Below, piece by piece: positions 1 to 64,000 of a stretch of 64,000 nucleotides of DNA. This stretch comes from Solwaraspora sp. WMMA2065 (GTDB taxonomy: Bacteria > Actinomycetota > Actinomycetes > Mycobacteriales > Micromonosporaceae): contig NZ_CP128361.1 of NCBI RefSeq assembly GCF_030345075.1, positions 3,844,001-3,908,000 of the forward strand, written 5' to 3'. The notes below the pieces were generated by a model. The model was given only the letters and a program-made list of their open reading frames with translations, was not told the DNA's origin and did not search any database. Made by a program: the position numbers and the translations under genes. The number at the start of each line of letters is the position of its first letter. The first letter of the stretch is position 1.

Positions 1-1086
1 TACCTCGGCCAGGGCGCGGAAAGCGGCCGCGCCCAGGTCGATCGGGGCCTGGCCACCGACGGCGGCCGCAGCCCAGCTGGCCTCGAGAAACTCCGCCGAG
101 GTACGGACCAGATCGTGCGCCCGGGTGCGGATCCGCTCCGGGTCGCAGAGCAGTACGTGCGTGTCGGCCGGCATGCAGTGCAGCAGCAGCTCCATGCTGT
201 CGGTGCCGTCGAGCAGGGCCGGGGCGAGGGACTCCATGCCTTCGACCGGGATGCCCTCGGCTAGCTTGTCCAGGATCTCGCCGAGCTCGGGGTGCTGCTG
301 GGCCAGCTCGGTGGCCCGCCGCCGGACCGGTTCGGTGAGCAGCAACTCGCGGCACGGCGGTGCCCACAGGCGGTCGACGGCTTCGATGGTGCGCTGGTCG
401 GCGACGGCGAAGGTACGGATCTCCTCGACGTCGTCGCCCCAGAACTCGACCCGGGACGGGTGCTCGTCCGTCGGCGGGAACACGTCCAGGATGCCGCCGC
501 GAACCGCGAACTCACCGCGCTTGGTGACCAGGTCGACCCGTGCGTACGCCATCGAGACCAGCCGGTCGACGACCTCCTCCAGGCTGGCCGCCCGTCCCGG
601 TGCCAGCTGGACGGGTTCCAGGTCACCGAGCCCTTTGAGCTGAGGCTGCAGCACGGAGCGTACCGGGGCCACGACCACCCGCAGCGCACCGGTCACCCCG
701 CGCGCCGACTCGGCATCCGGATGGGCGAGCCTGCGCAGCACCTCCAGCCGCCGCCCGACAGTGTCCGAGCGGGGCGACAGCCGCTCGTGCGGCAACGTTT
801 CCCAGCTCGGGAAGACCGCCACCTGGCCGGCCGGCAGCAGGTCACCGAGGGCGGCGGCCAGGTCGTCGGCCTCCCGGCTGGTCGCGGTGACCGCCAGCAC
901 CGGTCGCCCCGCCCCGCCCGCCTGCGCCTCGGCGGCCACCGCCGCGACGGTGAACGGACGCAGCGCCGGCGGCGCGGTGACGTCCAACCCGTCCTTTTCC
1001 GGCGTGGCGATCTTGGCCAGATCCCGTACCCGGGTCAGGGCGGGATCGGCGAGGGCGGCGCTGAGCAGGCCGGCGAGCGCGGTCAT
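1..1086 (-). CDS. mfd: Transcription-repair coupling factor Mfd, N-terminal part (truncated by window edge)
   Basis: The minus frame starting at the ATG complementary to 1084-1086 reads MTALAGLLSAAL and stays open to base 1, giving about 362 residues of the UvrB-like N-terminal module of Mfd. Recognisable stretches are PVLAVTATSREADDLAA, the VFPSWETLPHERLSPRSD block and a VRGGILDVFPP segment that Mfd shares with UvrB. Mfd is the SF2 translocase that removes RNA polymerase stalled at lesions and recruits UvrA; the helicase domains lie outside the window. The divergent neighbour starts 150 bp away, so 1087-1238 should hold both promoters. No strong SD is seen before the ATG. Confidence 0.93.
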   Translation of the reverse strand, partial: MTALAGLLSAALADPALTRVRDLAKIATPEKDGLDVTAPPALRPFTVAAVAAEAQAGGAGRPVLAVTATSREADDLAAALGDLLPAGQVAVFPSWETLPHERLSPRSDTVGRRLEVLRRLAHPDAESARGVTGALRVVVAPVRSVLQPQLKGLGDLEPVQLAPGRAASLEEVVDRLVSMAYARVDLVTKRGEFAVRGGILDVFPPTDEHPSRVEFWGDDVEEIRTFAVADQRTIEAVDRLWAPPCRELLLTEPVRRRATELAQQHPELGEILDKLAEGIPVEGMESLAPALLDGTDSMELLLHCMPADTHVLLCDPERIRTRAHDLVRTSAEFLEASWAAAAVGGQAPIDLGAAAFRALAEV

Positions 1087-1238
1087 GATCACAACCTTCG
1101 CGGTGGGATACGCCTTGCTGTGGTGCGCGCTTCGGCGGCGCGCACGCGACGACAACCCCACGCCCGGTCCGGGCGGGGGGTCAGGCCTACCAGCCTATCC
1201 GCCCACCGATCCGCCCTCACCCACTAACCTCGCCGGAC

Positions 1239-1982
1239 ATGGGCACACCGACCAAGAAACGGTTCGTCGAACTCAGCCACGTCGTCCGGGACGGCATGGT
1301 CACCTATCCGGGACTACCCGCCCCGGCGATCACCGAGTGGCTCAGCCGGGAGGCCTCGGCCGAGCGGTACGCGGCCGGCACCACGTTCCGGATCAACCAG
1401 ATCACGATGATCGGCAACACCGGCACGTACCTGGACGCCCCGTCGCACCGCTGGTCCGACGGGGCGGACCTGGCCGGGCTGCCGCTGGAAAAGCTGGCTG
1501 ATCTCCCCGGCGTGGTGGTCCGGGTGCCGCCCTCGACGCGAGCGGTGGACGCCGCGCTGCTGCGCCCGCACCTGGCCGGGGCTGCCGTCGTCGGCGACAC
1601 GGCCGCCGGCGACGGTACGGCCGCCGGCGGCGCGGTGGCGGGGCGGGCGGTGCTGCTGGACACCGGCTGGTCGGCACACTTCGGCACCGAGCGGTACGCC
1701 GACCCGGACCACCCGTACCTGACGGCAGACGGGGCGGAGCTGCTGGCCTCGGCCGGGGTTGCCCTGGTCGGCATCGACTCGATCAACATCGACGACACCG
1801 CACCCTCGGCCAACGGTGCCCGGCCGGCGCACAGCATCCTGCTGGCCGCCGGGATCCCGATCGTCGAGCACCTACGTGGGCTCGGCGAGCTACCGGCGTA
1901 CGGGTTCCGGTTCAGCGCCGTACCGCCGATGTTCGCCGGGCTGGACACCGCGCCGGTCCACGCGTACGCCATCGTCGACTGA
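1239..1982 (+). CDS. Cyclase-family (kynurenine formamidase-like) hydrolase
   Basis: This 247-residue protein matches the PF04199 cyclase family: an N-terminal FVELSHVVRDGMVTYPGLP, a central INQITMIGNTGTYLDAPSHR and a late LVGIDSINIDD segment followed by ARPAHSILLAAGIPIVEHL. Family members hydrolyse amide or lactone bonds using Mn or Zn held by an HxGTHxDxPxH motif. Here the first two histidines of that motif are Asn and Tyr (NTGTYLDAPSH), so metal binding is altered or lost. It is monocistronic, starts at an ATG, and is followed by a small hairpin facing a convergent gene. Substrate unknown. Confidence 0.85.
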   Translation: MGTPTKKRFVELSHVVRDGMVTYPGLPAPAITEWLSREASAERYAAGTTFRINQITMIGNTGTYLDAPSHRWSDGADLAGLPLEKLADLPGVVVRVPPSTRAVDAALLRPHLAGAAVVGDTAAGDGTAAGGAVAGRAVLLDTGWSAHFGTERYADPDHPYLTADGAELLASAGVALVGIDSINIDDTAPSANGARPAHSILLAAGIPIVEHLRGLGELPAYGFRFSAVPPMFAGLDTAPVHAYAIVD

Positions 1983-1998
1983 CCGTACTGAACCTACG

Positions 1999-2014
1999 GT
2001 CGCCGACCGGCGAC
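1999..2014. terminator. Small hairpin between convergent genes
   Basis: GTCGCC-GACC-GGCGAC is a 6-bp stem with a 4-nt loop, placed just after the cyclase stop and before the end of the convergent DUF6907 gene. It is a weak bidirectional terminator candidate without a T tract. Confidence 0.4.
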
Positions 2015-2045
2015 GCGCCGGCCTCGACCGTCAGCCGGCACCTCG

Positions 2046-2417
2046 TCAGGCTGCGCGGCGGCGTCGGGGCGCGACGTCGTCGCGCAGCAGTCGCGGGATG
2101 AGCCGGGTCAGGGCGAGCGCCTGCGCGCCGTCGACCGGCCACTGGTCGACGGCGCCACCGAGCCGAAATTCCAGTAGTACGCCGCCAGCCAGCACCGCCG
2201 CCGTACCGGTCGCGCCGGTCGGCTGCCTTCGGGCCGCCTGCGCTGGTTCGGCCGGGTCGAGTTGCCAGCGGCCGACGGCGACGTCCAGGCAGGGGTGCTC
2301 CGCTGCCGGGACGCGATGCAGGCGAGACGAGTGCCAGGCGGCGCTGTCGGGCGTGGTGGCGCAGTCGAGGCCGCGCAGACACCACGGCGGATGGGCACGC
2401 TTCGGTAGATTGCTCAT
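2046..2417 (-). CDS. DUF6907-like hypothetical protein
   Basis: A 123-residue protein beginning MSNLPKRAHPPWCLRGLDC. The HPPWC...GLDC opening and the later LDVAVGRWQLD and AQALALTRLIPRLL segments resemble the small actinobacterial DUF6907 family, whose function is unknown. I chose the internal ATG at 2417 because AAGGA lies 9 nt upstream; a TTG 8 codons earlier overlaps that SD. There is no signal peptide or membrane segment. Two Cys plus a His near the N-terminus could bind metal (inference). It neighbours a short GntR regulator, a pairing common in actinomycete accessory DNA. Confidence 0.65.
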   Translation of the reverse strand: MSNLPKRAHPPWCLRGLDCATTPDSAAWHSSRLHRVPAAEHPCLDVAVGRWQLDPAEPAQAARRQPTGATGTAAVLAGGVLLEFRLGGAVDQWPVDGAQALALTRLIPRLLRDDVAPRRRRAA

Positions 2418-2541
2418 GGGCCGGGGGTCCTTCCCGGTCAAGGCCCGGGATCACGGCGCGCCAACTCCACCCGGGCCGCCTACAATGTCCTGCTCCACCC
2501 GGTTGCGATCCAAGGAGAGCAGTACCGAGGTTACGACAGAG

Positions 2542-2558
2542 CGTCGACATTGTCGACG
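2542..2558. promoter_or_regulatory. 17-bp palindrome upstream of the GntR gene, candidate operator
   Basis: CGTCGACA-T-TGTCGACG is a perfect palindrome with 8-bp arms around one central base. It ends 62 bp before the start codon of the short GntR regulator and lies between two divergently transcribed genes. An autoregulatory operator for the GntR protein is the simplest reading; this is inference from position and symmetry. Confidence 0.45.
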
Positions 2559-2620
2559 TGATAGACGCTGTCGATCTTCAGTGGTCTACTTGGCGCTGCG
2601 AGCCAGGGAGACCAACCGAC

Positions 2621-2845
2621 ATGACCACGCCGAAGTACGAACGGGTGGCTTCCGCCATCCGAGCCCAGATTCGCTCAGGCGAGCTACGACCCGGTGACCA
2701 GCTGCCGACGACGCAAGGGCTCATCGAGCACTACGGCGTGTCGTACGGCTCGGTCAGGACGGCTCTGCTGATCCTCAAGGCCGAAGGTCTGATCGAAGGC
2801 CGCCAAGGCGAAGGTGTCTTCGTGCGGGAACAGTCGGATCGGTGA
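2621..2845 (+). CDS. Short GntR-family DNA-binding protein
   Basis: A 74-residue protein, MTTPKYERVASAIRAQI, that is almost entirely a GntR winged helix-turn-helix: IRSGELRPGDQLPTTQGL then the recognition region HYGVSYGSVRTALLIL and a wing EGLIEGRQGEGVFV. It lacks the effector-binding C-terminal domain of FadR, HutC or YtrA regulators. AGGGAGA lies 11 nt before the ATG. Such stand-alone GntR domains occur in actinomycete accessory regions and integrative elements; the target may be the palindrome 62 bp upstream. Full length for this subgroup as far as I can tell. Confidence 0.8.
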   Translation: MTTPKYERVASAIRAQIRSGELRPGDQLPTTQGLIEHYGVSYGSVRTALLILKAEGLIEGRQGEGVFVREQSDR

Positions 2846-2899
2846 CGTAACCGGCCGCCGGGGCAGCGGGAAGTCGTTCCTGGCCGGCAGGCTCTGCCG

Positions 2900-3865
2900 A
2901 TGCCGGTCGCCGCCAGAATCCCCCGCGAGTTGAGGTTCGCCCCGTTCTCCGGCAGCCGAGCGGTGGCTGCTGGCCTGATCACCTGGCGGATGCTCCGCGG
3001 CCCTGCCTGGCAACGGCTGCTTCCCGACGTCTACGTGGAGGCAGCGTCGTACGACCCCGACGACCACCGGATGTGGTGCGAGGCGGTCGCGGTGAAACTG
3101 CCGATCGGCGGGGCGATCAGCGGGCTGAGCGCCGCGTACCTCTGCGGTGTCGACCTGCTTCCCCGCCGCAGCCCGGTGCACGTCACCCTGCCCCGATCGA
3201 CTCGACCGAAACCCAACCGACAAATCGCGGTCACCTACGCCACGCTCGCTCCGACCGACGTCACGACGTTGTTCAACGACATACCGATGACCACCGAGGT
3301 GCGCACCGCGTTTGATCTGGGCAGGCTGCTGCCCCGCGCCGACGCACTCGCCGCACTCGACGCCATGTTGCACCGGCGCCTGCTGAGCCGCGAGGCCCTC
3401 ACCCGCTACCTCGACACCAAAGCGGGTGCGCGCCTCGTTGCTCAACTGCGCGGACTCGTCGCGCTCGCCGAGCCGCTGGCCGAGTCGCCGATGGAGTCAC
3501 GGCTCCGGCTCCTACTGCACGACGCCGGCCTGCCTCGCCCGACCCCACAGTACGAGGTGCGCCTTCCGCCGCCGGGGGTGGCGTCGTCGGCAGCGCGCCC
3601 CGGATCGCGAGGCCGCTTCATCGCCCGCGTCGACCTTGCTTACCCGCAGTGGCGGATCGCCATCGAATACGAGGGTGACCACCACCGGGAACGCATGACC
3701 CTCCGCCGGGACGTGACTCGCTACAACGCGCTGCAGGCGGCCGGCTGGTTGGTGGTGCGCTGCACGGCCGACGAGGTGCTCCGACAAAAAGAACAGCTCG
3801 CTCATAGTGTCCGCCGGGCGATCGCCGGACGGTCGCCGACCACAGCTGACGCCAAGATCATGTGA
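2900..3865 (+). CDS. DUF559 / Vsr-like endonuclease-domain protein with AbiEi-like N-terminus
   Basis: A 321-residue protein. The N-terminal 150 residues (ITWRMLRGPAWQRLLPDVYV, AISGLSAAYLCGVDLL, TTEVRTAFDLGRLL) look like the AbiEi/transcriptional-regulator-like fold common in actinobacterial DUF559 proteins. The C-terminus has a Vsr-like nuclease signature: RVDLAYPQWRIAIEYEGDHH followed by RRDVTRYNALQAAGWLVVRC, offering D, E and H residues for metal catalysis. Start ATG at 2900 has only a weak SD. The last codons and the stop (AKIM-stop) are supplied by the left arm of a perfect 28-bp inverted repeat. Function unproven; often annotated as an endonuclease-domain protein. Confidence 0.75.
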   Translation: MPVAARIPRELRFAPFSGSRAVAAGLITWRMLRGPAWQRLLPDVYVEAASYDPDDHRMWCEAVAVKLPIGGAISGLSAAYLCGVDLLPRRSPVHVTLPRSTRPKPNRQIAVTYATLAPTDVTTLFNDIPMTTEVRTAFDLGRLLPRADALAALDAMLHRRLLSREALTRYLDTKAGARLVAQLRGLVALAEPLAESPMESRLRLLLHDAGLPRPTPQYEVRLPPPGVASSAARPGSRGRFIARVDLAYPQWRIAIEYEGDHHRERMTLRRDVTRYNALQAAGWLVVRCTADEVLRQKEQLAHSVRRAIAGRSPTTADAKIM

Positions 3866-3918
3866 GCGCTATGGACGTCTCAGGGTCGCCGAGACGTCCA
3901 TAGCGCTCACATGATCTT
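3854..3918. repeat. Perfect 28-bp inverted repeat with 9-nt loop
   Basis: Arms 3854-3881 and 3891-3918 are exact reverse complements (28 of 28), separated by AGGGTCGCC. The left arm contains the stop codon of the DUF559-type gene. The stem is longer than any other hairpin in the window and has no T tract. It could terminate transcription between that gene and ppc, or be a dispersed palindromic element that inserted at the gene's end. Confidence 0.9.
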
Positions 3919-4141
3919 GCAGAGCGTGGACCCGACCTCGCCCAGACAACGGACAAGAGAAGCAGAAGCTCCGAAGAGCGCAGTAGGCGCAAGCAGCGGG
4001 AGGGGTTTTATAGGGACATTTCGGGACGGTACGCCGAACGTTGAGACAAGACTCACCAGTTTCCCCGTGGCCGGGGGGACGGCCGATAACATCCAAGTTG
4101 TCGGACAGCGCCGTCCTTCGTACTCGCGTGAGGAGTGCCCA

Positions 4142-7051
4142 GTGACTGAGCTGTCCGCAAACCCGATGCCCGACGCCCAGCAACTCGCCGCCACCCAACC
4201 CGCAAACGCCCAGCAACCCGGCGCCACCCAGGCCGGCAGCACGCAGGCCGGCACCGATGCTGCTGGCAGCGGTCAGGATCATGACGGGCCGGACGCGGCG
4301 CTGCGGGCCGACATCCGCCGGCTCGGCACCCTTCTCGGCCAAACGCTGGCCCGGCAGGAGGGCCAGCCGCTGCTCGACCTGGTCGAGGAAATCCGTACCC
4401 AGGTACGGAGCGACGCCGAGGCGGCCGCGGCCCGGCTCGCCGCGATGGACGTGACGACGGGTACGAAGCTGGCCCGCGCCTTCTCCACCTACTTCCACCT
4501 GGCGAACATCACCGAGCAGGTGCACCGCGCCCGGGACCTGCGCCGCCGCCGGGCCACCGAGGGTGGCTGGCTGGACAAGGCCGCGACCTTGATCTCCGCT
4601 CGCGGAGTGTCGGCCGACGAGATCGCCGCCGCCGCCCGCCGGCTCGCGGTACGCCCGGTGTTCACCGCGCATCCGACCGAGGCGGCCCGCCGGTCGATCC
4701 TGTCGAAGCTGCGGGCGGTCGCCGACGAGCTCGACGTGGAGATGTCCGAGGCGGTGCTGTACGGGGCCAGCGAACACGCCTCGTCGAGCAGCCGGCGCCT
4801 GGCCGAGCTGCTGGATCTGCTCTGGCAGACCGACGAGTTGCGGCTGGACCGCCCGGACCCGACCGACGAGGCCCGTAACGCCGTCTACTACCTGCGTGAC
4901 CTGTACGCCGACGCCGCCCCGCAGGTACTCGACGACCTCGCCGACACGCTGCGCAGATTGGGCGTTGAAACCTCACCGACGTCACGGCCGTTGACCTTCG
5001 GCAGCTGGATCGGCGGCGACCGGGACGGTAACCCGTACGTCACCCCGGCGGTGACCCGGGACGTGTTGATGATCCAGCACGAGCACGGCATCCAGGCCAC
5101 CGACGAGGCGATGGACGCGCTGATCAACGAGGTGTCGGTGTCCCGGCGGCTGCGCGGCGTCTCGCTGGACCTGTCGGCCAGCCTGGCCAAGGACCTGGAC
5201 GCGTTGCCCGAGGTGGCGCCCCGGTTCCGGCGTACCAACGCGGAGGAGCCGTACCGGCTGAAGGCCCGGTGCGTGAAGGCGAAGCTGGCGAACACCCGGC
5301 TGCGGCTCAACCGGGGCACCGCGCACGTGCCGGGCCGTGACTACCGCGGCTCCGACGAGCTGCTGTCCGATCTGGAGCTGATGCGGGCGTCGCTGGCCCG
5401 CAACTCGGGTCAGCTGACCGCGGTCGGCAAACTGGCGTCTGCGATCCGCACGGTGTCGGCGTTCGGTCTGCACCTGGCGACGCTGGACGTACGCGAACAC
5501 GCCGAGGCTCACCACGCGGTGCTGGCCCAGATGTACGCCCGGGTCGGCGAAGTGACCGACTACAACTCGTTGTCGCGGGCCGAGCGGACAAAGCTGCTGG
5601 CCGACGAGCTGACCGGCCGGCGACCGCTGTCCAGCATGGACGTTCCGTTGACCGAGTCGGCGCGCAAGACGTTCAACGTGTTCGGCACGATCCGCGAGGC
5701 GCAGCAGCGGTTCGGCCCGGAGGTCGTCGAGTCGTACATCATCTCGATGACGTTGGGCACCGACGACGTGCTGGCCGCTGCGGTGCTGGCCCGCGAAGCC
5801 GGCCTGGTCGACGTGCACAACGGGCTGGCCCGGGTCGGCTTCGTGCCGCTGCTGGAGACCCCGGCCGAGCTGGACTCCGGTGGCGACCTGCTGGACGAGC
5901 TGTTGTCGCTGCCGGCGTACCGGGCGATCGTGGCCGCGCGCGGCGAGGTGCAGGAGGTGATGCTGGGCTACTCCGACTCCAACAAGGAGGCCGGCATCAC
6001 CACCAGTCAGTGGAAGATCCACCGGGCGCAGCGGGCACTGCGGGATGTGGCGGCCCGGCACGGCGTACGGCTGCGGTTGTTCCACGGTCGCGGCGGCACC
6101 GTCGGCCGGGGCGGCGGGCCGACGCACGAGGCGATCCTGGCCCAGCCGTACGGCACCCTGGACGGCTCGATCAAGGTGACCGAGCAGGGCGAGGTGATCT
6201 CCGACAAGTACACGATCCCCGCCCTGGCCCGGGAGAATCTTGAGTTGACGGTCGCGGCGGTGCTGCAGGCGACGCTGCTGCACACCGAGCCGCGCCAGCC
6301 GCTGGAGTTGCTGGAGAACTGGGACGCGGCGATGGACGTGGTCTCCGACTCGGCGTTCCGCTGCTACCGCTCGCTGGTCGAGGACCCGGACCTGCCGGCG
6401 TACTTCTGGGCGGCGACCCCGACCGAACTGCTGGGCGCGCTCAACATCGGCTCCCGGCCGGCGAAGCGGCCGAACACCGGCGCCGGGCTGGGTGGGCTGC
6501 GGGCCATCCCGTGGGTGTTCGGCTGGACCCAGTCGCGGCAGATCGTGCCCGGCTGGTTCGGGGTCGGCTCCGGGCTGGCCGCCGCCCGCGAGGCCGGTCT
6601 GTCCGACGTGCTGGGCGAGATGTTCGGGCAGTGGCACTTCTTCCGCACGTTCCTGTCGAACGTCGAGATGATGCTGACCAAGACCGACCTGAGCATCGCG
6701 CGGCGTTACGTGGAGACGCTGGTGCCGGGTCCGCTGCAGCCGATCTTCGACAAGATCACCGAGGAGTACGAACGCACGGTACGCGAGGTGCTGGCGATCA
6801 CCGGCTCGTCGAGTCTGCTGCAGAACAACAACGTGCTGCAGCGCACCCTCGCGGTCCGGGACACCTACCTGGAGCCGCTGCACCACCTGCAGGTGGCGTT
6901 GCTGCGGCAGTACCGCGACTCGGGGGCGGCGACGCGGACGGTGGCGACCGCGCCGGGTGCCCGGCGGGCGCCGAGCGACAACACCGCGCTGGAGCGGGCC
7001 CTGCTGACCACGGTCAACGGCATCGCCGCCGGCATGCGCAACACCGGCTGA
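4142..7051 (+). CDS. ppc: Phosphoenolpyruvate carboxylase
   Basis: A 969-residue protein converting PEP and bicarbonate to oxaloacetate, the anaplerotic entry to the TCA cycle. Diagnostic motifs are present in order: [11 protein letters not shown] with the catalytic His near residue 177, [23 protein letters not shown] near 609, the glycine loop [13 protein letters not shown] near 647, and the NTG C-terminus. The first 45 residues are Ala/Gln/Pro-rich and probably disordered. I chose the GTG at 4142 because AGGAG lies 7 nt upstream; the frame stays open further upstream into the inverted repeat but carries no coding signal there. Monocistronic, ending at a strong hairpin. Length is in the usual family range. 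Confidence 0.97.
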
Positions 7052-7103
7052 CACCTGAGCCGGCGCACCGCAGACGTGGTGGGCTGGCGCACGGCAGACG
7101 CGG

Positions 7104-7145
7104 CCGGGCCGGCCGACCAGCGGGGAGACTGGTCGGCCGGCCCGG
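7104..7145. terminator. Bidirectional terminator between ppc and the ABC operon
   Basis: A perfect 17-bp stem (7104-7120 with 7129-7145) closes an 8-nt loop CGGGGAGA. It lies between the ends of two convergent transcription units and has no T tract, as is usual for high-GC actinomycete terminators. Confidence 0.85.
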
Positions 7146-7180
7146 GCACCCCCGATGCGAGCCGCTCGGTGCGGTCGGGT

Positions 7181-7894
7181 TCAGCTGGTTTCGCCGGCCA
7201 CGCTGAACGAACGGAGCCGGTCGATGGCGAGCAGGGTGAACAGCACCGCGATCACTGCGGTCATGATCACCGATACGGTGACCGACACCTGGCCGTCGAA
7301 CAGTGTCGTGGCGGCCATCCGGTCGGCGAAGGTGACCACGTACTGCTGGACGGAGAGCACCTGGGTGCCGGAGACGATGTTGCCCAGCAGCCCTTCCCAG
7401 ATCAGCACGTAGACCAGGCCGAGCAGCACCGGACGGCGGGTGACCAGGCTCAGCGCCACGAACAGCGCCGAGTACGCCAGCGCTCCGGCGGCGCTCGCGG
7501 CGGCCAGGGCCAGGCCGAGGCGCACCGATTCGGCGAGCACCCCGGCGACGTACAGCGGCACCGCGACGGTCAGCGTGGTGACACCGAACGCGACGACGAG
7601 CTTCGGCAGCACGATCTGCCAGCGCGGCAGCGGCTTGCTGAGTACGTGCACGATGGTGCCGTCGTCGATCTCCGAACCGAGCACCCCGGTGCCGACGATC
7701 AACGCCACCACCGGCAGCACCACGGCCAGGCCGAGCGCGATCAGGACCGGCTGGGCCCAGTTACCCGGCGCGACACCGAGCCACCGGCACAGGACGGCGA
7801 GGGCGATCACCAGCACCGGCAGCGGCAGCAGGAGCAGGAACCGGCGGCGGCCGAACAGCCCACGCGCGGTGATCCACATGACGGTCGAGTTCAC
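7181..7894 (-). CDS. ABC-2 type exporter permease
   Basis: A 237-residue membrane protein with about six hydrophobic helices: FLLLLPLPVLVIALAVLC, LIALGLAVVLPVVALIVG, LVVAFGVTTLTVAVPLYVAG, LGLALAAASAAGALAYSALF, VLIWEGLLGNIVSG and a last one near SVIMTAVIAVLFTLLAI. The ILGSEIDDGTIVHVLSKPLPR-type loop (here GVLGSEIDDGTIVHVLSKP) is typical of ABC-2 permeases. It is the last of four tightly packed minus-strand genes, 5 nt after the ATPase gene, and should form a pair with that ATPase. The exported substrate is unknown. Confidence 0.85.
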   Translation of the reverse strand: MNSTVMWITARGLFGRRRFLLLLPLPVLVIALAVLCRWLGVAPGNWAQPVLIALGLAVVLPVVALIVGTGVLGSEIDDGTIVHVLSKPLPRWQIVLPKLVVAFGVTTLTVAVPLYVAGVLAESVRLGLALAAASAAGALAYSALFVALSLVTRRPVLLGLVYVLIWEGLLGNIVSGTQVLSVQQYVVTFADRMAATTLFDGQVSVTVSVIMTAVIAVLFTLLAIDRLRSFSVAGETS

Positions 7895-7899
7895 GGCTC

Positions 7900-8910
7900 T
7901 CAGGCCTCCACGAGGTAGGAGAAGACGCTCTCCAGGGATTCGTCCGACGGCAGCAGGCGGTGCACCCGGATCCCTTCGGTCAGCGCGATCCGGGGCAGGG
8001 CGCGGGTGAAGCTGCCGTAGTCACCGGCCCGTACGGTGATCCCACCGCCCTTGGGCAGGTCGACGCCGGTGACCGAGTCGTGGCGCAGCAGTGCCACCGC
8101 CAGGGCCCGGTCGTCGCTGGACTGTACGGCGAACACGTGCGGCCGGTTGGTCATCAGCCGCCGGATGCTGCGGAAGTCGCCGGAGGCGGCCAGCCGGCCG
8201 GCGACCATCACCTGGACGGTGCCGGAAACCTGCTCGACCTCCTCCAGGATGTGCGAGCTGAACAGGATGGTCCGGCCGGCGTCGCCGAGTGAGTGCAGCA
8301 GCGTCATCATGTGCATCCGCTGGCGCGGGTCCATGCCGTTGAACGGCTCGTCGAGCAGCAGCACCGTCGGGTCGTGCACCAGCGCGGCGGCGACCCGGGT
8401 GCGCTGGCGCATCCCCTTGGAGTAGGTGCCAATCCGCCGGTCCTGCGCCGGAGTCATCTCGACCAGCTCGATCGCCCGCCGGGCGGCGGCCGCGGGGTCG
8501 GCCAGCTTGTGCAGCCGGGCGCTGGCCAGCACGAACTCGTACGCGGTGAGGAAGCCGTGCACCGCCTCCCGTTCGCTGACCAGCCCGAGTTTGCGGTAGA
8601 CGCCCGGGTTGCGCCAGGTCGGTTCGCCGTCGACGGTGACGGTGCCCCGCGATGGCGGCAGGAAGCCGGCCATCATGTGCAGCAGCGTGGTCTTGCCGGC
8701 ACCGTTCGGGCCGAGCAGGCCGGTGACCCCGGCACCGAGGGCCATGCTGACATCGTTGACCGCGACGACGTTGCCGTACCAGCGGGACACCCCGGCGAGC
8801 TCGATCGCGGCGGGGCGGCCGGCGGGGCCGGTAGCGGCGGTGGCGCCGGTCGCGGCGGGCGTGGCCGGGGGCGTGGCGGCCGGGCTGGAGGTCGAGGTTG
8901 AGGTGGTCAT
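7900..8910 (-). CDS. ABC transporter ATP-binding protein
   Basis: A 336-residue ATPase. After a Thr/Ser/Ala-rich N-terminal 40 residues come Walker A GPNGAGKTT, a Q-loop region ending LVSEREAVHGFLTAYEF, a signature region YSKGMRQRTRVAAALVHDP, Walker B VLLLDEPFNGMD and the H-loop SSHILEEVE. The signature reads YSKGM rather than LSGGQ, as in many ABC-2 drug or peptide exporters. The ATG at 8910 overlaps the stop of the preceding permease (ATGA), so translation is probably coupled. Works with the permease at 7181-7894. Confidence 0.9.
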   Translation of the reverse strand: MTTSTSTSSPAATPPATPAATGATAATGPAGRPAAIELAGVSRWYGNVVAVNDVSMALGAGVTGLLGPNGAGKTTLLHMMAGFLPPSRGTVTVDGEPTWRNPGVYRKLGLVSEREAVHGFLTAYEFVLASARLHKLADPAAAARRAIELVEMTPAQDRRIGTYSKGMRQRTRVAAALVHDPTVLLLDEPFNGMDPRQRMHMMTLLHSLGDAGRTILFSSHILEEVEQVSGTVQVMVAGRLAASGDFRSIRRLMTNRPHVFAVQSSDDRALAVALLRHDSVTGVDLPKGGGITVRAGDYGSFTRALPRIALTEGIRVHRLLPSDESLESVFSYLVEA

Positions 8911-9869
8911 CGACGGGCCGCCTTCCGGTAGCGGGCGATCAGGGCGGCGATGCAGCCGGCGATCAGGACGAGGGTGACCAGCCCGTACAGCGGGCCGAAG
9001 CCGCCGAGGTCCTGACCGGTGCCGGCCTCGGTCACCAGGGCGTCCCGGAACAGCCAGATCCCGGTGCCCTGCACCAGGCTGGACGGGGCGGCCAGCCCGG
9101 CGAGCTGGTTGGCGGTGACCGACGGCAGCACCGACAGCACGCCGACGATCGGGGTGGTCATCAGGAAGACGGCGACCACGCCGCCGGCGGCGAACGCCCG
9201 TTTGCCGGTCACCGAGGCGATGACCAGGCCGATCGCGCTGAACACGCCCGCCCAGAGCACGGCGTACGCCAGGCCCGGCGCGAGGTCGGTGACCTCGTCC
9301 CACACCCCCGACCAGCCGGCGTCGGTGGTGAACGCGCCGCCGAGGAACATCACCAGCTGCGGCGCGCCGAGCAGCATGAACACGGCAGTGGCCAGTGCGG
9401 CGAACTTGGCCAGCGGGTAGTCGACGAGCCGCAGCGGCCGGGAGAAGTACAGCGGCAGTACACCGCTGCCGAGGTCGCGGGAGACCAGTTCGGGGGCGAC
9501 CACCGCGACGAAGAAGATCACCAGCCAGCTCATCGTGTCGGCGAACTGCGCGTAGCTGAGCAGCACCTGGCCGATCTGGGCGCGGACGGCCACCAGGCCG
9601 GCGGCGGCGACGACCACCACCCCGACGATGAACCAGGGAAAGATCTTGGCCTTGGCGCTGCGGCCGAGGCCGAAGGCGGTACGCAGACTGTGCGCGTAGA
9701 GCGCGCCGACGACGTGCCGGCGACCGAGCCGGGCTCCGGTGTAGCGCTGGTATCCGATGTCGTGGATGACGCCGCCCGGCGCAGCGGTCGAGGTGCTGCC
9801 CGCAGCGGCCAGGCCGGCCGACGTCGGCCCGCTGCCACGGGCGGCGGTGAGCTGGTCAGACGTTGACAC
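8907..9869 (-). CDS. ABC-2 type permease
   Basis: A 320-residue membrane protein beginning with a 35-residue low-complexity cytoplasmic segment, then VIHDIGYQRYTGARLGRRHV, a conserved lead-in in actinobacterial ABC-2 permeases. About six helices follow, including FIVGVVVVAAAGLVAV, LVIFFVAVVAPELVSRDL, FAALATAVFMLLGAPQLVMF and LYGLVTLVLIAGCIAALIA. The ELVSRDLGSGVLPLYFSRPL loop matches the family's coupling region. Its start overlaps the upstream ATPase gene by 14 nt and its stop overlaps the next ATPase by 4 nt. Confidence 0.88.
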   Translation of the reverse strand: MSTSDQLTAARGSGPTSAGLAAAGSTSTAAPGGVIHDIGYQRYTGARLGRRHVVGALYAHSLRTAFGLGRSAKAKIFPWFIVGVVVVAAAGLVAVRAQIGQVLLSYAQFADTMSWLVIFFVAVVAPELVSRDLGSGVLPLYFSRPLRLVDYPLAKFAALATAVFMLLGAPQLVMFLGGAFTTDAGWSGVWDEVTDLAPGLAYAVLWAGVFSAIGLVIASVTGKRAFAAGGVVAVFLMTTPIVGVLSVLPSVTANQLAGLAAPSSLVQGTGIWLFRDALVTEAGTGQDLGGFGPLYGLVTLVLIAGCIAALIARYRKAARR

Positions 9870-10779
9870 GGGAGTCCTCCGTGGTGGCGAAGAGTTCGGC
9901 GACCCGGTGCCGGCGCTGGTCGAGCCGGTGCAGCGGCAGGTCGAGTTCGACGACCGCGGTGAGAATCCGGTCGTACGCGTCGGAGCCGGTCTCGGCGGGC
10001 ACCAGCAGCAGCTGGCCCTCCCGGCTGACCGGCAGGTCGGCCGCGGCCAGCCGGGCGGCCAGCGCCTCGGTGCCCTCGCTGACCTCGATCGCCAGCACGT
10101 CGCTGGCGGTGGTCATGTCGGACAGTTGGGCGGAGCGCAGCAGCCGACCGCCGTCGATGGCGATCAGCGAGTCGCAGATCCGCTCCACCTCGCCGAGCAG
10201 GTGCGAACAGACCAGCACCGAGATGCCGAACTCGGTGCCGATCCGGTGCACCAGGGCCAGCATGGCGTCGCGGCCGGCCGGGTCCAGGCCGTTTGTCGGC
10301 TCGTCCAGCAGCAGCAGATCCGGGTCGTGCACCAGCGCCTGGGCCAGTTTGACCCGCTGCTTCATGCCCGTGGAGTAGCCGCCGATCTGCCGGTAGCGCT
10401 CCTCGTAGAGCCCGACGTGGCGCAGCGCCTCGGAAGCCCGTTCCCGGGCCGCCGCGCGCGGCAGGCCGCTGATCCGCCCCAGGTGGGTGACGAACTCTGC
10501 GGCGCTGAGGTCCGGTGGCAGGCAGTCGTTCTCCGGCATGTAGCCGACCCGGGCACGGACCGCGTCGGCGTCGGTGGCGGGGTTCAGCCCAAGTACGCGG
10601 GCCTTTCCACTGGTCGGCGCGAGCAGGCCGAGCAGGATCTTGATCAGGGTCGACTTGCCGGCACCGTTGGCCCCGACGAGGCCGACGATGCCGGGCTGGA
10701 CCTCGACGGTCAGGTCGGCCAGGGCCGTCACCCGCCCGCCGTACGTCTTGGTCAGCGCATCGGTCGCGATGAGAGTCAC
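9856..10779 (-). CDS. ABC transporter ATP-binding protein, first gene of the exporter operon
   Basis: A 307-residue ATPase starting from the GTG at 10779: VTLIATDALTKTYGGRVTAL. Walker A is GANGAGKST, then VGYMPENDCLPPDLSAAEFV, signature region YSTGMKQRVKLAQALVHDP, Walker B LLLLDEPTNGLD and H-loop CSHLLGEVE. The C-terminal 80 residues form the extra domain seen in ABC-2 ATPases. It heads a minus-strand operon of ATPase-permease-ATPase-permease. No substrate or resistance context is visible; housekeeping membrane or drug export are both possible. Confidence 0.9.
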   Translation of the reverse strand: MTLIATDALTKTYGGRVTALADLTVEVQPGIVGLVGANGAGKSTLIKILLGLLAPTSGKARVLGLNPATDADAVRARVGYMPENDCLPPDLSAAEFVTHLGRISGLPRAAARERASEALRHVGLYEERYRQIGGYSTGMKQRVKLAQALVHDPDLLLLDEPTNGLDPAGRDAMLALVHRIGTEFGISVLVCSHLLGEVERICDSLIAIDGGRLLRSAQLSDMTTASDVLAIEVSEGTEALAARLAAADLPVSREGQLLLVPAETGSDAYDRILTAVVELDLPLHRLDQRRHRVAELFATTEDSRVNV

Positions 10780-10921
10780 CCGGCCAGCGTATGGACTGCC
10801 GGCACGTCGTGGGATGGGGTTTCCCCCTGGAGGTTCCCTGAGGAGCACCCACGCCCTGCCATTAGGGGTGACACCACGAGCCCGAAGCCAAGCGTTGCTC
10901 TGGTTCGGCCCCGGGCGAGCC

Positions 10922-10961
10922 GTCGACATCCCGCGATGATGGTCGACATCCCGCGATGGTG
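10922..10961. repeat. 20-bp direct tandem repeat, two copies
   Basis: Copies at 10922-10941 and 10942-10961 start GTCGACATCCCGCGATG and differ at one base. They lie between the divergently transcribed exporter operon and the APS-kinase gene, about 80 bp before the latter's start, so they might be protein binding sites. Confidence 0.6.
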
Positions 10962-11038
10962 GCAGAACTCGCCGTGCCAGTCTCGACCGACGGCCGGACG
11001 GCTGCGAAACTGTGAGTTCGATCCATTTGGGGGGTGTG

Positions 11039-12568
11039 ATGACCGACGGCTGGGTGCTGCCTGACGACGTGCTACGGGACGCGCCGGCGTACACGCCGCG
11101 GCCGTTCGAGCTGGCCGACCTTGAGCTGATCCTGTCCGAGGCGTACGCCCCGCTGACCGGCTTCCACACCCGGGCCGATCTTGCCTCGCTGCGTAGTCGC
11201 GGCCGGCTGGCCGACGGCACCGCGTGGCCGGTGCCGGTCACCCTGGAGGTGCCGGCCGGCCTGGTCGCCGGGCTCGATCTGACGAATCCGCTGCTGCGGG
11301 TCCTGGTGCTCACCGACCCGGAGGGCGCGCCGGTGGCCGCGCTGGAGGTCACCGACGCCTGGCCGAGCCGGGAGGGCTTCTCAGCGGTCGGCGGCCGGGT
11401 GCGCCAGCTCGGCGACGGCACCGGCGGGCCGTTCCAACGGCTACGGCGCAGCCCGGCGGAGGTACGCGCGCTGCTGCCCCCGGGACGGGTGCTCGGGGTC
11501 ATCGCCGACCGCCCGTTGCACCGACCGCAGTTGGCCCAGATCGCGCACGCCGCCCGTACCCTCGCCGCGCATCTGCTGATCCTGATCCCGGTCGCTGACG
11601 GCGGGGTCAGCGGGCTGCCGCCGGAGGTGCTGGTCCGCAGTGTCTTCGCGGCCCGGGACCGGATGCCACCGGCGACGCTGGTCGCGGTGCCGTTGACCCG
11701 GCGCGGTGACGAGATCCGGGACGCGCTGCTGCGGGCCCGGGTGGCCGCCGCGTACGGCGTCACCCATCTGCTGTCCACCGGCGAGATGCTCTCCGGCGGC
11801 GGCCCACGGGTGCTGGTGCCCCGGGAGTTGGCCTACGACAACCGGGACGGTCAGTGGCGCTGGCGCGACGACATCCCGCCGCGCAACCGGCGGCTGGCGC
11901 TCGACCAGGAGGAGATCGACGACCTGCTGGACCGGGGTTTTCCGTTGCCGGAGTGGCACACCCCGCCGGCGGTGGCCCGCGAGCTGGCCCGGGCCCGTCC
12001 GCCGCGCCGGCACCGTGGCCTGGTGGTGTTCTTCACCGGGCTGTCCGGCTCCGGCAAGTCGACCATCGCCCGGGGGGTGGCGGACGCGCTGCGGGAGAGC
12101 GGCGACCGGACCGTCACGCTGCTCGACGGGGACGTGGTACGCCGGGAGCTCTCCGCCGGGTTGACGTTCTCCAAGACGGACCGGGACCGTAACGTCCGTC
12201 GGATCGGCTGGGTCGCGTCCGAGGTCGGTCGGCACCACGGGGTGGCGATCTGCTGCCCGATCGCACCGTACGCCCAGGCCCGGGCGGTGGCCCGGCAGAT
12301 GGCGAACGACGCCGGAGCCGGTTTCCTGCTGGTCTGGGTGGCGACCCCGTTGGAGGTCTGCGAGAGCCGTGACCGCAAGGGGTTGTACGCCAAGGCGCGG
12401 GCCGGCCAGCTGACCGGGATGACCGGGATCGACGATCCGTACGAGGAGCCGACTGATGCCGACCTGGTGCTGAACACCAGTGAGATGAGCATCGAGCAGG
12501 GCGTGCAGACGGTGCTGCAACACCTCACCGAAACGGGTTGGGTGGAGCCGCGACTGAAGTCGGCCTGA
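11039..12568 (+). CDS. ATP-sulfurylase-like domain fused to adenylyl-sulfate (APS) kinase
   Basis: A 509-residue two-domain protein. Residues 1 to about 300 resemble ATP sulfurylase (PUA-like YAPLTGFHTRADL, then a Rossmann-type half ending YGVTHLLSTGEML), but the catalytic QxRNPxHRxH motif is replaced by IADRPLHRPQL. Residues from about 320 form APS kinase: P-loop FFTGLSGSGKST, LLDGDVVRREL, FSKTDRDRNVRRIGWVA, and the GLYAKARAGQ stretch. The C-terminal domain should phosphorylate APS to PAPS, the sulfate donor. The next gene is a sulfotransferase, so the pair suits sulfation of a metabolite or glycan. ATG at 11039 follows a G-rich SD. Confidence 0.88.
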   Translation: MTDGWVLPDDVLRDAPAYTPRPFELADLELILSEAYAPLTGFHTRADLASLRSRGRLADGTAWPVPVTLEVPAGLVAGLDLTNPLLRVLVLTDPEGAPVAALEVTDAWPSREGFSAVGGRVRQLGDGTGGPFQRLRRSPAEVRALLPPGRVLGVIADRPLHRPQLAQIAHAARTLAAHLLILIPVADGGVSGLPPEVLVRSVFAARDRMPPATLVAVPLTRRGDEIRDALLRARVAAAYGVTHLLSTGEMLSGGGPRVLVPRELAYDNRDGQWRWRDDIPPRNRRLALDQEEIDDLLDRGFPLPEWHTPPAVARELARARPPRRHRGLVVFFTGLSGSGKSTIARGVADALRESGDRTVTLLDGDVVRRELSAGLTFSKTDRDRNVRRIGWVASEVGRHHGVAICCPIAPYAQARAVARQMANDAGAGFLLVWVATPLEVCESRDRKGLYAKARAGQLTGMTGIDDPYEEPTDADLVLNTSEMSIEQGVQTVLQHLTETGWVEPRLKSA

Positions 12569-12719
12569 CCCACGACATCCTCCTTTGTCGCCTTTTCTGC
12601 AGATGACGGCAAGTCAGCCGAGAGGCCACGCTTGTCCGGGTAGCGGCAGCGTTATCCGATAGATAGCGTTTTACGCTGCTCAGGCAGGACAGCCGCCCAG
12701 GCAGGACAGGAGAGGCGAC

Positions 12720-13661
12720 ATGCCGTTACGCAGTCGGATTCCCGAGCCGCTACGTCGGATCGTGCCCACCCGGTCCTGGTCGTACGGGCGGTGGACGGCC
12801 CCGAACCGGGTGCTGCCGTCGTTCCTGATCTGCGGCGGGCACCGGTGCGGGACGGCCGGGCTGCACCGGATGCTGGCCGCTCATCCGCTGGTGCTGCGGG
12901 CGGCCCGGCGCGACGGGGTGAGCTTCTTCGACACCTCGTACGAGCGCGGCATCGACTGGTACCGGGGGCACTTCCCCCGCCAGCGCGCCGCCCGCCGGTT
13001 GCAACGACGCCACGGCGGCACCGCCAGCGCCTTCGAGACCAGCACCTACTACCTCTACCACCCGTACGCCGCACTGCGGATCGCCCGGGACCTGCCGGAC
13101 GTGCGGCTTCTGGTACTGGTCCGCGATCCGGTGGACCGCGCCTGGTCGCACTTCCGGGTGGAACGGCTGGCCGGGCACGAGCCGGAGCCGTCGTTCGCTC
13201 GGGCGCTGGCGCTGGAGTCCGCGCGGCTACGCGGGCAGGAGGAACGCCTCGGCGTAGAGGCCGGGTACCGCAGCTTCGCCCACCAGCACCACGCGTACCG
13301 CCAGCGCGGCGAGTACGCCACCTACCTGGACCGGTTGGCCGGCCAGGTGGGTCGGGAGCGGATCTGCCTGGTGGAGGCCGAACGGCTGTGGACCACACCG
13401 GCCAGGGTGTACGGCGAGGTGCTGGACTTTCTCGGCCTGCCGAGGCTGGACGAGGTGCCGTGGCTGCCGCGGCCGACGGACTCGCCGGCCGTGGTCGACG
13501 GAGCACCCGGCGCACCGTCCGACGGTCTGCCGGTCGAGCCGCCCGGTGCCCGTACCCGTCGGGAGCTGGCCGACCACTACGCCCCGCACGACGCACGGCT
13601 CACCGACTGGCTCGGCCGTCCGCCGGTCTGGCGCAGCGCGGTGGCGGAAGCGTTCCGCTGA
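12720..13661 (+). CDS. PAPS-dependent sulfotransferase
   Basis: A 313-residue protein of the heparan-sulfate sulfotransferase type. The 5'-phosphosulfate-binding loop is FLICGGHRCGTAGLHRML near residue 35 (with Gly-Thr rather than the usual Gly-Thr-Thr), and the 3'-phosphate-binding strand-helix is LLVLVRDPVDRAWSHFRVER near 130. The later EYATYLDRLAGQVGRERICLVEAERL and VYGEVLDFLGLP are family landmarks. GGAGAGG precedes the ATG. It probably uses PAPS from the preceding APS-kinase gene 151 bp upstream. Acceptor unknown; the N-terminus is not a clear signal peptide. Confidence 0.88.
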   Translation: MPLRSRIPEPLRRIVPTRSWSYGRWTAPNRVLPSFLICGGHRCGTAGLHRMLAAHPLVLRAARRDGVSFFDTSYERGIDWYRGHFPRQRAARRLQRRHGGTASAFETSTYYLYHPYAALRIARDLPDVRLLVLVRDPVDRAWSHFRVERLAGHEPEPSFARALALESARLRGQEERLGVEAGYRSFAHQHHAYRQRGEYATYLDRLAGQVGRERICLVEAERLWTTPARVYGEVLDFLGLPRLDEVPWLPRPTDSPAVVDGAPGAPSDGLPVEPPGARTRRELADHYAPHDARLTDWLGRPPVWRSAVAEAFR

Positions 13662-13782
13662 CCCGGCTTCACCCAGCCATGAGCTCGTCGCCTACCCGGC
13701 CGGGGAGGCACTTCCGTTCGGCCGCACCTGCGCGATAGTGTTCGCATCTGTTGGATTGAGTGCGAGCCGGCGGAGGCAGGAC

Positions 13783-14571
13783 GTGGTGCTGATGCTCGCG
13801 CCGCAGCGCCAGGCGGCGATCCTGGACCGGGTCCGGGCCGCCGGCGGAGTACGGGTCACCGACCTGGCCGTCGAGTTCGGCGTCTCGGACATGACGATCC
13901 GCCGGGACCTGGACGTCCTCGCCGACCGTGGGCTGCTGGCCAAGGTCCACGGCGGGGCCACCCTGGTCGATCCCGGGGCCACCGACGAGCCCGGGTTCGT
14001 GGCGAAGTCCGCCCGGCAGCAGGCCGAGAAGGCGGCGATCGCCGCGCGCGCCGCCGACCTGGTCGTCGCCGGCGGGGCGGTGGCGTTGTCGGCCGGCACC
14101 ACCACGGTGGAGCTCGCCCGCCGGCTGGTCGACGTCCCCGGGCTGACGGTGGTGACCAACTCGATCCCGGTGGCCGACGTGTTCTACCGCGACGGTCGGG
14201 GCGACCGGACGGTGATCCTCACCGGTGGGGTGCGTACCCCCTCGGACGCGCTGGTCGGTCCGGTGGCCGTGACCGCCCTTCGCGACCTGCACGTGGACCT
14301 GCTCTTCCTCGGTGTGCACGGGATGAGCGAACGGGCCGGATACACCACCCCGAACCTTATGGAGTCCGACACCAACCGGGCGTTGATCATGGCGGCGGCC
14401 CGCCTGGTGGTGCTGGCCGACCACACCAAGTGGGACGTCGTGGGCATCTCCTCGATGGCGGAGCTGGCCGCGGCCCAGGTGGTGGTCAGCGACCCCGGAC
14501 TACCCCCGCCGGCCCGCGACGTGCTGGCCGGACACGGCGTCGAGCTGTCGATCGCCGACCCACACCGATAG
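13783..14571 (+). CDS. DeoR/GlpR-family transcriptional regulator
   Basis: A 262-residue regulator. Residues 1-60 form the DeoR helix-turn-helix (LAPQRQAAILDRVRAAGGVRV, FGVSDMTIRRDLDVLADRGL, KVHGGATLVD) and the remainder a sugar-phosphate-sensing DeoRC domain (VALSAGTTTVELARRL, LTVVTNSIPVADVF, DLLFLGVHGMSERAGYTTPN, DHTKWDVVGISSMAEL). I chose GTG 13783 because GGAGG sits 6 nt upstream. It lies 12 bp upstream of galT on the same strand and probably responds to a sugar phosphate in galactose metabolism, inferred from the neighbour. Confidence 0.92.
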   Translation: MVLMLAPQRQAAILDRVRAAGGVRVTDLAVEFGVSDMTIRRDLDVLADRGLLAKVHGGATLVDPGATDEPGFVAKSARQQAEKAAIAARAADLVVAGGAVALSAGTTTVELARRLVDVPGLTVVTNSIPVADVFYRDGRGDRTVILTGGVRTPSDALVGPVAVTALRDLHVDLLFLGVHGMSERAGYTTPNLMESDTNRALIMAAARLVVLADHTKWDVVGISSMAELAAAQVVVSDPGLPPPARDVLAGHGVELSIADPHR

Positions 14572-14583
14572 GAACTCAGCGCC

Positions 14584-15675
14584 GTGAAACGCAGTGCGGT
14601 ACGGCTCGCCGACGGGCGGGAACTCCTCTACTTCGACGAGCGGGACGACGCCGTCCGGGAAGGCCCGGACCGGCGGGAGCTGCCGCCCCCGCCGCCCGCC
14701 TCGGAGCTTCGCTACGATCCGTTGACCGACGAGTGGGTGGCGATCGCCGCGCACCGGCAGACCCGGACCTTCCTGCCGCCGACCGACCAGTGCCCGCTGT
14801 GCCCGTCGCGGCCCGGCCGGTCCAGTGAGATTCCGGCGTACGACTACGACGTGGTGGTCTTCGAGAACCGGTTCCCGTCGCTGAGCGACCGGGTCGGTGA
14901 CGGGACGGCCGGCTACCCCGGTGGTACGCCGTTCACCCCGACCCGGCCGGGTCTCGGGCGCTGCGAGGTGGTCTGCTTCACCGCCGAGCACGGCACCTCG
15001 TTCGCCGCGCTGGCCCCGACCCGGGTCCGCACCGTCGTCGACGCGCTGGCCGACCGGACCGCCGAACTGTCCGCGCTGGACGCGGTGGAGCAGGTGTTCT
15101 GTTTCGAGAACCGCGGCGTGGAGATCGGGGTGACCCTGCATCACCCGCACGGGCAGATCTACGCGTACCCGTTCGTGCCGCCGCGTACCCGGTCGATGCT
15201 GGCCGCCGCCCGACGGCACGCCGAGGCGACCGGCGGGCAGAACCTGTACGCGGACGTACTGGCCGCCGAGCGGGCGGCCGGGGTACGGGTGGTGGCGGCC
15301 AACGACCGGTGGACGGCGTACGTGCCGGCGGCGGCGCGCTGGCCGTTCGAGGTGCACCTGGCGCCGCACCGCCGGGTGCCGGACATCGCCGCGTTGGACG
15401 ACGCCGAACGGGACGCCTTCGGGCCGCTCTACCTGGATGTGCTGCGCCGCTTCGACCGGCTCTTCGACAGCCGGCAGGGTACGCCGTACATCGCTGCGTG
15501 GCATCAGGCGCCGGTGCGTCACGAACGGGAGCTGGGTTACCTGCATCTGCAGGTGTTCACCATCCGGCGGGCGGCGGACAAGCTGAAGTACCTGGCCGGT
15601 TCGGAGTCGGCGATGGGCGTGTTCATCAACGACGTCCGGCCTGAACAGGCGGCGGCGCTGCTGCGCGACGCCTGA
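14584..15675 (+). CDS. galT: Galactose-1-phosphate uridylyltransferase
   Basis: A 363-residue Leloir enzyme exchanging UMP between UDP-glucose and galactose-1-phosphate. It has the zinc-binding CPLCPSRPG near residue 80, the CFENRGVEIGVTLHHPHGQI block with catalytic HPH, and the C-terminal AAWHQAPVRHERELGYLHLQ that binds the second zinc or iron. GTG start at 14584 follows TAGGAA. It is cotranscribed with the DeoR regulator and ends at a strong terminator. No galK or galE follows, so the rest of the pathway must be elsewhere. Confidence 0.95.
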   Translation: MKRSAVRLADGRELLYFDERDDAVREGPDRRELPPPPPASELRYDPLTDEWVAIAAHRQTRTFLPPTDQCPLCPSRPGRSSEIPAYDYDVVVFENRFPSLSDRVGDGTAGYPGGTPFTPTRPGLGRCEVVCFTAEHGTSFAALAPTRVRTVVDALADRTAELSALDAVEQVFCFENRGVEIGVTLHHPHGQIYAYPFVPPRTRSMLAAARRHAEATGGQNLYADVLAAERAAGVRVVAANDRWTAYVPAAARWPFEVHLAPHRRVPDIAALDDAERDAFGPLYLDVLRRFDRLFDSRQGTPYIAAWHQAPVRHERELGYLHLQVFTIRRAADKLKYLAGSESAMGVFINDVRPEQAAALLRDA

Positions 15676-15730
15676 CCGGGCCGGGACGCGTTCCACCGGA
15701 CCCGACGTGTCTGACCGCGCCGGACGTGGT

Positions 15731-15760
15731 TGCGGGGGGCCCGGGACAGGGCCCCCCGCA
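15731..15760 (+). terminator. Terminator after galT
   Basis: TGCGGGGGGCCC-GGGACA-GGGCCCCCCGCA: a perfect 12-bp GC stem with a 6-nt loop, 56 bp after the galT stop. The remaining bases to the icd stop (15761-15944) show no credible gene. Confidence 0.85.
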
Positions 15761-15944
15761 GGGAAGGGACGGCAGGCTGCTGGTTCACAGCCGAGGATCG
15801 ACCGTCAGCGTCATGTTGCTCAGGGCGACCGCCACCGGAAGATCCCCTTGGACGCGACTGGCACCACGTCCACCCTGTTCAACGATTCGCCGGAGGGTCC
15901 GGTGACGGTGCCGGCCGAGTGCTCGGACGCTCAGCCCCGAGGGC

Positions 15945-17162
15945 TCAGGCGCCCAGCCGCTTGGCCAGGTTGCCGTCGAGAGCCGCCATGAACTCGTCGG
16001 TGGTCAACCACGGAGCGTTACGGTCGATGAGCAGCGCCAGGTCCTTGGTCATCTGACCCGCCTCGACGGTCTCGACGCAGACCTGCTCGAGCGTGTTGGC
16101 GAACTCGGTCACCGCCGGAGTGCCGTCCAGCTTGCCGCGGTGGGCCAGACCCCGGGTCCAGGCGAAGATCGACGCGATCGGGTTGGTCGACGTCTTCTCG
16201 CCCTTCTGCCACTGCCGGTAGTGCCGGGTCACCGTGCCGTGCGCGGCCTCCGCCTCCACCGTACGGCCGTCCGGGGTCATCAGCACCGAGGTCATCAGCC
16301 CCAGTGAACCGAAGCCCTGGGCGACGGTGTCCGACTGCACGTCACCGTCGTAGTTCTTGCAGGCCCAGACGAAGCCGCCCTCCCACTTGAGCGCGGCGGC
16401 GACCATGTCGTCGATCAGCCGGTGCTCGTAGGTGATCCCGGCGGCGGCGAACTCGGTAGCGAACTCGGCCTCGTACACCTCGGCGAAGATGTCCTTGAAC
16501 CGGCCGTCGTACGCCTTGAGGATGGTGTTCTTGGTCGACAGGTAGACCGGGTAGCCGCGGTCCAGGCCGTAGCGCAGCGAGGCACGCGCGAAATCGCGGA
16601 TCGACTCGTCGAAGTTGTACATCCCCATCGCGACACCGCCGCCGGGGAAGTTGGCGACCTCCATCTCGACCGGGGCGCTGCCGTCGGCCGGGGTGTAGGT
16701 GATGGTCACCGTGCCCGGCCCGGGCACCACGAAGTCGGAGGCCTTGTACTGGTCGCCGTGCGCGTGCCGGCCGATGATGATCGGCTTGGTCCAGCCGGGC
16801 ACCAGCCGGGGGACGTTCGACATGATGATCGGCTCGCGGAAGACCACGCCGCCGAGGATGTTCCGAATGGTGCCGTTCGGGGAGCGCCACATCTTCTTGA
16901 GGCCGAACTCCTCGACCCGGGCCTCGTCGGGGGTGATGGTGGCGCACTTGACGCCGACGCCGTGCTGCTTGATCGCGTTCGCGGCGTCCACCGTCACCTG
17001 GTCGTCGGTCTCGTCGCGGTACTGGATCGACAGGTCGTAGTAGTGCAGGTCGACGTCGAGGTAGGGCAGGATCAACTGCTCCCGGATCTGCTTCCAGATG
17101 ATCCTGGTCATCTCGTCGCCGTCGAGCTCGACGACCGGGTTGGTTACCTTGATCTTCGCCAT
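15945..17162 (-). CDS. icd: NADP-dependent isocitrate dehydrogenase (dimeric type)
   Basis: A 405-residue TCA enzyme oxidising isocitrate to 2-oxoglutarate with NADP. It belongs to the homodimeric group: [52 protein letters not shown] (substrate-binding Ser and Asn), [10 protein letters not shown]-like [34 protein letters not shown] and [23 protein letters not shown] precedes the ATG at 17162. It is read in the same direction as mdh upstream, separated by a terminator-like hairpin, so it probably has its own promoter. Confidence 0.97.
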
Positions 17163-17261
17163 CGACCGGCGCTCCTCTCGGAAACTCGTGTTAGCAGTAC
17201 GAGCGTACTGGATTGCCGAACGCGGTGCGCAGCGGGCGGGACGAACGAGGCACTGCACACG

Positions 17262-17291
17262 TCGGGGCGGGCACCTGGATGCCCGCCCCGA
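17262..17291 (-). terminator. Terminator after mdh
   Basis: TCGGGGCGGGCA-CCTGGA-TGCCCGCCCCGA: a perfect 12-bp stem with a 6-nt loop, 19 bp beyond the mdh stop on the minus strand and upstream of icd. Confidence 0.85.
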
Positions 17292-17309
17292 TCGTCACGC
17301 CCGTACGGC

Positions 17310-18260
17310 TCAGAGGTCGGCCACGTCCGCCTGCTTGGCCCGGACCGCCTCGGCGGCCTCCTTCAACGCGGCCAGTTCCGTACCGGTCAGGTCGGTGGTC
17401 ACCACCCGACGGACGCCCTCGGCCCCGAGCTCAGCCTCCACGCCCAGGTAGACGCCGTCGATGCCGTACTCCCCGGTGACCCAGGCGCACACCGGCATCA
17501 CCGCGCCGGAGTCCTCGGCCACGGCCTTGGCCATCCGGGCCGCCGCCGCCGACGGCGCGTAGTACGCCGACCCGGTCTTGAGCAGGGCGACAACCTCGGC
17601 CCCACCGTTGCGGGTCCGGACCACCAGTTCCTCGATCTTGTCCGCCGGCAGCAGCTCGGTCAGCGGCTTGCCGTTCACGGTGCACCGTGACGGCACCGGC
17701 ACCATGGTGTCACCGTGCGAGCCGAGGGTCAGCGTGCGTACGGTCGCCACTGGTACCGCCAGCGTCTCGGCGACGAAGTGGGAGAACCGGGCGGTGTCCA
17801 GCATGCCGGCCTGGCCGAGCACCCGGTTGCGCGGGAACCCGGTGGCGATCTGGGCCAGCGCGGTCATCTCGTCGAGCGGGTTGGACACCACGATGACCAC
17901 CGCGTCCGGGGCGTACCGGGCGATGTTCTCCGCGACGCCGCGGACGATCTTGGCATTGACCTCCAGCAGGTCCATCCGGCTCATCCCCGGCTTGCGCGGC
18001 AGGCCGGCGGTGACGATGACGACGTCCGAGCCGGAAATCACCTCGTAGCCGGAGCCGTCCACCCCGGTGGTCGCACCGACGACCTTGGTCTCGAAGCCCT
18101 CGATCGGCCGCGACTGGTTGAGATCGAGGGCCAGTCCCTCGGGCTTGCCCTCGATGATGTCGGTCAGCACGACGGTGTCGAAGACGTCGTACTCGGCCAG
18201 GCGCTGCGCGGTCGTCGAGCCGTAGAAGCCGGCCCCGACGACGGTGACCTTCTTGCCCAT
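17310..18260 (-). CDS. mdh: Malate dehydrogenase (LDH-like type)
   Basis: A 316-residue NAD-dependent enzyme interconverting malate and oxaloacetate. The Rossmann motif is VTVVGAGFYGSTTAQRLAE, the mobile loop VTAGLPRKPGMSRMDLL carries the substrate Arg, VVSNPLDEMTALAQ contains the catalytic-loop Asn-Pro, and TLGSHGDTMVPVPS holds the catalytic His. The sequence is of the lactate-dehydrogenase-like MDH type rather than the dimeric E. coli type. The cofactor-site Phe in GAGFYGSTTA replaces a more usual Val or Asn. Confidence 0.96.
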   Translation of the reverse strand: MGKKVTVVGAGFYGSTTAQRLAEYDVFDTVVLTDIIEGKPEGLALDLNQSRPIEGFETKVVGATTGVDGSGYEVISGSDVVIVTAGLPRKPGMSRMDLLEVNAKIVRGVAENIARYAPDAVVIVVSNPLDEMTALAQIATGFPRNRVLGQAGMLDTARFSHFVAETLAVPVATVRTLTLGSHGDTMVPVPSRCTVNGKPLTELLPADKIEELVVRTRNGGAEVVALLKTGSAYYAPSAAAARMAKAVAEDSGAVMPVCAWVTGEYGIDGVYLGVEAELGAEGVRRVVTTDLTGTELAALKEAAEAVRAKQADVADL

Positions 18261-18389
18261 TGTCGTCTCACTCCCTGCTACCGGGCGAATTTGACGGGAC
18301 CGTATCAGCCAGGTAACGGCTGAGCGGGCCAGGGGCGCGCCCGGAGACCCACCTCACGCCCGCCACGCCGGTCGACTCGCCGACCGGCT

Positions 18390-19262
18390 TCACCGGTCGG
18401 CGAGGCCGCGTTCCGCCAGCTCGACGACGTTGGTCAACAGCATCGCCCGGGTCATCGGGCCGATCCCGCCGGGCACCGGCGCCAGCGCAGCGGCCACCTC
18501 GGCCACGTCCGGTGCCACGTCACCGGTGTACTGGCCCTTGCCGTTCTCGCCGAGCACCCGAGTGATACCGACGTCGACGACCGTCGCCCCCGGCGTAACC
18601 ATTTCAGCGGTGACCAGCCCCGGTACGCCCGCCGCAGCGATCACGATGTCGGCCCGGCGGGTGTGGTCGCCCAGATCCAAGGTGCCGGTGTGGCACAGCG
18701 TCACCGTGGCGTTCTCGCTGCGCCGGGTCAGCAGCAGACCCAGCGGCCGACCGACGGTGGTGCCCCGGCCGATCACCACCACCTCCGCGCCCCGGATCCG
18801 GATCTCGTTGCGGCGCAGCAGGTCGACGATGCCGCGCGGGGTGCAGGCGACCGGCGCGTCGAAGCCGAGCACCAGCCGGCCCAGGTTCACCGGATGCAGC
18901 CCGTCGGCGTCCTTGTCCGGGTCGACCCGCTCCAGCACCCGCTGGGTGTCGATCTGCTTCGGCATCGGCAGCTGCACGATGTAACCGTGGCACGCCGGAT
19001 CGGCGTTCAGCTCGGCCACCACCGCCTCCACCTGCTCCTGGGTCGCGTCGGCCGGCAGGTCGCGGCGAATCGAGGCGATACCGACCTCGGCGCAATCGCG
19101 GTGCTTGCCGTTGACGTACGCCTGGGAGCCGGGATCCTCACCGACCAGCACGGTGCCGAGACCGGGCACCACCGACTGCTCCGCGAGCGCCTTGACCCGG
19201 GCACGAAGGTTGTCCTTGATGGCGGATGCCGCCGCCTTACCGTCCAGAATTGTCGCCGTCAC
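18390..19262 (-). CDS. folD: Bifunctional methylene-THF dehydrogenase/methenyl-THF cyclohydrolase
   Basis: A 290-residue enzyme of one-carbon metabolism. Motifs are [17 protein letters not shown] (catalytic Tyr and Lys), [57 protein letters not shown] (NADP-binding) and [12 protein letters not shown]. The start is GTG 19262 ([12 protein letters not shown]); no strong SD is present. It sits downstream of purH and purN on the same strand and would supply formyl-THF for both through methenyl-THF, a functionally sensible cluster. Confidence 0.96.
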
Positions 19263-19323
19263 GTCACCGATCGTCTCACGTCGCCCGATCCGCCCCGGTT
19301 GGCACCTCGCACGGACCAGCCGG

Positions 19324-19923
19324 TCAGGGCCGCACGTCGGCACCGTACGCCGCCGCGACCTGCACCGCCTGGGCCAGGTCGATCCGCGCCCCGGTCAGGT
19401 CGAGGCCGCGCAGCTCGACCCCGGCCAGATCCGCGCCACGCAGGTCCGCGCCACGCAGCTTCGCGCTGGTCAGCCGGGCATAGCCGAGGTCCGCCCCGGA
19501 AAGATCCACCCGGCTCAGGTTCGCCTCGGTCAGGTCGGCTTCCCTTAGCCGCAGCCCGGACAGCTTCGTACCGGTCAGGTCCTGGCCGCGCAGCAGCACG
19601 AACCCCCAGTCTCCGCCGTCGACATGCAGCGGGCGCAGCGTGCAGTCGAGAAACTGGGTGCCGGTCAGCTTGCAGTCGGCGAAGGTCGCGTCGAAGAACG
19701 ACGACCGCCGGATCACGCAGTGCAGCAGCGCGCAGTGCGTCAGCCGGGCCGCGTTGGCCCGCACGTTCGCCAGTACGCAGTTGGTGAAGACGCAGCCGGT
19801 CAGCACCGCCTCGGTCAGGTCGACGTCGACGAGCTCACAGCGGTCGAAATGCACCCGGTCGAACTCGTCGAGCGCCCAGTCGGCCCCGACGATCCGCTCC
19901 TCGACGCGCTGCTGCGGCGACAC
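19324..19923 (-). CDS. Pentapeptide repeat protein
   Basis: A 199-residue protein made largely of A(D/N)LXX-type pentapeptides, e.g. [57 protein letters not shown] and [20 protein letters not shown], which should fold as a right-handed quadrilateral beta helix. GTG start at 19923, 16 bp after purH, so it is probably cotranscribed with purNH. Similar small proteins occur beside purH and folD in actinomycetes. Function is unknown; gyrase protection as in MfpA/Qnr is possible but there is no direct support. Confidence 0.88.
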
Positions 19924-19939
19924 GACGACGGCCGGCCGG

Positions 19940-21520
19940 TCAGTGGAAGAAGTGCCGGGTGCCGGTCAGGTACATGGCGACCCCGGCGGCGTTCGCCGCC
20001 GCGATCACCTCGTCGTCCCGGATCGAACCGCCGGGCTGCACCACCGCGCGTACCCCGGCGTCGATCAGCACCTGCAGTCCGTCCGGGAACGGGAAGAACG
20101 CGTCGGAGGCGGCCGCCGCGCCGGCGGCCCGGCCGGCACCGGCCCGGCGTACCGCCAACTCGGCGGCGTCGACCCGGTTGACCTGGCCCATGCCGACCCC
20201 GACGGTCGCACCGTCGCGGGCCAGCAGGATCGCGTTGCTCTTCACCGCGCGTACCGCCCGCCAGGCAAAGCCCAGGTCGGCCAGCAGGTCCGCGTCGGCC
20301 GGCTCACCGGTGGCCAGCCGCCAGCTCGCCGGATCGTCGCCGGCGGCGTCGACCCGGTCGACGGTCTGCGCCAGCCGGCCACCGGTGACCTGCCGCCACT
20401 CGACGTCCGCCGGCTGCCACGCCGGGGCGAGCAGCAGCCGCAGGTTCTTCTTCCGGGCCAGCACCTCGACCGCGGCCGGGTCGAACCCGGGGGCCACCAC
20501 CACCTCGGTGAAGATCTCCGCGACCTGGTTGGCCAGCTCGACGGTGACCGGCCGGTTGACCGCGATCACCCCGCCGTACGCGGAGACCGGGTCGCAGGCG
20601 TGCGCCTTGCGGTGCGCCTCGGCGACGTCGACACCGACCGCGATGCCGCACGGGTTGGCGTGCTTGATGATCGCCACGGCCGGGGCGGTGAAGTCGTTCG
20701 CCGCCCGCCAGGCGGCATCGGCGTCGACGTAGTTGTTGTACGACATCTCCTTGCCGTGCAACTGCTCGGCCTGGGCCAGCCCGGCCGGTGCCGCCGGGTC
20801 CAGGTAGAGGGCCGCCCGCTGGTGCGGGTTCTCGCCGTAGCGCAGCACGGCGGCCCGACGCAGCGCGGTGCCGGCGAACTCCGGCCAGTCGACCGGCTGG
20901 TCGGTGTCCGCGCCGACCAGGGTCCGGGCGCACCAGTCGGCGACCGCGACGTCGTACTCGGCGATGTCGGCGAAGGCACGGGCGGCGAGGGCGCGCCGCT
21001 GCCGCAGGGTGAAGCCGCCGTCGGCAAGGGCCTGCTCGACCAGCGGGTACGCCGACACCGAGGTGACCACCGCGACGCTGGTGTGGTTCTTCGCCGCCGC
21101 CCGCACCATCGCCGGGCCACCGATGTCGATCTGCTCCACGCAGCCGTCCAGGTCGGCACCGGAGGCCACCGTCTGCTGGAACGGGTACAGGTTGGACACC
21201 AGCAGGTCGAACGGGGCGACGCCGAGCTGGGCCAGCTGCGCGGTGTGGTCGGCGGAGCGCAGGTCGGCCAGCAGTCCGGCGTGCACGTGCGGATGCAGCG
21301 TCTTGACCCGGCCGTCCAGGCATTCCGGGAAACCGGTCACGTCCTCCACCCGGACCACCGGCACACCGGCGGCCGCGATTGTGGTCGCGGTCGACCCGGT
21401 GGAGACGATCTCCACCCCGGCGGCGTGCAGCATGGTGGCCAGCTCGACCAGACCGGTCTTGTCGTAGACGCTGATCAACGCCCGGTGCAGCGGGCGGCGG
21501 CCGTCGGTGCTCGGGTTCAT
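19940..21520 (-). CDS. purH: Bifunctional AICAR transformylase/IMP cyclohydrolase
   Basis: A 526-residue enzyme for the last two steps of IMP synthesis. The N-terminal cyclohydrolase shows [50 protein letters not shown]. The transformylase half has [33 protein letters not shown] (catalytic Lys and His), [16 protein letters not shown] and, near the end, [20 protein letters not shown] and TGTRHFFH. Its ATG overlaps the purN stop by 4 nt (ATGA), so the two are translationally coupled. Confidence 0.97.
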
Positions 21521-22131
21521 CGGATGGTGACCTTTCGATGCGAGATGGTCCAGCCGTGCCGGACCAGCCGGCCGACGTACTCGACGAGCTGCGCCCGTTC
21601 CGCTTCCTTGATCCGCTCGGTCAGGCTGGCCTCGTCGTCGTCCGGCTCGACCGGGACCGCGACCTGCGCGACGATCGGTCCGGTGTCGACGCCGGCGTCG
21701 ACGAAGAAGAGCGTGGCACCGGCCAGCTTGACCCCGTAGGCGAGGGCGTCACGCGGGCCGTTCATGCCGGGGAACGCGGGCAGCAGCGAGTTGTGGGTGT
21801 TGACGTAGCGGTCCCCGAAGGCGGCCAGGAACCGGGCGCCGACCAGTTTCAGGAAGCCGGCCGAGACGATCAGGTCCGGCTGGTACGCGGCGACCTCGGC
21901 GGTCAGCGCGGCGTCCCAGTCCGCCCGGCTGGCGTGGTCGGCGACCCGGGCCACGAAGGTGGGCACCCCGGCGGTCCTGGCCCGGTCCAGCCCGGCGATC
22001 CCGTCCCGGTCCGCGCCGACCGCCACGACGACCGCGCCGTACGCCGGGTCCTCGGTGGCGTCGAGCAGTGCCTGCAGATTGGTGCCGGAGCCGGAGACGA
22101 GCACCACGAGTCTGGCCGGGGACGAGGTCAC
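21517..22131 (-). CDS. purN: Phosphoribosylglycinamide formyltransferase
   Basis: A 204-residue GAR transformylase using 10-formyl-THF. It has [19 protein letters not shown] for the phosphoribosyl site, [36 protein letters not shown] and the catalytic-Asp loop [14 protein letters not shown]. The usual HPSLLP core reads HNSLLP here; the catalytic His and Asn of the motif are kept. GTG start at 22131. First gene of the purN-purH unit. Confidence 0.94.
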
Positions 22132-22296
22132 CCGAGCACCCTACCCGGCCGCCGCCCAGGCCCCGCCCAGGTCCCGACCAGCGCGACGGGCGGGCGTGAC
22201 GGCGGCAGGATTTGCGCTGACCAGTTACGCTGCCCGACGCTCGGGCAAACACGATCTCCGACCGCCCTGAGCGTCGTCGTCATGAAGGAGCTCTCT

Positions 22297-22821
22297 GTGC
22301 AGCCCGGCTATCCAGGCCAAGATCCGTACGGCCAGCAGCCCCAGGATCCGACCTCGTCGCCACCGTCCGACCCGTACGGCCAGCAGCCGCCGCCGGGGCA
22401 GCCCTACTCGAACCCGTACGGCCAGCCGCCGCCGCCGGGGCAGCCGTACCCGCAGCAGCAGCCGGGGCAGCCCTACGGTGACCCGTACGCGCAGCAGCCG
22501 GTGCCGGGCCAGCCGTACCCCGCCGGCGGCTACGGCATGCCGGGCCAGCAGAAGAACAACAACCTGGGCCTGATCGGCATGATCGTCGGCATCGCCTCGT
22601 TGGTGCTGGCCCTGTGCTGCCCGCTGCTCGGCATCCCGGCCGGGATCGCCGGCGCGGTGCTCGGCTTCCTCGGCAAGAACAAGGTCGACCAGGGGCTGGC
22701 GGACAACCGTGGCCAGGCGATGGCCGGGCTGATCTGCGGCGCGATCGGGGTGGTGCTCAGCATCGCGAACTCGATCCTCGGCGTTCTGATGGACTTCGGC
22801 AGCGGGTTCAACAGCATCTGA
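22297..22821 (+). CDS. DUF4190 membrane protein with Pro/Gln/Tyr-rich N-terminus
   Basis: A 174-residue protein. The first 85 residues are PYGQQPPPGQPY-type repeats, disordered and cytoplasmic or cell-wall facing. Two membrane helices follow: LGLIGMIVGIASLVLALCCP and AGLICGAIGVVLSIANSIL, with LGIPAGIAGAVLGFLGKNKV between them, the DUF4190 pattern. I chose GTG 22297 because AAGGAG lies 6 nt upstream; the ATG at 22282 contains that SD. Function unknown. A hairpin follows the stop. Confidence 0.82.
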   Translation: MQPGYPGQDPYGQQPQDPTSSPPSDPYGQQPPPGQPYSNPYGQPPPPGQPYPQQQPGQPYGDPYAQQPVPGQPYPAGGYGMPGQQKNNNLGLIGMIVGIASLVLALCCPLLGIPAGIAGAVLGFLGKNKVDQGLADNRGQAMAGLICGAIGVVLSIANSILGVLMDFGSGFNSI

Positions 22822-22845
22822 GCCAGGCTCTGTGACGCGACCCGT

Positions 22846-24225
22846 TCAGGGCGTCCCGGATCGTCCGGGGCGCCCTGTGCCGTTGCCGACGTGTCCCGGA
22901 CCGGCGCCTTGTCCCGGCCCGGCACCGGACCGTCGCTGGCGGGGCCCGGACCGGTCCGCCGGGGGCGCCGCCACCGCCCGCGCCGCCACCGCGCCGACCA
23001 CCGCCCCGACCGCGACCACCGCGCTCGACACCGCCGCCACCTGCCAGGCGACCGGGCCGACGTCGGCGAGCCGTCCGGCACCGAGCGGCCCGCCGGACAC
23101 GGCCGCCGCACCGCCCAGGAACAGTCCGGCCACCGGCCCGCTGATCAGGGCGGCACCGATCAGCACAGCCCAGCCGGGCAGCCCGGCACCACCCCGGTCG
23201 GTCGCCGCCGGCCAGCGGCGGGCCAGCACCCACCCGGTGGTCATCCCGGCCAGGACCGGCAGGGCCAGCAGCGCGGCGCTGAGCCCCCCGGCCGGGCCGT
23301 TGGGCAGTCCGGCGAACAACGGGACCGCCGGCAGGCTGCCGAGGGTGACCTCGGTGGTCCGTACCGCAGTGTCGGAGCCGAGCGCGAAGCCCGGCCCCAA
23401 CAGGTAGGCGGTCGCCCAGATGGTGGCGTTCGGCGCGTACGCGAGGCTGAGCAGCGTGATGCCGGCCTGCCCGGCCACCCCGGCCCGGTACACCCCGATG
23501 GTGTCGGCGGCGTCCCCGCCGCTGATCGCCACGGACAGCCCGGCCACGGCGGCACCGGCGCCGAGCACCAGCAGCGCGGCGACCACTCCGGCGCGCGCCG
23601 CGTGCCGGAGCAGGTCGGGGCAGCGCGCCGCCAGTCGACGCAGCGAACTGGTGGTCTGGCCGGCGCCGAGCAACGCGCCGATCCCGCCGAACGCCGCCAG
23701 CGTGCCCCCGGCCCGCAGCGGTTCGATCCCCGTCGTAGCGCTGCTGGCGACGTGCGCGGCGGCGGCGCCCAGCGCGCCGTACGCGGTCGCGACGGCCAAT
23801 GCGACGACGATCGCCCGTACGGCGGATCCGCTGCGCCGGGCACCGACCGCCCGGGTGGTGTGTACCCCGGCCCGGTAGATCCGCCAGGCGGCGAGCGCGC
23901 TGAGCAGCAGCGGCGGCAGGCCGAGCGGCCCGGTCGGCGTGTCCAGCGGTACGCCGTGCCCGAGCAGCCAGGCGGCCAGACCGATCCGGGCCGCGCCGAG
24001 GACCGACGAGTCGCCTTCGGCGAGTCGGATCAGCCACATCACCACCGCGACCGGCAGGTACGACACCACCGCGGCCCACAGGGTGGTCACCGAGGCCGCG
24101 ACGACCAGCGGGGCCCGGCCACGGCGGGCGGCGCCGGGGGCCCGGCCGGGGCCGGGGTGCCGAACGGCGTCGACCGACGCGGTACCGTCCGGCGGTCGCG
24201 GCGGATCCGGGGGGTGGGCTGCCAT
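22846..24225 (-). CDS. DUF6350 polytopic membrane protein
   Basis: A 459-residue protein with about ten hydrophobic segments, beginning after a 40-residue Pro/Arg-rich N-terminus: LVVAASVTTLWAAVVSYLPV, VVMWLIRLAEG, LPPLLLSALAAWRIYRAGV, AIVVALAVATAYGALGAAAA and so on. The set resembles the actinobacterial DUF6350 family (sometimes called cell division protein PerM), encoded near purN and purH across actinomycetes. ATG 24225 has no SD; the upstream region between two small genes may hold a leaderless promoter. Function unproven. Confidence 0.8.
   Translation of the reverse strand: MAAHPPDPPRPPDGTASVDAVRHPGPGRAPGAARRGRAPLVVAASVTTLWAAVVSYLPVAVVMWLIRLAEGDSSVLGAARIGLAAWLLGHGVPLDTPTGPLGLPPLLLSALAAWRIYRAGVHTTRAVGARRSGSAVRAIVVALAVATAYGALGAAAAHVASSATTGIEPLRAGGTLAAFGGIGALLGAGQTTSSLRRLAARCPDLLRHAARAGVVAALLVLGAGAAVAGLSVAISGGDAADTIGVYRAGVAGQAGITLLSLAYAPNATIWATAYLLGPGFALGSDTAVRTTEVTLGSLPAVPLFAGLPNGPAGGLSAALLALPVLAGMTTGWVLARRWPAATDRGGAGLPGWAVLIGAALISGPVAGLFLGGAAAVSGGPLGAGRLADVGPVAWQVAAVSSAVVAVGAVVGAVAARAVAAPPADRSGPRQRRSGAGPGQGAGPGHVGNGTGRPGRSGTP
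22847..22877 (+). terminator. Hairpin between convergent DUF4190 and DUF6350 genes
   Basis: CAGGGCG pairs with CGCCCTG and, inside it, CCCGG with CCGGG around ATCGT, giving a 12-bp stem plus one wobble. It overlaps the last codons of the convergent membrane-protein gene. Confidence 0.65.
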
Positions 24226-24389
24226 CGTGCCTACTTTGGCACGTGGGCGCACTGATCCGGCGGCAATATCGACGTGGCCTGGCCGGTCACCTGCCGAACC
24301 CGCCGACATTCCGGTCATTTGGCCGTACGCTCGGTGCTGGACCACGCCGTCGACGACGGCGGTCGTCGAGTTGACGGGGGACCCTGCTG

Positions 24390-24638
24390 ATGACCCAGTA
24401 TCCACCGGCCGCGGCGTCGGCCGGCAGCGACCGCAGCACCCTGTGGGGTGTGCTCGGGATCGTGATCGGCCTGCTCTGCTGCGGCATCCTCGGCATCGTC
24501 TTCGGCGCACTGTCGATCCGCGACGCCAACCGCTTCCGCAAGTCCCCGGTGCTGGGCTGGGTGGCGATCGTGCTGAGCGTGCTGAACATCATCGGTGGGG
24601 CCAGTCTCTGGGCAACCGGGAACTACCCGATCGGCTGA
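24390..24638 (+). CDS. Small DUF4190-like membrane protein
   Basis: An 82-residue protein, MTQYPPAAASAGSDRSTLWG, with two hydrophobic helices VLGIVIGLLCCGILGIVFGA and VLGWVAIVLSVLNIIGGASL separated by a short charged loop LSIRDANRFRKS. It has the same topology as the DUF4190 protein at 22297-22821. ATG follows GGGGGA with reasonable spacing. Role unknown. Confidence 0.72.
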   Translation: MTQYPPAAASAGSDRSTLWGVLGIVIGLLCCGILGIVFGALSIRDANRFRKSPVLGWVAIVLSVLNIIGGASLWATGNYPIG

Positions 24639-24719
24639 CCGCACGACGACGGCCGCCGACCGGTTTCCCGATCGACGGCCATGTGTCGACTGTGGTCGAT
24701 CAGTGTCGGCTGTGGCCGG

Positions 24720-25607
24720 TCAGCTGCCGGTGATCACCTGGCGCATCAGCCGGGCGGTCTCGCTCGGCGTACGGCCGACCTTGACTCCGGCCGCCTCCAG
24801 CGCGACCTGCTTGGCGGCGGCGGTGCCCGCCGATCCGGAGATGATCGCACCGGCGTGGCCCATCGTCTTGCCGGGCGGGGCGGTGAACCCGGCGATGTAG
24901 CCGACCACCGGCTTGGTCACGTTCGCCTTGATGAACTCAGCGGCCCGCTCCTCGGCGTCGCCGCCGATCTCGCCGATCATGACGATCGCGTCGGTCTCCG
25001 GGTCGTCCTGGAAGGCGGCCAGCGCGTCGATGTGGGTGGTGCCGATGACCGGGTCGCCGCCGATGCCGACGCAGGTGGAGAAGCCGATGTCACGCAGCTC
25101 GTACATCAGCTGGTAGGTCAGCGTGCCGCTCTTGCTGACCAGGCCGATCCGGCCGGCCGGGGTGATGTCCGCCGGGATGATGCCGGCGTTGGAGGCCCCT
25201 GGGGAGGCGATGCCCGGACAGTTCGGGCCGATGATCCGGGTCTTGCCGCCCTTGGCGGTGTTGTGGGCCCAGAAGGCGGTCGAGTCGTGCACCGGGATGC
25301 CTTCGGTGATCACCACGGCGAGCGGGATCTCGGCGTCGATCGCCTCGATCACCGCCGCCTTGCAGAACGCCGGCGGGACGAAGATGACCGTGACGTCGGC
25401 CCCGGTCTCCTTCATCGCCTCGCCGACGGTGGCGAACACCGGGAGCCGGGTGTCGCCGAACTCGACCTGCTGTCCGGCCTTGCGCGGGTTGACCCCGCCG
25501 ACGACGGTGGTGCCGGCGGCGAGCATCCGCCGGGTGTGCTTGGAGCCCTCGGAGCCGGTCATCCCCTGCACGATGACCTTGGAGTCCTTGGTCAGCCAGA
25601 TCGCCAT
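24720..25607 (-). CDS. sucD: Succinyl-CoA synthetase (ADP-forming) alpha subunit
   Basis: A 295-residue subunit, [20 protein letters not shown], carrying the CoA-binding Rossmann fold and the phosphorylated-His loop [20 protein letters not shown] (His in GHAGA). [13 protein letters not shown] and [10 protein letters not shown] are further family marks. It pairs with SucC to make ATP from succinyl-CoA in the TCA cycle. ATG 25607 is 5 bp after the sucC stop; GGAAGGA inside the end of sucC is its SD. Confidence 0.97.
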
Positions 25608-25612
25608 CTCGA

Positions 25613-26809
25613 TCACTGTCCTTCCGGGCGGCCGGACGCCGCTGCGGCGAGCTGCGCGGCCCGCTCGGCCGCTCCGTCCATGGTGTCGACCCGCTCGACG
25701 AGGGGGTTGGCGGCCGAGTCGAGGATCGCCCGGCCCGCCTCGGCGTTGTTGCCGTCCAGCCGGACGACGAGCGGCTTGGTCACCGTCTCACCGCGCTGTT
25801 CGAGCAGGGCCAGCGCCTGGACTACGCCGTTGGCCACCTCGTCGCAGGCGGTGATCCCGCCGAAGACGTTGACGAACACGGTCCGCACGTCCGGGTCGGA
25901 GAGCACGATCTCCAGACCGTTGGCCATCACCGCCGCGCTGGCGCCACCACCGATGTCGAGGAAGTTGGCCGGTTTGACGCCGCCGTGCGCCTCGCCGGCG
26001 TACGCCACCACGTCGAGGGTGGACATGACCAGGCCGGCCCCGTTGCCGATGATGCCGACCGAGCCGTCGAGCTTGACGTAGTTGAGGTCTTTCTCCTTGG
26101 CCCGCTGCTCCAGCGGGTCGACCGCGGACTGGTCGACCATCGCCTCGTGGTCGGGGTGCCGGAAACCGGCGTTCTCGTCCAGGGTGACCTTGGCGTCGAG
26201 GCAGAGCACCCGGCCCTCGGGGGTCCGGGCCAGCGGGTTCACCTCGACCAGGGTGGCGTCCTCGGCGATGAACGCCTGCCAGAGGCGTACCGCGATCTCG
26301 GTGATCTGGTCGGTGAGCTCAGCCGGGAAGCCGGCGGCGGTGACGATCTCGGCGGCCTTGGCCTCGTCCACCCCGACGTTGGCGTCGATGGCGATCTTCG
26401 CCACCCGCTCCGGGGTCTCGGCGGCGACCTGCTCGATGTCCATCCCGCCCGCGACACTGGCGATGCAGAGGAAGGTGCGGTTGGCCCGATCCAGCAGGTA
26501 CGACAGGTAGTACTCGTCGGCGATGTCGGCGGTCACCGTCAGCATGACCTTGCCAACGGTGTGCCCTTTGATGTCCATGCCGAGGATGTTGGTGGCGTGG
26601 CTGACCGCCTCGTCGGCGTCCTCGGCTAGCTTCACGCCGCCGGCCTTACCTCGACCACCGACCTTGACCTGGGCCTTGACCACGACACGGCCGCCGAGGC
26701 GCTCGGCGATCGCGCGGGCCTCTTCCGGGGTGGTGGCGACGCCGCCGGCGAGCACGGGCAATCCGTGTCGCTCGAACAGCTCGCGCCCCTGGTACTCGTA
26801 CAGGTCCAC
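25613..26809 (-). CDS. sucC: Succinyl-CoA synthetase (ADP-forming) beta subunit
   Basis: A 398-residue subunit, [20 protein letters not shown], with an ATP-grasp fold: [74 protein letters not shown] and [23 protein letters not shown] start. The 446-bp region upstream contains two palindromic hairpins, the nearer about 150 bp before the start, that may be regulatory. Operon with sucD. Confidence 0.97.
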
Positions 26810-27255
26810 GTTTGCGCGTCCCGTTCCGTCTCTGCGGCGCGCCGTCGCGCCGCCGCCAGCGTGCAGAATCAGATGATTTCCCGGTCACGAGCGGTGACCG
26901 GCCATTGGCGCAGCCTAACCACCCGGCCCTGGGACGCCAGCAGGCGGGCGGACGGTGTGCGCAACCGCACACATCCGGCGAGCCGCCCGCGCAGCAGTAC
27001 GGCGACCTGGCCCCGACCACCGGCACAGACCCGAGAAATAGGGTGTGCCGGCGACGTAACCCCCGGTGACAGGTGTCGTTGAGTGAGGTGTCGGAAACGC
27101 AGCGCGGGGCCGACGGAAAGCGGCCGATGCCCTGTCGGTCGAGGGGTGGCGGCGGGGCATCGTGCATGGAGAGGCCGGACGTGTGAGGGGTGCGTCCGGC
27201 CTCTCACCCTTTTGCTGCGCGCCCCACCCCCTTACTGGGCGGGAACGTTGCCGCT
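26810..27255. promoter_or_regulatory. 446-bp non-coding region upstream of sucC
   Basis: No coding frame here looks real. It holds hairpin GTGTGCG-CAAC-CGCACAC (26955-26972), a larger palindrome CCGGCACA...TGTGCCGG (27020-27051) with an inner CCC/GGG pairing around GAGAAATA, and a terminator at 27169-27205. The sucCD promoter must lie in this interval; the larger palindrome is a candidate operator or leader structure. Confidence 0.5.
27169..27205. terminator. Terminator hairpin, 12-bp stem
   Basis: GAGAGGCCGGAC pairs with GTCCGGCCTCTC around a 13-nt loop; ACCCTTTTG follows on the plus strand. It lies beyond the end of the minus-strand B12-binding gene, which it could terminate, or it could end an unrecognised plus-strand transcript. 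Confidence 0.75.
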
Positions 27256-27654
27256 TCACTTGGCGGGGACGTTGCCGCGGACCCAGTCGACAATGTCGGC
27301 GGTGCTCGCCCCAGGGGTGAAGATCCTGGCCACGCCGAGCTCACCGAGTGCTGCGATGTCCTCGTCAGGGACGATGCCTCCGCCGAAGACCACGATGTCG
27401 TCCGCACCTCGCTGGCGCAGCAGGTCGAGCACTCGGCGGAACAGCGTGAGGTGCGCGCCGGACAGCACGGAGAGCCCGATGGCGTCGGTATCCTCCTGGA
27501 TGGCGGTCTCGACGATCTGCTCCGGTGTCTGGTGCAGACCCGTGTAGATGACTTCGATGCCGGCGTCCCGCAGCGCCCTGGCCACCACTTTGACGCCGCG
27601 GTCGTGGCCGTCGAGACCAGGCTTGGCCACCACCACCCGGATCCGAGTCTCCAT
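27256..27654 (-). CDS. Cobalamin-binding small subunit of an acyl-CoA mutase
   Basis: A 132-residue B12-binding domain, [20 protein letters not shown]. The [20 protein letters not shown] segment contains the DxHxxG base-off cobalamin motif, followed by [20 protein letters not shown] and [16 protein letters not shown], the S-x-L and GG landmarks. It matches the small subunits of isobutyryl-CoA or ethylmalonyl-CoA type mutases and the C-terminal domain of methylmalonyl-CoA mutase. GGAGGCG precedes the ATG. No catalytic large subunit is nearby, so the partner is encoded elsewhere. Confidence 0.92.
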
Positions 27655-27888
27655 CGCTGCACGCCTCCTGCCGACCGACCGATCCTTAACGAAGGTTAAC
27701 CAACCTCGGCACATCGACGGCAGCCCGGCCGACCCTGAGCCGCAACCCCGATTCACCCTGACTGAACGCACGATAAGTATTGCTCCATGTAACCAGCGGT
27801 TACCAACGAGGGGCCCGATAAAAGGTTACGAAAACGGACAATAGACAACGGACAGTCGCAGATCGTCAACAGTTTTTCGCGAGTCGGG

Positions 27889-27917
27889 TTGTGGCGGCCC
27901 TAGGGGTTGGCTACCGT
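27889..27917 (+). promoter_or_regulatory. Candidate promoter for the first M23 peptidase gene
   Basis: TTGTGG (27889-27894) and TACCGT (27912-27917) are separated by 17 bp, predicting a start near 27924 and a leader of about 118 nt before the GTG at 28042. The rest of the 27655-28041 gap holds a GTAACC-AGC-GGTTAC palindrome at 27789-27803 and no gene. Confidence 0.5.
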
Positions 27918-28041
27918 GTCCACGGTTGTCCTCTGGCTCCAGCCAGAACCAACCCGGCCAACGAGCGTTAATCCCAGGTTCCGCAACGAGGGTCCCGGAT
28001 GCTCGCACCGCCGCCGAACTACCCGCCGATGGAGGGTGTGC

Positions 28042-28806
28042 GTGCGCCAGCGCCTGTCGTCAGAGCCCGATCGATATCGGGGTCGTCGCCGCGTACCGAC
28101 TCCACCCCGTAGCCGCTACGCGGTCGTCATGACCACCGCCGTCGTCGGCGCGGGTGTCGTCGCCCTCGGGGCCAGCGCGATGCCCGACGCCAAGACGCTC
28201 AGCCCGGCGGCCCTGGCCGACCTGGAGAACAGCGTCGCCCTGAGCGACCAGGCCCTGGAGATCGACGACCAGGCCCTGGACCTGGACAGCCAGATCAGCG
28301 AGCGGGCCGAGGACGCCGAGCGCGCCTCCCGGGACGCCGACCGGACCCCGGCCACCTCGATGACCCAGGCTGCCCCGGACGTCTGGATGCTGCCGCTGCG
28401 CGGCTACACCTTCACCTCTCCGTACGGCATGCGCTGGGGAAAGCTGCACGCCGGCGTCGACCTGGCCGCCGCCGAGGGCACCCCGTTCCACTCGATCCAC
28501 GCCGGCACGGTCACCCTCGCCGGCTGGAACGGCGGCTACGGCTACTGCGTGATCGTCAAGCACGACGACGGGACCGAGGCCGTCTACGGCCATGCGTCCC
28601 GGCTGCGGGTCACCGCCGGTCAGCGGGTAGAAGCCGGTGATCTGCTCGGCGACGTCGGCAACACCGGTCACTCCTACGGCGCCCACCTGCATCTCGAGGT
28701 GCACGTGGACTCGGAGCCGCAGGATCCGATCACCTGGCTGCGGGGCAAGGGAGTGGACCTCAAGCTGCAGGTCGAGGCGATCTACGGTGGCGTCGTCGAG
28801 CCCTGA
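28042..28806 (+). CDS. M23-family cell-wall peptidase (LytM domain)
   Basis: A 254-residue secreted or membrane-anchored endopeptidase. An Arg-rich start is followed by a signal/anchor YAVVMTTAVVGAGVVALGAS, a 50-residue acidic Asp/Ala helical region (ALEIDDQALDLDSQISERAE), then the LytM domain with HAGVDLAAAEGTPFHSIHAG and the metal-binding HLHLEVHVDS. It should cut peptidoglycan cross-bridges outside the membrane. GTG 28042 follows GGAGGG by 5 nt. A terminator follows, and a second M23 gene lies next to it. The zinc ligands HxxxD and HxH are intact. Confidence 0.9.
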   Translation: MRQRLSSEPDRYRGRRRVPTPPRSRYAVVMTTAVVGAGVVALGASAMPDAKTLSPAALADLENSVALSDQALEIDDQALDLDSQISERAEDAERASRDADRTPATSMTQAAPDVWMLPLRGYTFTSPYGMRWGKLHAGVDLAAAEGTPFHSIHAGTVTLAGWNGGYGYCVIVKHDDGTEAVYGHASRLRVTAGQRVEAGDLLGDVGNTGHSYGAHLHLEVHVDSEPQDPITWLRGKGVDLKLQVEAIYGGVVEP

Positions 28807-28823
28807 CATTGAGTGACTGAAGA

Positions 28824-28853
28824 AACCGCTCAGGCCGCACGGTCTGAGCGGTT
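28824..28853 (+). terminator. Terminator after the first M23 gene
   Basis: AACCGCTCAG pairs with CTGAGCGGTT (10 bp), extended by an inner CCG/CGG, then CTTTGTG. It lies 18 bp after the stop codon. Confidence 0.85.
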
Positions 28854-28898
28854 CTTTGTGCAGTCCGGACGCCCACCACCAGCGAAAATATGTCCTGC

Positions 28899-28918
28899 GT
28901 CACATTGGATTTTGTGAC
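28899..28918. promoter_or_regulatory. Inverted repeat GTCACA-N8-TGTGAC
   Basis: GTCACA and TGTGAC flank TTGGATTT in the relatively AT-rich region between the two M23 genes, about 175 bp before the second one's start. Candidate regulator site; the half-site order is opposite to the usual CRP consensus. Confidence 0.35.
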
Positions 28919-29090
28919 CTGAACCACTATCGGTCCAGTCAAGAAATCCCCCATCCAAACACGGAGAGTCACGAAATTCCGGCCTCCGAGCGGTGCTCCT
29001 CGCCTTCTGTGACTACCCGGTACCCACCCACCGTGCCTGGCACACCACCATTTCCGGGTCCGTGCCCCCCTTACCGCGGAGGTCACTCCC

Positions 29091-30029
29091 GTGTCGCACC
29101 CCGAGCCCACGGAGCGCAGCAAGCCCTCGACCCGGCGTCGGCCACCAGGGCTGCACCGGCTGGTTCCGCCCGGCAGGCACGCCCAGGTAGCGGAGTTCGG
29201 CCGCCGGACCCGCACCGCCGCCCTCACCGTCCTGGCCGTGGCGGCCCTCGGGATCGGCGGCGCGGCCACCGCACTTAACTCCGCCCCCGACCCCACCGCG
29301 ACCGATCCGGCGACGACCTCGGCCCTCGCCGACCGGGCCGACGCGGCGGGACGCGCCGACCGGAGCACCCGTCAGCCGACGGCCACCCCGGACAGCGGCG
29401 GGGACGAGACCGGCTTCGGCGCGGCGCCCACCGACAGCAGCACCAGCCGTGCCGAGGAGACCGGTCAACCGGCGGACCCGACCGAAGCAGCCGACGACGC
29501 GCCGACCCGGACCGACGACGAGCCCGCAGGGTCGGCCGACGCCAACAGCAGCGACGACAACAGGGACAGCGGTGACCCGGCAACGACCTCGGCGACGGCG
29601 GCGCAGCCGAGCTCGACGGCCGGCACGTCCGACTGGGTCACCCCGATGCCCGGGGCACAGATCACCTCCTGCTACGGCCAGCGCTGGGGCGTCCTGCACG
29701 CCGGGATCGACCTGGCTCTGCCGGCCGGCACCCCGGTGCTCGCCGCCGGCGCTGGGACGGTGCAGGTCGCCGGCTGGGCGTACACCGGCTACGGGATCTC
29801 GGTGGTGATCGACCACGGCGGCGGTGTGCTGACCCACTACGCGCACCTCTCCGCGACCAGCGTGTCGGTCGGCGACCGGGTGGCCCCCGGGGACACCATC
29901 GGTGCGGAGGGCTCCACCGGCGACTCCACCGGCCCGCACCTGCACTTCGAGGTACACATCGGCGGGCTATGGAGCCAGGTGGACCCCGCCCCGTGGATGC
30001 GCGAACGCGGCGTCGACCTGGGCTGCTGA
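29091..30029 (+). CDS. M23-family cell-wall peptidase with long acidic linker
   Basis: A 312-residue protein. An Arg/Pro-rich N-terminal 50 residues precede a single membrane segment TAALTVLAVAALGIGGAATAL, then a 120-residue Asp/Thr/Ala/Ser-rich linker, and the LytM domain with HAGIDLALPAGTPVLAAGAG, THYAHLSATSVSVGDRV and HLHFEVHIGG. The zinc motifs HxxxD and HxH are complete. GGAGGT lies 8 nt before the GTG at 29091. The linker probably spans the cell wall. It is a paralogue of the preceding gene but has its own leader region. Confidence 0.9.
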   Translation: MSHPEPTERSKPSTRRRPPGLHRLVPPGRHAQVAEFGRRTRTAALTVLAVAALGIGGAATALNSAPDPTATDPATTSALADRADAAGRADRSTRQPTATPDSGGDETGFGAAPTDSSTSRAEETGQPADPTEAADDAPTRTDDEPAGSADANSSDDNRDSGDPATTSATAAQPSSTAGTSDWVTPMPGAQITSCYGQRWGVLHAGIDLALPAGTPVLAAGAGTVQVAGWAYTGYGISVVIDHGGGVLTHYAHLSATSVSVGDRVAPGDTIGAEGSTGDSTGPHLHFEVHIGGLWSQVDPAPWMRERGVDLGC

Positions 30030-30051
30030 CCGGTTCGGTACGGGTCCGGGG

Positions 30052-32511
30052 TCAAACCTTCTCGATCGGCGCGTGCCGCAGCACCAGCCACATCGTCTGG
30101 TCGCCGAAGTCGACCTGCGCCCTGGCTCCCGGCCCGTGCCCCTCCACCGCCAACACCCGGCCCAGCCCGTACCGCTGGTGGTTGACCCGCTCCCCCACCG
30201 TCACCTTGGGCGCGGTGGGCAGCTCGCTGGCGGTACTCAGCCGACTCGGGTCCACCCCGAGCCGCTGAGCGAGGCGGGCGGCTTTCGGCGTACCGCCGGC
30301 GAAGCCGCCACCTCGCGCGACCGGTGACCGGTCTGCGGCGGCCGACCGCCCACCGACCCCGCCACCCGTGCCCGACCAGGAGGTGTACGCCGCCTCGGTC
30401 CGCTCCCAGCGGACCAGCTCGGCCGGCAACTCGGAGAGGAACCGCGACGGCGGGTTGTATGCCGGCTGCCCCCACGCGGCCCGGGTCACCGACCGGGACA
30501 GGAACAGGCGCTGCCGGGCCCGGGTGATCCCGACGTACGCCAGCCGCCGCTCCTCCTCCAGCTCCCGGGTGTCGCCGAGGGCCCGCAGGTGCGGGAAGAC
30601 GCCGTCCTCCAGACCGGTCAGAAAGACCACCGGGAACTCCAGGCCCTTGGCGGTGTGCAGCGTCATCAGGGTGACCACACCCTGGTGGTCCGGGTCGTCG
30701 TCAGGCACCTGGTCGGCGTCGGCGACCAGCGCGACCTGCTCCAGGAAGCCGGCCACGGTCGCCGGCTCGTCGGACGCCTCGACCCGCTCGGTGTACTCGC
30801 GGGCCACGCTGACCAGCTCCTGCAGGTTCTCCACCCGGCCGGCGTCCTGCGGATCCAGGCTCTCCTCCAGCTCGGTCAGATAGCCCGAGCGCAGCAGCAC
30901 CGACTCCAGTGCCTCCTCCGGGGTGGTGGTGGCCAGCTGCTCCCGCACGCCGTCGAGCAGCGCCACGAAGTCGGTGATCGCGTTCACCGCCCGAGTGGAG
31001 ATCCCCGGTGCCTCGGCCGCCCGGCCCAGCGCAGCACCGAACGAGATCCGCTCGCGGGCGGCCAGCGCCTCGACGCACGCCTCGGCCCGGTCGCCGATGC
31101 CCCTACGCGGCGTGTTGAGTACCCGCCGGATGCTCACCGTGTCGTCGGCGTTGACCACCGCCCGCAGGTAGGCCAGCGCGTCGCGGACCTCCCTACGCTC
31201 GTAGAAGCGCACCCCGCCGACCACCTTGTACGGCAGGCCGACCCGGATGAACACCTCCTCGAAGACCCTGGACTGGGCGTTGGTGCGGTAGAAGACCGCC
31301 ACGTCGCCCGGTCGGGCCGCGCCGTCGTCGCACAACCGGTCGATCTGCCGGGCCGCCCAGTCCGCCTCGGCGTGCTCGGTGTCGGCGACGTAGCCGACGA
31401 TCTGCTCGCCGTCGCCCTGGTCGCTCCACAGCCGCTTCGGCTTGCGGCCGGCGTTGTTGGTGATCACCGCGTTGGCGGCGGTCAGGATCGTCTGGGTGGA
31501 GCGGTAGTTCTGCTCCAGCAGGATCGTCCTGGCCTGGGCGAAGTCCCGCTCGAACTCCAGAATGTTGCGGATGGTGGCGCCCCGGAAGGCGTAGATCGAC
31601 TGGTCTGCGTCGCCGACCACGCAGAGCTCCCCCGGCGGCACGTCGTCCGACCCGTCGCCCACCAGCTCCTTGACCAGCTGATACTGCGCGTGGTTGGTGT
31701 CCTGGTACTCGTCGACCAGCACGTGCCGGAACCGCCGCCGGTAGCTGCCGGCCACGTGCGGGTGGGCCTGCAGCAGGTGCACCGTCGTCATGATCAGGTC
31801 GTCGAAGTCGAGCGCGTGTGCCTCGCGCAGCCGACGCTGGTAGAGCGTGTAAGCCTCGGCCAGGGCCCGCTCATTGGGGCCGGCCGCCCGGTCGGCGAAC
31901 GTCTCCGGGTCGACCAGCTCGTTCTTCAGGTTCGACACCTGGGTGGCCAGCCCACGGGCCGGGTAGCGCTTCGGGTCCAGGTCGAGCTCCCGGGCGACCA
32001 GCTGCATCAGCCGCCGTGAGTCGTCCGCGTCGTAGATGGAGAACGTCGACTTCAGCCCCGCGTGCTCGTGCTCGGCCCGCAGGATCCGTACGCAGGCGGA
32101 GTGGAAGGTGGAGACCCACATCATCCGGGCCCGCGGCCCGACCAGGTTGCCGACCCGCTCCTTCAGCTCACCGGCCGCCTTGTTGGTGAAGGTGATCGCC
32201 AGGACCTCACCGGGGTGGGTCTGCCTGGCCGCGAGCAGGTACGCGATCCGGTGGGTGAGCACCTTCGTCTTGCCGGAACCAGCGCCGGCCACGATCAGCA
32301 GCGGGCCACCGGCGTGGGTGACCGCCTCTCGTTGCGGGCCGTTGAGCCCGGTCAGCAGCGCGGCGGCAGCCAAATTGGGCTCAGCCGGCCCTCGGCCGGC
32401 CGAACTGGGCTCAGCCGGCCCTCGGCCGGCCGAACTGGGCTCAGCCGGCGGACCGCCCCGATCCGTGACTGGTACGGATGGGGCCGCTGGGGTTTCGAAG
32501 AGTGGATGCAT
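30052..32511 (-). CDS. pcrA: UvrD/PcrA-type ATP-dependent DNA helicase
   Basis: An 819-residue SF1 helicase. It has LLTGLNGPQREAVTHAGGPL, Walker A VAGAGSGKTKVL, AITFTNKAAGELKERV, VDEYQDTNHAQYQLV, QSIYAFRGATIRNILEFERD, LEQNYRSTQTILTAANAVI, VTLMTLHTAKGLEFPVVFL and YVGITRARQRLFL. The C-terminal 50 residues (VGERVNHQRYGLGRVLAVEG) form the Tudor-like domain that binds RNA polymerase. ATG 32511 is chosen; the N-terminal 40 residues include a 10-residue repeat AEPSSAGRGP encoded by a 30-bp tandem repeat. Used in nucleotide excision repair and replication restart. Confidence 0.95.
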   Translation of the reverse strand: MHPLFETPAAPSVPVTDRGGPPAEPSSAGRGPAEPSSAGRGPAEPNLAAAALLTGLNGPQREAVTHAGGPLLIVAGAGSGKTKVLTHRIAYLLAARQTHPGEVLAITFTNKAAGELKERVGNLVGPRARMMWVSTFHSACVRILRAEHEHAGLKSTFSIYDADDSRRLMQLVARELDLDPKRYPARGLATQVSNLKNELVDPETFADRAAGPNERALAEAYTLYQRRLREAHALDFDDLIMTTVHLLQAHPHVAGSYRRRFRHVLVDEYQDTNHAQYQLVKELVGDGSDDVPPGELCVVGDADQSIYAFRGATIRNILEFERDFAQARTILLEQNYRSTQTILTAANAVITNNAGRKPKRLWSDQGDGEQIVGYVADTEHAEADWAARQIDRLCDDGAARPGDVAVFYRTNAQSRVFEEVFIRVGLPYKVVGGVRFYERREVRDALAYLRAVVNADDTVSIRRVLNTPRRGIGDRAEACVEALAARERISFGAALGRAAEAPGISTRAVNAITDFVALLDGVREQLATTTPEEALESVLLRSGYLTELEESLDPQDAGRVENLQELVSVAREYTERVEASDEPATVAGFLEQVALVADADQVPDDDPDHQGVVTLMTLHTAKGLEFPVVFLTGLEDGVFPHLRALGDTRELEEERRLAYVGITRARQRLFLSRSVTRAAWGQPAYNPPSRFLSELPAELVRWERTEAAYTSWSGTGGGVGGRSAAADRSPVARGGGFAGGTPKAARLAQRLGVDPSRLSTASELPTAPKVTVGERVNHQRYGLGRVLAVEGHGPGARAQVDFGDQTMWLVLRHAPIEKV
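32377..32450 (-). repeat. 30-bp in-frame tandem repeat inside pcrA
   Basis: Two identical 30-bp copies (32377-32406, 32407-32436) and the first 13 bases of a third. Each copy adds ten residues of the disordered PcrA N-terminus without shifting the frame. Confidence 0.9.
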
Positions 32512-32623
32512 CGCACGGGCGAGTCTATGCCGCACGACCGACAGCCCCGCGCCGCCAGGCCCGCGCCGCCAGACTGGGGCCGTCGGCGCGCTGGGTGTCT
32601 TCCCAGAGGGTGGCGGAATTCTT

Positions 32624-32650
32624 GCGCTGGCGTCGCCAGCCTGGGCATAC
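32624..32650 (+). promoter_or_regulatory. Candidate promoter of the Phe leader/chorismate mutase transcript
   Basis: TTGCGC (32624-32629) and the -10-like CATACT (32645-32650) are 15 bp apart; shifting the -35 by one or two bases gives a near-normal spacer. The GTG of the leader peptide begins 7 nt after the -10, where transcription is expected to start, so the leader peptide mRNA is probably leaderless. Confidence 0.45.
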
Positions 32651-32657
32651 TCGTAGC

Positions 32658-32726
32658 GTGATCCGCCAGGCACGATTCTTCTTTAGCTACGGTTCCGGGA
32701 GTCCGGCTGCCGTAGGTCGCGCCTGA
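32658..32726 (+). CDS. Phe-rich leader peptide of the chorismate mutase attenuator
   Basis: A 22-residue reading frame from GTG: M-I-R-Q-A-R-F-F-F-S-Y-G-S-G-S-P-A-A-V-G-R-A, stop TGA at 32724-32726. Three consecutive Phe codons (TTC TTC TTT, 32676-32684) and a Tyr two codons later are what a leader peptide sensing charged tRNA-Phe should contain, and the downstream gene, chorismate mutase, makes the prephenate that feeds Phe and Tyr. It has no SD and probably starts as a leaderless mRNA. The stop lies just before a palindromic terminator. Too short to have a role as a protein. Confidence 0.75.
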   Translation: MIRQARFFFSYGSGSPAAVGRA

Positions 32727-32775
32727 TCATCAGACCTACAAGTGCCCCGGGCTCTCGCGAGAGCCCGGGGCACTT
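32697..32775 (+). promoter_or_regulatory. Phe attenuator: antiterminator, pause hairpin and terminator
   Basis: Three pairings are visible. GGGAGTCCGG (32697-32706) can pair with CCGGGCTCTC (32747-32756) with two G-U wobbles: antiterminator. GTAGGTC (32712-32718) pairs with GACCTAC (32733-32739): a hairpin inside it. The perfect 36-bp palindrome at 32740-32775 (18-bp half-sites) is the terminator, and its left half contains 32747-32756. A ribosome stalled on the Phe codons would leave 32697 onwards free to form the antiterminator; a ribosome reaching the stop codon would cover it and let the terminator form. Confidence 0.72.
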
Positions 32776-32826
32776 CGCGTTCCGGGTTCCGCGTCCACCG
32801 GGGCCGGACAGTCCAGGAGGCAGGAC

Positions 32827-33213
32827 ATGGGGACCAACGCCGTTGCGCACACCGCCGACAGCAGCGCGACGCCACCGGCCGGCACCGCTGAGGAGGCGGG
32901 CCAGTCTGGCGCGACCGGCCCGGCAGGGCGATCCGACGGTCGTCACCAGACCGGGACGGACGCGCCGGAGGCGGCCGACCGTATCCTGGCCATCCGAAAC
33001 AGGATCAACGAGATCGACGACGCGCTGATCGCGCTCTGGCAGGAACGGGCCGAGCTGTCGCGGCAGGTGGGCGCGGTCCGGATCGCCTCGGGCGGCACCC
33101 GGCTGGTGCTCTCCCGGGAACGTGAGATTGTCGACCGCTACCGGTCTGAACTGGGTGCCGACGGCACCCAGTTGGCGCTGCTGGTGCTGCGGGCCGGCCG
33201 CGGCCCACTGTGA
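32827..33213 (+). CDS. Chorismate mutase (AroQ type)
   Basis: A 128-residue protein whose last 80 residues form the all-helical AroQ chorismate mutase: RILAIRNRINEIDDALIALW, QERAELSRQVGAVRIASGG, RLVLSREREIVDRYRSELG, with the key Arg, Lys/Arg and Glu positions of the short actinobacterial type. The first 45 residues are a low-complexity Ala/Gly/Thr tail. It converts chorismate to prephenate for Phe and Tyr; in mycobacteria and corynebacteria this type works best bound to DAHP synthase. AGGAGG precedes the ATG. It follows the Phe leader/attenuator. Confidence 0.9.
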   Translation: MGTNAVAHTADSSATPPAGTAEEAGQSGATGPAGRSDGRHQTGTDAPEAADRILAIRNRINEIDDALIALWQERAELSRQVGAVRIASGGTRLVLSREREIVDRYRSELGADGTQLALLVLRAGRGPL

Positions 33214-33283
33214 TCACCGGCCCGGCCGTCACCTCAGCCAGCCGGCGCTCGATTCAGCCGGGCGGAACGCACGAGGGCGGCCA

Positions 33284-33337
33284 GCCGGCCCGCTCCCACC
33301 ATGCGTCAACGTGATGCGAGGCGACGAGCGGGCCGGC
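33284..33337. terminator. Bidirectional terminator after chorismate mutase and the peptide importer
   Basis: GCCGGCCCGCTC (33284-33295) pairs perfectly with GAGCGGGCCGGC (33326-33337), enclosing 30 nt. It lies between two convergent transcription units. Confidence 0.7.
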
Positions 33338-33344
33338 GCCCGGA

Positions 33345-34355
33345 CTACTCGGTGACGTGCACGACGTCGCGCACCTCGGCGAAGTGGCAGGCGCTGGGGT
33401 GCGCCGACGTCTCCCGTACCGTCAGGGTCGGTTCCTCGGCGGCGCAGATGTCCTGTGCCTTCCAGCAGCGGGTCCGGAACCGGCAGCCCGACGGCGGGTC
33501 GGCCGGTGACGGCACGTCGCCTTCCAGCACGATCTGGTCCCGCAGGCCGCGCACCGTCGGGTCGGGCAGCGGGACCGCGGAGAGCAACGCCTGGGTGTAC
33601 GGGTGGGTCGGCCGCTCGTAGATCTCCTCCTCGGTGCCGATCTCCGCGATCTTGCCGAGGTACATCACACCGACCCGGTGTGCGATGTGCCGCACCACCG
33701 ACAGGTCGTGGGCGATGAAGATGTACGACAGCCCCAGTTCCTTCTGCAGCTGCTCCAGCAGGTTGATCACCTGCGCCTGGATCGACACGTCCAGCGCGGA
33801 GACCGGCTCGTCGCAGAGGATGATCTCCGGGCGCAGCGCCAGCGCCCGGGCGATGCCGATCCGCTGCCGCTGCCCGCCGGAGAACTGGTGCGGGTAGCGG
33901 TTGATGTGGTCCGGGTTGAGGCCGACCAGCTCCAACAGCTCCTGGACGCGGCGGCTACGGTCGCTCTTCGGCGCCACGTCCGGGTGGATCTCGAACGGCT
34001 CGCCGATCAGGTCACCGACCGTCATCCGCGGGTTCAGCGAAGTGTACGGGTCCTGCATCACCAGCTGGATGTTGCGCCGGGCCCGGCGCATCTCGGCGCC
34101 GCTGCGGCCGGCCACGTCCGCGCCGTGCACCATGATCGAACCGGACGACGGGGTCTCCAACCCGACAAGCAGCTTGGCCAGGGTGGACTTGCCGCAGCCG
34201 GACTCGCCGACGATGCCGAGCGTCTCGCCCCGGTGCAGCTGGAGGCTGATCCCGTCCACCGCGCGGACCGCGCCGATCTGCCTCTTGAACAGGATGCCCT
34301 GGGTCAGCGGGAAGTGCTTGACCAGATCCTTGGTCTCCAGGACAACGTCACTCAT
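33345..34355 (-). CDS. Oligopeptide/dipeptide ABC importer ATPase (OppF/DppF-like)
   Basis: A 336-residue ATPase, VLETKDLVKHFPLTQGILFK. Walker A GESGCGKST, PYTSLNPRMTVGDLIGEPFE, signature SGGQRQRIGIARALAL, Walker B IILCDEPVSALDVSIQAQVI, H-loop IAHDLSVVRHIAHRVGVMYL and the C-terminal oligopeptide-transporter domain with the Cys-rich GCRFRTRCWKAQDICAAEEP cluster. It overlaps the preceding OppD-like gene by 8 nt and closes a five-gene operon. Confidence 0.94.
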   Translation of the reverse strand: MSDVVLETKDLVKHFPLTQGILFKRQIGAVRAVDGISLQLHRGETLGIVGESGCGKSTLAKLLVGLETPSSGSIMVHGADVAGRSGAEMRRARRNIQLVMQDPYTSLNPRMTVGDLIGEPFEIHPDVAPKSDRSRRVQELLELVGLNPDHINRYPHQFSGGQRQRIGIARALALRPEIILCDEPVSALDVSIQAQVINLLEQLQKELGLSYIFIAHDLSVVRHIAHRVGVMYLGKIAEIGTEEEIYERPTHPYTQALLSAVPLPDPTVRGLRDQIVLEGDVPSPADPPSGCRFRTRCWKAQDICAAEEPTLTVRETSAHPSACHFAEVRDVVHVTE

Positions 34356-35391
34356 CGCCCTTGACCTCCTTCCAGAAGTGGCAGGCGGAGGTCCGGCTCG
34401 GCGTTAGCGCGAACCGGGGCGGCTCCGGGTCGGCCCGGCAGACATCCTGCGCGTACCGGCAGCGCGGGTTGAACGAGCAGCCGGCCGGGATGTTCGTCAG
34501 CGCGGGCGGCAGGCCCTTGATGACGTTCAGCTCCTGGCCTTTGAGGTCGATCCGGGGGATCGATTCCAGCAGCGCCTTGGTGTACGGGTGCGCCGGCGAG
34601 GCGTAGATGTCCCGCACCGGCGCCTCCTCGACGACCCGACCGGCGTACATGACCGAGATCCGGTCGGCGACGTCGGCCACCACCCCCATGTCGTGGGTGA
34701 TCAGCACCAGGCCCATGTTGCGTTCCCGCTGCAGCTCCGCGAGCAAAGCCATCACCTGGGCCTGGACGGTGACGTCGAGCGCGGTGGTCGGCTCGTCGGC
34801 GATCAGCACCTCGGGGTCGAGAGCCAGCGCCATCGCGATCATCACCCGCTGGCGCATGCCACCGGAGAACTGGTGCGGGAAGTCGCCGACCCGCTGTTTG
34901 GCCGCCGGGATCTTCACCAGGTCGAGCAGCTCGACCGCCCGTGCCTTCCCGTCGGCCCGGGACATCCCCCGGTGCTTGCGGAACAGCTCGGAGAGCTGGA
35001 AGCCGACGGTGAACACCGGGTTCAACGCCGACAGCGCGTCCTGGAAGATCATCGCGATCCGGTTGGCCCGGATCTTGCGCCGCTGCGACTCGGGCAGCTT
35101 GAGCAGGTCCACGCCCCGATACTTGATCTCGCCGCCGGTGACGAACCCGGGCGGCGAGTCGATGATGCCCATGATCGCCTGGGCGGTGACGCTCTTGCCG
35201 CAACCGGACTCACCCAGGATGGCCAGGGTCTCGCCGGCCTGCAACGAGAAGCTCACCCCGTTGACCGCGCGGGCGATGCCGTTGCGGGTGCGGAACTCGA
35301 CCTGCAGGTCGTTGACCTCCAGCGGCGGTGCGCTGGCGTCGAGGCCGGGCAGCGCGTCGATGGTGGCGGTGATGTCTCTGTCTGTCGCCAT
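34348..35391 (-). CDS. Oligopeptide/dipeptide ABC importer ATPase (OppD/DppD-like)
   Basis: A 347-residue ATPase. Walker A LGESGCGKSV, IFQDALSALNPVFTVGFQLS, signature SGGMRQRVMIAMALAL, Walker B LIADEPTTALDVTVQAQVMA, and the C-terminal Cys cluster GCSFNPRCRYAQDVC. Together with the OppF-like subunit it powers peptide uptake. ATG 35391 is 8 bp after the OppC-like gene stop. Confidence 0.94.
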   Translation of the reverse strand: MATDRDITATIDALPGLDASAPPLEVNDLQVEFRTRNGIARAVNGVSFSLQAGETLAILGESGCGKSVTAQAIMGIIDSPPGFVTGGEIKYRGVDLLKLPESQRRKIRANRIAMIFQDALSALNPVFTVGFQLSELFRKHRGMSRADGKARAVELLDLVKIPAAKQRVGDFPHQFSGGMRQRVMIAMALALDPEVLIADEPTTALDVTVQAQVMALLAELQRERNMGLVLITHDMGVVADVADRISVMYAGRVVEEAPVRDIYASPAHPYTKALLESIPRIDLKGQELNVIKGLPPALTNIPAGCSFNPRCRYAQDVCRADPEPPRFALTPSRTSACHFWKEVKGDE

Positions 35392-35399
35392 GGCTCACC

Positions 35400-36338
35400 T
35401 CACCGCAGCTTCGGGTCGAGGGCGTCACGCAGGGCGTCGCCCATGAGGATGAAGGAGAGCACCGTGCCGACCAGCAGCCCGCACGGGAAGAGCAGCAGCC
35501 ACGGGTGGTCCAGGAAGTAGACCTGGTGCTGGGAGATCATGATCCCCCAGGACTCCTCCGGTGGCTGCAGACCGACACCGAGGTAGGTCAGCGTCGCCTC
35601 GGCGGAGACGAACGCGCCCAGGGTGATCGTCGCGTAGACGACCATCGGTGCGATCGCGTTCGGCAGGATGTGCCGGAACATCAGTCGACCGTGCCCGGCC
35701 CCCATCGCCTTGGCCGCCTGCACGTAGTCCAGGCCCTTGGAGGAGAGCACGCTGCCGCGCATGATCCGGGCGATGGTGGTCCAGCCGAGCACGATCAGGA
35801 CGGCGGCCAGCGTCCAGACGTTCTGCTGCTTGATCACGGTCAGGAAGACGATCGCACCGAGCAGGAACGGCAGCGAGAAGAAGATGTCGGTGATCCGCGA
35901 GATGATCGCGTCCACCCAGCCGCCGAAGTAGCCGGCGAGCAGCCCGGCGGTGCCGCCGAGCAGGACGATGCCCAGCGTGGCGAAGATCGCGATCTGCAGC
36001 GACGGCCGGGCCCCGTGGATGGCGTGCGAGTAGTAGTCGCAGCCCAGGTTGTTGAACCCGAACGGGTGCTCCCAGCTGGGCGCGATCCGGGTCCGCTGGA
36101 CGTCGCAGGCGCGCGGGTCCTGCCGGGTCCACAGGGTGGGGAAGGCGGCCATCGACGCGACCAGCAGCACGTAGATCGACGCGGCGATGAAGACCGGGTC
36201 GCGCAGCAGTTGCCGCCGGGCGTCGGCCCACAGGCTGGCGTTGCGTTCGGTGGTGGCCGCGGCCGGGGCCGGTTCGGGTGGCGGTGGTGCCACCTCGGTG
36301 CCGCCGGCGGGGGCCGTGGGATGGGTCGGGTCACTCAT
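35400..36338 (-). CDS. Oligopeptide/dipeptide ABC importer permease (OppC/DppC-like)
   Basis: A 312-residue membrane protein with six helices and the EAA loop KAMGAGHGRLMFRHILPNAI. The N-terminal 40 residues are Pro/Ala-rich and cytoplasmic. An extended periplasmic loop (DPRACDVQRTRIAPSWEHPF) is typical of DppC and OppC. Partner of the OppB-like permease 71 bp upstream. Confidence 0.93.
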   Translation of the reverse strand: MSDPTHPTAPAGGTEVAPPPPEPAPAAATTERNASLWADARRQLLRDPVFIAASIYVLLVASMAAFPTLWTRQDPRACDVQRTRIAPSWEHPFGFNNLGCDYYSHAIHGARPSLQIAIFATLGIVLLGGTAGLLAGYFGGWVDAIISRITDIFFSLPFLLGAIVFLTVIKQQNVWTLAAVLIVLGWTTIARIMRGSVLSSKGLDYVQAAKAMGAGHGRLMFRHILPNAIAPMVVYATITLGAFVSAEATLTYLGVGLQPPEESWGIMISQHQVYFLDHPWLLLFPCGLLVGTVLSFILMGDALRDALDPKLR

Positions 36339-36409
36339 GGTGGCACCTCGCTACGCTCGGTCCGCCGTGGATCAGCACGGCACCGGGCCAGATGTTCGGT
36401 CCATTGTGA

Positions 36410-37420
36410 TCACTCATAGCGGATCCTCGGATCGAGGACCGCGTAAAGCAGGTCCACCAGCAGGTTCACCAGCAGGAAGACCATGACCAGCATGGTCACC
36501 ACACCGATCGCCACCGAGGCTTCACCGGAGGTGGCGGCCTGGGCGACCAACGATCCGATACCACGTACGTTGAAGATCCGCTCGGTGACCACCGCGCCGC
36601 CCATCAGCGAGCCGATGTCGACACCGAGGTACGTGATCACCGGGATGAGCGAGTTGCGCAGTGTGTGCACGCCGATGACCCGCCGGTTCGCCAGACCCTT
36701 GGCCTTGGCGGTACGCACGTAGTCGGCCCGGACGTTCTCCATGATGCTGGTCCGGGTGAGCCGGGCGGTGGTGGCCAGGGAGACCGCGCCGAGCACCATG
36801 CCGGGGATGACCAGGCTGGCGGTCGGGTAGTCGGCGATGAACCCGGCGCCGAAGACGCCTCGCGAGATCAGTTCCGGTATCCAGTCCTGCCCGCGCAGGA
36901 CGTTGCCGAACTCGACGCCGACGTACTGGCGGACCACGACGCCGAGGACGAAGATCGGCACGGAGATGACGAAGACCGTGGAGATCTTGACCAGGTAGTC
37001 CCAGAAGCTGCCGTTACGCAGACCGGCCAGGACGCCGGCGAAGATGCCGATGACCGCCTCGAAGACGATGGCGATGAGCACCAGCTTGAGGGTGTGCGGC
37101 AGGGCCCGGGAGACGAGCTCGGTGACCGGCTCCTGCTGCAGGTTGATGCCGAAGTCGAAGCGCAGGAAGATGTCCTGCAGGCGGTCGAGGAACAGACCGA
37201 AGCACGGGTTGCCCGGCTGCTCCAGGCAGGGGTCGCCGAAGCCGAGCTTCTCGGTCATGGCGGCGAGCTGAGCTTCTGTCGGCTTGCGGTCGCCGAAGAT
37301 CGCCCGGACCGGGTTGCCGCTGAACTGGATGCCCAGCGACGTGACGTAGTGCAGTAGGAACATGGTGCCCAGCACGGTGGGGATGAACTGGAGCAACCGT
37401 CGGATGACGTAGCGCCCCAT
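36410..37420 (-). CDS. Oligopeptide/dipeptide ABC importer permease (OppB/DppB-like)
   Basis: A 336-residue permease, MGRYVIRRLLQFIPTVLGTM, with the family's N-terminal helix, six membrane helices and the EAA loop TAKAKGLANRRVIGVHTLRN. A larger extracellular loop (TEAQLAAMTEKLGFGDPCLE) holds two Cys that could pair. A stem-loop separates it from the binding-protein gene upstream. Confidence 0.93.
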   Translation of the reverse strand: MGRYVIRRLLQFIPTVLGTMFLLHYVTSLGIQFSGNPVRAIFGDRKPTEAQLAAMTEKLGFGDPCLEQPGNPCFGLFLDRLQDIFLRFDFGINLQQEPVTELVSRALPHTLKLVLIAIVFEAVIGIFAGVLAGLRNGSFWDYLVKISTVFVISVPIFVLGVVVRQYVGVEFGNVLRGQDWIPELISRGVFGAGFIADYPTASLVIPGMVLGAVSLATTARLTRTSIMENVRADYVRTAKAKGLANRRVIGVHTLRNSLIPVITYLGVDIGSLMGGAVVTERIFNVRGIGSLVAQAATSGEASVAIGVVTMLVMVFLLVNLLVDLLYAVLDPRIRYE

Positions 37421-37445
37421 CTGGGGGGTCTCCTCTCGGCGCTAA

Positions 37446-37493
37446 ACGTGGCGGCAACAGGCCCCCTCGTGGGAGTTCCCGTTGCCGCCACGT
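37446..37493 (-). promoter_or_regulatory. Intercistronic stem-loop between binding protein and permease genes
   Basis: ACGTGGCGGCAAC (37446-37458) pairs exactly with GTTGCCGCCACGT (37481-37493). In ABC-importer operons such hairpins stabilise the binding-protein mRNA or attenuate the permease part, giving excess binding protein. Inference from position. Confidence 0.6.
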
Positions 37494-37525
37494 CGCGTTA
37501 CGACTTGATCAGTCAGACTCGCAGG

Positions 37526-39127
37526 TCAGGAGTTCTTCAGAGTGATCTTGCCGTACTCAGCGTCCGAGATCTTGTTCCAGTGGAATTCGTCGACGTTCTC
37601 GCCGTACAGCGCAGCGATCTTGCTGAACCACATCGGGATGACCGGCATGTCCTCCACGATGAGGTCCTCGGCCTGGTTGTAGAACGGGATGGCCGCCTCG
37701 AGGTCCGCCGCGGCGTCGCCCTGGGCGATCAGCGCGTCGAAGTCGGGGTTGTTGTAGCCGGACGCGTTGCTGTCCGAACCGGAGCCGTAGAGCGGGTAGA
37801 GGTAGGTCTCGACCACCGGGTAGTCCGGGCCCCAGCCGAGCCGGAACGGACCGGTGAACTCCTTCTCGTCGGCGGTCGCCAGGTACTCGGGGAACTGCAG
37901 GTTGACCTTCAGCTCGTAGTCGATGCCCAGCGCGGCCTTCAGCTGGTCGCCGACCGCCTGCAGCCACTGCTCGTGACCGGCACCGGCGTTGGCCCACAGC
38001 ACCAGCGGCTCGCCGTCCCAGCCGCCGGCCTCTTCCAGCAGCTCCTTGGCCCGCTCGACGTCCTGGGTGCAGTACTCGCAGACACCCGGGCGGTAGCCGT
38101 CGAAGGTCGGCGCCACAACGCCCTCAGCGGGGGTGAACCGGCCGTCGAAGACGGCGTCGATGATGCCCTGCCGGTCGACCGCGAGCGAGAAGGCCTGCCG
38201 GACCCGCTTGTCGGCGAAGCGCTCGTCGTAGGTCGGGAAGCCGACGTAGGTGAAGCTGTCGCCGGGGGCCTCGTACATCCGGTCGCCGTACTGCTGCTTG
38301 GCCTCCTGGTACCGCGCCGGCGGGATGGTGTACATCACGTCCAGCTCGCCGGACTGGAAGGCGGCGTAGCCGGCGTCCACATCGGCGTAGATCTTGTAGT
38401 CCAGGACGTCGGCCGCGCCCTTCTCCTCACCGGCCCAGGTCTCGCTGCGCGCCAACTGGATCCGCTGGTCGTGCTCCCAGCTGCCCTCGATCTTGTACGG
38501 ACCGTTGCCGATCGGGGTCTCGTTGCAGGCGTCGGTGTCCTCGAGGCAGGCCTCGGCCATCGGGAAGAACCCGGAGTAGCCGACGATCGCCGGGAAGCCG
38601 GCGAACGGCTCCTTCAGCTCGACGGTGAAGGTCAGCTCGTCGACCTTGGCCAGGCCGGAGAGCTCCTCGGCCGCCGGCTCCTCGCCGCTGACCTCGTCGA
38701 TGCCGACGATGCGCTTCATGAAGTAGGCGTTGTTCTGGGCGTTGGGCCCGTACGCCGTGTAGTTCCACGCCCGGATGAAGGCGTCGGCGTTGACCGGCTC
38801 ACCGTTGTCGAAGGTGTAGCCGTCCTTGAGCGTGACCGTCCAGGTCTTGTTGTCCTCGGACTCGATCGACTCGGCGAGGTCGTTCTCCGGCTCACCGGTC
38901 TCGGCGTTGTACTTGACCAGACCACGGTAGAGCTGGCGGATGACCAGGATGGACGGCTCGTCGTCACCAGCGGACGGCAGCAGGAACGCCGGCTCCGAGG
39001 CGTAGATGCGAAGCGTACCGCCGGAGTTGTTGTTCTCCGTGGTGTCTTCGCCGTCGCTACTGCAAGCGGTGGCGAACAGAGCGATGGCGGTCGCTGCGAC
39101 CGCCACCTTTAGGGTTTTCCCACGCAT
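37526..39127 (-). CDS. Peptide ABC importer substrate-binding lipoprotein
   Basis: A 533-residue extracellular binding protein of the SBP_bac_5 family. Signal MRGKTLKVAVAATAIALFAT ends at lipobox Cys22 (FATAC), then an Asp/Asn/Ser linker and GGTLRIYASEPAFLLPSAGD. Family marks are LYRGLVKYNAETGEPENDLA, FDNGEPVNADAFIRAWNYTA, GNGPYKIEGSWEHDQRIQLA and the DKRVRQAFSLAVDRQGIIDA block. It is the first gene of the opp/dpp-like operon and should deliver oligopeptides. Ligand specificity cannot be read from the sequence. Confidence 0.95.
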   Translation of the reverse strand: MRGKTLKVAVAATAIALFATACSSDGEDTTENNNSGGTLRIYASEPAFLLPSAGDDEPSILVIRQLYRGLVKYNAETGEPENDLAESIESEDNKTWTVTLKDGYTFDNGEPVNADAFIRAWNYTAYGPNAQNNAYFMKRIVGIDEVSGEEPAAEELSGLAKVDELTFTVELKEPFAGFPAIVGYSGFFPMAEACLEDTDACNETPIGNGPYKIEGSWEHDQRIQLARSETWAGEEKGAADVLDYKIYADVDAGYAAFQSGELDVMYTIPPARYQEAKQQYGDRMYEAPGDSFTYVGFPTYDERFADKRVRQAFSLAVDRQGIIDAVFDGRFTPAEGVVAPTFDGYRPGVCEYCTQDVERAKELLEEAGGWDGEPLVLWANAGAGHEQWLQAVGDQLKAALGIDYELKVNLQFPEYLATADEKEFTGPFRLGWGPDYPVVETYLYPLYGSGSDSNASGYNNPDFDALIAQGDAAADLEAAIPFYNQAEDLIVEDMPVIPMWFSKIAALYGENVDEFHWNKISDAEYGKITLKNS

Positions 39128-39585
39128 GGGAGAGCCTCCTCAGGGCGCTCACGGGGGGGTTGTGAGGTGACTGACACTGTGACACCAGGTAGCCCGTTGC
39201 GTGAAGGTGCCGTTATCAAGGTGATACGCGGACGGGACGGCCCCGATACTCCGGTCAAGATCACTCAACCGTCGCTCAGACCCGCCCTGACCTGGGCATC
39301 CGACCACTGTACAACCCTTATTACCGCAGAGTAGGAAAGCCCTCGTGTGACCTTCCCCGCGACCCCTCCATCACGTTCGGATGTTAAGTCAATACGATTA
39401 GTCACCACTTGTCCGAGGTGCCCGGATGCCGGATTGGCGGCAATTGCCGGCTTGTAACCTCAGGGTTAACACCGGTCCGCAGCAGACGCATCGCGAGCCC
39501 ACAACCAGGCCCGCCATGATCGACACCGGACGGATCGCCAACCAGGTTCCCACCATCCGGGAGATAGAGCAAGTCCGCTGGTCGG
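39128..39585. promoter_or_regulatory. 458-bp non-coding region upstream of the peptide importer
   Basis: No credible coding frame. It must contain the importer promoter and the 3' end of the response-regulator transcript. A palindrome CGGCAATTGCCG (39438-39449) and an AT-rich stretch near 39380-39400 stand out; no promoter hexamers are clear enough to call. Confidence 0.4.
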
Positions 39586-40293
39586 TCAGATGAGCCGGCG
39601 GTCCGCCGCCCATCTGGACAGTTCGTACCGGTTCGACATCTGCAGCTTGCGCAGCACGTTCGAGACGTGGGTCTCCACCGTCTTGATCGAGATGAACAGC
39701 TCCTTGGCGATCTCCTTGTAGGCGTAGCCCCGGGCGAGTAGCCGCAGCACCTCCCGCTCCCGGTTGGTCAGCTGGTCCAGCTCCGGATCCACCACCGGCG
39801 CGTCCGGCCGGGCGGCGAACGCGTCCAGCACGAACCCGGCCAGCCGGGGGCTGAACACCGCATCCCCGTCGGCCACCCGTTGGATCGCCGCCGCCAGATC
39901 GTCCGGTGAGATCGTCTTTGTCACGTAGCCACGTGCGCCGGCCCGGATCAGCCCGATCACGTCCTCCGCCGCGTCCGAGACGCTCAGCGCCAGGAACCGC
40001 ACCGACGGCCGCGCCACGCCCGAGCCCCGCAGCACCGCGTCCAGCACCGCCCGTCCCCCACCATCAGGCATGTGTACGTCGAGCAGCACCACGTCGGGGC
40101 CGACCGCGGCGATCCCGCTGACCGCCTCGGCCACCGTGCTCGCCTCGCCCACCACATCCACGTGGGCGCCGAGTTCGGCGCGGACCCCGGTACGGAACAT
40201 CGCATGGTCGTCGACCAGGAATACCCGCAACCGCCGTCCGTCCGGCTGCCCCGGTGCCCCACCCGCCGCCGGCTGGCTGGTCGGTTCACTCAT
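39586..40293 (-). CDS. LuxR-family response regulator
   Basis: A 235-residue NarL-type regulator. The receiver has LRVFLVDDHAMFRTGVRAEL, the phospho-acceptor segment PDVVLLDVHMPDGGG, and GARGYVTKTISPDDLAAAIQ with the conserved Lys. The C-terminal helix-turn-helix reads LTNREREVLRLLARGYAYKE, LFISIKTVETHVSNVLRKL. I chose ATG 40293 because GGAGAGG lies 9 nt upstream; the ATG at 40302 abuts that SD. It overlaps the sensor-kinase gene stop, forming a two-component pair. Confidence 0.94.
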   Translation of the reverse strand: MSEPTSQPAAGGAPGQPDGRRLRVFLVDDHAMFRTGVRAELGAHVDVVGEASTVAEAVSGIAAVGPDVVLLDVHMPDGGGRAVLDAVLRGSGVARPSVRFLALSVSDAAEDVIGLIRAGARGYVTKTISPDDLAAAIQRVADGDAVFSPRLAGFVLDAFAARPDAPVVDPELDQLTNREREVLRLLARGYAYKEIAKELFISIKTVETHVSNVLRKLQMSNRYELSRWAADRRLI

Positions 40294-41509
40294 GTCGGCC
40301 ATCCTCTCCAGGCTGTCGGCTCTCCGGCCCAGGCCGCCGGCTCTCCGGCCCGACCGGCAGCGTCAGCCGGACCTCGGTACCCGAGCCCGGCGTACTAATG
40401 ATCTCGGCTCGACCGCCGTGCCGGCGCATCCGGCCGACGATCGAGCCGCGCACCCCGTGCCGGTGGTCCCCCACCCGGGTCGGGTCAAAGCCCGCGCCCC
40501 GGTCCCGGACGAAGACGCTGAGCTGCTCCGGCTCCACCTCCGCGTACAGCGACACAGTCTGCACCCCGGCGTGACGCGCCGCGTTGACCAGCGCCTCCCG
40601 GGTCGCCGCCACCAGCGCGCCAACCCGCTCGTCGGTGCCCCGGTCGCCCACCACAACGGCCTCGACGGACAATCCGAAAGTGTCTTCCACCTCGGCCGCG
40701 ACCTGCTCCAACGCCGCCGCGAACCGCTCGGTCGGCGAGGCGGTCGGCTTGTAGAGCCAGTTCCGCAGCGTCCGCTCCTGCCCCCGGGCCAGCCGCTGCA
40801 CGGTCTTCGGGTCGGCGGCGTTGCGCTGGATCAGCGCCAAGGTGTGCAGCACCTGGTCGTGGATCATCGCGGCAAGCTCGGCCCGCTCCTGCTCCCGGAC
40901 CCGGCCCTCCCGCTCGGTGCGCAACTGGTTGAACGTCCGCCACAGCACCGGGGCGGTGACCACCCCGACGCCAGCGAGACCGACCAGGGCGAAGATGACG
41001 CCGTTGATGACGGCGGCGAAGTCGCCCCGGGGCGAATACACCGCCACCACCCCGATCACGCCGACCGCCACCAGCAGCCCGCCGCCGATGAACCGCAGCA
41101 GGAAGGCCCGGCGGTCGCTCTCGTCGACCACCGCGCCCAGCCACGGCACCTGTGGCAGGGTCTCCCGCCAGGCCCGCCGGCGCTCCGGTGCCGACTGGTG
41201 CCAGATGATCCCGGTCCCGACCGCGATGACCGCCACCAGCCAGCCGGCGGTGGCACTCACTCCACTGGATTCGAAGACCAGCACCTGGATCAAGATGACG
41301 CCGAGGCCGATCGCCACGAACGGCAGTAGTTCGCCCAGGTCGCGACGCTTCGGGGGCCCAACGGTCGCAGGTGGCACCACCGCCCAGAACGCCGCGTAGA
41401 GCAGCACCCCGAGGCCGCTGAACCCGATCAGTACGACGAACGCCACCCGTACGCCGACCACCGGCAGTCGCAGGTGGTGGGCGATCCCGGCGGCGACTCC
41501 GGCGACCAC
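40286..41509 (-). CDS. PspC-domain sensor histidine kinase (start uncertain)
   Basis: At least 407 residues. An N-terminal PspC domain with two helices (VAFVVLIGFSGLGVLLYAAF) is followed by further helices, then a NarX/DesK-type kinase: AELAAMIHDQVLHTLALIQR with the His, and ATPase motifs ATREALVNAARHAGVQTVSL and VRDRGAGFDPTRVGDHRHGV. The first canonical start is GTG 41509, but that lies inside the PspC motif: the same frame continues upstream as PPRLYRSREQRVVAGVAAG, so the true start is earlier, possibly the ATC at 41560 after a GAGGAGG SD. It senses an envelope signal and phosphorylates the adjacent LuxR regulator. Confidence 0.9.
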   Translation of the reverse strand: MVAGVAAGIAHHLRLPVVGVRVAFVVLIGFSGLGVLLYAAFWAVVPPATVGPPKRRDLGELLPFVAIGLGVILIQVLVFESSGVSATAGWLVAVIAVGTGIIWHQSAPERRRAWRETLPQVPWLGAVVDESDRRAFLLRFIGGGLLVAVGVIGVVAVYSPRGDFAAVINGVIFALVGLAGVGVVTAPVLWRTFNQLRTEREGRVREQERAELAAMIHDQVLHTLALIQRNAADPKTVQRLARGQERTLRNWLYKPTASPTERFAAALEQVAAEVEDTFGLSVEAVVVGDRGTDERVGALVAATREALVNAARHAGVQTVSLYAEVEPEQLSVFVRDRGAGFDPTRVGDHRHGVRGSIVGRMRRHGGRAEIISTPGSGTEVRLTLPVGPESRRPGPESRQPGEDGRHE

Positions 41510-41792
41510 CCGCTGCTCGCGACTGCGATACAGACGTGGCGGCTCGATCGCGGTAGTGATCGCTGCCTCCTCGGCGGGTGGGACGTGGACGGTCTGACGG
41601 CCGATTCCGGCCGGCGGCGCCCGGCGGCGGTGACTTCGGCCGGTGGATACCGGCCGGTGGATTCGATCGTCACACGGCGACGACCCGCGCGACCACGGGG
41701 ACGTCCCGGACAGCCACCGTCTGGAAAGTCAGGGTGGCTTCAGGGTCGATTCCCGAGGCAGGTCGGGCAGCCGGACACGGAGGATCACAAGT

Positions 41793-43367
41793 ATGACCGA
41801 CGACCCGACCAAGCCAGGTGGACCGGCGCAGCCACCCGACCCAGCGACCGAACCGGCACAGCCACCCGACCCAGCGGACGAGTCGACGCAGCCACCCGAC
41901 CAGGCAACGGGGCCGGCAGGGGCGGCCAGTCCAGCGGGCGAGTCGGCCGGCGGGACCGCGTCGGCCCCGCCGACGGACCCCCCCACCACCGGGTACGGCT
42001 GGCAGCCACCGCCTCCGCAGGCCGAGGCCCTCGCCTCGCGGTACGGGTTGATCAGGCCGCGTCAGGGCCGGTACCTGGCCGGGGTGTGCGGAGCCATCGG
42101 CCGGGCCACCAACACCGACCCGGTTCTGTGGCGGGTGCTGCTGGCGGTGCTCGGCTTCTTCGGCGGTATCGGCATCCTGGTGTATCTGGTGGTGTGGCTG
42201 GCCACCCCGAGTGAGGGGGACAGCACCTCGCCGGTGGAAGGGCTGCTTGGCCGGGGCCGGTCGAGTACTTCACCGGTCACCGTCCTGGTGATCGGCATCC
42301 TCGCCGCTGTCATGTTCGGCTTCATCGTGACCGACGGGTTCCGGGCCGTCCTGCTCGGTTCGGCGGTGCTGATCGGCGGCGTGTTGCTGCTCAACCGCAG
42401 TCTCCGGGAGGACGGTCCGCGACCGGCTGGACCCCCGGCGCCGCCACCGCCGGGATACGGCCCACCGGCCGCGTACAGCCCACCGCCACCGGCCGGGTAC
42501 GGTCCGCCGCCACCGGCGGGATACGGTCCGCCGCCACCGGCGGGATACGGTCCGCCGCCGTACGGGCCGGTAGCGGGAGCGGCGCTAGCGGCCGCACCGG
42601 TCGCCGCCGGCCAGCCGGCAGCCCTCGGGGGCTACCGGGCACCATTCGCGCCCTACGGCCCGTACGCGGGTCGTAGCGGGCCACCGGGGCAGTTTCCCCC
42701 GCCACCTCCGGTCCCACCGCACCCGGTGCCACCGCCACCGTCGGTCGCGCCACGGCCCCGTAAGGAACGGTCCCGGCTGGGCACCATCACATTTTCGATG
42801 ATCTTCGTGGTGCTCGGGCTGGTCACCGCGCTCGACCTGACCGACCTGGCGCCCACGCCACCCTCGGCCTACTTCGCGGCGGTACTCGCCACGATCGCGG
42901 TCGGGCTGCTGGTCGGGGCCTGGATCGGCCGGGCCCGCTGGCTCATCGCGCTGGGTCTGACGGCTGCCGCAGCGGTCGGTGTCTCCAGCCTCGCCGAGTC
43001 GGCCAAGGAGGCCGCATCGGAGCCGATGGTGTGGAAACCGGCCACCTACGGCCAGGTGGATTCGCGTTACCAGGCAACGTTCGGCGACGCCGTGCTGGAC
43101 CTGCGCAACGTGGACTTCACCGACCGGCAGAAGGACGTGACGGTCTCGCTGTCGTTCGGCAAACTTCGCGTCTACCTGCCGGACGAGGTCGACGTACGGA
43201 CCGAGACCGACATGAACGCCGGTAACGCGTCCGTGCTCGGACACCGCTGGGACGGCTTCGAGCAGGGCCGCCGCATCGTGGAGGACCTCGGATCGGACGG
43301 TACCGGCGGCGGCGAACTCACCCTGCGGATCGAAATCAACGCCGGCGACCTGGAGGTCATCCGATGA
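41793..43367 (+). CDS. PspC-domain polytopic membrane protein
   Basis: A 524-residue protein divergent from the PspC sensor kinase. A Pro/Gln/Thr-rich 70-residue N-terminus precedes the PspC domain LIRPRQGRYLAGVCGAIGRA. Two more helices follow (VTVLVIGILAAVMFGFIVTD, AVLLGSAVLIGGVLLLN), then a 130-residue proline-rich tract with PPPPAGYG repeats, three helices, and a C-terminal soluble domain ending RIEINAGDLEVIR (LiaF/toast-rack-like). ACGGAGG lies 9 nt before the ATG. Likely part of the same envelope-stress module. Confidence 0.85.
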   Translation: MTDDPTKPGGPAQPPDPATEPAQPPDPADESTQPPDQATGPAGAASPAGESAGGTASAPPTDPPTTGYGWQPPPPQAEALASRYGLIRPRQGRYLAGVCGAIGRATNTDPVLWRVLLAVLGFFGGIGILVYLVVWLATPSEGDSTSPVEGLLGRGRSSTSPVTVLVIGILAAVMFGFIVTDGFRAVLLGSAVLIGGVLLLNRSLREDGPRPAGPPAPPPPGYGPPAAYSPPPPAGYGPPPPAGYGPPPPAGYGPPPYGPVAGAALAAAPVAAGQPAALGGYRAPFAPYGPYAGRSGPPGQFPPPPPVPPHPVPPPPSVAPRPRKERSRLGTITFSMIFVVLGLVTALDLTDLAPTPPSAYFAAVLATIAVGLLVGAWIGRARWLIALGLTAAAAVGVSSLAESAKEAASEPMVWKPATYGQVDSRYQATFGDAVLDLRNVDFTDRQKDVTVSLSFGKLRVYLPDEVDVRTETDMNAGNASVLGHRWDGFEQGRRIVEDLGSDGTGGGELTLRIEINAGDLEVIR

Positions 43368-43696
43368 AACGGCACCGCACCGACGGCGTCTCCCTCACCT
43401 TCGGCCTGATCTTCCTCCTGATCGCCGGTTGGTGGCTGATCGCCCAGTCAGTCGACGTACCGCTGCCCCGGGTCGGCTGGATCGTCGCCGGCGGGCTGAT
43501 CCTGCTCGGCGTACTCGGGTTGGTGGGCGCGTTGCGGTCCGGCCGCAGCGAACCGCCCCCCGGCACCGCTGGCCAGGCCCACGGGCCGGCGGAAGCCGAC
43601 GCCTCCGCGCCCGCCGGGCCGACGTCCGCCGGGCCGACGTCCGATGCCCCGACGTCTGCCGAGCCGGCCACCCGGCCCAGCGGATCGGGTGGTTGA
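43364..43696 (+). CDS. Small two-helix membrane protein
   Basis: A 110-residue protein overlapping the previous stop by 4 nt (ATGA). Two membrane helices, LTFGLIFLLIAGWWLIAQSV and VGWIVAGGLILLGVLGLVGA, then a 50-residue Ala/Pro/Thr/Ser tail with PTSAGPTSDAPTSAEP repeats. Unnamed; the coupling to the PspC protein suggests the two act together. Confidence 0.8.
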   Translation: MKRHRTDGVSLTFGLIFLLIAGWWLIAQSVDVPLPRVGWIVAGGLILLGVLGLVGALRSGRSEPPPGTAGQAHGPAEADASAPAGPTSAGPTSDAPTSAEPATRPSGSGG

Positions 43697-43772
43697 CGGC
43701 CCGCTGCAGCCCACCGGTGGTGCACCTATGCTGGGTCCGCGTCCCACCATTGCCGCGAGGAGCCCGTCCGCC

Positions 43773-45026
43773 ATGTCCGACACCCCCGTACCAGTCACTT
43801 CCGTGCTTCGTGCCCGCGCCGACGTCGGCGACCGCGCCGCCCGGGCGCTGACCGCCGAACTCGCCCGGGACAACGCGGCGAAGCACGTCCTGCTGGTCGA
43901 GGTGGCCCCGGGATCGATGCTGGTCGACGCCGCCATCGACGCACTGCTACCCGGCGACACGATGACCGTGGTGCCGGCCAGCGTCGACCAGACGGCACAG
44001 CTGCGGGCGGAGATCGCCGGCCACGGCCCGTGGGTCGACGAACGGGTCCGGGTGATCGAGACGGCGTCGGCCGCCGACCCGGCCGACCTGCTCATCATCG
44101 GGACCGTCCTCACCGGCAGTGGTGAGCAGGCCCGCGTCATGATCGACGGCTACGGCAAGTACCTCACCGAAGGCGCCGTGCTGTCCGTGGCCGTCGCTGC
44201 GCTGCCGGGCGGCACCTCGGGTGCGGCCGCCGAACTGGACCGGCAGGTGGCGCTCTTCGGCGTCGGCAGTGACCTGGTGCTGCGCAACGTCCCGCCGCTG
44301 CGGGTGCACCGGCTGCGGTTCACCCCGGCGCCGGTCGACCGGGCCGCCAAGCTGGGGCCGGCGTTCCGGACGAGCAGCGTGCCGCTGACCCGGGGGATGC
44401 ACATCGATTCCAGCGGCGTGGCCGCCGCCGGGATCGCCCTCGGGCTGGCCGCGGCGACCCGGCTGGCCCGGCCGAAGAGCCGGCTCTGGCTGCTGCCGGC
44501 GTTGGCCGCCGGCCCGGTCGCCGCGTTCTTCCGCGATCCGCAACGCGACGTTCCGGAGGATCCGACCGCCGTGGTCGCGGCGAGCGACGGCCGGGTGCTG
44601 TCGGTGGAGCGGGTGCACGACGAACGGCTCGGTGCCACCGGGTTCCTGCGGATCGCGGTCTTCCTCTCGGTGCTCGACGTGCACGTCAACCGCAGCCCGG
44701 TGGCCGGCCGGGTGGTCGACCACTTCGTCACCGACGGCGGTTTCGCCGCCGCGATGAAGCCGGCCGCCGAGCACAACGTCGCCGCGTACACGGTGCTGGA
44801 GACCGCTCGGGGCCGGGTGGTGGTCGCGCAGCGTACCGGAATGGTGGCCCGACGGATCGCGCACCGCGCCCCGGTCGGCAGTCTACTCGCCAAGGGTGAG
44901 CGGTTCGGGCTGATCAGGTTCGGTTCACGCACCGACGTCTACCTGCCGGCGGACGCCGCCGAGGCGCTGGTCGGGCCGGGTGACCGGGTGGCCGGTGGCA
45001 GCTCGGTGATCGCCCGCTGGCGCTGA
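43773..45026 (+). CDS. psd: Phosphatidylserine decarboxylase proenzyme with N-terminal Rossmann-like domain
   Basis: A 417-residue protein. The C-terminal 180 residues are Psd: PVAAFFRDPQRDVPEDPTAV, VVAASDGRVLSVERVHDERL, RIAVFLSVLDVHVNRSPVAG, and RFGSRTDVYLP, where self-cleavage between Gly384 and Ser385 makes the pyruvoyl cofactor. The N-terminal 215 residues (KHVLLVEVAPGSMLVDAAID, DLLIIGTVLTGSGEQARVM) look like a Rossmann fold of methyltransferase type that ordinary short Psd proteins lack. It makes phosphatidylethanolamine; the convergent pssA gene provides its substrate. GAGGAG 10 nt before the ATG. Confidence 0.92.
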   Translation: MSDTPVPVTSVLRARADVGDRAARALTAELARDNAAKHVLLVEVAPGSMLVDAAIDALLPGDTMTVVPASVDQTAQLRAEIAGHGPWVDERVRVIETASAADPADLLIIGTVLTGSGEQARVMIDGYGKYLTEGAVLSVAVAALPGGTSGAAAELDRQVALFGVGSDLVLRNVPPLRVHRLRFTPAPVDRAAKLGPAFRTSSVPLTRGMHIDSSGVAAAGIALGLAAATRLARPKSRLWLLPALAAGPVAAFFRDPQRDVPEDPTAVVAASDGRVLSVERVHDERLGATGFLRIAVFLSVLDVHVNRSPVAGRVVDHFVTDGGFAAAMKPAAEHNVAAYTVLETARGRVVVAQRTGMVARRIAHRAPVGSLLAKGERFGLIRFGSRTDVYLPADAAEALVGPGDRVAGGSSVIARWR

Positions 45027-45068
45027 CCCCCAGAGCCGGCCGGTCGGGGCCGGGCCGGTGGCTGAGGG

Positions 45069-46142
45069 TCAGGTGGCCCGCCGCTGGTGCAGCCAGAGCA
45101 CCGGCCCGCTCACCAGGTAGGCCAGCACGGTCAGGCCGAAGGTCAGCCGCGCGTCGATCAACGCGCCGACCACCGGCACGACCCACAGCCACGGCGGCAG
45201 CTTGATCAGCCGGGCCAGCTTCGCGTACGGGAAGCTGGAGATCATCGCGAAGGCCAGCAGCGCCACGACCGCCAGCTGCGCACCGCCGGGGATCGGGACG
45301 TCGATCAGCACGCCGAGACCGAGGACGGCGGCGGCCAGCGTGGTCGGTACGCCGGTGAAGAACCGGCCGTCGCACGGCGACACGTTGAACCGGGCCAGCC
45401 GGATCGCTGCGCAGCCGGCGACCAGGGCGCAGGCGACCGCCGCGGCGGTGGTGGAGACCGAGCCGGCCAGCGAGGCGTAGACGACGACCGGGGCGGCCAG
45501 CCCGAACGAGCACATGTCGGCGAGTGAGTCCATCTGCGCGCCGAACGGGCTCGCCACCCCGAGCCGGCGGGCCAGCGCCCCGTCGAGTCCGTCGAAGACC
45601 ACGCAGGCGATCAGGCAGGCCGCAGCCGGGCGTACGTCGCCTTCCATCGCCAGGAAGATGGCGGTGAGGCCGAGCGTGAGGCTGGCCAGCGTAGTCGAGT
45701 TGACCAGCACGAAGCCGGCCCGCCGGGCCGCCGTCGGGGTGCCGGGCAGCAGCGGTACGGCAGCCGGCGGCAGCTCTCCGGGCCGGCTGTCCGCCGTGGC
45801 GGTGTGGTCGTCGGGGGCGATCGGGCGGTCCTCGACACCGGTGGCAGGTGCCGGACCGACCGGACCGACCGCCGGGCTGAGCGGAACGATCGCGGCGATC
45901 TCGGCCGCCGTCAGCGGGTCAACCCGGTACCGTCCGACGGAGTCCGCCGACCGCCGGCCGAAACGGAGCCGGTCGCTGCCGCTGCGGCCGACCCGCACCA
46001 GCAGGACCTGGCGGGCCAGGCTGCCACTACGACGAAGCGGACCGGTCCATCGACGGCCCGCCCATTGACGTCCTGCCGGCCGGGGACTGTCAGTCGTACG
46101 CCGCCGCCGCCACGGGGCTCTCGCCACGGATCCCTCCATCAT
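45069..46142 (-). CDS. pssA: CDP-diacylglycerol-serine O-phosphatidyltransferase
   Basis: A 357-residue protein. The CDP-alcohol phosphatidyltransferase motif is complete: VFDGLDGALARRLGVASPFG then AQMDSLADM, giving D-G-x2-D-G-A-R...G...D...D. Six or more helices surround it, and FNVSPCDGRFFTGVPTTLAA is typical of PssA. The first 130 residues are Arg/Pro-rich and low-complexity, so the true start may be later than ATG 46142, which lacks an SD. It condenses CDP-DAG with serine; psd converts the product to PE. Confidence 0.9.
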   Translation of the reverse strand: MMEGSVARAPWRRRRTTDSPRPAGRQWAGRRWTGPLRRSGSLARQVLLVRVGRSGSDRLRFGRRSADSVGRYRVDPLTAAEIAAIVPLSPAVGPVGPAPATGVEDRPIAPDDHTATADSRPGELPPAAVPLLPGTPTAARRAGFVLVNSTTLASLTLGLTAIFLAMEGDVRPAAACLIACVVFDGLDGALARRLGVASPFGAQMDSLADMCSFGLAAPVVVYASLAGSVSTTAAAVACALVAGCAAIRLARFNVSPCDGRFFTGVPTTLAAAVLGLGVLIDVPIPGGAQLAVVALLAFAMISSFPYAKLARLIKLPPWLWVVPVVGALIDARLTFGLTVLAYLVSGPVLWLHQRRAT

Positions 46143-46285
46143 CGGTCGGTCGCCCGGCGCAAGTTTGTGCCGGACGCCCGATTATGCGGCCTACACCATT
46201 GCACAGCCGACGCGGGATGGCGAGAGATCAGTCTGAGTTATGCCGGTTCGTCCGGGCCAAACCGGTCACCTGCTCACGGCGATGC

Positions 46286-46320
46286 GCTTGCTTCAGCAAG
46301 CGGTGCTAGCTGAAGCAAGC
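46286..46320 (-). terminator. Hairpin after the Nudix gene
   Basis: GCTTGCTTCAGC pairs exactly with GCTGAAGCAAGC around an 11-nt loop, 60 bp past the Nudix stop. Rest of the pssA-Nudix gap is featureless. Confidence 0.65.
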
Positions 46321-46380
46321 ATCGACGACAGCCTTCCCAGCGGTGCCGCCGAGCGTCGGAGGGCACCGCCAGGGTCGGGG

Positions 46381-47325
46381 TCAGACCAGCCGGGCGGCTC
46401 CGACCGCCTCGGCGGTCACCTCGGTCAGCTCCGACCGGATGGCAGCCAGATCCGTCCGAGCGAACCAGCGGGCCTCCGAGGTCGACCCACCGATGTCAGT
46501 GACGATCGGCAGCGACGGGCGGTCCACCTCCACCTGGTAGAAGGCGCGCACCCCGTGCCAGTCGATCGGGTAGCCCTCCGGACCGAGCGAGGCCGCGTCC
46601 CGGTGGCTGGCCACGCCGAGCAGCCGGACCAGCCTGCCACGCTGGCCGGTCTCCTCGACCAGCTCTCGGATCAGCGCCGTGCCAGGCTGTTCGCCGTAGT
46701 CGGTGCCACCGCCGGGCAGATGCCACCGACCGGCACCCGGGTAGCCGGGCGCGATCCGGGTCAGCAGGACCCGCCGAGCCGGATCGGTGGCGACCGCGTA
46801 CGCGGCGAACCGTTGCGCCCGGTGCAGCCCGTCCGGCCCCGGTACGGCGTAGAACGACGGGAAGTCGGGAGCGGTGTCCGGGCGCAGGTCGATCGTCTCC
46901 GGCGGCAGGCCGAGGGCACTGGCGGTGAACGGACGCAGCGGCAGTTGCTTCGCCTCGTCCAGACTGCACCACCGGGCGAGGTCGGTAGGCTGGTTGATCC
47001 GGTGGCAGATCTGCCCGCCACGGATCGACGCATCGTAGATCAACCGGTCGGTGTGCAGGGTGATTCCGCGCCGAGGAAGGGAGCGCATGTCGGCAAGCAC
47101 GTCACGCAACCCGGTGATCGCGACCGAAATGCCGGTTTCCGCGGCGGTCTCCCGGACCACGGTGTGGTTGGGATCCTCCCCGTGGTCCACCGCTCCTCCC
47201 GGCAGCGACCACACCCCGGGTGTACCAGAGCGCGGAGAGGCGCGGACCAGCAGAACCCGGTCCTCCGAATCGGCACAGACAGCGTATGCCGCGATCCTGC
47301 GAAGCGGCTCTAGGGCGGGAGTCAC
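46381..47325 (-). CDS. Protein with two Nudix hydrolase domains
   Basis: A 314-residue protein with two Nudix domains in tandem, each about 130 residues. Box 1, GGAVDHGEDPNHTVVRETA-AETGI, lacks the first Glu of the REXXEE core (REtaAE). Box 2, GGGTDYGEQPGTALIRELVE-ETG, is complete. Nudix enzymes cut nucleoside diphosphates linked to another group and need the Glu cluster for Mg; so the second domain should be active and the first possibly a binding domain. GTG 47325 is the chosen start, preceded by operator-like palindromes; a TTG 7 codons earlier is the alternative. Substrate unknown. Confidence 0.87.
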   Translation of the reverse strand: MTPALEPLRRIAAYAVCADSEDRVLLVRASPRSGTPGVWSLPGGAVDHGEDPNHTVVRETAAETGISVAITGLRDVLADMRSLPRRGITLHTDRLIYDASIRGGQICHRINQPTDLARWCSLDEAKQLPLRPFTASALGLPPETIDLRPDTAPDFPSFYAVPGPDGLHRAQRFAAYAVATDPARRVLLTRIAPGYPGAGRWHLPGGGTDYGEQPGTALIRELVEETGQRGRLVRLLGVASHRDAASLGPEGYPIDWHGVRAFYQVEVDRPSLPIVTDIGGSTSEARWFARTDLAAIRSELTEVTAEAVGAARLV

Positions 47326-47388
47326 GAGTCCGAATTCTGCCCGCAAGTGGCCAGTCGGCGCGGACGACTGTCAGATTGGCGACAGTAT

Positions 47389-47414
47389 TCTAGGTAACTA
47401 CTTGACTACCTAGA
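47389..47414. promoter_or_regulatory. Candidate operator upstream of the Nudix gene
   Basis: TCTAGGTA-N10-TACCTAGA is a perfect 8-bp inverted repeat, followed downstream in the Nudix direction by ACTGTC-N8-GACAGT (47367-47386 region). Both lie 40-90 bp before the Nudix start and are unusually AT-rich for this genome. Confidence 0.45.
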
Positions 47415-47494
47415 GCCGCATTCCGGGACGGATCAGGGTATTGATCCGGGGGGTCACCGAGGTCGCCGAGGACCGCCGCGTGGACCGTTGAAGC

Positions 47495-47572
47495 ATGACG
47501 ACCTCCCAGAACCCCACAGCTCAGGCCCCGTACAAGCAACTCCGGCGACCCACCACGGACCGGATGATCGCC
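47495..47572 (+). pseudogene. 5' fragment of a PspC-domain gene
   Basis: From ATG 47495 the frame reads MTTSQNPTAQAPYKQLRRP then TTDRMIA, the start of a PspC domain, which normally continues with GV-x-GGLA and membrane helices. After MIA the sequence loses all similarity and runs into the guaA 3' end. I read it as a truncated PspC gene, left behind by a deletion. Confidence 0.55.
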
Positions 47573-47601
47573 CCTCGGCCACCACCGGCTGACCGGTCAG
47601 T

Positions 47602-49155
47602 TCACTCCCACTCGATGGTGCCCGGCGGCTTGCTGGTCACGTCCAGCACCACCCGGTTCACTTCGGGCACCTCATTGGTGATCCGGGTGGAGATCCGGCC
47701 GATCACCTCGTACGGCAGCCGGGACCAGTCGGCAGTCATGGCGTCCTCACTGGACACCGGACGCAGCACCACCGGGTGGCCGTAGCTGCGCCCGTCGCCC
47801 TGCACCCCGACGCTGCGCACGTCGGCCAGCAGCACCACCGGAAACTGCCAGACGTCGCGGTCCAGCCCGGCGGCGGTCAGCTCCTCGCGGGCGATCAGAT
47901 CGGCGGCGCGCAGCAGGTCCAGCCGCTGCCGGTCGACCGCGCCGATGATCCGGATCGCCAGCCCCGGGCCGGGGAACGGGTGCCGCCAAACCATCGCCTC
48001 CGGCAGCCCGAGTTGCAGGCCGAGCGCCCGCACCTCGTCCTTGAACAACGTGCGCAGCGGCTCGACCAGGGCGAACTGCAGGTCGTCCGGCAGCCCGCCG
48101 ACGTTGTGGTGCGACTTGATGTTGGCGGTGCCGGTGCCGCCACCGGACTCCACCACGTCCGGGTAGAGGGTGCCCTGCACCAGGAACTCGACGTCACCGG
48201 CGGCGGCCACCTCGCGGGCCGCCGCCTCGAAGACCCGGATGAACTCCCGACCGATGATCTTGCGCTTCTGCTCCGGGTCGGTCACCCCGGCCAGCGCGCC
48301 GAGGAACTGGTCGGTGGCGTCGACCACCTTCAACTTGATCCCGGTCGCGGCGACGTAGTCCGACTCGACCTGCTCGGCCTCCCCTGCCCGCAGCAGCCCG
48401 TGGTCGACGAAGACACAGGTCAACTGGTCGCCGACAGCCCGGTGCACCAACGCGGCGGCGACCGCCGAGTCGACTCCGCCGGACAGCCCGCAGATGACCT
48501 CCTTGGCACCGACCTGCTCGCGGATCCGGGCCACATGCTCGTCGATGATGTTCTGCGGCGTCCAGGTCGGCTCGATGCCGGCGATGTCGTACAGGAAGCG
48601 GGTCAGCATCAGCTGGCCGTGCGCGGTGTGCCCCACCTCCGGGTGGAACTGCACCCCGGCCCGCCGGCCGGCGAGATCCTCGAACGCGGCGACCGGCGCC
48701 CCGGCCGAGCCGGCGGTGACCGTGAACCCTTCCGGCGCGGCGGTCACGCAGTCACCGTGACTCATCCACACCGGGATCTCGGTCGGCAGCTCCCGCAGCA
48801 GCACTCCGGCCTCGGGACGGGCGGCCAGCGGGGTGCCGCCGTACTCCCGGTTGCCGGTGTGCGCCACCGTGCCGCCGAGCGCCAGCGCCATCGCCTGGAA
48901 GCCGTAGCAGATGCCGAAGACCGGCACCCCACCGTCGAACAGCTTCGGGTCGACCTGCGGGGCACCGTCGGCGTAGACGCTGGCCGGGCCGCCGGACAGG
49001 ATGATCGCGGCCGGCTCCTTGGCCATCATCTCGGCCACCGGCATGTCGTGCGGGACGATCTCCGAGTAGACCTTGGCCTCGCGCACCCGACGGGCGATCA
49101 GCTGGGCGTACTGGGCTCCGAAGTCCACCACCAGGACCGGACGCGGCGTGCTCAT
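47602..49155 (-). CDS. guaA: GMP synthase (glutamine-hydrolysing)
   Basis: A 517-residue enzyme converting XMP to GMP. The class I glutaminase domain has [32 protein letters not shown] with the nucleophile Cys, and [11 protein letters not shown] with catalytic His and Glu. The ATP-pyrophosphatase P-loop is [17 protein letters not shown], and the C-terminal dimerisation domain ends [18 protein letters not shown]. It is read on the minus strand; the choD-like remnant stops 58 bp upstream of its ATG, as in actinobacteria with choD beside guaA. Confidence 0.97.
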
Positions 49156-49212
49156 GCTCCGGAGCCTACCGACCGTCGCCGAACCGTCCCGACGATGGTT
49201 CAGGGTCGCGGC

Positions 49213-49457
49213 TCAGCTCGCCGGGGGGCGGCGGTCCGGCTCGCCCTTGACCGGCCAGTGGGCCATCGCCCGCTCGGCGAGCGCGACGATGGTCAGCGAC
49301 GGGTTCACCCCCCCCCCGGTTGGCCGGCGCCGCCGCGCCGTCGACCACGTACAGGCCCAGACAACCGAAAACCCGGTGGTACGCGTCGACGACGCCGTCG
49401 GAGCGGCTGGCGCCGATCACCGCCCGCCCAGGATGTGCGCGGTCAAAGGTGCGGTAC
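49213..49457 (-). pseudogene. C-terminal remnant of a ChoD-like GMC oxidoreductase
   Basis: Minus-strand frames give AVIGASRSDGVVDAYHRVFG then CLGLYVVDGAAAPANRG, a frameshift in a run of ten C near 49308, then GVNPSLTIVALAERAMAHWP and VKGEPDRRPPAS-stop. This is the flavin-binding C-terminus of cholesterol-oxidase-like GMC enzymes. The N-terminal piece lies at 50102-50182; the roughly 450 residues between are missing and an IS200/IS605 relic occupies the gap. Confidence 0.85.
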
Positions 49458-49730
49458 GCGGTGTTCAGGTCCGCGAGGGCCTGCTGCAACACCACCGCCG
49501 ACACCTCACCCAGCCACGCCCAGCCACGCCCGCTCCGGAGTCGCCTTGGCCCGCGTGATGACCCGCCTGGACAGCTCGGCGTCCGACACGTACGGCAGAC
49601 CCTGCTCGTGGGCGGTCCGCCGGGCGCGCAGCCCGTCGTTGAACACCACCCGGGCGCATCCGAACGCCTTCGCCAGCGCGATCTGCTGGCCGGGCGTCGG
49701 ATAGACCCGGAACTGGTACCGGAGCTGCAC
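49458..49730 (-). pseudogene. tnpB fragment (IS605 OrfB)
   Basis: From GTG 49730 the minus frame reads VQLRYQFRVYPTPGQQIALA, then GCARVVFNDGLRARRTAHEQ and RVITRAKATPERAWLG, the N-terminal domain of TnpB. A 10-bp tandem duplication near 49508-49530 (CCAGCCACGC twice) shifts the frame; the next frame continues EVSAVVLQQALADLNTAYRTF, again TnpB. It then joins the ChoD-like C-terminus. RuvC and zinc-ribbon parts are absent, so it is inactive. Confidence 0.88.
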
Positions 49731-50100
49731 GAACCACACGACACCATATTGGTCTACGCCAGAAGTCGAAGGTGTCCGTACCGGCAGGCACTGCGTCGTC
49801 GCGATGCACGTCCACTTGGTTTCGTGACGAGGTTCCGGCACACGGTGTTCGCCGACCGGCACCTGACCCGCATGAAACAGATCATGCGGGACGTGTGCAC
49901 GGACTTCGAGGCCGAACTGGTCGAGTTCAACGGCGGCCACAACCACGTCCACCTGCTGGTCGACCACCCACCCGAAGTCGCCGTTTCCCGCCTGGTCAAC
50001 TCACTCAAGGGCGTCCCGCCGCGCCGCCCCCGGCAGGAGTTCCCCGACCTCGCACGCCACTACCACCGGGCCAACAAGCTCTGGTCGGGCTCGTACTTCA
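49458..50100. mobile_element. IS200/IS605-family element relic in the ChoD-like gene
   Basis: The interval holds a minus-strand tnpB 5' fragment and a divergent plus-strand tnpA missing its 3' end, about 40 bp apart, the usual IS605 arrangement. Both genes are frameshifted. Neither IS end hairpin is obvious, so the ends have been lost along with the middle of the host gene. Confidence 0.85.
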
Positions 50101-50108
50101 CCGAGTAG
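49774..50108 (+). pseudogene. tnpA fragment (IS200-type Y1 transposase)
   Basis: The reading VRTGRHCVVAMHVHLV shifts by one base into FVTRFRHTVFADRHLTRMKQ, then FEAELVEFNGGHNHVHLLVD with the metal-binding HxH motif, and [34 protein letters not shown]. It then runs into the ChoD-like remnant (TE-stop), losing the C-terminal helix that carries the catalytic Tyr. Frameshifted and truncated, hence inactive. Confidence 0.9.
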
Positions 50109-50182
50109 CCCTTTTCGGCGAGCCGCAGAGCGGCGACGCTGCCGCCGAACCCGGAGCCGATCACGACCACGTCGTACCGCAT
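50102..50182 (-). pseudogene. N-terminal remnant of the ChoD-like GMC oxidoreductase
   Basis: From ATG 50182 the minus frame reads [20 protein letters not shown] then LAEKGYSV, the FAD-binding dinucleotide fold (GSGFGGS). After 27 codons it meets the truncated tnpA. Together with 49213-49457 it marks the two ends of one gene that lost its centre. In this locus of other actinobacteria, choD sits between guaA and guaB3. Confidence 0.87.
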
Positions 50183-50302
50183 CCGGCCATCATTACCGAC
50201 CGGTAACCGCTGCACCACCAGCCGCTAGCGGATCGGCAAGCAGCCGAAGGAAGTAGACCTGAGTTGTAGATGACAAGTAGCCCGATACGTAGACTTCTCT
50301 GC

Positions 50303-50542
50303 ATGGCGACGACGACGATCCGGGTCAGCACGGCCACTCGCGACCGGCTGATGCGGACCCGCACGGAAGAGTTCGGTGACGCGCCGATTGACGAGGTCAT
50401 CACGCGGCTTCTCGATGAGCACGCCGACCAGGCGCTGAGGGCAAGGATGCGGGCCGACGCGGAGCACGCTCGTGGCGACATCGACGACCTCGCGGAGGTT
50501 CGCCGGGTACAGGCTGAGATGGACGAGCTCAGTGCGTGGTGA
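50303..50542 (+). CDS. MazE-like ribbon-helix-helix antitoxin
   Basis: A 79-residue protein, MATTTIRVSTATRDRLMRTR, with an RHH DNA-binding N-terminus (TTIRVSTATRDRL) and an acidic helical C-terminus (HARGDIDDLAEVRRVQAEMD) suited to wrapping the toxin. The candidate -10 TAGACT (50290-50295) lies 7 nt before the ATG, so the mRNA is probably leaderless. Its end overlaps the toxin start by 11 nt. Antitoxins of this type repress their own operon. Confidence 0.8.
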   Translation: MATTTIRVSTATRDRLMRTRTEEFGDAPIDEVITRLLDEHADQALRARMRADAEHARGDIDDLAEVRRVQAEMDELSAW

Positions 50543-50837
50543 CGTTTACCGGCTGCGCGCACCCCGCAATGAGCAAAAAGGAGCGCGGTACGCCGTGGTG
50601 GTGCAGTCCGACGATCTCAACCTGTCCACGATCATCGTCGCTCCTACCTCCGCCTCAACCCACCCGTACGTGTTCCGGCCCGAGGTCACCGTGCGCGGCG
50701 AGCCAACCCGACTCATGCTGGACCAACTGCGTGCCGTCGACGTCGAAAAGGCGATCGGCGAGCGCGTCGGCCGGCTGAGCCCGGCCGAGATGGTCGAGGT
50801 CAACCGGCTGCTACGCGCCGTTCTCGACATCCTTTGA
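50532..50837 (+). CDS. MazF/PemK-family toxin
   Basis: A 101-residue endoribonuclease-type toxin from GTG 50532: VRGDVYRLRAPRNEQKGARY. Family features are RGDVY at the start, ARYAVVVQSDDLNLSTIIVA, TLMLDQLRAVD-type RLMLDQLRAVDVEKAIGERV and a C-terminal LSPAEMVEVNRLLRAVLDIL. MazF toxins cut mRNA at short motifs; the cognate antitoxin is the overlapping upstream gene. It is located between two decayed genes in the accessory island. Confidence 0.86.
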   Translation: MRGDVYRLRAPRNEQKGARYAVVVQSDDLNLSTIIVAPTSASTHPYVFRPEVTVRGEPTRLMLDQLRAVDVEKAIGERVGRLSPAEMVEVNRLLRAVLDIL

Positions 50838-50862
50838 GCCGGCCCAACTCCTGGACGGCAGA

Positions 50863-51270
50863 CTACCGGACCTGCGCGTCGGGGTCCTGCGTCGAAGCCT
50901 CCAGCGCTCGGGCGACCGCCGAGCTGATCTGGCTGTCGTCCACGCCGAGTTGACGCGTCTCGCGGACGAACGCGGCAGCGTGGTGACGCAGCATCTCATC
51001 CGGACCGGGCCCGGCGGGCTGCGCGGCTGCGACCCGGGTGCCGCCGCCACGCCGGGAGGTCACCAACCCGGCCGCCTCGAGCTCGCGGTACGTACGGGCC
51101 ACCGTACCGGCGGCCAACCCCAGGTCGGCGGCGAGCTGGCGGACGGGCGGGAGGCGGTCGCCGGGGGCCAGCGCGCGGTACCGGATCAGTTCGACCAACT
51201 GACGGCGTAGTTGTTCGTAGGGCGGCGTGGGATCACCGGTGACCACCGTCAACGCAAGACGATCGGTCAT
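50863..51270 (-). CDS. GntR-family regulator, YtrA subfamily
   Basis: A 135-residue protein: GntR winged helix (PPYEQLRRQLVELIRYRALA, LPPVRQLAADLGLAAGTVAR, TYRELEAAGLVTSRRGGGTR) and a short C-terminal helical dimerisation region (HHAAAFVRETRQLGVDDSQI), the YtrA arrangement. It overlaps the membrane-protein gene by 4 nt (TCAT on the plus strand). YtrA-type regulators repress their own operon; the paired TTGT-N14-ACAA boxes at 52055-52122 are the likely sites. Confidence 0.88.
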   Translation of the reverse strand: MTDRLALTVVTGDPTPPYEQLRRQLVELIRYRALAPGDRLPPVRQLAADLGLAAGTVARTYRELEAAGLVTSRRGGGTRVAAAQPAGPGPDEMLRHHAAAFVRETRQLGVDDSQISSAVARALEASTQDPDAQVR

Positions 51271-52043
51271 CGCGTCCGCACCGGTGAATCGGCCCGGTCC
51301 GTGGGCAGCAGGACTGCAGCCGCACACCAGGCCCCCATCGCGAGCGCTGCCGGTGCCAGCGCGAGCAGCACCCAGCCTGTGACGGTCCACCAGGTAGGCG
51401 CGCAGGACGTGCCGAGCAGGCCGTTGGCCGCCGTCAGGCTGACCCCGGCGAGCGGGATGGCGACGAGGATGCCGACCGCGCCGGTGACGACGTGGGCCGC
51501 GCGTCTGCGCAGCACGTCGTCGACTGCCGCATCGCCGGTACTCCCGGACCGCGGTCGCCGGACGATGGCGCGCAGGGCGAGGCACGCCATCAGTAGACCG
51601 ACCAGCACGACGACCGCCAGCCCGCCGGTGTAGAAAGAGCCCGGCCACGGGCCGCGGCTCTCGTACAGGCCGGCCGCGCAATGCCGGATGAGCGCCCGTC
51701 CCGGGCGACCCATGTCGTCGGGGTCACCGGCCGTCGTCGTCGCGGCGAGCAGGATGAGGAGCACCCCGCCGGCCACCCCCACCACCCCGCCGAGGCGGCG
51801 CGGCAGGTAGTCGCGGATCCGGCGGACCTCGACGGCGGCGGTCCGGGTCGGCCCACGTGGTGGCCGTACCGTGAGCTCCCCGGCGAGTACGCCGACGAGC
51901 GTGCAGAGCCCAAGCAGGGGTGCCGCCACTAGCAGCCCCACGCCGAGGTCCCCCGATCGCGCGGCGATCACGCCGACGACAGCCCCGACCGCCACTCCGG
52001 CCCAGCGCAGCGCGGCGGTGCGCCGGGCGATCGACCTGGTCAT
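51267..52043 (-). CDS. Polytopic membrane protein of the YtrA-type operon
   Basis: A 258-residue protein with about six hydrophobic segments: LRWAGVAVGAVVGVIAARSG, LGVGLLVAAPLLGLCTLVGV, LGGVVGVAGGVLLILLAATT, LAVVVLVGLLMACLALRAIV, VTGAVGILVAIPLAGVSLTA and WTVTGWVLLALAPAALAMGA. It is first in the operon, directly upstream of the GntR regulator, a common pair in actinomycetes. No family recognised with certainty; role likely in envelope sensing or transport. ATG 52043 is preceded by the operator pair. Confidence 0.75.
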   Translation of the reverse strand: MTRSIARRTAALRWAGVAVGAVVGVIAARSGDLGVGLLVAAPLLGLCTLVGVLAGELTVRPPRGPTRTAAVEVRRIRDYLPRRLGGVVGVAGGVLLILLAATTTAGDPDDMGRPGRALIRHCAAGLYESRGPWPGSFYTGGLAVVVLVGLLMACLALRAIVRRPRSGSTGDAAVDDVLRRRAAHVVTGAVGILVAIPLAGVSLTAANGLLGTSCAPTWWTVTGWVLLALAPAALAMGAWCAAAVLLPTDRADSPVRTR

Positions 52044-52053
52044 GAGTTTCCCC

Positions 52054-52123
52054 GCTTGTGTCAAGCATGCAGTACAAGCAGAGTGAACCAAGGCGCCCAT
52101 TTGTGTCAACTACTTGCTACAAA
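52054..52123. promoter_or_regulatory. Paired TTGT-N14-ACAA operator boxes of the YtrA-type operon
   Basis: Box 1 (52054-52079) is GCTTGT-N14-ACAAGC; box 2 (52100-52123) is TTTGT-N14-ACAAA. Both start TTGTGTCAA. Their centres are 45 bp apart, close to four helical turns, and they lie 11-80 bp upstream of the operon start. This fits dimer binding by the GntR/YtrA protein. Confidence 0.6.
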
Positions 52124-52244
52124 CGAGCCGAGCCGCGCACCCGGTTCGGCATCGACCTCCGCCGCCTACTCCTGGGTCGGCACGCTCAGCAAGGGGAGTC
52201 TCACGGGCGGCTCGGAGGTTGACCGAACGGTCCACGTCCATCAT

Positions 52245-52286
52245 CATCTCAGACTGAGGTGCGTACTATCATCTCAGGCCGAGATG
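52245..52286 (+). promoter_or_regulatory. Twin palindromes around a -10 hexamer
   Basis: CATCTCA-GAC-TGAGGTG (52245-52261) and CATCTCA-GGC-CGAGATG (52270-52286) are near-identical 17-bp inverted repeats flanking TACTAT (52264-52269), a perfect TANNNT -10. The start site would be near 52276, inside the second box. A repressor bound to both boxes would block the promoter of the sulfotransferase gene. Confidence 0.6.
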
Positions 52287-52302
52287 CGCATCATCCGCTG
52301 AC

Positions 52303-53292
52303 GTGCGTCGTCCACTTCGGGCAGAGATCCGCTGCGGGCAGGAACAGGCTGCGGGCAGAGACAGGGCTAGAACACTGATCAAACAGACCTTCACCTTCGC
52401 CAAGCACCACACGCCCAGCAACCTGCGGGTAGCGGTGCGGTGGACGATGCTCGAGACGCGGATCGCGAGAAGCCGGCTGACGATCCCGGTGGTCGCCCGC
52501 TGCGAATACGACAACATCTACCACTGCACGGTCCGCAAGACGGGCAGCCAGTGGGTGAAGGCCATCCTCAGCGACCCGGTCGTGTATCAGTACTCCGGCC
52601 TGCTGCCCTTCGATCAGCGGGTCCACCGGCGGCGTTACCCTGACGCCATTCCGCCCGGCCGGGTCGCATCGTCGCTCTTCGTCGGCTACAAACGCTTCGA
52701 AGCGATCCCCAAGCCGGAGAAGTACCGGGCCTTCTTCGTGATGCGGGACCCGCGCGACATCGTCGTCTCCAGTTACTTCTCGCTGCGGAACTCGCACACC
52801 CCGATGGGTGACGTCCTGCACCATCGGAAGATCCTCAAAGAGAAGCCGCGCAAGGAAGGCCTCCTCTACATCATCAACCACCTCGCGGAGAAGAACCTCT
52901 TCTCCGCGCTGCGGTCGTGGGTGGTCGCACCCAGCGCCGAGACGTTCCGCCTCTTCCGGTACGAGGATCTGACCGGTGAGCGACAGGCGGACGAGGTGGA
53001 AGAGTTGATGCGGCACTGTGGGATTGCCCTGCCTCCGGCCGAGTTGGCGGCGCTGCTCGACCGGCACGGGTTCTCCCGGATGCGCAAGAATCGCCTGGAA
53101 ACCGGGCCGACGGCGCACTACCGCAAGGGCAAGGCCGGCGACTGGCTCAACCATTTCGACGACGACATCTACGAGGCATTCGTCGCGACGACCGGCAATC
53201 TCGTCGAGCTCTGCGGGTACCCCAGCCGAGACGAGGCGCGTGCTGCCCTGGACCCGAATGGTCAGCAGAGCCTGGACCCGAACGGCCAGTAG
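52303..53292 (+). CDS. Sulfotransferase-domain protein
   Basis: A protein of up to 329 residues. The PAPS 5'-loop is HCTVRKTGSQWVKAILSDP and the 3'-phosphate site FFVMRDPRDIVVSSYFSLRN, followed by VAPSAETFRLFRYEDLTGER and HYRKGKAGDWLNHFDDDIYE, the late substrate/cofactor segment (RKG binds the 3'-phosphate). It differs from the sulfotransferase at 12720. GTG 52303 is the first start; an ATG at 52447 is the alternative and neither has a good SD. The C-terminus repeats LDPNGQ. Two operator boxes precede it. PAPS could come from the APS kinase 40 kb away. Confidence 0.8.
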   Translation: MRRPLRAEIRCGQEQAAGRDRARTLIKQTFTFAKHHTPSNLRVAVRWTMLETRIARSRLTIPVVARCEYDNIYHCTVRKTGSQWVKAILSDPVVYQYSGLLPFDQRVHRRRYPDAIPPGRVASSLFVGYKRFEAIPKPEKYRAFFVMRDPRDIVVSSYFSLRNSHTPMGDVLHHRKILKEKPRKEGLLYIINHLAEKNLFSALRSWVVAPSAETFRLFRYEDLTGERQADEVEELMRHCGIALPPAELAALLDRHGFSRMRKNRLETGPTAHYRKGKAGDWLNHFDDDIYEAFVATTGNLVELCGYPSRDEARAALDPNGQQSLDPNGQ

Positions 53293-53380
53293 GGCCACAC
53301 CGATACGGATCGACCGTGGTGCGGGCCGATCCCGGCGGGGCGGGGCTGCGGTCCAGCGATTGAGCCATCACAATGCGTAC

Positions 53381-54379
53381 ATGGTCTATGACGCCAACCA
53401 GGTGCCTGAGCACCTGTTGATCAGGATCGAGCATCGGGACGACCCGGTATCGGCGGTTTCCGAGGACGACGCCCGCAACCGTGCGGCCGCCTATCCGAAG
53501 ATCATGTGGGGTGCCCCGATCTACGGCTCCGCCCAGGAGGTGAACGGTCGGTGGCGAATTTTACGGCTGAACGCCGACAGCCCGCAGGATGCCCGTGACA
53601 GCCTCGCGTCCCACTTCCGGCGGCTGCACAGTGAGACACCGCAGACCCCCGAGCACGCCGCCGAGCGGGCAGAGTACGAAGCGGTGTACGAGCTGCTGGA
53701 CTGGGAGGCGGTCGACGAACTGACCGTCAACGGTTCCCGCTACCGGATCATCCGAGCCCAGCCGTTCATCCGGATGGGCGCGGACGGGCCGGAGCCACCC
53801 CGGCCGACCGACCCGGACCCGTACCCGCCGGGCCAGACGATGCGGAACACGTCGCAGTTGGACGGATTCGTCATTGACCCGGCCGCCGGCACCGGACTGA
53901 CCAACGGACTCGTCCGGATGGAGATGGTCTCCGCCTCCTACCATCCGAGAGCTGTCCCAGGGGACGTGCACGCCGATTCCCGGCTGGCGGTGACCACGCA
54001 TCCGAACGTGGTGTTGCTCCCGGTCGGCTTCACCGTCGGAGAGTGCGTCGCTGGCAGATGGCGGCCGCGGTCGTCCACCACCTACGCTACGCCGCAGGAC
54101 GCTCGGGACGCGGAGTCGTTCTCAATTTCCGACGTCGGGGTCAAGCTGGACGACGACACCCCGGTGGAGGAGTTCATGGCCGCGTACGAGCGGGCCCGCG
54201 CGGCGCACCGGCCGCCGCGCACCGACGACTTCGAGTTGAAGGGCGTCCGGTGCCGGGTGACCCGGGTGGAGACATTCGTCCGGGTCGGCCCGGACGGCCC
54301 GGAGGGCCCCCGTCCGTCGGACCCCGACTCGCACCTGCCCCCGGCGCGCCTCATGCAGGAACCCGACGTCCCAGCATAG
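53381..54379 (+). CDS. DUF5954-family protein
   Basis: A 332-residue soluble protein, MVYDANQVPEHLLIRIEHRD. It has two similar halves ending in RYRIIRAQPFIRMGADGPEP and RCRVTRVETFVRVGPDGPEG, each followed by (P)RPSDPD; this repeat is typical of DUF5954 in streptomycetes and relatives. No catalytic motif is visible. ATG 53381 lacks an SD; a TTG 7 codons earlier is possible. Unknown function. Confidence 0.75.
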   Translation: MVYDANQVPEHLLIRIEHRDDPVSAVSEDDARNRAAAYPKIMWGAPIYGSAQEVNGRWRILRLNADSPQDARDSLASHFRRLHSETPQTPEHAAERAEYEAVYELLDWEAVDELTVNGSRYRIIRAQPFIRMGADGPEPPRPTDPDPYPPGQTMRNTSQLDGFVIDPAAGTGLTNGLVRMEMVSASYHPRAVPGDVHADSRLAVTTHPNVVLLPVGFTVGECVAGRWRPRSSTTYATPQDARDAESFSISDVGVKLDDDTPVEEFMAAYERARAAHRPPRTDDFELKGVRCRVTRVETFVRVGPDGPEGPRPSDPDSHLPPARLMQEPDVPA

Positions 54380-54395
54380 ACATGGGTTGATGTAG

Positions 54396-54409
54396 TGGGA
54401 ACGCTCCCG
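54396..54409. promoter_or_regulatory. CebR/CelR-like operator upstream of the CBM2 gene
   Basis: TGGGAACGCTCCCG differs at two positions from TGGGAGCGCTCCCA, the LacI-family box that controls cellulase and cellobiose genes in actinomycetes. It lies about 88 bp before the start of the CBM2-encoding gene. Confidence 0.6.
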
Positions 54410-54496
54410 TAACGTACCCGGCACGGATGTTAACGCTCACCTAACACTGACCTGCGCACAGAGTGCCAGATCACCGTCCTGCTGGGAGAGTGCTAA

Positions 54497-55255
54497 ATGA
54501 TCAAATCGAGAACAACCAGAGCCGGCCTGGCGTCGGCCGGGGCCGCGTTGCTGGCGTCGGCCGCGCTCGCCGTGGCGGCACCGGCCGGTGCCGCCGCGGC
54601 GGGCTGCTCGGTCAACTACGCGGTGTCGTCCCAGTGGCCAGGCGGGTTCGGCGCCCGCGTGACCATCACCAACCTCGGTGATCCACTGACCAGTTGGACG
54701 CTGACGTGGTCGTTCGGCGCCGGGCAGACGGTGATGCAGGCCTGGAACACGTCACTGACCCAGAGCGACTCGGCGGTGAGCGCCAGCAACGTCAGCTACC
54801 GGAACGCGGGCCAGTGCTCCGGCCTTCAGACCGGGGGTGAAGGCCCGCGCTGGGGGGCCGCCAGGGCCCGAGCAGTGCTCTAACCTGGCCGGTTCTGCTG
54901 CTCGATGTGCTGCTTCACGATGCTCGGTGGCGCGCCGCCGACGGAGCCGGCGAAGTACGAGCCCGACCAGAGAGTTTGTTGGCCCGGTGGTAGTGGCGTG
55001 CGAGGCACCAACCTCGGCGGCACCTGGACCCCGAACGCCACCAGCGAGAACAACCCCTTCGCCGGCAAAGCCAACAGCGGCGCCACCTGGACCAACGACA
55101 TCAGCCACGGCGAACTCATCCGCACCAACCCCGACCAGACCATGACCATCGACCCCTGCAACCTCCAAATGCTCTACCAGGGACGCTCCCCCAACTCCGG
55201 CGGCGACTACGGCCTCCTGCCCTACCGCCCCGGCGTCCTCACCCTCCAACGGTGA
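54497..55255 (+). pseudogene. Secreted CBM2-GH62 alpha-L-arabinofuranosidase, disrupted
   Basis: The first 128 codons give a signal peptide (TRAGLASAGAALLASAALAV) and most of a family 2 cellulose-binding module (CSVNYAVSSQWPGGFGARVT, LTSWTLTWSFGAGQTVMQAW). Near 54815 it runs into an IS200 relic and stops at 54883. From about 55010 the sequence resumes in the GH62 C-terminus: [72 protein letters not shown]-stop. The linker and most of the catalytic domain are missing. The N-terminal CBM2 peptide could still be made and secreted. Confidence 0.82.
54821..55015 (-). mobile_element. IS200-type relic: right-end hairpin and tnpA 3' fragment
   Basis: GGCCTTCA-N9-TGAAGGCC (54821-54845) is an IS200/IS605-type end hairpin. 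On the minus strand, 55015 to about 54881 reads HYHRANKL, a 2-bp insertion, then [20 protein letters not shown] and HIEQQNRPG-stop, the TnpA C-terminus. The Tyr expected in QYIEQQ is His. The DNA matches tnpA at 50049-50100 closely. Confidence 0.83.
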
Positions 55256-55281
55256 CCGAAGCCCACACCACACCATGACAA

Positions 55282-55311
55282 GGCGGGCACGGCATCCACG
55301 CCGGGCCCGCC
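55282..55311. terminator. Hairpin between the GH62 remnant and the M1 peptidase gene
   Basis: GGCGGGC (55282-55288) pairs with GCCCGCC (55305-55311) around 16 nt, between convergent reading frames. Confidence 0.55.
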
Positions 55312-55323
55312 ACGCACTACCAG

Positions 55324-56802
55324 TCAGGGCTTGGCCGGGGCGGTGTCGCCGAACAGCCAGGCATCGAAGAATTCCCGCAGCGGCTGCCCGGAGACCCGCT
55401 CGGCGACCGTGACGAACTCCTCGGTGCTGGCGTTGCCGTTGCGTCGCTCGGCCGTCCAGGTGCGGAGCAGGCGGAAAAACGCGTCGTCGCCGATGGTCAA
55501 CCGCAACGCGTGCACGGTCAGCCCGCCCCGCTTGTACACCGACTGGCTGAAGATCCCCGCCGGGCCGGGGTCACCGGCCGGACTCGCCCAGTCGATCCGG
55601 TCGTACTCGCGGTCGAACATCTCGTCGACGGTGGCCGCACCGTCGTGCTCGGACCACAGCCATTCCGCGTACGTCGCGAAACCCTCGTTGAGCCACATGT
55701 CCCGCCAGTGCCGGATCGACACGCTGTTGCCGAACCACTGGTGGGCCAGCTCGTGGGCGACCACCCAGGTGACCGGTCCGGAGTCGAAGAACACGTCGCC
55801 GTACACCGGCCGGGACTGGGTCTCCAGGGCGTAGCGGATCCGGTCGTCGTTCACCACCACGCCGCCGTACGCGTCGACCGGGTACGGGCCGAACACCGTC
55901 TCCAGATAGTCGGCGATCTCGCCGGTGCGGGCCATCGCCTGCTCGGCCGGGCCGCCTTCCGGCAGGTCGGCGGAGACGGCGGTCACCATCGGCCGGCCGG
56001 CATGGGTGCCACGCTCCACCCGGTAGTCGCCGATCACCACAGTGGTCAGATAACTGGCCACTGGGGTGGACTCCGACCAGGTCCAGGTGGTCCAGCCGTC
56101 GTCGCTGCGGGTCGGCCCCGGTACGCCGACGCTCAGCGCAGCCAGCCCGTCCGGGACGGTGATCTCGATGTCGAAGGTTGCCTTGTCCAGCGGGTGGTCG
56201 TTGACCGGGAACCAGGTGCTGGCCGACTCGGGTTGGCCGAGCGCGATCGCCCCGTCGTCGGTCACGTGAAAGCCGCCCACGCCGAGGTCCGGGCTGGTCA
56301 GCGGCTCGGGCCGGCCACCATAGTCGACGACCACGGTGAACTGCGTACCGTCGGTCAGGCCGGTGGTCGGGGTCACGACCAGTTCGTTGCCGTCGCGGCT
56401 GTGTTCGGCCGGGGTGTCGTCGACGATGACCTCGTCGACGACCAGCCCGGCCAAGTCGAGGTTGAACCGGGACAGGTCCGCGGTGGCGGTGGCGGTGATC
56501 GTGGCGGTGCCGTCGAGCCGCTCGCCGTCCGGGTCGTAGCGCAACGCCAACTGGTAGCCGGCCACGTCGTAGCCGCCGTTGCCGTACGTCGGGAAGTAGG
56601 GGTCGCCGATGCCGGCCGCACCGGGTTGGAAACCACCCGCCGGGCTGTCGTCGTTTCGGTCGATTAGCTCCGGCAGGACGCCGCAGCCGGCAATGCCGGC
56701 GGCCAGCACCACCGTCAGCAGCGCGGCGACACCCGCCGGACGCCGCCGTGGCCCGGACCACCGACGGCGGCCCGGCGCGAACGACGGACGGCGGATGGTC
56801 AC
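55324..56802 (-). CDS. M1-family zinc metallopeptidase lipoprotein
   Basis: A 492-residue aminopeptidase-like protein. An Arg-rich signal with helix GVAALLTVVLAAGIAGC gives a lipobox Cys at residue 40. The beta-sheet N-domain (YDVAGYQLALRYDPDGERLD) leads to the catalytic VTWVVAHELAHQWFGNSVSI (HExxH) and NEGFATYAEWLW (third zinc ligand Glu), with the substrate-binding RGGLTVHALR region later. GTG 56802 overlaps the guaB3 stop by 4 nt, so the two are coupled. Anchored outside the membrane, it should trim peptides. Confidence 0.92.
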   Translation of the reverse strand: MTIRRPSFAPGRRRWSGPRRRPAGVAALLTVVLAAGIAGCGVLPELIDRNDDSPAGGFQPGAAGIGDPYFPTYGNGGYDVAGYQLALRYDPDGERLDGTATITATATADLSRFNLDLAGLVVDEVIVDDTPAEHSRDGNELVVTPTTGLTDGTQFTVVVDYGGRPEPLTSPDLGVGGFHVTDDGAIALGQPESASTWFPVNDHPLDKATFDIEITVPDGLAALSVGVPGPTRSDDGWTTWTWSESTPVASYLTTVVIGDYRVERGTHAGRPMVTAVSADLPEGGPAEQAMARTGEIADYLETVFGPYPVDAYGGVVVNDDRIRYALETQSRPVYGDVFFDSGPVTWVVAHELAHQWFGNSVSIRHWRDMWLNEGFATYAEWLWSEHDGAATVDEMFDREYDRIDWASPAGDPGPAGIFSQSVYKRGGLTVHALRLTIGDDAFFRLLRTWTAERRNGNASTEEFVTVAERVSGQPLREFFDAWLFGDTAPAKP

Positions 56803-57917
56803 CGGTCGAGGACCAGACCGACCCGCTGGAACTCCTTCAGGTCGCGGTAGCCGCACTTGGCCATCGCCCGGCGCAGCCCGCCGAACAGGTTCTGCTGGCC
56901 GTCCGGGGAGTCGGCCGGGCCGAACAGGATCTGCTCCATCGTGCCCAGCGGCTCGTCGGCCACCCCGAGCGCGCCGCGCGGCAGCTTCGGGTGGCTGGCC
57001 ACCGAATGCCACCACGCCCCGGCCGCCGGGGCCTCGGCACACAGCGACAGCGGCTCCCCGAGCATCACCGCGTCGGCACCGCAGCCCAGCGCCTTGGCGA
57101 TGTCACCGGAGGTCTGCAGGTCTCCGTCGGCGATCAGGTGCACGTACCGGCCACCGGTCTCGTCCAGGTAGTCGCGGCGGGCGGCTGCCGCGTCGGCGAT
57201 CGCCGTGGCCATCGGCACCCGGATGCCGAGCACTGAGTCGGTGGTCGACCACTCGTCCGCGCCGATCCCGACGATCACCCCGGCCGCACCGGTACGCATC
57301 AGGTGCAGCGCCGTCTTGTAGTCGGTGCAGCCGCCGACCACCACCGGCAAATCCAGGTCGGCGATGAACTCCTTGAGGTTCAGCGGCTCGTCGGTGGTGG
57401 AGACATGCTCCGCAGACACCAGCGTGCCCTGGATCACCAGGATGTCCACGCCGGCGTCCAGCACCACCGGGGCCAGCGCCAGGGTGTGCTGCGGTGACAC
57501 CCGGGCGGCGACCGTACCGCCGCCGGCCCGCATCTGCCGGACCCGTTCGGCGATCAGCTCGGGGCGGATCGGTTCGGCGTACGCCTCCTGCAGCCGCTGG
57601 GTCGCCGGGTCGTCGTCGTCCAGCGCGGCCAACTCGCCGAGCACCTTGCTCGGGTCCTCGTAGCGGGTCCACAGCCCTTCGACGTTGAGTACACCGAGCC
57701 CGCCGAGCTCGCTCAACTTGGCGGCGCTTGCCGGGCTCATCGTGGCGTCCGACGGGTGCGCCACGCATGGGATCTTGAACTGGTACGCGTCGAGCTGCCA
57801 CGCGGTGGAGACGTCGTCGACGTCCCGGGTCCGCCGGCTCGGCACGATGGCGATGTCGTCCAGGTGGTAGCCGCGCTGCGCGGTCTTGCCCAGCCCGATC
57901 TCGACCACGTCACGCAT
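56799..57917 (-). CDS. guaB3: GuaB3-family IMP dehydrogenase-related protein
   Basis: A 372-residue TIM-barrel protein, MRDVVEIGLGKTAQRGYHLD. IMPDH/GMPR-like segments include IPCVAHPSDATMSPASAAKL and the phosphate loop [20 protein letters not shown]. The catalytic-Cys loop that reads GPGxxCTTR in GuaB is GIGADEWSTTDSVLGIRVP here, so it has no Cys and no CBS domains. Mycobacterial GuaB3 lacks IMPDH activity; cyanobacterial GuaB3 has been described as a GMP reductase. Function here is open. It follows guaB in the same operon. Confidence 0.93.
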   Translation of the reverse strand: MRDVVEIGLGKTAQRGYHLDDIAIVPSRRTRDVDDVSTAWQLDAYQFKIPCVAHPSDATMSPASAAKLSELGGLGVLNVEGLWTRYEDPSKVLGELAALDDDDPATQRLQEAYAEPIRPELIAERVRQMRAGGGTVAARVSPQHTLALAPVVLDAGVDILVIQGTLVSAEHVSTTDEPLNLKEFIADLDLPVVVGGCTDYKTALHLMRTGAAGVIVGIGADEWSTTDSVLGIRVPMATAIADAAAARRDYLDETGGRYVHLIADGDLQTSGDIAKALGCGADAVMLGEPLSLCAEAPAAGAWWHSVASHPKLPRGALGVADEPLGTMEQILFGPADSPDGQQNLFGGLRRAMAKCGYRDLKEFQRVGLVLDR

Positions 57918-57989
57918 GGCATATCTCCGTCATGAACAGGTCGACCGCCCGGCGGCTCGGCCACCGCGCGGGCAGGTCGACGGCGTAGG

Positions 57990-60248
<2,259 letters not shown>

Positions 60249-61247
60249 TCAGGCGACCAGTCCGGTACGGAATCCGGTGGCCACCGCGTGCGCCCTGTCC
60301 CGTGCGCCGAGCTTGCGGAACAGTCGCCGGGCGTGGGTCTTGACGGTGTCCTCCGAGACGAACAGGTCGCGGCCGATCTCGCCGTTGCTCTTGCCTTCCG
60401 CCATCCCGCGCAGCACCTGCAGTTCGCGTTCGGTGAGCCCGATCCGGCGTAGTGCGCTGATTCGACCGTCTGACGGCTGAGTGCCGTCCGGCCCGGCACC
60501 GTTCGGCCCGCCGCCGTTCGACACAGCGCCATCCGTCGGGGCGGTGCCGGAGTCCGTGTCCTGGTCCTGGTCCTGAGTCACCGTGCCGTCGGAGTGCGGG
60601 ACGGGCATCGGTGCGCCGGCGGTGTCGGCGGCCGACGCCGTCGCGGCCGCGTCGTCGCGCTGGTTCGGCACGACGTTCGGCCCGGTGGCCGGGTCCGCAC
60701 CGGCGGCGGCTGGCGCCGCCGGTTCGGCGGCGGCGCCGGTGACCGATCGTCCGGCGGAGTCGGTACCAGCGGCGGCAGCCCCGGGGTGGTGGGTCACCGC
60801 GCCAGCGGCACCGATGGCGGCGGTCACCGCCGGGGCCGGTGCGGCTGCTGACTGCTCGGTCAGCAGTGCCGGTGTACGGCGGCCCGGCGCGGCGAGCAGC
60901 AGCAGGGTCTTCGCCACGGCGGTGACCAGGTCGTCGGTGCCGCGTAGCAGCCCGCGGGCGCCGGCAGCCAGCGCGGCCGACGCCACCTGCGGGTCCTCCC
61001 CGCCGAACAGCACGATCACGCTGCCCGGCGAACGGGCCAGCACCCGGCGGGTGAAGCTTGCGCTGTCCGGACGGGCCAGGGCGGTGTCGGCGAGTACGAT
61101 CTCGGCTGGCCGTTCGGCGAGCCGCAGCATCACCTCCGGTTCAGAGACTGCTGTGCGTACTGCGGCGGAGAGGCCGAGCCGGGCGGCGGCGGCGGCGATG
61201 TTCTGAGCTGCAATTACCGTTCGTACACACACGAGCACCTTGCGCAC
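60249..61247 (-). CDS. Atypical LuxR-type response regulator (BldM/WhiI-like HTH)
   Basis: A 332-residue regulator. The receiver-like N-domain (VLVCVRTVIAAQNIAAAAAR, IVLADTALARPDSASFTRRV, GARGLLRGTDDLVTAVAKTL) lacks the acidic pair after the first strand and has Arg in place of the conserved Lys. A low-complexity linker of about 130 residues (Ala/Gly/Thr, QDQDQDTDSG) leads to the HTH: LTERELQVLRGMAEGKSNGE, IGRDLFVSEDTVKTHARRLF, KLGARDRAHAVATGF, close to BldM/WhiI. GTG 61247 follows GGAGAGGGG. In streptomycetes bldM is near guaB, so it may be a developmental regulator. Confidence 0.87.
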   Translation of the reverse strand: MRKVLVCVRTVIAAQNIAAAAARLGLSAAVRTAVSEPEVMLRLAERPAEIVLADTALARPDSASFTRRVLARSPGSVIVLFGGEDPQVASAALAAGARGLLRGTDDLVTAVAKTLLLLAAPGRRTPALLTEQSAAAPAPAVTAAIGAAGAVTHHPGAAAAGTDSAGRSVTGAAAEPAAPAAAGADPATGPNVVPNQRDDAAATASAADTAGAPMPVPHSDGTVTQDQDQDTDSGTAPTDGAVSNGGGPNGAGPDGTQPSDGRISALRRIGLTERELQVLRGMAEGKSNGEIGRDLFVSEDTVKTHARRLFRKLGARDRAHAVATGFRTGLVA

Positions 61248-61527
61248 TTGTGACTCCCCTCTCCCGCCAGCAGCAGATCACGCGAGGCACGCTCGCTCAT
61301 GTGCTTTGCCACGAAAAAAGATGAAAGTTCAGGACCGGCGGCCACGTCGCCGACCGGCTATCGCGCGCAGGTTCCGACCCGGGTGTTCCCACACGTTCCG
61401 GCACGGGTGATTGAGCAGTGGGACTCCCGGGTACCCCGGTGACATGAAGGACCGGAGCGCTTGCGCGGCCGGCCGCCCGGTCCTACCACGAAGTGTCCGC
61501 GGGAGCCGCGCGGAAGGAGGGGTGCAG

Positions 61528-61956
61528 ATGTCGGATGTACGCCGACTGCCCGGACCGATCGTCGACCTGTGGGAGTGGCAGATCCTCGGTGCCTGCCGTG
61601 GCCGGGACAGCGCCCAGTTCTTCCACCCCGACGGTGAGCGGGGGTCGTCACGCAACCGCCGGGAGTCTGGAGCCAAGGCGGTCTGCCGGACCTGCCCGGT
61701 CCGCGCGGAGTGCGCCGCGCACGCCCTGTCGGTGCGCGAGCCGTACGGGGTGTGGGGCGGCTTCAGCGAGTCGGAACGGCTCCGGCTGCTCGCCCTCGGC
61801 TGGGAGGATCTTGCCGACCGCCGTGGCGGCCGGGTCGATGTGCAACGGCTGGAGGCCCGGCTGGGCCGACCGCACAAGTCGACCGTGCCGGCCCAGCGCC
61901 GGCCGGAGTCGGCCGCCGTCAGGCCGCAGCCGGCTGACTCGGCCACCGCCGCCTGA
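61528..61956 (+). CDS. WhiB-family iron-sulfur transcription factor
   Basis: A 142-residue protein, MSDVRRLPGPIVDLWEWQIL. The four cluster ligands are Cys23 (GACRGRD), Cys53, Cys56 (AVCRTCPVRAEC) and Cys62, followed by PYGVWGGFSESER, the G(V/I)WGG turn that binds sigma region 4. The C-terminus is basic and may contact DNA. AAGGAGGGG precedes ATG 61528 by 6 nt. Divergent from the BldM/WhiI-like regulator; a WhiB gene is also close to guaB2/groEL1 in mycobacteria (whiB3). Confidence 0.94.
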   Translation: MSDVRRLPGPIVDLWEWQILGACRGRDSAQFFHPDGERGSSRNRRESGAKAVCRTCPVRAECAAHALSVREPYGVWGGFSESERLRLLALGWEDLADRRGGRVDVQRLEARLGRPHKSTVPAQRRPESAAVRPQPADSATAA

Positions 61957-61994
61957 CCGCGGCGAACTGTCACCTACCGCGCGGCTGCGGTCGC

Positions 61995-62019
61995 GGTCGC
62001 GGCCAGCACGGCCGCGACC
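61995..62019. terminator. Terminator between whiB-like and molybdoenzyme genes
   Basis: GGTCGCGGCC-AGCAC-GGCCGCGACC, a perfect 10-bp stem with a 5-nt loop, between two convergent genes. Confidence 0.75.
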
Positions 62020-62048
62020 TCGGCCACGGGCCGCCGGTTCGATTGTCC

Positions 62049-63683
62049 CTACTGGACTGTTACGCGGACCGAGTGCCAGCCTGTCGCCCCGTCCGGGGCG
62101 ACAGGCTGGCGTAGTTCGGGCTGGGTGGCACCGGTCCCGTCAGTGGCCCGGACCTGCAGTAGGTGCTCACCCGAGGTTGCCGGCCACTGCCAGACCCACT
62201 GCACCCAGGTGTCTGCGGAGACCGCCGGGGCCAGCTCGGCCGGCTGCCAGGGGCCGTCGTCCACCCGTACCTCGACGCCGCTGATGCCCCGGTGCGGGGC
62301 CCACGCCACCCCGGCCACCGGTACGGTGCCGGCGGACAGTTCGGCGCGGACCCGGGGGGTGTCGATCCGGGACTGGGTCTTGATCGGGCCCTGCGCCGCC
62401 CAGCCGCGCGGCACCCAGTACGCGTCGAAGTCGGCGAAGCTGGTCAACTCCAGCTCGGTGACCCACTTGCAGGCGGAGACGTACCCGTAGAGGCCGGGCA
62501 CCACCATGCGGACCGGAAAACCGTGCTCGACCGGCAGTGGTTGACCGTTCATTCCGACCGCGAGCAGCGCGTCCCGCCCGTCCAGCAGCGCTTCGGTCGG
62601 GGTGCCGCAGGTCCAACCGTCGACGGACCGGCCGACGACCTGGTCGGCTCCGGGCAGCGGGCCCGCCTCGACCAGCAGGTCCCGCACCGGTACGCCGAGC
62701 CAGCGGGCGTTGCCGATGAGAGTCCCGCCCACCTCGTTCGAGACACAGGCCAGCGTGACGTACCGCTCCACCAGCTCCATCCCGAGCAGGTCGGAGTAGC
62801 TCAGGGTGATCGGGTTGGTCACCCGGCCGTGGATCCGCAGCTGCCATTCGTCCGGGTCGACCTGGGGCACGACCAACGCGGTGTCGATCCGGTAGAAGTC
62901 ACGGTTGGTGGTGACGTACCGGCTCAGCCCCGGCGCCGCCGGGTCCACACCCGAAGGCAGCGGCGGCGCGGCGTCGACCGGAGCGGGCAGCGACACCGCG
63001 GACCGGGCGGTGGCCACCCCCCGGCGTTGTGCCAGCCAACGACCGCCGGCACCGGTGACCAGGGCGGCACCGACCGACACGCCGACGCTGGACAGGAAAC
63101 GGCGCCGGTCGGCGGTGCCGGCACCGGGCTGAACCGGTACCGGTTCATCCGACGAGGCCGACGAGGCGACGGAAGCCGGCCGCAGCGGGCCGGCGAGCAG
63201 CGCCCAGAGCAGCAGCGCGGCGGCGGACGCGCCGATCACCGCCGGCAGGACGGCGGCCGGCCCGGCACCGGGCCGGGTGAGCGCGGCCGCCGCGCCGACC
63301 ACGCCGAAGACCGCGACGCCGACGAAGCCGACTGCGAGCCGGCCGGCGGCCAGCACCCCGATCACGGCCGCGAACCCGGCGAGCAGTACGCCGGTGCCGA
63401 TCAGCAGCGCGGTCTTGTCGTGTACGCCGAACACGTCGATGGCAAACTGTTTCAGCGGCTCGGGGACGGTGTCGACGACCACCCCGCCGACCGCGACCAG
63501 CGGTGCCGAGCGGGCGCCAGTGGCTACGGCGATCAGCTCGGCCAGGCCCAGGGCGAGCGCGGCAGCGGCCACCCCGGCAAGCGCTGCGAGCGGTCCGGGC
63601 AGGCGGCCCGGCGGTTCGGTCTGCGCAGCTGGCCCGGTCGGCTCCGGCCCTGTCGCGTCCGGCACCGTCGGCTCCGGCCTCAT
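62049..63683 (-). CDS. Membrane-anchored molybdopterin oxidoreductase, sulfite oxidase family
   Basis: A 544-residue protein. The N-terminal 170 residues hold four or five membrane helices (LAALAGVAAAALALGLAELI, LLIGTGVLLAGFAAVIGVLA), then RRRFLSSVGVSVGAALVTGA, and an extracytoplasmic domain with ITLSYSDLLGMELVERYVTL, the Mo-ligand Cys in TLACVSNEVGG, HGFPVRMVVPGLYGYVSACK and a C-terminal Mo-dimerisation domain (GISGVEVRVDDGPWQPAELA). It should oxidise sulfite or reduce a small oxide; whether sulfite is the substrate cannot be told. ATG start with weak SD. Confidence 0.92.
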   Translation of the reverse strand: MRPEPTVPDATGPEPTGPAAQTEPPGRLPGPLAALAGVAAAALALGLAELIAVATGARSAPLVAVGGVVVDTVPEPLKQFAIDVFGVHDKTALLIGTGVLLAGFAAVIGVLAAGRLAVGFVGVAVFGVVGAAAALTRPGAGPAAVLPAVIGASAAALLLWALLAGPLRPASVASSASSDEPVPVQPGAGTADRRRFLSSVGVSVGAALVTGAGGRWLAQRRGVATARSAVSLPAPVDAAPPLPSGVDPAAPGLSRYVTTNRDFYRIDTALVVPQVDPDEWQLRIHGRVTNPITLSYSDLLGMELVERYVTLACVSNEVGGTLIGNARWLGVPVRDLLVEAGPLPGADQVVGRSVDGWTCGTPTEALLDGRDALLAVGMNGQPLPVEHGFPVRMVVPGLYGYVSACKWVTELELTSFADFDAYWVPRGWAAQGPIKTQSRIDTPRVRAELSAGTVPVAGVAWAPHRGISGVEVRVDDGPWQPAELAPAVSADTWVQWVWQWPATSGEHLLQVRATDGTGATQPELRQPVAPDGATGWHSVRVTVQ

Positions 63684-63752
63684 CGCGTCCAGCCCATCTG
63701 TCCGGCACCGTACGGGGTCGACGGCGCGTAGGTACCGCCGACGATACGCAGA

Positions 63753-63811
63753 ATCCGCGTGATCAGAAACCTCGGGCAGAGTGCGCCCTCGGCCGTACTG
63801 ATCACGCGGAT
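63753..63811. repeat. 14-bp inverted repeat between groEL1 and the molybdoenzyme gene
   Basis: ATCCGCGTGATCAG (63753-63766) and CTGATCACGCGGAT (63798-63811) are exact reverse complements around 31 nt. It lies 36 bp beyond the groEL1 stop, read on the minus strand, and may be its terminator. Confidence 0.7.
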
Positions 63812-63813
63812 CC

Positions 63814-63840
63814 AGGTGGAACAGGTGGAACAGGTGGAAC
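63814..63840. repeat. Three tandem copies of AGGTGGAAC
   Basis: Perfect 9-bp triplicate at 63814-63822, 63823-63831 and 63832-63840, directly beyond the groEL1 stop codon. Confidence 0.85.
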
Positions 63841-63846
63841 TCCCGG

Positions 63847-64000
63847 TCAGAAACCGGGGCCGTGCTGGTGGCCGTGTCCGTGGTCGTGTCCGTGCCCGCC
63901 GGCGGCCGGCTCGGCCTTCTCCGGCTTCTCCACCACGAGACTCTCGGTGGTGAGCAGCAGCCCGGCGATCGACGCGGCGTTGCTGACCGCGTTGCGGGTC
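63847..64000 (-). CDS. groEL1: Chaperonin GroEL1, C-terminal part with His-rich tail (truncated by window edge)
   Basis: The minus frame from base 64000 reads [20 protein letters not shown] then [15 protein letters not shown] and ends [15 protein letters not shown]-stop. The ITESLV-like [12 protein letters not shown] is the conserved GroEL C-terminus; the His-rich end replaces the usual GGM tail and is typical of the actinobacterial GroEL1 paralogue. groES would be expected upstream beyond the window. The His tail may bind metal or nucleic acid. Confidence 0.95.

Follow-up and report, generated by a model that had tools for sequence, protein, structure and literature searches.

The chorismate mutase gene in this 64,000-nucleotide stretch of DNA (called the window below, meaning the whole stretch that was analysed) is preceded by a short frame with a run of aromatic codons and by a long hairpin. 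This arrangement raises the question of whether the leader controls the gene by attenuation and, if so, which amino acids it senses. An earlier note, made from the sequence alone, had proposed ribosome-mediated attenuation in response to Phe. Each of the elements that it listed (a GTG-started frame, TTC TTC TTT, a Tyr codon, a 10-bp antiterminator, a 7-bp hairpin, a 36-nt palindrome, and an AroQ gene at 32827) was confirmed in the sequence, and its attenuation logic fits the tests reported here, namely conserved aromatic codons, compensatory pairings, and a −10-like element 6–7 nt before the start codon. We propose, with a probability of about 0.83, that the leader controls chorismate mutase by ribosome-mediated transcription attenuation and responds to both charged tRNA-Phe and charged tRNA-Tyr. 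The features on which this reading is built, with their basis in parentheses, are as follows.

32622 to 32627, + strand: −35-like hexamer TTGCGC, 18 nt upstream of the −10-like hexamer (sequence)
32646 to 32651, + strand: −10-like hexamer CATACT, 6 nt 5′ of the GTG (sequence, and spacing in relatives)
32658 to 32726, + strand: leader peptide ORF of 22 codons with GTG start and TGA stop, predicted to be leaderless (sequence)
32658 to 32730, + strand: outer protector helix, H0 (MFE fold, permutation tests)
32676 to 32690, + strand: regulatory codons TTC TTC TTT AGC TAC, encoding Phe Phe Phe Ser Tyr (sequence)
32687 to 32715, + strand: protector hairpin, H1 (covariation)
32697 to 32706, + strand: 5′ arm of the antiterminator, GGGAGUCCGG, also called region 2 (pairing and compensatory changes)
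32712 to 32739, + strand: hairpin H2, GUAGGUC/GACCUAC, nested in the antiterminator and with the leader stop codon in its loop (pairing conservation)
32740 to 32775, + strand: putative terminator hairpin, a perfect 36-nt palindrome without a U-tract (palindrome; compensatory changes)
32747 to 32756, + strand: 3′ arm of the antiterminator, within the 5′ arm of the terminator (pairing and compensatory changes)
32815 to 32820, + strand: Shine-Dalgarno sequence AGGAGG of the chorismate mutase gene (sequence)
32827 to 33213, + strand: AroQ (MtCM-like) chorismate mutase of 128 aa, the putative regulated gene (PF01817, 2qbv, ORF list)
30052 to 32673, − strand: UvrD/PcrA-type helicase, divergent and outside the attenuator (Pfam; longest ORF)

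The coding sequence at 32827 matched chorismate mutase type II (Pfam PF01817, E 5e-10), and its best solved relative was the M. tuberculosis Rv0948c structure 2qbv (E 4.7e-18), followed by 6ygt, 5mpv, and 5hub. By these matches, the enzyme belongs to the monofunctional AroQ chorismate mutases of the Rv0948c (MtCM) type. Since the next large ORF 3′ of this gene runs convergently, the gene is probably monocistronic and alone in its operon. On the other side of the leader, the start of the helicase probably lies further inside than the longest ORF (30052..32673) indicates. Chorismate mutase is the branch point that commits carbon to Phe and Tyr, and its product, prephenate, is the common precursor of both amino acids.

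The leader frame, with GTG at 32658–32660 and TGA at 32724–32726, translates as VIRQARFFFSYGSGSPAAVGRA; TTC TTC TTT lies at 32676–32684 and TAC at 32688–32690. The earlier note read this run as a sensor of Phe. The Phe codons are indeed conserved, and Tyr codons are present in every assigned leader too. When leaders with an assigned start were counted, at least one Phe and at least one Tyr codon preceded or lay within the YG motif in 71/71 f1-labelled, 24/24 f20, 6/6 f2, and 1/1 f33 leaders (families are given by their labels; the f1-labelled set of 71 distinct leaders takes in two MAG loci from other lineages, L011 and L030). The run of three Phe codons that the earlier note expected to be conserved occurs in 3 of 30 leaders, and a mixed Phe/Tyr run is conserved instead, together with the pairings described below. 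These codon counts suggest that the leader senses both Phe and Tyr, which is sensible for an enzyme that feeds both.

The arrangement of leader, hairpin, and chorismate mutase gene is widely conserved. Among 32 chorismate mutase loci in named genomes, 29 (L002–L030, mostly from Micromonosporaceae) have an aromatic run, a YG motif, and then a hairpin; no leader was seen upstream of chorismate mutase in the other three (L031–L033). A covariance model, R1, was built from 28 leaders, and genomes were tallied at E ≤0.001. This model matched 248 of 250 Micromonosporaceae genomes in 43 of 44 genera, and all 234 of the Micromonosporaceae genomes with completeness ≥90% and contamination ≤5%; all places among the matches listed span the entire model. 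Many R1 matches at the level of the class cover the terminator part only, and these were excluded from the leader counts. Twenty further divergent loci (13 from Micromonosporaceae and seven from other families of the order), which were picked as R1 matches, each have a leader and a hairpin (20/20) and a chorismate mutase gene at most 800 nt downstream (20/20, E 4.5e-21 or better), and 6 of the 16 other-family genomes in that search were without a match.

A related chorismate mutase was found in 89 of 296 genomes of the class. Upstream regions were taken from 60 of these 89 genomes, none of them Micromonosporaceae, and 59 regions were scanned (one was shortened by a contig end) for a short ORF having three or more Phe/Tyr in five codons and preceded closely by a −10-like element. 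This pattern was found in 28/59 regions compared with 0/59 reverse strands, and in 31/59 regions when the −10 condition was dropped. By family, the scan without the −10 condition was positive in 7/14 regions from f2, 16/20 from f20, 2/2 from f33, 1/1 from f37, 1/1 from f3, 3/4 from f15, 1/15 from f19, 0/1 from f13, and 0/1 from f23. The count for f20, which we infer to be Streptomyces, rises to 19/20 once the variants SLFTYG and SVFTYG are allowed; a leader is present in at most 2/15 f19 regions, and f23 has a shorter leader, MSTQRFYGHRIPVPARV. We call f2 mycobacteria-like because one f2 enzyme matches the M. tuberculosis structure (81 residues, E 2.7e-40). In two f18 genomes, a similar-motif leader (FW.FYGYRP) and a hairpin precede a gene for DAHP synthase (L086, identified by Pfam, and L093, identified by eye). 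A single pattern scan of the genome studied here gave no comparable leader upstream of its own DAHP synthase and prephenate dehydratase genes, and no relative was found in the viral contigs scanned.

The helices of the leader were examined in several alignments. A6 consists of 34 chosen leaders (the window, 20 genus representatives, and 13 others), A4 and A7 hold one copy per distinct sequence, A5 (from 25) is without the divergent L128, L085, and L075, and A1 (the first 28 leaders) is without L011 and L030; the protein alignment is without L011, L015, and L071 (wrong frame), and the f20 structure sets are without L125, which was missed by a pattern. The antiterminator, the 7-bp hairpin (H2), and the palindrome of the earlier note are all present; the protector hairpin H1 and the outer helix H0 had been missed.

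H1 pairs 32687–32693 with 32709–32715 and 32695–32698 with 32703–32706, and its 5′ arm lies in the last Tyr codon and the Gly codon that follows. Across all families (59 distinct sequences), the outer seven pairs of H1 form in 94.9% of cells. Double-change cells numbered 24, compared with 7.6 ± 2.1 in shuffles that do not correct for relatedness among leaders; none of 500 shuffles reached the observed value, structures slid along the alignment gave at most 14, and a smaller set of 39 sequences agreed with the set of 59. Two of the five measures were not above the shuffles: pairs showing a double change (3; 153/500 shuffles) and pair types (10; 205/500). Judged by covariation, H1 is the best-supported helix of the leader. 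It occupies the antiterminator arm and would thus be the classical protector.

H0 was found in the MFE fold, where 32658–32663 pair with 32725–32730, 32668–32671 with 32721–32724, and 32673–32676 with 32716–32719. It joins the codons ahead of the aromatic run to the last part of the reading frame, enclosing both H1 and the aromatic codons, the latter in an internal loop. The two sides of H0 match one another better than permuted partners (2000 permutations) in 111 distinct leaders (P < 0.0005), in f1 (P 0.026), in f20 (P 0.0015), and in the other families (P < 0.0005). The mean number of pairs was 12.1 in f1 and 13.3 in f20, compared with 6.8 and 5.7 for shuffled 5′ sides; the six f2 leaders were barely above their shuffles (6.7 and 5.8 pairs). 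A separate closing helix, in which the start hexamer pairs with sequence 3′ of the stop codon (GUGAUC/GAUCAC, AUGACU/AGUCA), gave P 0.0035 across all families and P 0.70, 0.10, and 0.08 within f1, f20, and the others, respectively. This closing helix is unsupported within families, so we claim only H0 as a whole.

The two arms of the antiterminator (32697–32706 and 32747–32756) pair at 10/10 positions, two of them G-U, and the arms of H2 (32712–32718 and 32733–32739) pair at 7/7 positions; across 34 sequences, H2 forms in 96.6% of cells. The two helices are nested and able to form together, and 96.7% of their cells are paired in the 34 Micromonosporaceae sequences. Double changes were found in three pairs and four cells, compared with 0.7 of each in shuffled alignments (reached in 4/500 and 0/500 shuffles, respectively; slid structures gave at most 1), and pair types did not stand out in these 34 sequences (75/500 shuffles). 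The compensations in the antiterminator are few: columns 15–76 changed twice (in L163 beside a broken neighbouring pair) and columns 17–74 once. In L161, read by eye, an antiterminator pair changed from G-C to A-U and left the terminator with a G-U at that position, a pattern that speaks for the antiterminator being under selection in its own right. In A1, 246/500 shuffles reached the observed double changes of the antiterminator and H2; covariation in this set is nearly uninformative because its 28 leaders are so alike, and more divergent loci were needed.

Support for the antiterminator differed among families. In f20, no measure of antiterminator covariation exceeded the shuffles (115–150/500 on each of five measures), and only 66% of cells in the outer helix of the antiterminator are paired. 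The complementarity of the arms beat shuffles at 0.05 in 53/78 f1-labelled and 23/25 f20 leaders, in 2/7 order-level leaders, and in 0/1 from each of f33, f37, and f23; it was marginal in f2 (P 0.044–0.246 in five leaders whose hairpin arm was set by hand). From these comparisons, the antiterminator is well supported in two families only, f1 and f20, and weakly elsewhere.

The pairings are mutually exclusive at two places, since H1 and the antiterminator share 32697–32698 and 32703–32706, and the antiterminator and the terminator share 32747–32756. The earlier note had a ribosome that terminates the leader covering the antiterminator arm. This does not agree with the positions, as the stop codon begins 18 nt past the last base of the arm, and a ribosome positioned there would lie over H2 and merely touch the edge of the arm.

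We propose instead the following sequence of events, in which the start site, termination, stalling, and the direction of the response are deduced from the sequence comparisons above. Transcription would start at the GTG or within ∼1 nt of it, as the −10 spacing implies, so that translation of the leader peptide would begin on a leaderless mRNA. When Phe or Tyr is short, a ribosome would stall in the aromatic run with its footprint over the 5′ arms of both H0 and H1, and region 2 would become available along with the 5′ arm of H2. H2 could then fold, and the antiterminator could close around it and capture the 5′ arm of the terminator, allowing polymerase to proceed into the chorismate mutase gene. 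When Phe and Tyr are ample, a ribosome that reaches the stop codon in the H2 loop would melt H2, and the terminator would form. After release of the ribosome, or without any ribosome, H0 and H1 would hold region 2, and the terminator would again form. The cell thus probably switches chorismate mutase on when Phe or Tyr runs short.

Computed folding was in part consistent with this scheme. With the footprint of a ribosome stalled at the first aromatic codon masked, antiterminator pairing rose in 64/65 f1-labelled and 25/25 f20 leaders, the mean going from 0.30 to 0.66 in the f1-labelled set and from 0.27 to 0.53 in f20. In shuffled controls (25 leaders per group), the corresponding changes were from 0.09 to 0.22 and from 0.14 to 0.21; the observed mean difference was attained in 11% of individual shuffles. 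Antiterminator pairing rose from 0.00 to 0.14 in f33, from 0.00 to 0.45 in f37, and from 0.06 to 0.68 in f23; in two f2 leaders it was 0.00 in every state, perhaps with a misplaced hairpin. The mean was 0.43 in f1 and 0.50 in f20 when the ribosome occupied the stop codon, so simple folding gave no clean off state. The values for the window leader were 0.51 without a ribosome, 0.71 with one stalled at the first Phe codon, 0.58 at the Tyr codon, and 0.50 at the stop codon, which amounts to a small predicted switch in this leader itself.

The proposed attenuator depends on a terminator, and the hairpin at 32740–32775 was therefore considered in its own right. This segment is its own reverse complement, with 18-nt arms that would form a hairpin of ∼16 bp with a 4-nt loop, and no other perfect inverted repeat among the 25 listed for the 64-kb window (arms at most 12 nt apart) is as long. 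Its stem is kept with compensatory changes in A1. The perfect 36-nt palindrome of the earlier note thus holds; the U-tract expected of a terminator is missing, as none follows the hairpin in the window, where a terminator scan demanding at least five T gave none. Among relatives, UUUU is present at the stem end in 39/64 f1 and 8/25 f20 leaders, which leaves 25/64 and 17/25 without it. The hairpin might accordingly not terminate transcription and might work instead on translation, on mRNA stability, or via Rho, as translational or Rho-linked attenuation, and mycobacterial Cys leaders are likewise described as without obvious terminators in passages of an earlier survey (PMC1262725). Against this, the hairpin ends 51 nt 5′ of the chorismate mutase start codon and leaves AGGAGG free, and the antiterminator captures an arm of the hairpin rather than the ribosome-binding site. 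We consider a non-terminating hairpin unlikely and retain transcription attenuation as the preferred reading.

The position of the promoter bears on a second alternative. A −10-like hexamer, mostly CATACT or CACACT, lies 6–7 nt 5′ of the start codon in 71/71 f1-labelled, 24/25 f20, 6/6 f2, and 1/1 f33 leaders; the single leaders of f3, f37, and f23 (one each) have no −10-like hexamer from the list used. TTGCGC occurs within 45 nt 5′ of the start codon in 13/13 Micromonospora leaders and in 18/30 of all leaders examined. Such spacing of the −10 element would place the transcription start at the first codon of the leader, which points to a leaderless mRNA. A transcription start at the leader frame, as the earlier note had it, is thus consistent with CATACT 6 nt before the GTG, and a simple sigma-70 consensus scan gave no promoter in 32480–32900. 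The same scan misses TTGCGC/CATACT of the leader itself, so its lack of promoter-like sites weighs little against the idea that the leader and terminator yield only a constitutive short RNA, with chorismate mutase expressed mainly from another promoter, for which the 51-nt gap between hairpin and gene has room. The conserved linkage of the leader to chorismate mutase and the similar leader before DAHP synthase in two genomes fit regulation, and we regard a separate main promoter as improbable. The earlier note considered a leaderless leader unusual for an attenuator, a view at odds with the available parts of a study of S. lividans, in which seven of eight leader peptides are called leaderless (PMC8079986); on this count, leaderless leader peptides are common in actinobacterial attenuators.

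Several leaders bear on whether the RNA or the peptide is under selection. The C-terminal peptide is nearly invariant across the 28 A1 leaders, as would be expected if a nascent YGxGSPAAVGRA peptide, perhaps with a ligand, stalled the ribosome. L188, L189, L191, and L192, from four f1 genera, have a 2-nt deletion in the H1 loop that changes the peptide end to a PGRRSR-like sequence while the RNA is kept, and 1-nt insertions in L074 and L130 of f20 likewise alter the peptide end with the RNA kept. In L187, the YG codons are replaced by Ala codons, and H1 still pairs (GCGGC/GCCGC). Codon choice in the leaders also differs from that of genes in the window. GTA, GCA, and AGT, which are rare in four window genes (4/149 Val, 12/216 Ala, and 6/91 Ser codons, respectively), recur in the leaders, as expected for a constraint on the RNA. 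TTT accounts for 93/162 Phe codons in the f1-labelled leaders compared with 1/58 in the four window genes, the leaders being related and their counts non-independent. From the frameshifted peptide ends and L187, it seems that the RNA rather than the peptide is selected, which makes an arrest peptide highly improbable.

The leader was also compared with Rfam, which gave no matches in the window at gathering scores. At E ≤1, eight microRNA- or sRNA-like hairpin matches appeared in 32600–32850, all below gathering scores, and five related loci gave one sub-threshold match; we take these sub-threshold matches as hairpin noise. A T-box or metabolite riboswitch, which an amino acid gene behind a long leader might suggest, is hardly credible given this lack of Rfam matches and an aromatic run that sits in frame with a fixed start codon and −10-like element.

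Several known systems resemble the attenuator proposed here. The aroR leader of C. glutamicum reportedly has a leaderless start, according to Neshat et al. 2014. That leader precedes aroF, a gene of the aromatic pathway, and likewise encodes an actinobacterial peptide that contains Phe-Tyr-Phe; the available parts of two papers report that its attenuator is enhanced under Phe limitation (PMC11802643, PMC4046766). It controls DAHP synthase, whereas the leader studied here precedes chorismate mutase, and we compared the two by the Phe-Tyr-Phe motif alone. The similar-motif leader before DAHP synthase in two f18 genomes links the element to the aroR theme. The E. coli pheL-pheA system, as outlined in parts of PMC11802643, likewise combines a leader peptide, control by charged tRNA-Phe, and an enzyme with chorismate mutase activity. 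Unlike it, the leader here has no Rfam match, always contains Tyr codons, is predicted to be leaderless, and has the compound protector H0 plus H1, and its gene encodes a chorismate mutase that is monofunctional and of the Rv0948c type.

Attenuators described for S. lividans (Leu, Trp, Ala, Ile, Met, and Thr) are likewise mostly leaderless ORFs followed by hairpins, and the list of eight leader peptides in the available parts of that study contains none for Phe or Tyr, unlike the leader here (PMC8079986). Seliverstov et al. in 2005 predicted attenuators of the same kind in actinobacteria (trp, leuS, and ilv) by the same approach, and passages of that survey state that conserved RNA structures were not observed upstream of actinobacterial phenylalanine/tyrosine operons (PMC1262725). 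In the open-access literature searched, we found no description of Phe/Tyr leader control of chorismate mutase in these bacteria. The terms Rv0948c and chorismate are absent from the main text of the mycobacterial papers PMC9094748 and PMC4633059 and of PMC13236596.

The element is possibly a new RNA family. A broader reading is offered tentatively, and we consider it doubtful in its full form: an undescribed RNA family across much of the Actinomycetia, in which two compound hairpins compete (H0 plus H1, holding the aromatic codons in an internal loop, versus H2 plus the antiterminator) and H0 can also join the 5′-terminal start codon of the leaderless mRNA to sequence 3′ of the stop codon, so that only a pioneer ribosome loading during synthesis of the leader would report on Phe and Tyr before the leader closes, with the same type of leader before DAHP synthase in some lineages. 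With matches in 248 of 250 Micromonosporaceae genomes, the leader would give annotation a new RNA family, and attenuation would extend to the Phe/Tyr branch in many Actinomycetia. The natural variants, with their frameshifted peptides and rebuilt hairpins, would provide material for testing coupled translation from a leaderless mRNA.

Phenylalanine codon choice in the f1 leaders, a family label that covers the Micromonosporaceae and the MAG loci L011 and L030, differs from that in the four window genes used as a reference set. TTT accounts for 93 of the 162 Phe codons in these leaders vs 1 of 58 in the reference genes, and this excess could reflect slow decoding or low structure. An example from the window leader is listed here with other features of the window.

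32682-32684: TTT codon in the leader.
32369-32449: tandem repeat of a 30-nt unit, present in 2.7 copies with 96% matches, at the divergent UvrD/PcrA-type helicase ORF's N-terminal end.
61411-61956, plus strand: ORF that may encode a WhiB-type protein, judging by its cysteine pattern.
62075-62110: perfect inverted repeat with 17-nt arms and a 2-nt loop, possibly a terminator, close to where the minus-strand ORF 62049-63683 ends.

At two f18 loci, L086 and L093, the gene that follows a leader with a similar motif and a GC-rich hairpin is one for DAHP synthase, not chorismate mutase; this gene was assigned by Pfam PF00793 in L086 and by eye in L093.

L086 1404-1640, minus strand: leader of similar motif, MQQSFWRFYGYRPTARTVARQALR, with GC-rich hairpin.

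The leader was not seen at two chorismate mutase loci, L031 (Streptomyces sp. WM6378) and L133 (f20, inferred Streptomyces). L133 is a second chorismate mutase copy in its own genome and the other copy, L085, has the leader, so in that genome the leader sets one paralogue apart from the other.
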